IMG/VR virus record: IMGVR_UViG_3300030389_001699 | Coordinates: 1-27,477 of that record | DNA from: a virus | DNA: 27,477 nucleotides | Strand: one strand, 5' to 3' | Shown here: positions 1 to 27,477 of the stretch, one piece after another | How positions within the stretch are numbered: the stretch's first letter is position 1 | Layout: every line of letters begins with the position of its first letter | The notes under the pieces: model-generated | What the model was told of the DNA's origin: nothing | Database searches by the model: none | Seen by the model: only the letters and a program-made list of their open reading frames with translations | Position numbers and translations under genes: made by a program

Positions 1-84
1 CATCGCGAATAACCTGCACAAGATTGTGTAGTAAGAACCTATAGCACCCCCTACCCCTCTATATATAATACTTTCAGAGGACAT
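1..84 (-). CDS. Partial ORF, start of an unknown gene
   Basis: An open frame of 28 codons begins with ATG at 84 and runs off the left edge of the window. It starts five bases after the stop of the preceding leftward gene, and AAGG lies about nine bases upstream of the ATG, as expected for the next gene of the same operon. The residues seen include a Gly-rich stretch (GVGGAIGSYY) that could be part of a membrane helix or a structural protein. Too little is present to name a family. An accidental short frame cannot be excluded. Confidence 0.4.
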   Translation of the reverse strand, partial: MSSESIIYRGVGGAIGSYYTILCRLFAM

Positions 85-88
85 ATAT

Positions 89-694
89 TTACCTTGCTGT
101 TTTCATTGCCCTAGTCAATGCTTTTTGTAGTTTTCTATTATAAGTATTGTTTATATATCCATTGGCTATCTTATAGAAAGGAAATATTTTCTTGTCGTAA
201 ACAACTGAATCTTCAAAACCGATGATTAATTTAATTTGTTTGCCACCTCTACCAAACTTCTCATAAACACCTGACACTCCATTTATTTTTGCAATAAATT
301 GTTTATTAGGTCTTTTAATGACTCCACCTTGTGCATTTCTCTGTATGTTTCCGAATTTGTTTAGTCTTGCATTTGGTTTGTATGGAACAGGTATTTTTCT
401 GCCAGTTGATCTAACACCACCTTCTATTTGATAGTGTAAGTATTTGGAGACAAAATCTTTAATCTTTAAAATTCCAGTCAAATTTTGCTTATTGGACTTT
501 TTTATTTCAAAACCATTTTGTGTTGCTCTAGTTGGTCTGTCTAATTTTTTTTCTGTTTGCTTAAACATTTCTTTTTTAAGACCGAACAATGTTTGATTGA
601 TAGCTTGAGAACTAGCAAAAGGTATTTGTTTCTTTTGCAAGTTAGTCATCTTCTTTGCAAACTCTTTATTATTTGTTTTTATATTAATCTTCAT
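89..694 (-). CDS. Minor tail / neck-like structural protein (tentative)
   Basis: A 201-residue, very basic protein. The N-terminal pattern, a short beta segment followed by Lys-rich sequence and 'FASSQAINQTLFGLKKE', resembles phage minor tail or tail-completion proteins (lambda Z-like, HK97 gp10-like), which often carry an 'A.ALN.TA...' helix near the start. The middle contains 'GRKIPVPYKPNARL' and the end is helical. There is no signal peptide or TM segment. The start overlaps the end of the DUF3310 gene by 11 bases, which indicates translational coupling. It is odd that a virion-type gene closes a replication-type operon, far from the tail genes. It could instead be a nucleic-acid-binding protein. 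The family assignment is from pattern recognition only. Confidence 0.55.
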   Translation of the reverse strand: MKINIKTNNKEFAKKMTNLQKKQIPFASSQAINQTLFGLKKEMFKQTEKKLDRPTRATQNGFEIKKSNKQNLTGILKIKDFVSKYLHYQIEGGVRSTGRKIPVPYKPNARLNKFGNIQRNAQGGVIKRPNKQFIAKINGVSGVYEKFGRGGKQIKLIIGFEDSVVYDKKIFPFYKIANGYINNTYNRKLQKALTRAMKTAR

Positions 695-902
695 ATTCTA
701 TTTCTATAAGTAGTTGTAGATAGTGTATTGCTTTGAGTAAATCTTCTTTTTTGTTTTTGTCTCTATGTCTGCAAACATATTTGATGACTGCTGACTCGCA
801 ATAATTTAGTTCATTAACTTGGCAAAACTCTACTGGTTGAAGTTTTAGTTTTTTATAATGTGATCCTGCTATCTGTTTGTCTGTTGCTTTTTTATCAGCC
901 AT
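684..902 (-). CDS. DUF3310 family protein
   Basis: A 72-residue protein matching the DUF3310 (SaV-like) family seen in many phages. It has 'HYKKLKLQPVEF' near residues 15-26 and the second motif 'AVIKYVCRHRDKNKKEDLLKAIHYL' across residues 38-62, which corresponds to the family's 'N(V/I)KY..R...K....DL.KA..YL' core. The family is sometimes annotated as a nucleotide-kinase-like phage protein, but its biochemical role is not established. The length is normal for the short version of the family. The start ATG (902) overlaps the end of the upstream nuclease-like gene by eight bases, and the stop overlaps the next gene by 11, so it sits in a tightly coupled leftward operon with replication-associated genes. 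Confidence 0.85.
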   Translation of the reverse strand: MADKKATDKQIAGSHYKKLKLQPVEFCQVNELNYCESAVIKYVCRHRDKNKKEDLLKAIHYLQLLIEIEYED

Positions 903-1356
903 ATTTAATAAATCCTTTTTGTAAATGTTTTATATCATTATATCTAACCTGAACCAGTAAATCTTTTCTCCCATGCCTTGTATATAGTTTATTGTATTCA
1001 AATTTGTGCTTGGCTGTCTCTGTTATGTTTGAACAATAATCTAGTAAGTCTGTTCTTGGAAAAAAATAAAACCCTTTAAGTTCTTTAATATCCATCACGA
1101 TAAAGTCTGCTTTACCCTTAAGCCACCCATCTTTACCTTGCACATTGTTTAGTTCTAGCCATATACAATCCAAATGACGATTGCCTTTTACATCAATACC
1201 TACATCATCAACAAAAAAGTCTATGTGATCTTCCATATTCTGCTTGGGATAGCTTGGCATACAAAATCTACCTTTGGCATCCATAAGTTCTTTGAACCTA
1301 TGTTCTGCTTTATCACCTTGCACTTTGCATTGTCTAAGTCTTTCTTCTAATCTCAT
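895..1356 (-). CDS. PD-(D/E)XK-like nuclease (predicted)
   Basis: The chosen start is ATG at 1356, preceded by AAAGGTGA with six-base spacing, giving 153 residues. A longer frame beginning with TTG at 1392 exists but has no ribosome-binding site. Visible signature: Glu18 in the first helix (AEHRF), Asp45 in 'HIDFF', then Asp55-Val-Lys57 in 'GIDVKG' and Glu68 in 'WLELN'. This E...D...(D/E)xK spacing is typical of restriction-like or resolvase-like PD-(D/E)XK nucleases. Phages of this kind often carry such enzymes near replication genes for DNA processing or host DNA degradation. No Pfam name can be given with certainty. It follows the PAPS-reductase-like gene across a 124-base regulatory gap and overlaps DUF3310 downstream. 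Confidence 0.6.
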   Translation of the reverse strand: MRLEERLRQCKVQGDKAEHRFKELMDAKGRFCMPSYPKQNMEDHIDFFVDDVGIDVKGNRHLDCIWLELNNVQGKDGWLKGKADFIVMDIKELKGFYFFPRTDLLDYCSNITETAKHKFEYNKLYTRHGRKDLLVQVRYNDIKHLQKGFIKYG

Positions 1357-1467
1357 TTGTATCACCTTTGTATCATACCCTGATACAAGCAATCGCTGAA
1401 AGTCTTATTTTGCCAAGATATTATTTGTATCAAATCTAAATACTCTATTAGAGTATTAGATTGATAC
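1357..1467. repeat. Cluster of TTGTATCA octamers around a palindrome
   Basis: The octamer TTGTATCA occurs at 1357-1364, 1368-1375 and 1425-1432. Its inverse, TGATACAA, is at 1381-1388, and a shorter TGATAC is at 1462-1467. The copies at 1368 and 1381 form a perfect 8-bp inverted repeat with a five-base spacer. The 1357 and 1368 copies overlap the ribosome-binding region of the nuclease-like gene. This is the only intergenic gap of any size in the leftward replication operon. The pattern suits a repressor operator array or iterons of a replication origin. Which of these it is cannot be decided from sequence alone. Confidence 0.6.
1439..1457. promoter_or_regulatory. 19-bp perfect palindrome (operator-like)
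   Basis: AATACTCTATTAGAGTATT is a nine-base inverted repeat with a single central T at 1448. It lies between the PAPS-reductase-family gene and the nuclease-like gene, inside the TTGTATCA repeat cluster. The one-base loop makes an RNA hairpin unlikely to be the main function and favours binding of a symmetric dimeric protein to DNA. No T-tract follows on either strand, so it is not a typical terminator. Confidence 0.55.
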
Positions 1468-1480
1468 GATATATCTTTAT

Positions 1481-2365
1481 CTAATCGGTGCAAAAACACG
1501 ATATGCTTGATTCTCCAAATAAATCTAATTCAACATTTGTTTTATCCGATAATTCTACTAAATCTATGTAAGTGTAGTTTTTGTTAAATTTTGTGGTCAC
1601 AATCTTATCTGTATTTTCACCATGTCTTTTTTTTCTAGCAGCAAGAGTTTTGATTTCTTGTTGCGACCACCAATCAGCTAATTCAGGTCTTTCTTTAATC
1701 ATTTTAATTAGTTGTGCCTTATTTTTCAGAAAACATAAGTCACAATTTCCTGCTATCGTTTTACCACCATAAGTAGGTAATTTAAGATCAAAAGTGTTTT
1801 GTTTCCAAAAATCTAACACCATTTCATTTGTTATTTGATCTGCATTTAAAGGCATAATTGTCTCCCAAGCATTAGTTCCTTTATCATTTGCTTTTCGCAT
1901 ATTTGATACCCTTCTTGGTTCATCATATCTAAGTCCAACAATGTTGTGCCATTCCTTATGCCCCCTACTTTGCATAAATCTTTTCATAGTATTTATCTTT
2001 AATTCTCTTGTGCAGATTCTTGTTGAAGGGTTAGGAACTATGCAAGTGTGTTCTATTAAGTCAGCAAAAGGTTTACCATCCCTTGATGCAGTTTCATAAG
2101 ATACTTCTTTTGTTCTCCATATTGGTCTTTCCTTGCCAAATTCTAATTCTAACCAATGGATTTCCACATTCCATCTTTTAGAACATTCATTTATAAAGTC
2201 TAATGTTTCAGGCATTTCTTTTCCTGTATTAGCAAAAGTGACATAAATTTCTTTTGGTAGTTTGAAGTTGTAGTATTCGAGAATTTTATAAAGCATAAAT
2301 GCACTTGTTCTACCACCTGAAAATGAAATTAGTGATGGTGTTGGTAATTTATATGGATCACTCAT
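1481..2365 (-). CDS. Phosphoadenosine phosphosulfate reductase family protein
   Basis: A 294-residue PP-loop ATP-pyrophosphatase/PAPS-reductase-family protein. The nucleotide loop is SGGRTS at residues 16-21, followed by the 'YVTFANTGKEMPETLDFI' strand-helix with the Thr-Gly pair usual for the family. Downstream there is a Cys-rich segment (CDLCFLK) and a C-terminal 'CFCTD', which could bind an iron-sulfur cluster or serve as redox cysteines. In cells this family reduces PAPS or APS to sulfite; relatives include DndC of DNA phosphorothioation. As I recall, such genes are frequent in marine phages, where their actual substrate is largely untested. Its ATG lies within the last codons of the ATPase gene (8-base overlap). 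No dndB, dndD or dndE partner is visible, so a complete phosphorothioation system is not supported. Confidence 0.85.
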   Translation of the reverse strand: MSDPYKLPTPSLISFSGGRTSAFMLYKILEYYNFKLPKEIYVTFANTGKEMPETLDFINECSKRWNVEIHWLELEFGKERPIWRTKEVSYETASRDGKPFADLIEHTCIVPNPSTRICTRELKINTMKRFMQSRGHKEWHNIVGLRYDEPRRVSNMRKANDKGTNAWETIMPLNADQITNEMVLDFWKQNTFDLKLPTYGGKTIAGNCDLCFLKNKAQLIKMIKERPELADWWSQQEIKTLAARKKRHGENTDKIVTTKFNKNYTYIDLVELSDKTNVELDLFGESSISCFCTD

Positions 2366-3464
2366 TTCTTACCCATCCTTCTTTCTTCGCCCATCTTTGT
2401 ATTCTACTATGACTGACATTATATGAAATATCTTCCATGATCTGTTCGGATATTTTTCTTAAAGGCAAACCTTCTTCATAATATTTTTTAGCTAGTGCCA
2501 ACTGTTGTTTGTATGGATTCTCTACAACTTCAATATCACCATTGATAAGTTGAAACTCCACATCTTCTTGCTGTAAAGAATTGAGGTGTCTTGCTTTTCT
2601 AAACTCCCATGTGAAAGCAAATTCAATATCTGAATCATCTTCTTCAAAGTGGTCTATCTCTTTTTTTTCTGATTCAACTTTTATCATCAGATCAAGTGTC
2701 ACTTGTTTACCCATCGTGCCAAATAACTCACCACTTTTATTAGCATGATCTATAATCCACACACACTTATTTTTTTGCCGACAGTAATTAAGAAAAGGTT
2801 GCACATAAGTCAGCCAATCTTCAGGGTTGTTGTAGCCATTAGGAAAGTTAAATAATGTAAAGATATTATCCAAGACTATAATTTCATATTCTCCTATCTC
2901 AATCGTATTCATTAACTGCTGCATATTCTTTTGTTCTTCTAAAGTTCTGAGCATGATCTCAGGCTCTTGTTTGTAATAGTGTTGTCCTGTTTCTATATCC
3001 AACTCTTTGAACTCAGGCACAATGAATCTCGATATGTAATGCAAATTGCTTAGTCCTTTGATCCAGTCATCAGGATTGCCTAACTTTGGTTTCATTTTTC
3101 TATATCTTTTTTGCAAACTGGAAGGTGTCATTTCACCATCGACATAAAGTATCTTTCTTGCTTTAGGTATCTTGTAATAAGAAAAGTCTAAACCCATAGC
3201 TAACGACAAACACAATCGCTGAGTGATATAAGACTTCCCTGAACCTGATTTGCCAAACAAGATACATTGATCGCCCAAATGTAATAGACCATCAATAACA
3301 GGTTCAGGAATAGGATATTCTTTGTCTAATATATTGCCTAATGGTGATACCCATAGCTTAGTATTAGATTCGTGAACTCTAGCGACATCACTTATAAGGG
3401 GAGACTTTACATCACTAGAGTCACGATTTGAATTAGAATGGGATTCCTTCGGATTCTTTGTCAT
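2358..3464 (-). CDS. RecA-like AAA ATPase (RepA/AAA_25-type helicase or loader)
   Basis: A 368-residue protein with a clear Walker A, GKSGSGKS at residues 71-78, followed by 'ILYVDGEM', the strand that in AAA_25/RepA-like ATPases carries an acidic residue. A hydrophobic strand 'IIVLDNIF' near residue 195 is a good Walker B. A Gln/Asn-rich region near 230-270 ends with 'WEFRKARHL', a plausible arginine-finger or sensor region. The C-terminal 50 residues ('LPLRKISEQI...RIQRWAKKEGW') look like a helix-turn-helix. The family includes hexameric helicases and primase-associated ATPases that act at replication forks. It overlaps the SSB-like gene upstream by 32 bases and the PAPS-reductase-family gene downstream by 8. 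This supports a role in phage replication or recombination, but the exact reaction is unknown. Confidence 0.8.
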   Translation of the reverse strand: MTKNPKESHSNSNRDSSDVKSPLISDVARVHESNTKLWVSPLGNILDKEYPIPEPVIDGLLHLGDQCILFGKSGSGKSYITQRLCLSLAMGLDFSYYKIPKARKILYVDGEMTPSSLQKRYRKMKPKLGNPDDWIKGLSNLHYISRFIVPEFKELDIETGQHYYKQEPEIMLRTLEEQKNMQQLMNTIEIGEYEIIVLDNIFTLFNFPNGYNNPEDWLTYVQPFLNYCRQKNKCVWIIDHANKSGELFGTMGKQVTLDLMIKVESEKKEIDHFEEDDSDIEFAFTWEFRKARHLNSLQQEDVEFQLINGDIEVVENPYKQQLALAKKYYEEGLPLRKISEQIMEDISYNVSHSRIQRWAKKEGWVRNE

Positions 3465-3966
3465 CTGAACTATCGTCTCCTAGTTGTTCATCAAAATCTT
3501 CAGGAATATCTTTCCATTCAAGGTATTTGAGTTTAGCTTGAAAGCCCTTGCCATAGCTAAGAGTAATACTTTCATTACCCATATATTCAAATACTGGTGC
3601 TTTGCCATCAACTTTATCAGACCATGCTGAACTAATAGCTTCGTCAAAGGCTTTACATTCAAATGTGCTGTTTCTTGACCAAACAAAAACACCCTTATCT
3701 TTTATAAGAACCCTACACCAGAAACTTCTACGAAAGCCATCAGCCAGTAGTTCTTTGTGATTATCAGGTCTTACACCTACTTTTTCATCCCAAAAATTTT
3801 TGTAAACTCCGTTTTCAAATTTTGTGAAACCAGTCTTAAAATCAGGATGGATCATAAAATACTTCGCTTCAATTATTTCATCGTTGGACTTCCAAACTCC
3901 ATCTTTGAAAACAAATTGAATATACATACTAGAACCTTCGTTCTCGTTTAATTGTAAAAAAGACAT
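3433..3966 (-). CDS. Candidate single-stranded DNA-binding protein
   Basis: A 177-residue protein without strong family identity but with the architecture of an SSB: a beta-rich, aromatic N-terminal body (residues 1-155, many Trp/Phe/Tyr), then a disordered acidic tail 'DDSSDDKESEGIPF'. In bacterial and phage SSBs the terminal acidic-IPF tip recruits replication partners. The start ATG at 3966 has AAGGAG about ten bases upstream. It is directly followed, with a 32-base overlap, by the RecA-like ATPase gene, a common ssDNA-protein partner. The tail is seen directly; the OB fold is inferred. It could instead be another replication accessory protein. Confidence 0.55.
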   Translation of the reverse strand: MSFLQLNENEGSSMYIQFVFKDGVWKSNDEIIEAKYFMIHPDFKTGFTKFENGVYKNFWDEKVGVRPDNHKELLADGFRRSFWCRVLIKDKGVFVWSRNSTFECKAFDEAISSAWSDKVDGKAPVFEYMGNESITLSYGKGFQAKLKYLEWKDIPEDFDEQLGDDSSDDKESEGIPF

Positions 3967-3985
3967 AATTTTTTATTCTCCTTAT

Positions 3986-3998
3986 TGGCATAATGCCA
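3986..3998. promoter_or_regulatory. 13-bp palindrome upstream of the SSB-like gene
   Basis: TGGCATAATGCCA is a perfect six-base inverted repeat around one central base. It lies just upstream of the AAGGAG ribosome-binding site of the SSB-like gene. It could be an operator, or a small RNA hairpin affecting translation of the SSB/ATPase operon. There is no following T-tract, so it is not a normal terminator. Confidence 0.35.
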
Positions 3999-4013
3999 TC
4001 CACTTTTTTTACT

Positions 4014-4232
4014 TTATACACATCCCTTTTCACTTTGTAAATACTCAGTCAAAAGGGCAACATGATTTTCTGCAAGGTATTTATCAAGTGTCAGTTGTTC
4101 TTGAGGAAAACCATTGCTAGATATTTGATACCTTTCATGGTTTATCCACAACAACTTCTGCTCTACCCAATGTAAAAAATCTTTATCGTTTGTTTTGACA
4201 GACTTTGATCTGTCGTCTAAACATTCACTCAT
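4014..4232 (-). CDS. Hypothetical protein
   Basis: A 72-residue soluble protein with no motif I recognise. It has an acidic N-terminus, an aromatic patch 'HWVEQKLLWINHERY' around residues 21-35, and a C-terminal helix ('KYLAENHVALLTEYLQS'). Its ATG overlaps the stop of the upstream gene (ATGA), so it is translationally coupled to the possible ribbon-helix-helix gene. It is the third gene of the leftward early operon, ahead of the SSB-like gene. The position suggests an early regulatory or takeover role, but nothing in the sequence shows one. Confidence 0.65.
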   Translation of the reverse strand: MSECLDDRSKSVKTNDKDFLHWVEQKLLWINHERYQISSNGFPQEQLTLDKYLAENHVALLTEYLQSEKGCV

Positions 4233-4459
4233 TTCAAAATTTCCTTATCAAAAATTACTGGTTGATTCGGACAATGTTCGAGACTATTGATACCCATAGA
4301 GATACAATATTCTGCTATTTTGCTTGGAGAAGATTTATTATTAGCAGCAAACTTATTTAGCTTTTCTGCTAGTTTGTCCTCTACCCAAACTTTAGTTTTG
4401 CCATTTCTTTCTTTGAAATGTTTACAATTAGGATCGTATATCTCTCCCATTATCTTCAC
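4229..4459 (-). CDS. Possible ribbon-helix-helix DNA-binding protein
   Basis: Up to 76 residues from a GTG at 4459, or 73 from ATG at 4450; both have a plausible AAGG/AGGTGA site upstream, so the start is uncertain. The segment 'KTKVWVEDKLAEKLNKFAANNKSSPSKIAEYCISMGINSL' reads as beta strand, helix, turn, helix, the pattern of Arc/MetJ/CopG-type regulators. A Cys/His-containing N-terminus (NCKHF) is unusual for the family. It overlaps the clearer ribbon-helix-helix gene just upstream, so the two may form a regulatory pair controlling the divergent promoter region at 4593-4718. The fold is inferred from pattern only. Confidence 0.6.
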   Translation of the reverse strand: MKIMGEIYDPNCKHFKERNGKTKVWVEDKLAEKLNKFAANNKSSPSKIAEYCISMGINSLEHCPNQPVIFDKEILK

Positions 4460-4592
4460 CTACCTTTCTTTTAAAAGTTGTGCATATTAATCCCTCAACA
4501 AACTTAGACATTATAAGACCTTGTTCAGCACAATACTCTTTGATCTGTCTATGCAGAGTTGGATTAATTGGAATCATTTTTCTTTCTTCCAT
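4428..4592 (-). CDS. Ribbon-helix-helix (Arc/CopG-like) regulator
   Basis: A 54-residue protein, first gene of the leftward early operon. It reads 'MIPINPTLHRQIKEYCAEQGLIMSKFVEGLI' from residue 6: a short strand, a helix, a turn and a second helix with the regular hydrophobic spacing of ribbon-helix-helix dimers. A basic tail (KRKVGEDNGR) follows. Such proteins bind tandem short operators as dimers or tetramers. It lies immediately beside the divergent promoter region, whose repeated AGCAACT and TAGGCAA words are candidate operators. No Shine-Dalgarno is visible before ATG 4592. A TATATA lies ten bases upstream, so the message may have a very short leader. Its 3' end overlaps the next gene. 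Confidence 0.65.
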   Translation of the reverse strand: MEERKMIPINPTLHRQIKEYCAEQGLIMSKFVEGLICTTFKRKVGEDNGRDIRS

Positions 4593-4718
4593 AATTAGCA
4601 ACTATATAGGCAAATAAAAAAAAAGCAACTTTTTAACTATATTTGTTGAAATATGTTTATTTTTGTTTACTATTGTATATGTAGGCAATGATGCTTACAC
4701 ATTTTAAAGGAGACTAAA
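4593..4718. promoter_or_regulatory. Divergent early control region
   Basis: This AT-rich gap separates the leftward replication operon from the rightward recombination operon. The word AGCAACT occurs at 4597-4603 and 4624-4630. TAGGCAA occurs at 4607-4613 and 4682-4688. A rightward promoter is likely in the segment containing TTGTTTAC (4663-4670), a word also present in the leader of the rightward island at 21471-21478. The minus strand has TATATA near 4603-4608 as a possible -10 for the regulator gene. The exact -10 and -35 boxes cannot be fixed by eye. The repeated words are plausible sites for the neighbouring ribbon-helix-helix protein. Confidence 0.5.
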
Positions 4719-4722
4719 ATGG
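4706..4722 (+). promoter_or_regulatory. Shared leader/ribosome-binding site, copy 1
   Basis: AAAGGAGACTAAAATGG contains an ideal AAGGAG Shine-Dalgarno and the start codon at 4719. The same words recur at 5058-5076, 21521-21536 and 21781-21799, always before a rightward small gene and at none of the leftward genes. This marks a common expression signal for early or accessory genes. Confidence 0.75.
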
Positions 4723-5042
4723 AAAAAATAAAACTAAGTAAAATAAATTTCGTTAAAGATGCTTTCGGCAATTCAATAGGAACTTGTATTGCGAATGGAT
4801 GGCTAATAAATATATTAGTTAAGCCAAAACTAATAGATGGCATGAAGTATTATGATGCTTCAATACTATCTAAAACTCAGTTGTGGTATAAGTGTGGTGG
4901 TGTTTCTCATGGTGACATAGACATGACAGGAGACTACTCTCTAAAAGGTGCAAAAGAAATGATACAGCTTTGGCTCGAGCAGATCAGCACAGAGGACTTT
5001 GAATTTTTGATGAAGCCAAGAAAAAAAAATGAGGTAGCCTAG
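4719..5042 (+). CDS. Hypothetical early protein
   Basis: A 107-residue protein, first of the rightward early operon, with an excellent ribosome-binding site (AAAGGAG, seven bases before ATG). No family is recognised. The sequence is mixed alpha/beta, with 'KYYDASILSKTQLWYKCGG' in the middle, 'GDYSLKGAKEMIQLWLEQI' helical near the end, and a basic tail. No TM segment or signal peptide. The stop codon lies inside the loop of the hairpin at 5031-5051, so translation to the end would affect folding of that hairpin. Its place at the head of the operon suggests an early host-takeover or regulatory role, which is inference only. Confidence 0.7.
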   Translation: MEKIKLSKINFVKDAFGNSIGTCIANGWLINILVKPKLIDGMKYYDASILSKTQLWYKCGGVSHGDIDMTGDYSLKGAKEMIQLWLEQISTEDFEFLMKPRKKNEVA

Positions 5043-5056
5043 TGCTACCTCTTTTT
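5031..5056 (+). terminator. Intercistronic hairpin with T-tract
   Basis: GAGGTAGC (5031-5038) pairs perfectly with GCTACCTC (5044-5051) around a five-base loop that contains the stop codon of the upstream gene. Five T residues follow directly, and an A-run precedes the stem. This has the form of a rho-independent terminator, yet a coupled gene with its own ribosome-binding site starts only 16 bases later, so it may act as a partial terminator or attenuator. A near-copy sits at 21755-21779. Confidence 0.7.
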
Positions 5057-5057
5057 G

Positions 5058-5076
5058 TTAAGGAGACTAAAATGGA
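5058..5076 (+). promoter_or_regulatory. Shared leader/ribosome-binding site, copy 2
   Basis: TTAAGGAGACTAAAATGGA is identical to 21781-21799. Together with the hairpin immediately upstream, almost 40 bases are the same at the two sites apart from a one-base indel in the stem region. The start codon at 5072 is fixed by this site, not by the upstream in-frame GTG at 5042. Confidence 0.75.
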
Positions 5077-5302
5077 AATAAAAAAATTAAGAAAATACAT
5101 AAGGCACTTGTATTGTGACTATCGCAGATTATCAAGTAGCAGACAAAAAGCCATAGATAAAATTGCAAAAGAATTTTTAGGTGTTCCAACTAATGCAAGT
5201 GATCAAGAACTTTTAGATTTGGGTTTGCCTAGAGAGTATTGGGAAAGTTTTAGAGGATATGAAACTTCATGTCCTCGAGGATATAAAGATGAAAAACAAT
5301 AA
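5072..5302 (+). CDS. Hypothetical early protein
   Basis: A 76-residue protein starting at the ATG placed eight bases after AAGGAG. It is basic at the N-terminus (MEIKKLRKYIRHLYCDYRRL) and ends 'CPRGYKDEKQ'. The middle ('KIAKEFLGVPTNASDQELLDLGLPREYW') looks helical with a Pro/Asn break. No family recognised and no membrane segment. Its last 14 bases overlap the start of the next small membrane peptide, so the two are coupled. It lies in the early rightward operon ahead of the recombination nuclease; function unknown. Confidence 0.65.
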   Translation: MEIKKLRKYIRHLYCDYRRLSSSRQKAIDKIAKEFLGVPTNASDQELLDLGLPREYWESFRGYETSCPRGYKDEKQ

Positions 5303-5408
5303 CTGGACTTTTTCGGAAATATCTTTTTGGGAAAGAACAAGACCAAAAAGGAATAGAAACTATCTGATCTTTTTGACGATAGGTATTGTAATCGGACTTT
5401 GTTTTTAG
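5289..5408 (+). CDS. Small membrane peptide
   Basis: A 39-residue frame from ATG at 5289, overlapping the end of the previous gene. The N-terminal half is polar and basic (WERTRPKRNRN). The C-terminal half, 'YLIFLTIGIVIGLCF', is a single hydrophobic helix long enough to cross a membrane, with the basic part predicted on the cytoplasmic side. No Shine-Dalgarno of its own is obvious, so translation would be coupled. The next gene starts two bases after its stop. Possible roles include superinfection exclusion or membrane anchoring; none is shown. Confidence 0.55.
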   Translation: MKNNNWTFSEISFWERTRPKRNRNYLIFLTIGIVIGLCF

Positions 5409-5410
5409 CT

Positions 5411-5581
5411 ATGAAACTAACCAAAGAAGAAACAAACGATTTGATAAATTGTCTTGAGGATGCCATAGACAAAAAGGGTAAGTCTTTCAAAACAAAAGAC
5501 AGACTTGCCCTTGAACGATTAACAGCTTTATACTTTAAAGTTATCAAAAACTATTTATGGGAAAGGGAAAGTGTTAGATAG
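5411..5581 (+). CDS. Hypothetical small helical protein
   Basis: A 56-residue protein from ATG 5411, two bases after the preceding stop; an in-frame TTG at 5399 is a less likely start. It reads as two charged amphipathic helices: 'KEETNDLINCLEDAIDKKGKSF' and 'KDRLALERLTALYFKVIKNYLWERE'. This helical-hairpin pattern is common in small phage regulatory or decoy proteins, but no family is recognised. Its end overlaps the GTG start of the next membrane peptide. Confidence 0.6.
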   Translation: MKLTKEETNDLINCLEDAIDKKGKSFKTKDRLALERLTALYFKVIKNYLWERESVR

Positions 5582-5666
5582 TCTTTTAAATGTTATAGCA
5601 GCCATGCTACTTGCTTGGGTTGTTTATTCTACATTTGATGACAACGACAACTATCCTTTTCCCTAA
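5571..5666 (+). CDS. Small membrane peptide
   Basis: A 31-residue frame from GTG at 5571, overlapping the previous gene by 11 bases, with the purine-rich GGGAAAGGGAAA just upstream as a possible ribosome-binding site. Almost the whole N-terminal part ('LLNVIAAMLLAWVVYS') is a single hydrophobic helix, followed by a short acidic tail (FDDNDNYPFP). The stop codon is part of TAAGGAG, the ribosome-binding site of the recombination nuclease gene. This tight fit supports it being a real gene. Function unknown. Confidence 0.5.
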   Translation: MLDSLLNVIAAMLLAWVVYSTFDDNDNYPFP

Positions 5667-5675
5667 GGAGAAAAA

Positions 5676-6629
5676 GTGGAAAAAGCACAAGGAAAACTAA
5701 CTAGCGATAATCATGCTAGTTGTTCAGGACTACCTGCTCTGTTTGGAGTAAGTGGTTATGAAACTCGTAATGAATATTTAGATTCAAGGATTAGAGCAAG
5801 ACTTGGAGAAAATGTCAGATCAGAAAAAGGTATTCATGCTGAAATGGGTAATATTTTAGAGAATCCTATTCTTGAGATCACAACAGAAAAATTAGGTCTA
5901 GCCAATTTGGAAAAAAATATAAGCACTCCTGTATTGCATGAAGAATATCCTTTAGGTGGTTCAATAGATGGTATAGCTTTCGCTGATAACAAAGTAGTAA
6001 AACCTGATAATGAACTTATCTACACCGAAGATGACCAAGACATTCTATTGCATGGTAAGGGCATACTAGAAGCTAAAGCGACAGCTAACCATCCTGAAGA
6101 AGATGGAAAGCCACCTTTGTTTCGTGGTGTCTTGCAAGTAAAAGGATTGATGGCAATAACTGGCTACGATTGGGCTTGTGTTTCAACTTTGCATAGATCA
6201 ACAATGTTTAAAATGTTTTTGCTGAGAAGGGATTTAAAATTTGAGTCAGAACTTAAGGATGTGATCTTGGACTTTGAAAGAAGGATTAAAGAAGCTGACT
6301 ATTATCCACCAGTCACCCATAAAGACACCCAAATCATGTTTCCAAGTCCTGAGACAGCGAAAGTGGTTGATTTGAACAATAAGGAAGCCATAGGTCTATG
6401 TCAGAGCATTGTGTCAGCTAAAGAGCAAATAAAAGGTCTGAATGATGTCATAAGTGGTGCTGAGATCAGATTGCAAGAAATGATGGGAGATGCAGAGATT
6501 GGCAACATGGATGGTTTTCAAACATCTTGGAAAACAACAACAAGAAAAACCAAGATGGTAAGTGTGCCTTTAGATGAACCAGTCACAACTAGAAATAAAA
6601 CTGTCAGAGTCAAAAAGTTAGAAAGTTGA
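5676..6629 (+). CDS. YqaJ/lambda-exo-type recombination exonuclease
   Basis: A 317-residue protein of the YqaJ viral recombinase family (PD-(D/E)XK fold). Seen in order: 'SCSGLPALFGVSGYETRNEYL' near the N-terminus, the helix 'EKGIHAEMGNILEN' with Glu56, 'GGSIDGIAF' with Asp98, 'ILEAKA' with Glu132-x-Lys134, and the downstream Gln154 in 'LQVKGLMAITGYDW'. These are the expected metal and catalytic positions of lambda exonuclease relatives, which resect double-stranded ends 5'-3' to produce ssDNA for annealing. The C-terminal region (from about 240) is a long helix plus a Lys/Thr-rich tail. The start is GTG with AAGGAG eight bases before it. No Beta/Erf-type annealase is visible; the SSB-like protein at 3433 might serve as a partner. 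Confidence 0.85.
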   Translation: MEKAQGKLTSDNHASCSGLPALFGVSGYETRNEYLDSRIRARLGENVRSEKGIHAEMGNILENPILEITTEKLGLANLEKNISTPVLHEEYPLGGSIDGIAFADNKVVKPDNELIYTEDDQDILLHGKGILEAKATANHPEEDGKPPLFRGVLQVKGLMAITGYDWACVSTLHRSTMFKMFLLRRDLKFESELKDVILDFERRIKEADYYPPVTHKDTQIMFPSPETAKVVDLNNKEAIGLCQSIVSAKEQIKGLNDVISGAEIRLQEMMGDAEIGNMDGFQTSWKTTTRKTKMVSVPLDEPVTTRNKTVRVKKLES

Positions 6630-7162
6630 AGATATGTAAAGACTGTCAACAACAAAAAGAACTGACAGCTTTTTACTACAACAAAAAGAAAAACTTGTAT
6701 GAAAATAGTTGCAAAGTTTGTCGTGCCAAAAGAAAAAGATTATATATTTCAAGTAGTCCAAAAGAATATATAAAGAACTTAGTTCATCAATCTAAGAACA
6801 GAAGCAGAGCAGGATTGTTTTTTAGCATTACACCTGATGAAGTCTATGAGATTTATCAAAAGCAAAAAGGTAAATGTGCCATATCAAATATTACAATGTC
6901 GTATGTCAAAGATGGTAAAGGTGATCTCATAAACAACTACAAAAATATTTCGATAGATAGGATTGATAATGCTAAACCATATTCGATTGAGAATGTTCAG
7001 CTTATTTGTGTAGCTTTGAATTTTTGGAAAAGGAATCTAAGCAATGAAGATTTTTGTTTAGTGCTTGATTTATTTTATAGAGGAATGTGTGGTGATACTT
7101 CAGCAGGTGATAGACACCCTATGCGATTTTTCAAGCACTCGCATTTAATAAAGAAGAATTAG
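6626..7162 (+). CDS. HNH endonuclease
   Basis: A 178-residue protein starting at TTG (TTGA overlap with the upstream stop). An N-terminal zinc-binding pattern, Cys4-x2-Cys7 and Cys29-x2-Cys32, is followed by a basic linker. The HNH-like core has Cys84 in 'KGKCAISN', 'ISIDRIDN' (Asp111-Arg-Ile-Asp114) and 'YSIENVQLICVALNFWK' with Asn123. This arrangement occurs in phage HNH proteins, which may be free-standing homing endonucleases or DNA-packaging and processing nucleases. Cutting specificity cannot be read from sequence. It follows the recombination nuclease, and its last 32 bases overlap the convergent endolysin gene. No terminator separates them. Confidence 0.8.
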   Translation: MKICKDCQQQKELTAFYYNKKKNLYENSCKVCRAKRKRLYISSSPKEYIKNLVHQSKNRSRAGLFFSITPDEVYEIYQKQKGKCAISNITMSYVKDGKGDLINNYKNISIDRIDNAKPYSIENVQLICVALNFWKRNLSNEDFCLVLDLFYRGMCGDTSAGDRHPMRFFKHSHLIKKN

Positions 7163-7553
7163 CCAATGCCCTTCGCTTTACTTGTTGTGCATACCTCGAA
7201 TCTAGTAATTCTTCAGCAGCTTTTTTGTAATCTCTTTGGTCTATGGCATCAAGCATTTTTTCAAAACCTAGTAGCTTAGATAGACCTAGATTGTAGTGCA
7301 TATCTATCAGCACAAGTTTGACTTTATTAGGTAGCTTTGCAAAATTTTTGATTATGCCTGAGAGTTCTTTGATAGCTATATCAATGTCATTTTGTAAAAG
7401 ATAATTAGCTTCTTCTTTTGTGATCCCTCTTTGTTCAAGATTACGACCATGTGCAATGCTCATATAACCACTTTGACATTCGTAAAGCAAGGTAGAATAG
7501 CCCTCGAACTCTTTAATATGATTAGAAACTTCCTCTCTGAGTTCTTTTTTCAT
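7131..7553 (-). CDS. Endolysin, T4/P1-type lysozyme (GH24)
   Basis: A 140-residue muramidase starting at ATG 7553; a TTG at 7577 would add eight residues, and neither start has a good Shine-Dalgarno. The catalytic region is 'IKEFEGYSTLLYECQSGYMSIAHGRN': Glu17, Cys26 and Ser32 occupy the positions of Glu11/Asp20/Thr26 in T4 lysozyme and Glu42/Cys51/Thr57 in phage P1 Lyz, with the same 9- and 6-residue spacing. The domain cleaves peptidoglycan glycan strands during lysis. 'LVLIDMHYNLG' and the C-terminal helices follow the family. No signal or SAR anchor segment is visible, so release probably depends on a holin. TATACT lies six bases upstream of the ATG, suggesting a leaderless transcript. Confidence 0.85.
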   Translation of the reverse strand: MKKELREEVSNHIKEFEGYSTLLYECQSGYMSIAHGRNLEQRGITKEEANYLLQNDIDIAIKELSGIIKNFAKLPNKVKLVLIDMHYNLGLSKLLGFEKMLDAIDQRDYKKAAEELLDSRYAQQVKRRALANSSLLNASA

Positions 7554-7606
7554 GTAGTTAGTATAAGGGAAGGGCAACCAAAGTGGAATATGGGTATAAG
7601 GAGATT

Positions 7607-7636
7607 ATGAATATGGCTGCCCTAAACTGGAAATAA
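7607..7636 (+). other. Isolated + strand ribosome-binding site and 9-codon frame
   Basis: On the + strand, ATAAGGAGATT precedes ATG at 7607, and the frame stops after nine codons (MNMAALNWK). It lies in the 44-to-68-base gap between the endolysin and holin-like genes, which are on the other strand. The strong signal with no gene behind it looks like the 5' remnant of a lost gene, a junction between modules, or chance. Confidence 0.25.
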
Positions 7637-7849
7637 CAAACTTCTCATTATTAGTGTAATGAAACTGGTAAGTAAGACAACAAGCAATCCTATGATTGTT
7701 CTTGTGCCACTCTCTAGTTTTGTGCTTATCTCTTTGACATCGCAATCAATCTCCTCAAACTTATTGAAAGCTGTTTTCCACCTTTGCTGACATTCTGCTT
7801 CATGCACACTTAATTCTAAATGAACATCTTGAGCAGTCTTTCTAGCCAT
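7622..7849 (-). CDS. Holin-like / XhlA-like membrane protein
   Basis: A 75-residue protein with a charged, heptad-like N-terminal part ('HEAECQQRWKTAFNKFEEIDCDVKEISTKLESG', about residues 14-48) and one C-terminal membrane helix, 'IIGLLVVLLTSFITLIMRSLLF'. This layout matches the XhlA-type small lysis-associated proteins of phages, where the coiled coil faces the cytoplasm. Its ATG overlaps the stop of the preceding gene (TAATG). The next gene in transcription order is the endolysin, which supports a lysis role. A separate three-TM holin candidate lies at 20153-20539, so which one times lysis is unknown. Confidence 0.65.
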   Translation of the reverse strand: MARKTAQDVHLELSVHEAECQQRWKTAFNKFEEIDCDVKEISTKLESGTRTIIGLLVVLLTSFITLIMRSLLFPV

Positions 7850-8016
7850 TATTTACCCTGTTGCGATAGCATTAGCTTTACTTCTAACTGATCTGCTTTA
7901 GCCTTATAACCATCAACTAAAATCAAAAGCTGTTTGACTTGTTCTTCAAGTTGCTCATAGCTTGGTTTAGGTTTTGCATTTTTAGAAGGATCTGTCTTTT
8001 TTTCTTCTTTTGGCAT
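7849..8016 (-). CDS. Small coiled-coil protein
   Basis: A 55-residue protein from ATG 8016, preceded by AAGGAAAAGGAG. The N-terminus is Lys-rich (MPKEEKKTDPSKNAKPKP), followed by a single long heptad-patterned helix from residue 20 to 55 (Leu and Val at a/d positions). No cysteines and no TM segment. Its stop overlaps the ATG of the holin-like gene (TAATG), so it belongs to the lysis cluster. The role is unknown; a coiled-coil partner of the neighbouring membrane protein would fit. Confidence 0.6.
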   Translation of the reverse strand: MPKEEKKTDPSKNAKPKPSYEQLEEQVKQLLILVDGYKAKADQLEVKLMLSQQGK

Positions 8017-8017
8017 T

Positions 8018-8164
8018 TTATCTCCTTTTCCTTAATGATAAATAATCTACAAAATCATATACTTTTTTATTCCACCCTTTTTTAGGTTCAGGGTATATGC
8101 TTATTAAAATGTTAGAGCAGCCATTGGCAAACACTAACCAAAATATTAAATCAAAAATCCACAT
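8018..8164 (-). CDS. Small membrane protein of the lysis cluster
   Basis: A 48-residue protein from ATG 8164. The first 25 residues ('WIFDLIFWLVFANGCSNILISIY') form a hydrophobic segment that includes a Cys, then a basic C-terminal half ('PEPKKGWNKKVYDFVDYLSLRKRR'). It has no classical lipobox and is more like a single-TM peptide than a spanin lipoprotein. There is no Shine-Dalgarno before the ATG, but TATAAT (8172-8177) ends seven bases upstream, which points to a leaderless message. It precedes the coiled-coil, holin-like and endolysin genes, so an accessory lysis role is likely but unproven. Confidence 0.55.
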   Translation of the reverse strand: MWIFDLIFWLVFANGCSNILISIYPEPKKGWNKKVYDFVDYLSLRKRR

Positions 8165-8200
8165 GAGTTTGATTATATCTAATAAAGTTATAAAAAAAAG

Positions 8201-8434
8201 CTATTCAGGTAAGTTTGGATAAACAATATCAGCTATATCGTCATCATTTGTATAGCTTTCAGGCAAATCTCTTAACTGTTGTCTATATGTTTTCCAAGAC
8301 TCTTTTTGCTGATCTGTCAATGGACTGTCATTGTTTTGTGTCCAGTCACAATCTGAAAGCATACGATTTCTGACCTGCCTAAGATGTTCAAGTGTTGTAA
8401 GTGGATTATTTGGATATGCCTTTTTAAATATCAT
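8201..8434 (-). CDS. Phage tail assembly chaperone-like protein
   Basis: A 77-residue protein with the signature of the small tail assembly chaperone family (PF16778-like): 'RNRMLSDCDWTQNNDSPLTDQQKESWKTYRQQLRDLPE' at residues 22-59, i.e. Arg-Asn...(D)W(T)...D.PL...(K)..W..YRQ.LRDLP. In other phages the same motif occurs at the end of tail fibre or tip genes or as a separate small gene beside them. Here it overlaps the stop of the J-like gene (ATGA), consistent with a role in tip or fibre assembly. The family is recognised with good confidence; its molecular action is not well defined. Confidence 0.75.
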   Translation of the reverse strand: MIFKKAYPNNPLTTLEHLRQVRNRMLSDCDWTQNNDSPLTDQQKESWKTYRQQLRDLPESYTNDDDIADIVYPNLPE

Positions 8435-11319
8435 GTTGTGAACCCTGATGAATTTACTTTGATAGCAAAAATCGAACAGTTAAAACTTACAAGACTCTCA
8501 CTTCCATCTGTCGATAATTTTTTTCCTTTAAGTTCAAATGTTTTTGTAGCTGATGTATCTGCTGACACTTGTGCTGCTAAAACAAAAGGTGACAGAGCAG
8601 CTTCGACACCAACTGATGATGTGTAATTTGCTACTGAAGTGCCACCATGAAAAATATCAAATCTAACTTGTGAATTTGAGGTTGCTGTATTACCAACATC
8701 ACCACTTGCAATAATACCGATAGTTCCTGCTTCTTTTGATGCAGGTATAGTAAAACTTTCTAAAGTTTGAAAAGTATTTGTAAGTGTTGTATTGCCTGAT
8801 TGTCCTGCTTCAACACCATAGTCACCTAGAAAAGCATCAGCAATAATATTTACATTGTCTAAACCATTTGCCTTAATGTTATCTGCTTCAAGATTATTTA
8901 CTGTAATATTGTCAGCATCTATTGTTCCACCTGAAATAAAATCTGCAGACATAGTTCCTGCATTAATTTTACCTGCATTAAGATCATTAATTTTGGCATT
9001 TGTTATTTGTGCATCACCTATCTTTGCTGTAGTAATTTGTGCATCACCTATCTTAACTGTCGTGACAGCACCATCAGAAATTACATCTGTATCTACTGAA
9101 CCATCACCCAAATCAGGATTTGCAACTGGTGGTGTCGTGTTATTAAAAGAAACAGTAGATGCAGCACTTTCGACACCTAAAGAATTTATAGCTGATACTT
9201 CACCTGAAAAGCTGTTTTGCACTTCAATACCATCAAGATCAAAAAACTCATTTTGTGTTTCACCATCAAATCTAATATTGCCACTACTATCTTTGACAAC
9301 AACTCTAAATTTATAAGAAGGATATTTTGAGGAGTCAGTCCAAGTCAGTCTAGCAGGAACACCAGTTGTTGTATTTTTCGCTGTAAAAGTCAGACTTGAT
9401 GGTGCTAAAACCCTATTCATTTCAACAGGATCATTTGGTATTCCTAAATCTTCGACTGGTGGTGCTGTATAACCATAAATACTTGCCTGATATTCTATTG
9501 CTGTCACATTTATATTCAAATCAGGATTGATTGTCATATTTGTAATTCGATATTGTTCTGCTGATAAATCAAGATCAGAATTTGTAATTGCAATAACTTC
9601 ACCGACTTTAGATTTCAAAACTCTTGGTGTTGCAATAAAAGAAATAGTTTTTTGATTTCTTGATCTTTGCAATATAGATTTAGCATGATTGTTAGCAATT
9701 CTATGACTGGTGACATAAGGGAACTGAACTCTTTTTTCTAAAACTTCATTACCATCATCAGCTAACAAAGTTTCACCTGATTCTCCAGTATTACTTATGG
9801 TGTCAGTTTCATATCTTCTTTGTGCATTAAAAAATTCTACTTCGACTTTGTTATATTTCGCTTCTTTGTTTTCAAGGTTAAGTTGTATGCCTGACTCAAG
9901 AATCATATCTTCTGTCAGAGTTTGAACTGGTGTTTCTGTTCCTTCTACTTTGATTGAATATTTACCATTGCTATATGTGAATATTCCTCTCATGTTTGCT
10001 ACAAGTTCTTTAGTATTTTCTAAAACAGACTCATTGGTATCAACAACACCATGACAATGAAATCTCCTTTGTCCTTGTGAAAAGGTGCAAGATGTTGTTG
10101 TCGTTATTGCTTGTGATATTGCACCATTTTCAAATTGAAGTGTAAGCAAAGAAACTGGATTGCTTCCACTTAAATCAATTATTTCTACACTTTTATCAAC
10201 TAATTCTTTAGCATTTACAATAGTTGCACCACCTGATGTTGTGACTGTATAACTGTTGCCAACTTGTAGATTATTAAATTCTGCTTGATTTGATGATGAA
10301 ATAAGCATTTGGTCTGTTGTTGTTGATGCTGATGTGACATTTGCAGTAGTTGATATTGTTTCAGCATCATCACCACAATCATTTGCTGCTGTCACAAAAC
10401 TAGGTAAATCTAAATCTGATTCTGCTAACCCTTTACCATAATCTTCGTTTTTTAAATAATCTAAGAGACATAAAGCAGCATTACTTGAGAAAGTATGTCC
10501 TGATGTTGTGCCAAAATCTTGTGAACCTGAACCATAAGCATTGTCAAGTCTAGGATCATAAACCTTCTTACCATTTACAACTACAGTTATATTTGGCACA
10601 CCTTGAAACATACCTTTAGTGTCGTATTCAAAGTTAGCAGCTATATAACAAATATTGTTCAACTTATGATTAGATGTCCAGTTAGTATTACTATTCGAGC
10701 CATCAAAAACTCCTGTAAGCATCGGATCAGCAGTTTGTGATTCTTCACCTTTGTGTAAGTTAAAAACCATTCTTGGCTTAGAATATGGATCAGCACCACT
10801 TAATATGTTAGCAACTGATCCAGTTCCTGATCCAGTTCCAAAATAATTACTGTTTGTAGTTCTTGTAAAGTTGGAAGCATCTTTTCTTTCAAATCTTTCG
10901 ACACCATCTGCTATCGCATAACCCTGTCTGAAAACACTTGAATCATCTATTGATCTACCATTAATCTGAATCGTTAATGGTTCAAAACTATCTATCTCAT
11001 GTCCTGCTAAAGCATAGACCACAAAAAGTTCTTTGTTGTTTACTGTCTCCATGAATACGACAGTTCCACCTACCCTTCTTCTACCATAAATAACAGGCAT
11101 ACCACCACCTGTGCCATACTTTTGAAGAAGAATCTCAGCACCTTGTCTTTTTGCTTTCATCATTGCCTGATGACTTGACACACCACTCGCAACAAATAAA
11201 GCTGCTTGAACATAAGCATTGCCAAAAAAAGAACCTATTGCCTTACCGACTGCTAGAAAAAATCTACCGACTTTCCCACCTGAAGCAAAGTTCAAAACCT
11301 GTGCAGGTATTTCAATCAT
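8431..11319 (-). CDS. Tail tip / host-specificity protein (lambda J-like)
   Basis: A 962-residue protein, the last large gene of the tail module. The N-terminus has a hydrophobic Ala/Gly-rich stretch (residues about 18-50), then 'MPVIYGRRRVGGTVVF', typical of J-like central tip proteins. A phage-tail_3-type region follows, including 'FHCHGVVDTNESVLENTKELVANMRGIFTYSNGKYSIKVEG'. A fibronectin-III-like module lies around 640-740 ('PSSLTFTAKN...RLTWTDSS...'), then short repeated helices ('TTAKIGDAQITNAKIND', 'NINAD/AGTM' types) that would trimerise. The C-terminal beta region probably contacts the receptor. It forms the tail tip hub and decides adsorption. Overlaps with both neighbours are one to four bases, so it is translated in the tail operon. 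Confidence 0.8.
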   Translation of the reverse strand: MIEIPAQVLNFASGGKVGRFFLAVGKAIGSFFGNAYVQAALFVASGVSSHQAMMKAKRQGAEILLQKYGTGGGMPVIYGRRRVGGTVVFMETVNNKELFVVYALAGHEIDSFEPLTIQINGRSIDDSSVFRQGYAIADGVERFERKDASNFTRTTNSNYFGTGSGTGSVANILSGADPYSKPRMVFNLHKGEESQTADPMLTGVFDGSNSNTNWTSNHKLNNICYIAANFEYDTKGMFQGVPNITVVVNGKKVYDPRLDNAYGSGSQDFGTTSGHTFSSNAALCLLDYLKNEDYGKGLAESDLDLPSFVTAANDCGDDAETISTTANVTSASTTTDQMLISSSNQAEFNNLQVGNSYTVTTSGGATIVNAKELVDKSVEIIDLSGSNPVSLLTLQFENGAISQAITTTTSCTFSQGQRRFHCHGVVDTNESVLENTKELVANMRGIFTYSNGKYSIKVEGTETPVQTLTEDMILESGIQLNLENKEAKYNKVEVEFFNAQRRYETDTISNTGESGETLLADDGNEVLEKRVQFPYVTSHRIANNHAKSILQRSRNQKTISFIATPRVLKSKVGEVIAITNSDLDLSAEQYRITNMTINPDLNINVTAIEYQASIYGYTAPPVEDLGIPNDPVEMNRVLAPSSLTFTAKNTTTGVPARLTWTDSSKYPSYKFRVVVKDSSGNIRFDGETQNEFFDLDGIEVQNSFSGEVSAINSLGVESAASTVSFNNTTPPVANPDLGDGSVDTDVISDGAVTTVKIGDAQITTAKIGDAQITNAKINDLNAGKINAGTMSADFISGGTIDADNITVNNLEADNIKANGLDNVNIIADAFLGDYGVEAGQSGNTTLTNTFQTLESFTIPASKEAGTIGIIASGDVGNTATSNSQVRFDIFHGGTSVANYTSSVGVEAALSPFVLAAQVSADTSATKTFELKGKKLSTDGSESLVSFNCSIFAIKVNSSGFTT

Positions 11320-11915
11320 TATCTATTCCACCTCACATCTTTGTTTGTTAAATGAGCAAATGACAAACCTAAATCTGTGCCAAGTGATTTTCTTGTGCAA
11401 AAATCTGTTTGCGAAGATTGTGTGAATCTTCTGCCATTTTTTGTTTCCCAATTCTTCCAATGTGAAGCCAACTCAACTTCTATCGTAAAATTATTTTTTT
11501 GCACACCCAAAGTAGCACCTGAGACTGTTCCTTTAAAATATTCATATACATCTATAACTTGCTCGGTAGAATCAAAAAATACTAAAAATATTGTTGCTTC
11601 TTTGTTTATATAATCTTGATTTTTGAATAAATCTCTAACAGTTGTTGTCACATTATTCAAAGATACATTTATGCTTGTATATTCTAAAGATCCTGATTCT
11701 TCAGAAACACCAATGTCTAAAAAATTACCACCTGCTTCATAGGTGAGATTGTCTGTGCCATCGTTATATGTAATGTCTTTCACATGATTCGTGACACTTA
11801 CAGTAGTTGTGCCACCACTTGAATTACCTAGATTTTTAAGTTTGAGTAAATGTGCAAGTCTTATACCTTCTTGTTGTGATTGTGTTTCTATGTTTGAACT
11901 TATAGTCCTTGCCAT
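11319..11915 (-). CDS. Minor tail / tail-hub protein (lambda L/DUF2163-like)
   Basis: A 198-residue protein between the tape measure region and the J-like gene, the place occupied by lambda L or, in gene transfer agents, DUF2163 proteins. It is beta-rich: 'RLAHLLKLKN', 'VTNHVKDITYNDGTDNLTYEAGG', then 'FLDIGVSEESGSLEYTSINVSLNNV', a pattern I associate with hub proteins of this type. Near the C-terminus a single Cys lies in 'FCTRKSLG'; this is too few for the iron-sulfur cluster of lambda L. It probably forms part of the tail-tip hub. It starts at a TAATG overlap and ends at one. Confidence 0.6.
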   Translation of the reverse strand: MARTISSNIETQSQQEGIRLAHLLKLKNLGNSSGGTTTVSVTNHVKDITYNDGTDNLTYEAGGNFLDIGVSEESGSLEYTSINVSLNNVTTTVRDLFKNQDYINKEATIFLVFFDSTEQVIDVYEYFKGTVSGATLGVQKNNFTIEVELASHWKNWETKNGRRFTQSSQTDFCTRKSLGTDLGLSFAHLTNKDVRWNR

Positions 11916-12520
11916 TACAAGACCTCTCGAACATCAAAAGATAGTGTAAAGAAACCTGCTGCATCTGTTGAATACAAAACATCGTCTTGCTCAAGGGCAA
12001 CTGTAAAAGATGGTTGATTGACTGTGACTGCTTCATTATTAACGACTGCTGCTTGTAAAGGTGGTTCAATATCTACTGCTGCAACTTCACCTGAACTGTT
12101 AGCATTTTCATCATCTGTAATCATGTAAATTTTATTGTGATTAGCAAACTTTATTAGATCACCTGCTTTTAAAACATCGTTTGTTGATGCACTAAAACCA
12201 TCCATAGGAATTTGTGTTGCACCTGCACTAGCTGAACCATTAACAGCTATATCTGTTTGTGCCTTATCTACACCTTGATTTTCTAAAGGATATTGAAAAG
12301 TAAATGTATCGAAAGAACCTTTTTGCTTGACCAAGAAACTATAGAACTCCATAAAATCTGCTTGGTTCATAGGTGGCATTTGCACACTAAAAGAAAAATA
12401 CTGAGCAGCAAATTGTTTTACTGATCTTTTGCCTGAAAGAGTATATGCAGTTGAGTTTGGTCTATTAGATGAAAAGTTAAACACTCTTGGTTTTTTTGAT
12501 GTAGGGAAAGCACCACTCAT
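11915..12520 (-). CDS. Distal tail / tail-tip protein (lambda M-like position)
   Basis: A 201-residue protein directly after the tape measure gene. It begins 'MSGAFPTSKKPRVFNFSSNRPN' and continues with beta-strand pairs ('QYFSFSVQMPPMNQADFMEFYSFLVKQKGSFDTFTFQYP'), reminiscent of phage proteins that bridge the tube and tip (lambda M / DUF2460-like / Dit-like), where a 'W/F..F....G....F.F..P' segment recurs. A middle insert (about 80-150) is Gly/Ala-rich and may be an extra small beta domain. No catalytic motif. TAATG junctions on both sides. The family is inferred largely from gene order. Confidence 0.6.
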   Translation of the reverse strand: MSGAFPTSKKPRVFNFSSNRPNSTAYTLSGKRSVKQFAAQYFSFSVQMPPMNQADFMEFYSFLVKQKGSFDTFTFQYPLENQGVDKAQTDIAVNGSASAGATQIPMDGFSASTNDVLKAGDLIKFANHNKIYMITDDENANSSGEVAAVDIEPPLQAAVVNNEAVTVNQPSFTVALEQDDVLYSTDAAGFFTLSFDVREVL

Positions 12521-14160
12521 TATATTAGTCCTGTTTTACCTCTTTGATTCATTGCTTGTGAGATCATAGCAACTATTTGATTTTTTCGTGAAGTTAGTAA
12601 TTGGTCAAAACCACTTGTGTCTGTAGCTTGTATGGTAAAGTTTATGTTTGTGCCACCTGTTGCTGCCATTTGGTTATTAGGCACAATATTCCCTGACTGG
12701 TTAGGCACAAATAATTCAGCACCTTTTTCTCCAACTAGATATGGTTGTCCTGCTGCTACCGAACCACCCATTGCTCTTTTGCCAAATAAAGAACCAAATG
12801 CAGAAGATATGAAATCAAATGATCCTTCTAATGACTTTCTGATTTGTATTCTAATTAAATCAGCAATAATAGAATTGACTAAGTCTTTGAAAGATGATTT
12901 ACCAGTCATAACAAAGTTTACAATGGCATCTTCCATACCTGTAATTGCTTTGACTGTTGAGTTTTCAACAAGTTTATTTGTATCTAAAAAGTCTTTTTGA
13001 AACCTTGCTAATGGACTGAGTTGATCGACTAAACCACCTGCTTCTCCTAATTTTTTTATCTCTCCTGCTGTCAATGTAATTGAAGGCACAATGTCTTGAC
13101 CAAGTAATTTTGATGTATCTCTAATTTGTTCTGCAAAATCAAAAAATTTAGATGTAGTTGCTTCTGTTTGTGTTTCAAAACCACCAAAAGAACCTTTTAT
13201 AATATTAATACCATTTACTAATGCTTCAGCAGAAACACCAAAAATTAGAGGTGCTTCATACAAAAATTTAAAAAAGTTTTTAGCACCTGCAAGAGCATTT
13301 TCAATATGTCCAATAGCTTCAACAAAATTAGCAAAAGCCATCAGTAAATCTTTGGCAATTCTTTGTGCGAGTATATCGACACCACTTTCAGCATCGTCAG
13401 AGGTAGTCATTAGATTTGAAAAACCTACCACTACACTATTTAATACTGGTGTAAGTTCTGCGAAAACTTTGTCTTTGACTGTCCTTAATTGTGCTGACAA
13501 TATCGAAAAGCTGTCATTAAATGCTTGAACATTGTCGATTGCTTGTTGATCTAAAACTATACCTAGTGCTTGTGCTTTACTTACAAATTCATCTATGCCT
13601 TCAGAACCACCTCTAAAAACCTCTGACAGCTTTATACCTGCTCTACCGAATAAGTTTGCTAGTGCTGTTGCCTTCTCAGACTCAGAACCCAATAGTGCGA
13701 TACCTTGTGCTGTATCTCTGAGAATGGTATCAAGGTCTTTTACATTACCATTTGAATCTCTTATCTCTACACCAAGATCATCAAATATGTCTGCTTGTGT
13801 TTTAAGACCTCTTGAAGCATCACCAACACTTCTTGCAAACTTTTCAAAACCTTTTCTTGTTTCTTCAATAGATGCACCTGATTCGATAGCTGCTTGTTCT
13901 AGTGCTTGTATTGTTTCTATGGCTAGTCCAGTTCGTAAAGAGACTTTACCGACAGCATCAATAAAATCGAAAGATGATTTAGCTGCAAGTGTAGTAGCTG
14001 TAGCAACACCAGTAAAAGCTAATGCTGATGCACCAAGAACTTTTGTGACACCAAGAGTTGCACCTTTGATTTTACCAAGACCTGATTTGACACTATTAAA
14101 TGCTTTCTTGGTTTTATCAAGAGCAGTTAATTCAATTTTGTGTTGTGTTTTGTTAGCCAT
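12520..14160 (-). CDS. Tail tape measure protein
   Basis: A 546-residue protein with the usual tape-measure build: a basic N-terminus, a long alpha-helical body, a hydrophobic Ala/Val-rich segment near 40-62 ('VLGASALAFTGVATATTLAA'), and a conserved 'NLFGRAGIKLSEVF' and 'LQ.F..S...L' region around 165-215. The C-terminal part, 'SSFKDLVNSIIADLIRIQIRK' and 'AMGGSVAAGQPYLVGEKGAELFVP', matches the lambda-type tape measure C-terminal domain. Tape length sets tail length; at about 0.15 nm per residue this implies a short siphovirus tail of some 80 nm, a rough family-based estimate. It starts inside the last codons of the frameshifted T segment. Confidence 0.85.
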   Translation of the reverse strand: MANKTQHKIELTALDKTKKAFNSVKSGLGKIKGATLGVTKVLGASALAFTGVATATTLAAKSSFDFIDAVGKVSLRTGLAIETIQALEQAAIESGASIEETRKGFEKFARSVGDASRGLKTQADIFDDLGVEIRDSNGNVKDLDTILRDTAQGIALLGSESEKATALANLFGRAGIKLSEVFRGGSEGIDEFVSKAQALGIVLDQQAIDNVQAFNDSFSILSAQLRTVKDKVFAELTPVLNSVVVGFSNLMTTSDDAESGVDILAQRIAKDLLMAFANFVEAIGHIENALAGAKNFFKFLYEAPLIFGVSAEALVNGINIIKGSFGGFETQTEATTSKFFDFAEQIRDTSKLLGQDIVPSITLTAGEIKKLGEAGGLVDQLSPLARFQKDFLDTNKLVENSTVKAITGMEDAIVNFVMTGKSSFKDLVNSIIADLIRIQIRKSLEGSFDFISSAFGSLFGKRAMGGSVAAGQPYLVGEKGAELFVPNQSGNIVPNNQMAATGGTNINFTIQATDTSGFDQLLTSRKNQIVAMISQAMNQRGKTGLI

Positions 14161-14634
14161 TATTAGTTCGTTCTTGTTTTATTTTAAAGTAAGCTAACCA
14201 TAATTGGTATTCTTCTATAGACATTTGCTGAATCTCGTCTAAGGTCTTATGCAAAAGTTCAGCTAATTGTAGTTGATTAAAGGTGTTGTAATCTTCTTCT
14301 AATTTTTTTTTACAACAGCTTCAGGTTGTTCAGCCATGATCTCATTTGCAACTCTAATTAAAACATTTCTATCAACTTTATTTAGTAAAGTTGTTTTATC
14401 CTCAAGGCTGAATAATTTATTACCATCTTCATCAAGTGCTTTGAATATAAGCACATAAGCTAACATAGTCATATCGTCATCTTTTGCCATACGATATAGC
14501 TTTGTTGTCTCTTGTAATGTTAATGGTTTGGAATAAATGACTAGAGGTGTATCTTCTTCACCCCATTCAGGCACTTCTATTTTTTTAATGTCGAGATTGT
14601 CAAAGTGAGATTTAGCACGATCAATAGCTTTCAT
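14153..14634 (-). CDS. Tail assembly chaperone GT fusion (via -1 frameshift)
   Basis: The G gene (14299-14634) ends with an A9 run read as GTA AAA AAA AAT TAG. A -1 slip on A AAA AAA continues into a frame without an ATG of its own, which encodes 50 more residues before stopping at 14153. The likely join is 14634-14305 followed by 14305-14153, giving 160 residues. The extension reads 'KLEEDYNTFNQLQLAEL' then 'EYQLWLAYFKIKQERTNNG', the short helical 'W.AYF' tail of gpT-like domains. Its stop is eight bases inside the tape measure gene. In lambda the G and GT products bind the tape measure and recruit tail tube protein. Position, slippery run and open T frame together make this a confident call. 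Confidence 0.8.
14299..14634 (-). CDS. Tail assembly chaperone G-like protein
   Basis: A 111-residue product of normal termination at TAG just after the A9 slippery run. The protein ('MKAIDRAKSHFDNLDIKKIEVPEWGEEDTPLVIY' then 'LTLQETTKLYRMAKDDDMTMLAYVLIFKALDEDGNKLFSLEDKTTLL') matches the common 'WG....V.V..LT..E...L.......A..V...L.DE.G..LFS..D...L' architecture of siphovirus tail chaperones. It lies between the tail tube gene and the tape measure, as expected. It should be made in excess over the GT form. AAGGAG lies about 11 bases before the ATG, and the ATG directly follows an in-frame-unrelated TAG. Confidence 0.85.
   Translation of the reverse strand: MKAIDRAKSHFDNLDIKKIEVPEWGEEDTPLVIYSKPLTLQETTKLYRMAKDDDMTMLAYVLIFKALDEDGNKLFSLEDKTTLLNKVDRNVLIRVANEIMAEQPEAVVKKN
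14303..14311 (-). promoter_or_regulatory. Programmed -1 ribosomal frameshift site
   Basis: Nine A residues on the coding strand (T9 on the given strand) sit four codons before the G stop codon and contain the classical slippery heptamer A AAA AAA in the correct phase. The -1 frame is open for 50 codons beyond. No long stable stem directly downstream was obvious by eye, so slippage may rely on the long A-run itself. Confidence 0.75.
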
Positions 14635-14728
14635 CTATTTTCTTTCTCCTTTTATATTTCTTCTTCCCATATACTCTTAACCTGTATTTAGGTGTCCTTA
14701 AATCCTTTTTAAGAGGATTTCTTCGCAC
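14621..14728 (-). CDS. Small basic ArfA-like protein (candidate)
   Basis: A 35-codon frame starting at GTG, four bases after the tail tube stop (TAA TAG GTG), and overlapping the start of the G gene by 14 bases. The product is extremely basic: 'RRNPLKKDLRTPKYRLRV' then 'YGKKKYKRRKKIDESY'. The order, a '.PL....(F/Y)R.RV' helix followed by a Lys/Arg-rich tail with an aromatic residue, recalls the C-terminal half of the ribosome-rescue factor ArfA ('DPLFRQRVEKNKKGKGSY'). ArfA sits in the mRNA channel and recruits RF2 to stalled ribosomes. The canonical KGKGSY is not conserved here, so this is a hypothesis. It may instead be an untranslated spacer or a nucleic-acid-binding peptide. The inner hairpin at 14701-14721 covers its 5' end. 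Confidence 0.4.
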   Translation of the reverse strand: MRRNPLKKDLRTPKYRLRVYGKKKYKRRKKIDESY

Positions 14729-14730
14729 CT
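14699..14730 (-). promoter_or_regulatory. RNA stem-loop between tail tube and chaperone genes
   Basis: On the coding strand AAATCCT and AGGATTT form a perfect seven-base stem around CTTAAAA. Outside it, AGGTG and CACCT can extend the structure by another five pairs across small bulges. The outer stem includes the GTG of the small basic frame. There is no U-tract, so it is probably not a terminator. It may protect or process the abundant tail tube message, or mask the start of the small frame. Confidence 0.45.
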
Positions 14731-14731
14731 A

Positions 14732-15118
14732 TTATACAGTTCCAATAGTTAAAGCACCTGTTCCTTGAACAGAGAATGATCTTTCAACTAAACCATCAAA
14801 ACTTTGTGATTGAGAAATACCAGTCACAATGCCTGTTCCTGATAGTTGATAAGCACCTGAACCTGATCCTTCAGGTTGAAATAAAAATGCTAACTCACTA
14901 CCAATGGTCATAGCAGTTTGGGCTGTATCGGTATCATCGAATAATGCTTCAACACTTGCAGTAAATTGTGTTAATGAAGGTTTGAATGTTCTTGCTGAAT
15001 CACCCATTTTTGTATCTTCAATCACATCTGATGATTGTTCAACTGAAAATGATCTAATCTCACCAATAGCATTGCCACCTGCTTTAACTACTCCTGCTGA
15101 TCCACTAAATGTTGCCAT
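14732..15118 (-). CDS. Major tail tube protein
   Basis: A 128-residue, beta-rich, Gly/Ser/Thr-rich protein typical of siphovirus tube subunits. It has the opening 'GSAGVVKAGGNAIGEIRSFSVEQSSDVIEDTKMGDSARTFKPSLTQFTASVEALFDDTDTAQ': strand, 'I.....S.e......(D).(T)...G' and 'F.G..e...D..D'. It ends with 'GLVERSFSVQGTGALTIGTV', like other short tube proteins. Subunits form hexamer rings around the tape measure. It is followed by the chaperone genes and preceded by a terminator-like paralogue, a standard tail order. AAGGA lies in the last codons of the upstream gene and serves as its ribosome-binding site. Confidence 0.85.
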   Translation of the reverse strand: MATFSGSAGVVKAGGNAIGEIRSFSVEQSSDVIEDTKMGDSARTFKPSLTQFTASVEALFDDTDTAQTAMTIGSELAFLFQPEGSGSGAYQLSGTGIVTGISQSQSFDGLVERSFSVQGTGALTIGTV

Positions 15119-15120
15119 AA

Positions 15121-15615
15121 TTATAAATTTCCTTCGTTATGGTGATATACAACTTGAAAGTCCATTAAGACTCTAGCAAGTGGTGTTTCACCTTCATTTT
15201 CATATTCTATAACACTCTCTGTTAAAAATGTATCTTTTACAAGATTATTTAATAATCTATTTGTAAATAATGCTTCCTCTACTTCAACACATATATCATC
15301 AATCTTATCGTCATAGTTAGTGTTTTGCTTAACATAACCTTCAACATGAAGTGTTAAATTCTTTTCGATAGTTCGAGCAGAACCAAGCACTAAAGGTTCT
15401 GATTCTAAGTCTCTTGTGTATAAAAGTAATGCAGGAAGTTTGATAGCTTCTAGGTTATGAACCCTAGATGCAAAAATGTTTGATCCTGTTGTTGTCAGTC
15501 CAGTTAAAGTAGATGTTGCTACTTCTCTGATAAGTTGTTCAACAGACTTTGTTCCATCTGTTGTATCTGCTGAAGCTAAAGGAAGTTCTGCAAATGCACC
15601 TAAACCAAATGTCAT
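15121..15615 (-). CDS. Tail terminator-like protein, paralogue 2
   Basis: A 164-residue protein of the gpU/tail-terminator type. From residue about 35 it is clearly paralogous to the protein at 19549-19980: both contain 'LTGL..TGSN.F.SR..N.EA.KLP', 'SEP...G..RTI.K.L.L..E.YVK', 'NNL.KD.FL' and 'V.YHH.EG.L'. This copy has an extra N-terminus, 'MTFGLGAFAELPLASADTTDG'. Tail terminators cap the tube and join it to the head; a second copy could cap a different ring or support fibre attachment. It follows the DUF7936-like gene (ATGA overlap) and precedes the tail tube gene. Confidence 0.7.
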   Translation of the reverse strand: MTFGLGAFAELPLASADTTDGTKSVEQLIREVATSTLTGLTTTGSNIFASRVHNLEAIKLPALLLYTRDLESEPLVLGSARTIEKNLTLHVEGYVKQNTNYDDKIDDICVEVEEALFTNRLLNNLVKDTFLTESVIEYENEGETPLARVLMDFQVVYHHNEGNL

Positions 15616-15959
15616 TCACTACCCAATATTTTACTAACAGAACTAGGATTTATTTTATTATTTATTTTTGCTTCTATGTCAGATTTGATTGCTGCTACAT
15701 TATCAGCACCTAGATTATCTTCTACCCAATTTTGAACAATTTCTGATGTTAGATCAGACCATGCTATGAAGTTCGATAAATCACTTGTATCTAAATAAAC
15801 TCTCCCTCTTTTGATTGCAAAATGAGGGTTGTCGTTATCATCTAAATTAGAAATATCTATACCTTTAATTATGTAATGCACTTTATGAACAACATCTGAT
15901 AATCCATCTTTATTCGGATAAACTTCGCAATTCGATACATCCCATTCGAAGTTAATCAT
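15612..15959 (-). CDS. DUF7936-like conserved phage protein
   Basis: A 115-residue protein: 'FEWDVSNCEVYPNKDGLSDVVHKVHYIIKG' (residues 4-33), a beta region with 'AIKRGRVYLDTS', then 'FIAWSDLTSEIVQNWVEDNLGADNVAAIKSDIEAKI' (residues 64-99) and a tail. I associate the pattern 'D.L.DVV..VHY/W' plus '(F)..(Y/W)..LT.E.V..WV...LG...V..I...L...I' with the small DUF7936 family found next to tail fibre genes in marine phages. Its function is not known; a role in fibre or tail assembly is inferred from position. It starts at a TAATG overlap with the fibre gene and ends at an ATGA overlap with the terminator-like gene. Confidence 0.6.
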   Translation of the reverse strand: MINFEWDVSNCEVYPNKDGLSDVVHKVHYIIKGIDISNLDDNDNPHFAIKRGRVYLDTSDLSNFIAWSDLTSEIVQNWVEDNLGADNVAAIKSDIEAKINNKINPSSVSKILGSE

Positions 15960-18900
15960 TATGCAGCACCTTTAAGTAGTTGTATTTCATTTTGTAAGAC
16001 TTCAATTTGATCTTGTTGTTCTTGTATAGCTTTCACTAAATTAGGAACTAGAGGTGCATAATCAAGCATCCATTTTTCTGTATCTGAGCCAACTGTGACA
16101 CCTCTTGCATATTCACCTATATCATCAAATGCTTGTTTGTATGCTTGAGCAGAAAAACCACATCCATCAGTCACACCTGTTTCTTCTCTTGTATATTTAA
16201 TTGGCTCTAGTTTTGAAATTAAATTAAGTCCACTTGCTTCACCAGTAATGGTTTTGTATCTTTCATCTGATTCTACTGCTAATGTCATTGCATCACCTGA
16301 GTTGTCATAGTCTATTTTTCCTAAACTATCATTGTTGTTTTTCTTATAAAATCTTATAAATCTGTAAAAAGAAGCATCACCAGTATCGCTATCAAGAGCT
16401 AAAACTGCATCGTCATTAGCACCTGTTTTTTTGACATTCAATGCTTCATTTTCAAATGTTGTTCCACTACCAATGCGAACTAACTCACTTGTATTTATGA
16501 CACCATCTGATTCAATAGCAAATCTTAAATTTTGACCATTAGTGTAAAAGTCTATTGATCCTGTATCTGTTCTAAATGAAAAGTCATTAGCACTACCACC
16601 TGATTTAAGAGCATTACCACCACCAATAAAACCATAGTTAGTTGAGCCATCAGTCAAAGATATACCTGTATTTCCTGTTCCTGCTGTTAGCGATAAGGTG
16701 TTGCCATTCCATGTAGCATTTGCTTCAGCTTCTAATGTATCTGCTGTGCCACTTCCAGTTATTAATCTATTGTCTGCATTATTGTTGATTGTTGTGCCAC
16801 CACCTGAGACAGAAAAATCTAAAGTGCCATCACTATCTTGATAAGTGACAGATATACCTGATTCGGTATTTGATGACACCATTGCACCAACTGTATCTTG
16901 AATCACCTCTGTTAAATCAATGTTTGCAGTTCCATCGAAAGATACTCCATGTATGGTTCTTGCAGTCTCTAAAGCTGTTGCTGTCGCTGAATTACCAGTA
17001 GTATCTTGGTTCAATGTGCCTACAACTAAATCTATCGTTCCATCTGCATCTTGATAGGTAGCAGTAATTCCTGTTTCTGTATTAGAACTAAACATCGCAC
17101 CGACTGTATCTTGTATGACCTCTGATAGATCAATATTACCTGTGCCATCAAAAGACACCCCATGAATAGTCCTTGCTGTTTCTAGTGCTGTAGCTGTTGC
17201 TGCATTTCCTGTTGTGTCTTGGTTTAAAGTGGCAACAACAAGATCAATAGTTCCATCGGAATCTTGGTAGGTCGCAGTTATACCTGTTTCTGTATTTGAA
17301 GAAAACATTGCACCCACTATGTCTTGTATTTCTTCTGCTGTTTGGTCAGCAGTTGCATTAGCTTCTATGCCATTTAATTTTGACAGTAGTGCATCTGTAA
17401 AGGCATTTGTGTCACTATTACTTTCATAGGCTGTTTTGATCTCCGAAGCTGTTTGATCTGCTGTAGCACTTGCTTCTATACCATCAAGTTTGTTTTTAAG
17501 AGTTGTTGTAAAATCGTTAGCTGTTTGTGTGGCAACGACTAAATCTATTGTGCCATCACCATCTTCATAAGTTGCTGTAATACCTGTTTCTGTATTACTT
17601 GAGAACATAGCACCTACTGTATCTTGTATAACTTCAGATAGGTCTATATTTGCAGTTCCATCGAAAGATACTCCATGTATAGTTCTAGCAGTTTCAAGAG
17701 CAGTAGCAGTAGCAGCATTTCCAGTTGTATCTTGATTTAAAGTTGCAGAAACAACTAAGTCTATTGTGCCATCACTATCTTCATAAGTAGCAGTTATATT
17801 AGTTTCGGTGTTGCCACTAAACATAGCCCCAACTGTATCTTGTATAACTTCAGATAGATCAATGTTCGCTGTTCCATCAAAACTGACACCATGTATTGTT
17901 CTAGCTGTAGCTAATGCTGTAGCTGTTGCTGCATTTCCTGAATATTCTGAATTGATACCTAGATTAGTAAGAGCATTTGTTTTTTGTGTGCTAGTAAGAC
18001 CTTGATTGCTGACATCTATTCTTAGTCTGTTGCCTAAACTTGTTGCTGTTGTAGTAGAAAAGTTTGCATCATCACCTAGTGCAGCAGCTAACTCATTCAA
18101 TGTATCTAATGTTGAAGGTGCTGAATCTACTAAATTACTTATTGCTGTATTGACAAAAGATTGAGTAGCATAGCTGTTTGTTGTCAAAAATGAATTGACT
18201 CTTGCATCTGTATAGTAAAGATTGCTTGATCCTTCGCTGAGATTATCTGTATCAAAAGAAGATAAAGATACAACAAGATCAATAGTGCCATCGGAATCTT
18301 GATAAGTTGCTGATATGCCAGTTTCAGTATTAGAACTGAACATTGCACCTACAATATCCTGAATCTCCTCTGAGGTTTGATCTGCTGTTGCACCTGACTC
18401 TATAGCATTAAGTTTTGAAAGCAGAGCATCGGTAAAAACATTTGAATCAGAAGCAGACTCAACAAGTGTTCTTATTTCAGCAGCAGTTTGATCTGCTGTA
18501 GCACTTGCTTCGATACCATCTAGCTTTGAATGGTCTGCATCTGTAAAAACATTTGAATCACTAGCTGATTCTACAAGTGTTCTTATCTCCGAAGCTGTTT
18601 GATCTGCTGTAGCATTTGATTCGATAGCATTGAGTTTGTTAAGTAGTGTTGTTGTAAAGTTATTATCTGATTGTGTAGCCACAACAAGATCAATAGTTCC
18701 ATCGCTATCTTCATACGATACTGTTATGCCTGTTTCAGTATTGCTGCTAAACATAGCACCAACAATATCTTGCACTCTTTCTGTCGTGTGGTAAAGATTG
18801 CTAGATCCTTCGCTGAGATTGTCGGTATCAAAAGAAGATAGAGATATAACTGGTGTCAATGTATTAGATGAATCATTATAAGTAAAACTTATACCTGTGC

Positions 18901-19549
18901 CATTCTGTAAAAGACTAGCAACTCTGTCATCAACTCTTTCATTTGTAAAATATAAGTTGCTTGATCCTTCAGATAAATTGTCAGTATCTTTTGCTGCAAG
19001 TCTTGTATCAAATCTAGTGTCGGTATAATAGAGATTAGAACCTTCAGATAAATTGCTTGTTGAGAATGGTGATAGTGTGACTGTAGGTGTAAAAGTATTG
19101 CTTGAATCGTTGTAAGAAAAACTTATACCTGTGCCTGATTGAAATAAAGCACTTATTCTGTCATCTACTCTTTCATCGGTATAGTAAAGATTGGTATTCT
19201 CTGAAAGATTAGCTGTTGTTAGTTCTGCAATATTACCTGAAGCATCCCTAAAGACTGCTTTGCCTGATGGTTGAGTAATAAATACATTTTTTGTGCCTGT
19301 TGAAAAACTTACAGCACTATTAGAATTGGAACTGGATAATACTGTTGTCCTCGCTAATGTATTGCTTGAATATGTGCCAAGACCTACTTCAAATTGTGTA
19401 TCACCAACAATAGCATAGTAAGTAGTATCATTATCCGATAAAACAGAAGAAAAAGTCCTAAAACCTGTGACAGCACCACCCAATGTAATAGTGCCTGTTC
19501 CTGTTGTGGTTGTTGTTTCTTTTACTCTATCTCTTACTTTTAATGCCAT
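15959..19549 (-). CDS. Tail fibre with C-terminal S74 intramolecular chaperone
   Basis: A 1196-residue fibre. The N-terminal region (about 1-100) carries a beta-rich attachment domain. The shaft consists of protein repeats: at least four 'LSEGS.NLYYT..RV.D' units, five 'LN.IE..ATADQT..EI' units, seven 'QD.VGAMFSSNTETGI' units and four 'TARTIHGVSFDGTANIDL' units. A 'TGIS..DGS.N..G.IGGG' beta region and a '.GS.TTFENEALNV' region follow. The last 103 residues, from 'SDERYKTI', form a peptidase-S74/endosialidase chaperone domain with 'LEPIKYT', 'GFSAQAY', 'LDYAPLVPNLVKAIQEQQ' and a terminal coiled coil. This domain helps the trimer fold and usually cleaves itself off just before the Ser-Asp, here near residue 1094. 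It probably binds the receptor. Confidence 0.85.
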   Translation of the reverse strand: MALKVRDRVKETTTTTGTGTITLGGAVTGFRTFSSVLSDNDTTYYAIVGDTQFEVGLGTYSSNTLARTTVLSSSNSNSAVSFSTGTKNVFITQPSGKAVFRDASGNIAELTTANLSENTNLYYTDERVDDRISALFQSGTGISFSYNDSSNTFTPTVTLSPFSTSNLSEGSNLYYTDTRFDTRLAAKDTDNLSEGSSNLYFTNERVDDRVASLLQNGTGISFTYNDSSNTLTPVISLSSFDTDNLSEGSSNLYHTTERVQDIVGAMFSSNTETGITVSYEDSDGTIDLVVATQSDNNFTTTLLNKLNAIESNATADQTASEIRTLVESASDSNVFTDADHSKLDGIEASATADQTAAEIRTLVESASDSNVFTDALLSKLNAIESGATADQTSEEIQDIVGAMFSSNTETGISATYQDSDGTIDLVVSLSSFDTDNLSEGSSNLYYTDARVNSFLTTNSYATQSFVNTAISNLVDSAPSTLDTLNELAAALGDDANFSTTTATSLGNRLRIDVSNQGLTSTQKTNALTNLGINSEYSGNAATATALATARTIHGVSFDGTANIDLSEVIQDTVGAMFSGNTETNITATYEDSDGTIDLVVSATLNQDTTGNAATATALETARTIHGVSFDGTANIDLSEVIQDTVGAMFSSNTETGITATYEDGDGTIDLVVATQTANDFTTTLKNKLDGIEASATADQTASEIKTAYESNSDTNAFTDALLSKLNGIEANATADQTAEEIQDIVGAMFSSNTETGITATYQDSDGTIDLVVATLNQDTTGNAATATALETARTIHGVSFDGTGNIDLSEVIQDTVGAMFSSNTETGITATYQDADGTIDLVVGTLNQDTTGNSATATALETARTIHGVSFDGTANIDLTEVIQDTVGAMVSSNTESGISVTYQDSDGTLDFSVSGGGTTINNNADNRLITGSGTADTLEAEANATWNGNTLSLTAGTGNTGISLTDGSTNYGFIGGGNALKSGGSANDFSFRTDTGSIDFYTNGQNLRFAIESDGVINTSELVRIGSGTTFENEALNVKKTGANDDAVLALDSDTGDASFYRFIRFYKKNNNDSLGKIDYDNSGDAMTLAVESDERYKTITGEASGLNLISKLEPIKYTREETGVTDGCGFSAQAYKQAFDDIGEYARGVTVGSDTEKWMLDYAPLVPNLVKAIQEQQDQIEVLQNEIQLLKGAA
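16800..18760 (-). repeat. Tandem protein-coding repeats in the tail fibre gene
   Basis: Within the fibre gene, units encoding 'VGAMFSSNTETGI..(T/S)Y.D.DGTIDLVV' recur seven times, interleaved with 'TARTIHGVSFDGTANIDL' units. Protein identity between units is very high, while many third-codon positions differ (for example GTATCTTGAATCACC and GTATCTTGTATGACC for the same residues). The duplications are therefore old and under selection on protein sequence. They could still act as sites for recombinational length change. Confidence 0.75.
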
Positions 19550-19980
19550 TACTCTAATGTTCCTTCTGTATGATGATATTCGACTCTATAGGTAAGAATA
19601 CCAAAAGCAGTTGTCTTATCACCTTCTCCATTATAGTTCAACTCTTGCGATACTAAGAAGCTATCTTTAGCCAAATTGTTAATATTCTTATCTGATGCCA
19701 TAGTTTCTTTGACTTCTTTTAGTGTTGCATCAAGTGTCGCATCGTAGGTTGATGACTTAACATACACTTCTATCACCAAGTCAAGGATCTTCATAATTGT
19801 TCTAGGTGTGCCTATCGTGACTGGTTCTGATGTCTCTGATTGGGTATAAATACAAATGCAGGGCAATTTTTCAGCTTCTATATTGTATATTCTTGATTGA
19901 AAAACATTTGATCCAGTAGCATCTAAACCAGTAAGTGTAGTGCCAATTCTTTCTCTGATCTGTTGTCTAAAGTGTGCCAT
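19549..19980 (-). CDS. Tail terminator-like protein, paralogue 1
   Basis: A 143-residue protein, the more compact of two paralogues. It starts with a helix ('HFRQQIRERIGTTLTGLDATGSNVF'), then 'SRIYNIEAEKLPCICIYTQSETSEPVTIG' and 'RTIMKILDLVIEVYVKSSTYDATLD', the alpha/beta pattern of lambda gpU-like tail terminators, and ends 'GILTYRVEYHHTEGTLE'. It lies at the head side of the fibre gene, directly after the neck and holin genes, so it is the likelier true terminator that joins tail to head. The ATG is 14 bases after the previous small gene and the stop overlaps the fibre gene (TAATG). Confidence 0.75.
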   Translation of the reverse strand: MAHFRQQIRERIGTTLTGLDATGSNVFQSRIYNIEAEKLPCICIYTQSETSEPVTIGTPRTIMKILDLVIEVYVKSSTYDATLDATLKEVKETMASDKNINNLAKDSFLVSQELNYNGEGDKTTAFGILTYRVEYHHTEGTLE

Positions 19981-19994
19981 ACGACAATTCTAGC

Positions 19995-20153
19995 TTATTT
20001 GCCCTGCCCACGATACTTCTTGAAACTTCTCCTGTAGTTTTTATTCATTGTTTTTGTGCTAATGTTCCTTCTACCCTGCGAGGTCTTTTTACCTCTGACA
20101 CCACATACAGGTTCGTGAACAGATACAAATTGTTTTTTTGTTTTCTTTGGCAT
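19995..20153 (-). CDS. Small basic hypothetical protein
   Basis: A 52-residue, very basic protein from ATG 20153, whose A is shared with the stop of the holin gene (TAATG). It runs 'MPKKTKKQFVSVHEPVCGVRGKKTSQGRRN' and ends 'NYRRSFKKYRGQGK'. It has a single Cys and no hydrophobic segment. It could bind DNA or RNA, or be a minor virion component; no family is recognised. The coupled position between the holin and the tail terminator and the intact frame support a real gene. Confidence 0.6.
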   Translation of the reverse strand: MPKKTKKQFVSVHEPVCGVRGKKTSQGRRNISTKTMNKNYRRSFKKYRGQGK

Positions 20154-20539
20154 TACTTATCCCTTGCAACATTTTTTATTTTTTCAAAAGTTCTTAGTGA
20201 TCCTAAACCCAACATACCCATTAAGATAGTTGATAGTTGTGTAAAATCGAACTCAGGTAAAGATACATTTGGATAGTAAAAGCTAAAAGCAAAAGCTAAA
20301 AGTGGTGCTAATATGAAGTGATAACAAAGAGCAAAACCACAAGTCCATCCAACAAAAGGTCGCCATCCTGCAACAAACAAAGATTTATGACTAGCTTCTT
20401 GTTTGTTTACTTCAAGTTGCATAGCAGCGATTCGGTGCATTTCTGCATCTAATTCAAATCGCAATCTTTCTTTTAGGTCTTTATCTGCAATAAATTTATC
20501 TAATATGTTAGATATTGGTTCTATAAATCTTTCAATCAT
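20153..20539 (-). CDS. Three-TM holin (Holin_3TMs-like)
   Basis: A 128-residue protein with an N-terminal amphipathic helical region (residues 1-55) followed by 'SLFVAGWRPFVGWTCGFALCYHFILAPLLAFAFSFYYP' and a last hydrophobic segment 'LSTILMGMLGLGSLRTFEKIKN'. The 'A.WRPF.GW.CG......' and 'LGLGSLRTFEK.K' motifs are those of the 3-TM holin family first described with gene transfer agents. Holins open the inner membrane to release endolysin. The location among head-tail genes, rather than beside the endolysin at 7131, is also seen in gene-transfer-agent-like phages. Starts and stops at TAATG overlaps. Confidence 0.8.
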   Translation of the reverse strand: MIERFIEPISNILDKFIADKDLKERLRFELDAEMHRIAAMQLEVNKQEASHKSLFVAGWRPFVGWTCGFALCYHFILAPLLAFAFSFYYPNVSLPEFDFTQLSTILMGMLGLGSLRTFEKIKNVARDK

Positions 20540-20775
20540 TAGTTTATTGTGTCTTTGACATCTATAAGTATTTCTTCATCTATTGATTCAAAAACCCACT
20601 TGGGAATATATATATCAAGTTTGACCAACTTTGCACCACACAATATATCGTCTAAGTGTTGCATGAATAATCTCTCGTATTGTCCTCTTGATATTTTTGA
20701 TCTGTTTTGTGTTGCTCTCTGTTCGCAGTCATAAACCCAACAGTCATCTAATTGTTCTTCGGTATAAAGGATCAT
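20539..20775 (-). CDS. Hypothetical protein in the neck cluster
   Basis: A 78-residue acidic protein: 'YTEEQLDDCWVYDCEQRATQNRSKISRGQYERLFMQHLDD' in the helical first half, then 'KLVKLDIYIPKWVFESIDEEILIDVKD'. The latter resembles a strand plus helix. It does not match a family I recognise. It overlaps the preceding gene by ATGA and the holin by TAATG, inside the head-tail connector cluster. A head-completion or connector role is inferred from position only. Confidence 0.6.
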   Translation of the reverse strand: MILYTEEQLDDCWVYDCEQRATQNRSKISRGQYERLFMQHLDDILCGAKLVKLDIYIPKWVFESIDEEILIDVKDTIN

Positions 20776-21077
20776 TGTGTTTGCAGGATCAATACAGTAA
20801 TACCTGTGCCATCAGGTTGAATATTAGTTATGTTGTAATTAACTGAATCAATGGTAATACTGTCTGATGTATCTATATTTGCTACATCTGATGTCCTGCA
20901 AGTTGCGACTGGTTGAGTTCCATCAATATCTACTGACTCACCTGCTATCGCAAAATATTCATTATTTAAAATTACACTTATGGTTGAACTGCTACCATCT
21001 ATCGTTACTGTTGCAGATTTACCATGTGTATTTGTATCTAAAAAGTTTAGTAAATCTTGTGCTGACTCAAGTGCCAT
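20772..21077 (-). CDS. Head-tail joining / head completion protein (tentative)
   Basis: A 101-residue beta-rich protein: 'TVTIDGSSSTISVILNNEYFAIAGESVDIDGTQPVATCRTSDVANID' and 'SITIDSVNYNITNIQPDGTGITVLIL'. The 'V.I.G....G.....(T)...(D)......GD.I.I.G..Y.I....PDG.G...L.L' pattern is characteristic of small head-tail joining or stopper proteins (lambda FII-like and related). In the virion such a protein would sit between portal/connector and tail terminator. Its neighbours, the capsid gene upstream and tail terminator downstream, agree. It starts at a TAATG overlap. Confidence 0.65.
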   Translation of the reverse strand: MALESAQDLLNFLDTNTHGKSATVTIDGSSSTISVILNNEYFAIAGESVDIDGTQPVATCRTSDVANIDTSDSITIDSVNYNITNIQPDGTGITVLILQTQ

Positions 21078-21253
21078 TATCTTTTACTAAATTCTTTTTC
21101 TGCTTTATCTCTTTTTGCTTTGCTTTGTCCTTTTGCTAGTTCTACACCTTGAGGTTCAAGGTTAGCAAAATCACTTTCTGAACAATGAAAACAATCACCT
21201 GCTTTATACCATTGTCCTTGAAAGAATACTTTTCTAGTTGCTACTACTTCCAT
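21077..21253 (-). CDS. Small protein, member A of a look-alike pair
   Basis: A 58-residue protein: 'EVVATRKVFFQGQWYKAGDCFHCSESDFANLE' followed by a Lys-rich C-terminus ('KGQSKAKRDKAEKEFSKR'). The first half has a small beta-barrel-like pattern, 'K.FF.G..Y..GDC...SE.(D).A', that is also present in the next gene upstream. Cys21 and Cys24 (CFHC) are additional here. Both flanking junctions are TAATG overlaps. Among head genes, such short proteins are sometimes minor capsid or decoration components, but this is inference. Confidence 0.6.
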   Translation of the reverse strand: MEVVATRKVFFQGQWYKAGDCFHCSESDFANLEPQGVELAKGQSKAKRDKAEKEFSKR

Positions 21254-21417
21254 TATTTCTCCTTCTTGGATTTCTTAGATTTAAACACTTTACCAAAATG
21301 CTTACTAGACCATTCCTTCGCTTGATCTTCGGACACTTCAATACAGTCACCTGATTGATATTTATGTCCATCAAAGTAAAAGGTTTGGTTGAACTCGAAT
21401 TTTATTTTTTTATCCAT
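21253..21417 (-). CDS. Small protein, member B of a look-alike pair
   Basis: A 54-residue protein: 'KFEFNQTFYFDGHKYQSGDCIEVSEDQAKEW', then a Lys-rich tail ('FKSKKSKKEK'). It shares 'F.G..Y..GDC...SE..A' and the basic tail with the following gene, so the two probably arose by duplication. The ATG at 21417 has no Shine-Dalgarno; TATAAT (21424-21429) ends only six bases upstream, implying that this operon segment can be read from a leaderless message starting at or near the ATG. It is the first leftward gene after the inserted rightward island. Confidence 0.6.
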   Translation of the reverse strand: MDKKIKFEFNQTFYFDGHKYQSGDCIEVSEDQAKEWSSKHFGKVFKSKKSKKEK

Positions 21418-21520
21418 TATTGAATTATACATAAATTAAAGAATAAGATAATGTAAATAATTGTAAATAATTGTTTACATATACTCATTTTTATGTAAAA
21501 TATAATTATTAACTACTTAT
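21418..21520. promoter_or_regulatory. Divergent promoter region with TGTAAA boxes
   Basis: The word TGTAAA occurs at 21452, 21462 and 21494 on the + strand and inverted (TTTACA) at 21474. ATGTAAA at 21451-21457 and TTTACAT at 21474-21480 form one inverted repeat. The same TTTACAT pairs with ATGTAAA at 21493-21499 as a second. The first two boxes are parts of an exact ten-base tandem repeat (TGTAAATAAT). Rightward, TTTACA at 21474 and TAAAAT at 21496 are a possible -35/-10 pair with a 16-base spacer. Leftward, TATAAT lies at 21424-21429. The boxes overlap the likely promoter, so they are good operator candidates. Confidence 0.55.
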
Positions 21521-21536
21521 AAAGGAGACTAAAATG
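21521..21536 (+). promoter_or_regulatory. Shared leader/ribosome-binding site, copy 3
   Basis: AAAGGAGACTAAAATG matches 4706-4721 exactly. It places the start of the first island gene at 21534 and links this island with the early rightward operon. Confidence 0.75.
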
Positions 21537-21761
21537 AAAAACGAAAGTATCGAAACAAAAGCTCTAAAGAGCTTGAACCGAAAAAATGCTCTCTTAGAGA
21601 GATATAAAACTTTTACAAATAGTGAACTTGCTACTATGCAAGAAGCATTAATGGTAAGTGCGAGTTGTGAAGAAACAGTTACTAATGTAATTGACGAAAT
21701 TGAAGATGTCCTACAAATTAGAGAAGATAGGTCTATGGAACTTGAGGAACAAGGAGAGTAG
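21534..21761 (+). CDS. Island protein A, small acidic coiled coil
   Basis: A 75-residue protein, first gene of a rightward two-gene island inserted among leftward head genes. It is almost entirely helical: 'ALKSLNRKNALLERYKTF' near residues 10-27 and 'ETVTNVIDEIEDVLQIREDRSMELEEQGE' at the end. The motifs 'R.NALL' and '(I).EIE.VL..REDR' recur in the second island gene, so the two are paralogues. No membrane segment, no enzymatic motif. Expression signals match those of the early genes, not the structural operon. A moron or anti-host/regulatory function is plausible; none is demonstrated by sequence. Confidence 0.7.
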   Translation: MKNESIETKALKSLNRKNALLERYKTFTNSELATMQEALMVSASCEETVTNVIDEIEDVLQIREDRSMELEEQGE

Positions 21762-21779
21762 CTTAGTGCTACTCTTTTT
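21755..21779 (+). terminator. Intercistronic hairpin with T-tract, second copy
   Basis: AGAGTAGC (21755-21762) pairs with GCTACTCT (21768-21775) around TTAGT, and T residues follow. The stop codon of the upstream gene lies in the stem. The element and the following 30 bases match 5031-5076 closely. Because another gene starts 20 bases later, it probably attenuates rather than ends transcription. Confidence 0.7.
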
Positions 21780-21780
21780 G

Positions 21781-21799
21781 TTAAGGAGACTAAAATGGA
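21781..21799 (+). promoter_or_regulatory. Shared leader/ribosome-binding site, copy 4
   Basis: TTAAGGAGACTAAAATGGA is identical to 5058-5076 and sets the start of the second island gene at 21795. Confidence 0.75.
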
Positions 21800-21983
21800 A
21801 AGTTTGAATGAAGTTATAGCTAGATTTGAGCGAACAAATGCCCTTTTAAAAAAATGGGAAAAGTATAGCAATTTTTACTTGGTTAAAAAGCAACAGTCTG
21901 AGAAAAACCCAGACATTATCCATGAAATTGAAAATGTCCTACGATTAAGAGAGGACAGACTGGATGGACTTACAGAGAATTAA
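21795..21983 (+). CDS. Island protein B, paralogue of protein A
   Basis: A 62-residue protein that aligns with the gene just upstream: 'RFERTNALLKKWEKYSNF' corresponds to 'LNRKNALLERYKTFTN', and 'IIHEIENVLRLREDRLDGL' corresponds to 'VIDEIEDVLQIREDRSMEL'. The middle is shorter. It is helical, charged and cytosolic by composition. It ends just before the bidirectional terminator at 21985-22013. Tandem duplication inside an independently expressed island suggests either dosage or the formation of a heteromeric coiled coil. Confidence 0.7.
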   Translation: MESLNEVIARFERTNALLKKWEKYSNFYLVKKQQSEKNPDIIHEIENVLRLREDRLDGLTEN

Positions 21984-21984
21984 C

Positions 21985-22013
21985 AAAAAAAGGGCTACCG
22001 AAGTAGCCCTTAA
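21985..22013. terminator. Bidirectional rho-independent terminator
   Basis: AAGGGCTAC (21990-21998) and GTAGCCCTT (22003-22011) form a nine-base stem. Read leftward the loop is TTCG, the most stable tetraloop class, and the stem is followed by seven T residues: a strong terminator after the capsid gene. Read rightward the loop is CGAA and T residues are interrupted (TTAATTT), a weaker terminator for the island. It separates the high-level head operon from the island and from the downstream leftward genes. Confidence 0.85.
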
Positions 22014-22030
22014 TTTAAGACTGACTAATA

Positions 22031-23314
22031 TTAAGTAGTCACAATGTCTTTACATAATGAAAAGGCATTTTCGTCTCTGATTGCGACATCCATATCTTGG
22101 AAGAAAGCAAGTCTTGTTGTTCCTGCTGAACTTCCTGTATATGGATCAACTACTACATCAACACCTGAGTAATATCCAAGCATTAATTGTGAGAAGTCAC
22201 CAAATAGTAGAGCAGATAGGTTTGAACCTGATCCTTTCGACAAGTCGGATGGCACTAATGAAGATGATAAGTAGTCATAACCAAGCATTTGATTGTTTGG
22301 TTCAAGAATAAAATTACCTTCTACACCACTAGACTGTTTTGATGTTGTTCTCAACTTAGCAGTCACTTTTGCATTTCCTATGAAGTGGACACTACCATCA
22401 TTTCTGATTGCATTATCTTCTTCAACTGCTTTTATCAATTCGACAATATTTGCATAAGATATAGCAGCACCATTTGATCCAAGACCTACAACATTGTTAG
22501 ATACTGAGCCAATAAGCCCACTTGGTTCATTTGATCCACCACCTTCAATAGCAACACCATCAATTTTTCTTGCGAAAGATTGAATAATATCGTCTCTGAC
22601 TATCTGTTCAACAGATGGATCAGATTGCATCATTAATTTTCTGCTCAAGTCTATGAAACAAGCTAAAGTCTTTGGAGACATTGTGACTTGTGCATAAGTT
22701 TGACTTGATTCGGAAGGTGCTGAGTTTTCTGCTACAAATGAAGCATTGTTTACTGAAGATGAAAGTTTTGGAATAGCAACATCGCCTTTAAGTCCTTGTA
22801 AGACTCTAGCACCTGCTTGTCCAATAACTAGATTTTCATAAACTGCTTCGATGAACTCATTACCAAGATGATCTGTTCCTTTTAAGAATCCACCACCTGA
22901 GTTTGAGCCAACAGTTAAATCCCTTTTGCCAAAACCAATATTTGTTGGCATATAGAATCCTCTTGCAGCTTTGCCAGTTTGAGCAGCTATTTCATCAGAA
23001 ACTTCTCTTTCAAGTCCTGATAATTTGCCACTTGCACTTTCTCTGATAGCTTTGATAAGAGAATAATCTCTTTTCTCTGCTACATTCATATCGACATCGG
23101 ATGGTAAATCCAATGGCTTATCGTTTGCGATTGCACCTAGAAGTTTACCTCTAAATTGTTCAAGAGTTTCACCATTTGCGATTGACTCATGTGCTAAGTC
23201 TCTCTTGTTGTGTTGAACACCAAGATCAATAATAGCTTTTGATTCTTTAGCAAATTGTTCTCTTAACTCATTAGGATTTACTTCAGGAACATTATTAATT
23301 TCTTTTGTTTCCAT
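22031..23314 (-). CDS. Major capsid protein from an internal start (nested)
   Basis: In-frame ATG at 23314, residue 603 of the long frame, is preceded by AAGGAAAATAAA, a convincing ribosome-binding site. Initiation here would make a 427-residue HK97-fold capsid protein. It consists of a helical delta-like N-terminus ('NPNELREQFAKESKAIIDL...'), the 'KRDYSLIKAIRESASGKLSGLEREVSDEIA' linker, and the capsid body from about residue 140 onward ('GGGFLKGTDHLGNEFIEAV', 'QGLKGDVAIPKLSS', 'FIDLSRKLMMQSDPSVEQIV'). Prohead protease probably removes the delta region. Overlapping genes with shared C-termini are known for lambda C/Nu3. The site is visible; its use is predicted. Confidence 0.6.
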   Translation of the reverse strand: METKEINNVPEVNPNELREQFAKESKAIIDLGVQHNKRDLAHESIANGETLEQFRGKLLGAIANDKPLDLPSDVDMNVAEKRDYSLIKAIRESASGKLSGLEREVSDEIAAQTGKAARGFYMPTNIGFGKRDLTVGSNSGGGFLKGTDHLGNEFIEAVYENLVIGQAGARVLQGLKGDVAIPKLSSSVNNASFVAENSAPSESSQTYAQVTMSPKTLACFIDLSRKLMMQSDPSVEQIVRDDIIQSFARKIDGVAIEGGGSNEPSGLIGSVSNNVVGLGSNGAAISYANIVELIKAVEEDNAIRNDGSVHFIGNAKVTAKLRTTSKQSSGVEGNFILEPNNQMLGYDYLSSSLVPSDLSKGSGSNLSALLFGDFSQLMLGYYSGVDVVVDPYTGSSAGTTRLAFFQDMDVAIRDENAFSLCKDIVTT

Positions 23315-25120
23315 TTTATTTTCCTTATTGTTAATGGGTTTAATTTCAATTTTTGTTTGTGCTTTTTCTATATTTCTTGCGAATCCAACTGACGGACTGG
23401 AATCAGCAGGAATTGAAACTGCACTAACCTCTAAAGGAGACCAAGAATTGACTCTATAGATAGGAACACCCTCTCTTTCTTCATCTTCCTTTTCCATACT
23501 GTTGACTTGATAGCCGACAGATATGTTTTGTCGTATGCCATCTTTCACATCTTGAAAGACCTCGTCAGCCATTCTATTTTTAGAAAAGCGAACTTTAGCT
23601 ACTGTTCTTTTATTTGATTTATCTATTCCAAACTCCTCAACTACTCCTATTTGTTTGGTTGCATCGTGATCTAGTAAAAGTGGACTTCTACCACTTGCCA
23701 TAAATTCCATATCTATTTCTTCTTCGTTATGTCCTAAAACTTCAAAACCAAATCTTCTTTGAACTGGTTTCTCACTTGATACACCAATTACAACTGTTCT
23801 TTTTTCTTCGTTTATTTTCTCTCTATCGAAATCAAAGTTTCTTTTTAAATCTTCTTTGGCATAAAAATCTAATATTTCTGAATGTGATCTATCTTCATCT
23901 TCTTTATAGCCTTTTTCTTCTTCATCGTGATGTGCTTTTTCTTCTTCATCGTGATGTGCTTTTTCTTCTTCTTCTTCATCTTCATGGTAAGGTCTATCTT
24001 CTTCCATTTGTCTTGTTGCAATTTTGCCACCCATACCTTCGTGATTCACACAATAATAATAAAGATCAGGTGTGTCATCATCTACCATGATTTTTATACT
24101 TGCACCTTCTTCACCTGCTTTACCATTTATTTCAACACCTTGTTTATATTCCTCACCTTCGTTATGTGAACCATCTTCTGTTGCTGAGAATCTAAGAGCA
24201 TGAGTTTTATTTGAAGAATCGCTTACATCGAAAATATATTCATTGCCTGAAAGCATAGTAAGACTTGGTGAGTTCTCACCATCTAAATAAAACTTGTTCC
24301 CTTCACCATATTTGTTTTCACCTTCTTTGATGATAACTTTATATTCTATGGTTTCTTGCCTTGTTTCATCATTCATATCAGCTATTCTATCACCATTTTC
24401 TTTAGAAGATAAAGGATGTTCTTTCGGAAGTAGGTCTGTATCAAATTTGTTTTTACTTGGGAATCTCAAATTTCTAAGGGCAAATAGAAAGGCATTTACT
24501 CTCGCATAAGCCCATTGTTCAGGTGATGCCACACTTGGTCTGACCGAAGATGGGTTAGTTTTATATGCACCTATACCTCTTTCAAAGACTGCCAACAACA
24601 TTCTATAAGTGGCTCTTTTTCTTTTATCATCACCATATTCTTCATTGTGATCTTCTACTTTTTTTCTCAATCCCTTTTCAACTGTTTTACTTACTTGCCT
24701 TTCTGCTGATCTATCTTCTTTATCTTCTAAGTATTTGACAGCTTCTAAAATTACATCTTTCATTTTTTGTTCACCTAATGTTCCTATTACAAGCCATTTA
24801 ATCTGAGCCACTACACCTGCAATATTAGATGGTCTTGCTTTTTTATCACCTGACTTAAACTGTCCACCATCTTCAAAATGTCTTGCAGCCCATGATTCTC
24901 TTTCTTTTATCTTTCGTAAAACAGCAGGAGAATCATCACCATCTAATGCTCTTAATAGTAATCTGTAAGAGTTGTTGCCTTCAATGTTTCCACCTGCTTT
25001 CCATATCTTAGGATCATCTTCTTTTATAGAAGCAGCAAAGTTCCTATCAAACAAAGGATAGTTAGAATTTCTTAGTGATATTTTTTTATCATCACCTTTT
25101 TTAGGAAAGTCAGTTGCCAT
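22031..25120 (-). CDS. Head polyprotein: accessory domains, prohead protease and major capsid
   Basis: A 1029-residue protein. Residues about 45-240 hold two helical modules ('RESWAARHF', 'EQWAYARVNAFLFALRNL') that I have seen in virion proteins but cannot name. Residues 258-366 resemble a cupredoxin, with candidate copper ligands His307, Cys357, His360 and Met363 ('YYYCVNHEGMGG'). Residues 371-412 are acidic, His-rich repeats. Residues 425-582 are an HK97-type prohead protease: His485, Ser534 and Glu564 with spacing close to HK97 gp4. From residue 603 comes the HK97-fold capsid protein. Fused protease-capsid genes are known in other phages; the added N-terminal modules are unusual. Expected to be cut by its own protease during maturation. 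Its ATG overlaps the preceding small gene by 11 bases. Confidence 0.85.
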   Translation of the reverse strand: MATDFPKKGDDKKISLRNSNYPLFDRNFAASIKEDDPKIWKAGGNIEGNNSYRLLLRALDGDDSPAVLRKIKERESWAARHFEDGGQFKSGDKKARPSNIAGVVAQIKWLVIGTLGEQKMKDVILEAVKYLEDKEDRSAERQVSKTVEKGLRKKVEDHNEEYGDDKRKRATYRMLLAVFERGIGAYKTNPSSVRPSVASPEQWAYARVNAFLFALRNLRFPSKNKFDTDLLPKEHPLSSKENGDRIADMNDETRQETIEYKVIIKEGENKYGEGNKFYLDGENSPSLTMLSGNEYIFDVSDSSNKTHALRFSATEDGSHNEGEEYKQGVEINGKAGEEGASIKIMVDDDTPDLYYYCVNHEGMGGKIATRQMEEDRPYHEDEEEEEKAHHDEEEKAHHDEEEKGYKEDEDRSHSEILDFYAKEDLKRNFDFDREKINEEKRTVVIGVSSEKPVQRRFGFEVLGHNEEEIDMEFMASGRSPLLLDHDATKQIGVVEEFGIDKSNKRTVAKVRFSKNRMADEVFQDVKDGIRQNISVGYQVNSMEKEDEEREGVPIYRVNSWSPLEVSAVSIPADSSPSVGFARNIEKAQTKIEIKPINNKENKMETKEINNVPEVNPNELREQFAKESKAIIDLGVQHNKRDLAHESIANGETLEQFRGKLLGAIANDKPLDLPSDVDMNVAEKRDYSLIKAIRESASGKLSGLEREVSDEIAAQTGKAARGFYMPTNIGFGKRDLTVGSNSGGGFLKGTDHLGNEFIEAVYENLVIGQAGARVLQGLKGDVAIPKLSSSVNNASFVAENSAPSESSQTYAQVTMSPKTLACFIDLSRKLMMQSDPSVEQIVRDDIIQSFARKIDGVAIEGGGSNEPSGLIGSVSNNVVGLGSNGAAISYANIVELIKAVEEDNAIRNDGSVHFIGNAKVTAKLRTTSKQSSGVEGNFILEPNNQMLGYDYLSSSLVPSDLSKGSGSNLSALLFGDFSQLMLGYYSGVDVVVDPYTGSSAGTTRLAFFQDMDVAIRDENAFSLCKDIVTT
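23911..23958. repeat. 24-bp exact tandem repeat
   Basis: Two identical 24-base units (23911-23934 and 23935-23958), followed by part of a third, lie inside the head polyprotein gene. They encode 'EEEKAHHD' units in the acidic, His-rich linker between the cupredoxin-like domain and the protease. The exact DNA identity shows a recent duplication and suggests the linker length can vary between relatives. Confidence 0.8.
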
Positions 25121-25268
25121 TGTTTACAACATCACCCTCAAAGTTGCATTTTTCTTCTTCGTGCATATCTATTTTTTCCTCTCTAGGATCACCAAATATT
25201 TTAAGCCAGTTTTCGATAAACTCTTTGTCTGATATTTTCTTTGGTCTAATCTTGCTGCCTTTACTCAT
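25110..25268 (-). CDS. Small hypothetical protein between portal and head polyprotein
   Basis: A 52-residue protein from ATG 25268 (an ATG at 25274 is possible). AAAGGTGAAG lies upstream within the end of the portal gene. Sequence: basic start 'MSKGSKIRPKKISDKEF', 'IENWLKIFGDPREE' in the middle, then an acidic tail with one Cys. It overlaps the portal stop and the polyprotein start. A gene here often encodes a small scaffold or head-assembly factor, but no family is recognised. Confidence 0.6.
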   Translation of the reverse strand: MSKGSKIRPKKISDKEFIENWLKIFGDPREEKIDMHEEEKCNFEGDVVNNGN

Positions 25269-26745
25269 CTTCATCTTCACCTTTCTGTATTTCAGCATCG
25301 ACTGGCATCTTCATAGCACCATAAGGTTGATAAGCCATAGCAATATCATATTGTTTAGCAAGTTCTTCTTCTCTTTGATGTTGTTCAAATAGTTCTTCAA
25401 CATCCCTACCATAATTTGACTGAACATCTTGCATAGTGATAACACCTGCATTGAGTCCATCAACATTAGCTTTGACTTCCTTCGTCGGATCAATCCAGCC
25501 CCATGAGCGAGGTATGTATATCATATTGTCAGCAAACTTATTGTATTTATCAGGTGGTAGTAAGAAGTTATCTTTGAAAGACATAGTTTGTAAAAGCCAA
25601 TGTCTAAATACTGGTTCAATAAAGTGTTCAATCATAAACTTCTGTAGTATTCGATAGTTATCTCTTTCTTCTAATGTGCCTTGCCTGATTGATGAATAGT
25701 TTACACCTTCAAGATTGTTAGCAAGTGAGACATAAGATACACCAAGTCCTGATGCTATACCTCTAAGGACTGCTTTCTGAAAAGAGTCAAATGAAGATGT
25801 TGGATGTTGAGGATCGAATGTTTTAAAATCCATGCCTTCAGGCAGTTGTTCAAATGTTCCTGCTTCAGCACTCATAATTGGTGTATAGTCATCTTCTTTA
25901 TCGTCACCAACATAACCATCACCTGCATCAGAAATAAAGAAACCCATTTTACTAGCCCCAATCCTAGCACTAACGAGTTCAGCTTCCAAATAGCCATCGA
26001 GCATTTTCATACCACTTAATGCTGTTGTCATAAATGGTAGCCCTCTAGTTTGTTCAGGTCTTTCTGATTGATAAGCATGAATTATATCTTCTGCTTTGAC
26101 TTCAATATGCTTTCTATTGTATTTACCATGATAGTTATTATGAGGATGTTCTTGGAACAACATATAAGCTATCGGTTTTTTAAATTTATCTAGCTTGACA
26201 CCCATAATGATTTCTTGACCATTATTCAAGTTTTCATTCTTTTCTTCATCAAGATAATCAGCGTCTAAGAATTGTATTCTGTATGGATCAAGTGGGTTGT
26301 TTGTTTTGATATGTCTTACAAGCACTTCACCATCCCTTGCAAGTGTTTCAATGAATAGTTTTTGTGCATCTAAGAAGGACATTTTGCCATCTATTGTGCA
26401 ATTACCCTTCTTACTCCACTTTCTAAACTCTCTTTCTATAATCTGATTGCCGATAAAATCTAAGCTATTGTCCTCATTTCTTGCTTTGGATTGTATTCTG
26501 ATACCATTCTGACCGACAACATTAGTCACTAATAGCTGCAAATATCGTCTTGCATACTGGTTATTTCTTGCTTGATCTCTGCATCTATCTCTTATTTTTC
26601 GTAGATTAAATCTGATATTGCTGTCTGCATTACTAGATGAACCAAAAAAATCAGCAAATAAATTACCTGAATTACTTGCTTTATAGTTTCTTCTTCTTCG
26701 TATTTGCTTTTTTCTGCTTTTAAACAGTCTATCCCATACAGCCAT
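25261..26745 (-). CDS. Portal protein (lambda B-type, Phage_portal_2)
   Basis: A 494-residue portal. It begins with a basic region ('RLFKSRKKQIRRRRNY'), followed by 'NLRKIRDRCRDQARNNQYARRYLQLLVTNVVGQNGIRIQSKA' (residues 48-90), the hallmark 'R.RSR...RNN..A......NVVG.G' motif of the lambda-B portal family. Then come 'FIETLARDGEVLVR' and 'IQFLDADYL', and the conserved 'YSSIRQGTLEERDNYRILQKFMIEHFIEPVFRHWL' near residues 350-385, followed by 'PRSWGWIDPTKEVKA'. Twelve subunits form the channel for DNA entry at one capsid vertex. The C-terminus is acidic (EIQKGEDEDE). It starts at a TAATG overlap with the connector gene. Confidence 0.9.
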   Translation of the reverse strand: MAVWDRLFKSRKKQIRRRRNYKASNSGNLFADFFGSSSNADSNIRFNLRKIRDRCRDQARNNQYARRYLQLLVTNVVGQNGIRIQSKARNEDNSLDFIGNQIIEREFRKWSKKGNCTIDGKMSFLDAQKLFIETLARDGEVLVRHIKTNNPLDPYRIQFLDADYLDEEKNENLNNGQEIIMGVKLDKFKKPIAYMLFQEHPHNNYHGKYNRKHIEVKAEDIIHAYQSERPEQTRGLPFMTTALSGMKMLDGYLEAELVSARIGASKMGFFISDAGDGYVGDDKEDDYTPIMSAEAGTFEQLPEGMDFKTFDPQHPTSSFDSFQKAVLRGIASGLGVSYVSLANNLEGVNYSSIRQGTLEERDNYRILQKFMIEHFIEPVFRHWLLQTMSFKDNFLLPPDKYNKFADNMIYIPRSWGWIDPTKEVKANVDGLNAGVITMQDVQSNYGRDVEELFEQHQREEELAKQYDIAMAYQPYGAMKMPVDAEIQKGEDEDE

Positions 26746-27329
26746 TAGAACCTTACCTTTATAGTGTTGCCTGTATCTTGTTTGTTTTTAATTCTTTTCA
26801 ATTTAAGTTCTTTTAGATACTCTGCTCTGTATCTTGCTCTAAAAGTAAGCAGATCATCAATAGACATTCTTGATAATGACCTTCCTGCAATACTATAACT
26901 CATTTGGTCTTGTGATGCTCTGTTCTCTAAGACAGCTTCAATGCCATCAAGCACTTTCTTAACATGGGTTCTATTGTCAGCACTAGAGTTAGCTAAATTT
27001 ATTTCTAATGTAGTGTGTCCTGTATCAACTGAAAATCTATTGGAATCTGAGGATCTTGTTATATATGCAGTCCAGTTATATTCACCTGCAACATAATCTC
27101 TTGTGGTTGCAGAATTAACTTCAATGACATAATCGGTTGAAGTTTCAGATGCAGTAATAGAAAATTTGTTAGAACCACCACTATCTTCATTGAAGTTATA
27201 TGTCAAAACAAAACTGCTTGGATCATATACTGATGCAAGATCAGGTCGTCTCCATACAAATCTGTCACCAACGATTAGGGTATCAGGTTCTTGTGTCGGA
27301 TAATTAGCTGTCTCGAATAAATTTTCCAT
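26745..27329 (-). CDS. Head-tail connector, gpW-like C-terminus
   Basis: A 194-residue protein directly before the portal gene, the place of lambda W. The first 125 residues are beta-rich ('DTLIVGDRFVWRRPDLASVYDPSSFVLTYNF', 'NKFSITASETSTDYVIEV', 'AGEYNWTAYI'), resembling small immunoglobulin-like virion modules. The C-terminal 60 ('VLDGIEAVLENRASQDQMSYSIAGRSLSRMSIDDLLTFRARYRAEY') match gpW-like connectors with their 'Y.I.GR.L.R....(D)L......' core. The extra N-terminal domain is longer than lambda W. No Shine-Dalgarno is seen upstream of ATG 27329. Joins capsid portal and tail, or contributes to DNA packaging. Confidence 0.75.
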   Translation of the reverse strand: MENLFETANYPTQEPDTLIVGDRFVWRRPDLASVYDPSSFVLTYNFNEDSGGSNKFSITASETSTDYVIEVNSATTRDYVAGEYNWTAYITRSSDSNRFSVDTGHTTLEINLANSSADNRTHVKKVLDGIEAVLENRASQDQMSYSIAGRSLSRMSIDDLLTFRARYRAEYLKELKLKRIKNKQDTGNTIKVRF

Positions 27330-27358
27330 GTGTCAATAGTTTAACTGATATTTTAATC

Positions 27359-27477
27359 TTAATCTTTCCAAGAAGTAATAAAGTTTCTTTCTTTTCTGCG
27401 ATATAATCTTCGTCTTTCTTGTAATAATGATGACTTTTGATTTGTATTTTTTTGCTTTTTTGGTTCTGTTTTCCCAA
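27359..27477 (-). CDS. 3' end of an upstream gene, possibly large terminase (partial)
   Basis: An open frame enters from the right edge and stops with TAA at 27359. It reads 'GKTEPKKQKNTNQKSSLLQERRRLYRRKERNFITSWKD', a Lys/Arg-rich tail. Since lambda-like order puts the large terminase gene just before the W-like connector, this is most likely its C-terminus. Another frame is also open across part of this stretch, so the reading frame is not certain, and no terminase motif is visible in this short piece. Confidence 0.4.
   Translation of the reverse strand, partial: GKTEPKKQKNTNQKSSLLQERRRLYRRKERNFITSWKD

Follow-up and report, generated by a model that had tools for sequence, protein, structure and literature searches.

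The open reading frame described here raises the question of why a phage head gene should carry, ahead of its protease and its capsid protein, a domain that resembles a blue-copper protein, and of how such a gene could deliver that domain to the phage particle. The frame lies on the minus strand of a viral contig of 27.5 kb with a GC content of about 34%; the window, that is, the whole stretch of DNA analysed, comprises 27,477 nucleotides. It encodes 1029 amino acids from an ATG start codon, and by this protein its closest annotated relatives are marine Roseobacter siphophages. Genes for a portal protein and a head–tail joining protein adjoin it, which gives the standard head-gene order (Table 1). 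A first-pass annotation had described the product as a capsid polyprotein in which helical modules, a cupredoxin-like domain, a His/acidic linker, an HK97-type protease and the HK97-fold capsid protein share one frame, and all the residues that it named are found at their positions in the protein. Three features go beyond that description: the cupredoxin-like domain is mobile, the front half of the protein is exchangeable, and the gene has a conserved internal start.

Table 1. Features of the head gene and its neighbours in the window
Feature	Position	Strand	Basis
Long ORF: module cassette, protease, delta region, HK97-fold capsid protein	22031..25120	(-)	
Slot-1 helical module Nhel, residues 1-133	24722..25120	(-)	Relatives: unrelated WGGD module instead
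DUF5824-like helical module, residues 134-235	24416..24721	(-)	PF19141, slightly under cut-off
Cupredoxin-like domain, residues ~255-369	24014..24358	(-)	AF2, structure matches and profiles
Predicted metal ligand His307	24200..24202	(-)	
Predicted metal ligand Cys357	24050..24052	(-)	
Predicted metal ligand His360	24041..24043	(-)	
Predicted axial metal ligand Met363	24032..24034	(-)	
Acidic/His linker, residues 370-425, tandem AHHDEEEK repeat	23846..24013	(-)	
Peptidase_S78 prohead protease, residues 427-586, triad H485/S534/E564	23363..23842	(-)	
Predicted internal Shine-Dalgarno AAGGAA upstream of M603 ATG	23321..23326	(-)	
Predicted nested delta and major capsid protein, 427 aa, from M603 (ATG 23312-23314)	22031..23314	(-)	
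HK97-fold capsid domain, residues 742-1028	22037..22897	(-)	Pfam and relatives
Portal protein (context)	25261..26745	(-)	phrog_21 E 7e-95
Head-tail joining protein (context)	26745..27329	(-)	phrog_5774 E 2e-35

One frame from exchangeable modules to capsid protein

The HK97-fold capsid domain and the S78 protease domain both score above their Pfam cut-offs, PF05065 (Phage_capsid) matching residues 752–1024 with E 2.7e-33 and 116 bits (cut-off 24.2), and PF04586 (Peptidase_S78) matching residues 479–585 with E 2.4e-8 and 34.7 bits (cut-off 21). The proposed catalytic triad is invariant in 81 distinct relatives, which bears out the assignment to the HK97-type proteases. The single frame claimed for modules, protease and capsid protein is likewise that of 109 distinct relatives, in which protease and capsid are continuous; they come from viral contigs and from cultured phages (CRP-821, CRP-811, CRP-406, VP882, ep3, S-LBS1 and RcCronus). 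Since the identical fusion recurs in more than 100 relatives, the doubt that a sequencing error had joined separate genes is ruled out. The same S78 protease, delta region and HK97-fold capsid protein are found in one frame in MD8, VP882 and ep3 (PHROG 617), and the work on phage MD8 states that protease, scaffold and capsid are all encoded by one gene (PMC8508860). Special to the present gene are the ~425 N-terminal residues of exchangeable modules ahead of the protease, whereas in VP882, ep3 and RcCronus the protease begins at residue 33–39, with almost nothing before it.

At least seven modules make up this cassette among the relatives, namely Nhel, WGGD, DUF5824, cupredoxin, Hva1_TUDOR-like, PYPNEH and CysHis (names coined here). 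In all, 13 module combinations occur, or 14 if the bare protease–capsid form is counted; the set of relatives is enriched for cupredoxin carriers through the search design, so that these counts carry no population frequency. Slot 1 holds either Nhel or WGGD. The DUF5824 match of the window, at residues 134–213, falls slightly under the curated cut-off (E 2.3e-4 to 5e-5), and the family passes the Pfam cut-off in relatives (L091), as does Hva1_TUDOR in L065 and L204. An AlphaFold2 model of Nhel and DUF5824 is helical and of low confidence (pLDDT 68), and had no match in the PDB, so that no function can be read from structure; searches with Pfam and PHROGs recognised no enzyme domain in the cassette. 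The cupredoxin stands before DUF5824 in most of its carriers; the window and two others have the reverse order. In the relatives L056–L059 it alone is missing, the remaining protein being 75–77% shared, and a short 'RHIKDIRETDESYIVEFAK' segment replaces it between the blocks 'NGDRI.NMD.E.R' and 'EE.RPYH..EE'. Behind the cupredoxin of the window, the paired histidines of the linker had been put forward as a further place for metal; the AHHDEEEK sequence is a local tandem repeat, and HH occurs in just 16 of 94 relatives, which argues against a conserved site there. In these phages the head gene serves as a slot for the swapping of small domains, and is possibly a route by which different proteins enter the head.

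Fold and predicted metal site of the third module

Structure prediction and comparison, which the first-pass annotation had proposed as a check, favour the cupredoxin fold. The AlphaFold2 model of the domain, built from 41 sequences, has a pLDDT of 87 and a pTM of 0.83, and the Foldseek list against the PDB is dominated by blue-copper proteins (CueO, AcoP, copper nitrite reductase and small laccases), with E values of only ~3e-3 and zero entries below 1e-3. Alignment of rusticyanin to the model gives Z 8.1, with an rmsd of 2.8 over 99 residues (VIA-align). Taken alone, a Z near 8 would be weak; the case is carried by the consistent kind of protein matched, by the ligands and by the profile comparison. 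The Greek-key β-sandwich of cupredoxin type is thus supported at fold level only, the Z being moderate. Against a PF00127 profile made from 18 true PF00127 proteins of bacterial genomes, hhalign returned a probability of 86% and E 5e-6 with the Cys, His and Met ligands in register, and with a broader profile 63% and E 7e-5, as compared with a probability of 0.2% for an unrelated profile used as negative control; these E values refer to single pairwise comparisons. However, the domain of the window has no PF00127 match and no Pfam family passes its cut-off there, while the PF00127 matches in 8 of 41 domain members are all below cut-off (best E 0.014). No relative with a solved structure was found at the sequence level, where the domain profile gave weak antibody matches alone, and the window contains no further cupredoxin copies. 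On the model and these comparisons, residues ~255–369 can be assigned to the cupredoxin fold with high confidence. No published description of this domain was found among papers available without subscription.

In the model, H307 immediately precedes a strand, C357 closes the penultimate strand, and the loop ahead of the last strand contains H360 and M363. Judged by topology, this placement of the ligands relative to the strands is as in cupredoxins. The type-1-like set that the first-pass annotation had pointed out is conserved in homologues, H-C-H-M being complete in 126 of the 128 distinct copies with all positions present; the two exceptions, copy 2 of L192 (N-S-S-Y) and copy 1 of L265 (V-A-A-T), lack all four ligands. 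Some scans of the collection used patterns with the C–H motif, and a recount limited to copies caught by ligand-free patterns found HCHM in 65 of 66. The cupredoxin inside the polyprotein has a dN/dS of ~0.16, and the codons of the His and Cys ligands vary synonymously only (CAT:CAC 16:15 at H307). This all-or-none retention, together with the synonymous-only variation, indicates that the four residues act as one functional unit. From conservation and predicted fold, the presence of a functional metal site in the domain is very likely, and metal would very probably be bound in the manner of blue-copper proteins. For copper specifically the case is evenly balanced: phage proteins fold in a cytoplasm with negligible free copper, and either copper would be loaded only once the cell has lysed or another metal would take its place.

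Set beside the blue-copper proteins (plastocyanin and azurin of PF00127, rusticyanin), the domain has the same predicted fold and strand topology, the same His...Cys-x2-His-x2-Met set and a similar last strand, GxYxYxCxxHxxMxGxIxV, with amicyanin as the counterpart in CxxHxxM spacing. It differs from them in lying below the Pfam cut-off, in the longer insertion between the first His and the Cys, and in having YYYCxNH and not the usual CxPH; it is also made in the cytoplasm within a head precursor, and its metal is a predicted one.

A conserved internal start signal and the probable products of the gene

At the junction between protease and delta region, an in-frame Met is present in 109/109 distinct relatives, mostly preceded by AGGA, AGGT or GGAGG at the usual spacing. 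The median Shine–Dalgarno (SD) pairing is -5.9 kcal/mol at this Met versus -2.1 at 1888 other internal Mets (p 7e-40, the sequences not being independent), and pairing reaches -5 at 84 of the 109 junctions versus 337 of 1916 equal-size control windows. The internal SD–ATG is found in CRP-821, CRP-811, CRP-406, VP882, ep3 and RcCronus, and in weak form in S-LBS1. The peptide around the junction Met differs between relatives, and therefore protein constraint does not explain why Met and SD are kept. That the internal start is stronger than the first one holds on average, with better pairing in 57 of 79 relatives, but fails for the window (-6.2 at the internal start versus -9.5 at the first); with a good SD at both starts, the two products could be of similar abundance in this phage. 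These signals make a nested capsid start at M603 likely, and the gene probably makes both a stand-alone capsid protein and a long form with protease and modules inside the prohead; given the conserved internal start, a cassette on each newly made capsid subunit is unlikely.

Lambda C/Nu3 is a nested protease–scaffold gene (cited in PMC8508860). In both cases a single frame encodes a protease-bearing long form together with a shorter product that starts internally, the latter being predicted here. The nested product of lambda is the scaffold, whereas that of the present gene would comprise both scaffold and major capsid protein. What marks a gene of the C/Nu3 kind, a conserved in-frame start with an SD at a domain junction, is found in the window gene. 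For the phages with protease, scaffold and capsid in a single gene (the MD8, VP882 and ep3 group), the accessible parts of the literature yielded no published description of an internal start, which is how such phages could escape a 1:1 ratio of protease to shell.

The explanation that fits best, and that we consider moderately probable, is a two-product head gene with an exchangeable cassette that includes a metal-binding cupredoxin. The internal ribosome-binding site and the ATG of M603 would give the stand-alone delta and capsid protein, building most of the shell, and the first ATG would give the long form, whose C-terminal capsid part would be incorporated into that shell. In HK97-type heads the parts N-terminal of the delta region face the prohead interior, so that the long form would hold the protease and the N-terminal modules inside in sub-stoichiometric amounts; for the same reason, the earlier idea of a decoration domain displayed outside is unlikely. 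The activated protease would then remove the delta regions and separate the cassette from the shell. The cupredoxin, as third module of the cassette, would bind a metal (copper being the likeliest) through its invariant His-Cys-His-Met, which would form a type-1-like site, and once freed it would remain in the head, undigested, as an internal or ejected protein. This last step, the retention of the module in the mature head, is proposed tentatively and is open to considerable doubt. It is a long way further, and a small chance, that marine phages would carry one and the same cupredoxin module outside, on tail fibres and baseplates, and inside the head, and release a metal (copper) protein into the host; if this were true, phage particles would be copper ligands in seawater as well as vehicles for a redox protein.

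Several other explanations have to be weighed against the two-product gene. The domain could be a true metal-binding cupredoxin with a purely structural task, that is, a metal-stabilised spacer or stability module in the transient front of the precursor, which is digested on maturation. HK97-type proteases commonly digest scaffold, the domain is mobile among many unrelated phage structural proteins, and close relatives manage without it, which means that it is not essential for assembly. However, the retention of all four ligands or none in every context exceeds the needs of a spacer, and the occurrence of the domain in bacterial and archaeal lipoproteins suggests a binding function; on balance a structural role of this sort is rather unlikely. 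No more likely is a cupredoxin-like shape that holds another metal, such as zinc or iron, or a redox- or peroxide-reactive Cys/Met site. The cytoplasm in which phage proteins are made is reducing and copper-poor, both Zn and Cu(I) are possible partners of a site made of one Cys, two His and one Met, and the hhalign support for PF00127 is moderate; yet the H...CxxHxxM spacing and the topology fit blue-copper proteins, and the bacterial and archaeal relatives include lipoproteins with lipobox-like N-termini, a setting that has copper available and in which cupredoxins are commonplace.

The nested start itself would be coincidental if the gene made a plain 1:1 polyprotein, in which each capsid subunit carries cassette and protease and is then cleaved. 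One continuous frame in all relatives is what this would predict, and it was proposed for phage MD8, with no internal start described in the accessible part of that paper (PMC8508860). The capsids of relatives measure 59–64 nm (PMC12629253). By our estimate, if each of the ~415 subunits carried ~600 extra residues (~66 kDa), these would take up well over half of a T=7-sized prohead of ~60 nm, and Met and SD are kept at the junction in 109 relatives despite the differing peptide, so that we regard a 1:1 polyprotein as improbable. Least probable is an ordinary Ig-like phage surface domain with no metal, whose likeness to cupredoxins would be convergent. Cupredoxin and Ig folds are both Greek-key β-sandwiches, and the weak antibody matches of the sequence profile could be taken in this sense, but those matches have E 0.05 or worse and lack the ligand set, while the structure matches are mostly cupredoxins and the ligands are conserved.

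Related head genes and the same domain elsewhere

The CRP-822-type roseophages share the organisation of the head gene, with a WGGD/DUF5824/PYPNEH cassette and an internal SD–ATG; CRP-821, CRP-811 and CRP-406 have no cupredoxin module, unlike the window. Their gene is annotated as major capsid protein only, and the word 'protease' is absent from the main text of the report (PMC12629253). Polyvalent proteins and MuF- or portal-fused phage modules are also head-gene fusions with exchangeable small domains, for which packaging and ejection have been suggested (PMC5512222, which mentions neither cupredoxin nor copper); the carrier here is instead the protease–capsid protein, and its modules include no recognised enzyme domain. 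Virion proteins of marine phages are known to have metal sites elsewhere too, in the iron-binding HxH motifs of tail fibres ('Trojan horse'; PMC11705849), although metal site, fold and location differ from those considered here. Should copper be present in the particles, it would have to be counted alongside iron when the metals carried by marine viruses are budgeted.

The cupredoxin-like segment occurs far more often than expected by chance: at 372 places in 314 phage records, at 446 places in viral contigs and, among marine bacteria and archaea, at 62 loci in cellular genomes. The phage records are mostly of cyanophages, and the proteins concerned are annotated as tail fibre, baseplate wedge or virion structural protein. 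By this distribution the cupredoxin-like domain is a mobile module, and it appears to represent an undescribed cupredoxin family common to phage virions and to marine bacterial and archaeal lipoproteins, with the ligands complete in each of these settings. Among the cellular carriers, Gammaproteobacteria, SAR86 and Marine Group II archaea have proteins of ~290–390 aa whose N-termini are lipobox-like, and Photobacterium and Flavobacteriaceae have proteins of more than 4000 aa. Part of the 62 loci in cellular genomes are phage-like.

Predicted internal start at the protease/capsid junction

A Shine-Dalgarno sequence followed by an ATG lies inside the head gene, where the protease gives way to the capsid protein; among single-gene protease-capsid phages it is conserved in 109 relatives at this junction, with VP882, ep3, RcCronus and roseophages also having it.

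Variants and distribution of the cupredoxin-like domain

One domain copy (collected locus L192) has lost all four predicted ligands while the remainder is kept and, judged from these residues, is a natural metal-free control. A subfamily within tail-fibre-like proteins (L045, L047-L050, L052, L249) has CxxHx3M spacing (CxxHGNxMG), one residue longer.

The domain also lies downstream of the N-terminal part in a phage-like family beginning 'MARFASGRKTYGISDRSGFRY' (L205-L208, L211, L228, L230, L262), twice in L211. Putative lipoproteins of ~170-440 aa (L217, L218, L220, L256, L232, L237, L243, L250), from marine Gammaproteobacteria/SAR86 and from archaea of Marine Group II, have it as their C-terminal part and are apparently an undescribed family.

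A Cys/His-rich cassette module

A further module (CANCVAFDI...GELGYCWMHHFKCHSARTCHTW), found in L124 and L126, had no matches in Pfam or PHROG. It has the look of another metal-binding module occupying that cassette slot.

Coordinates of the features
Feature	Position	Strand	Remarks
Tail-fibre-like protein	window 15959-19549	-	1196 aa; numerous near-identical repeats (IQDIVGAMFSSNTETGI..., TARTIHGVSFDGTANIDL)
Junction Shine-Dalgarno and ATG	window 23312-23326		
Domain copy without predicted ligands	L192:6330-6653		inside >3100 aa protein
Cys/His-rich module	L124:4483-6087
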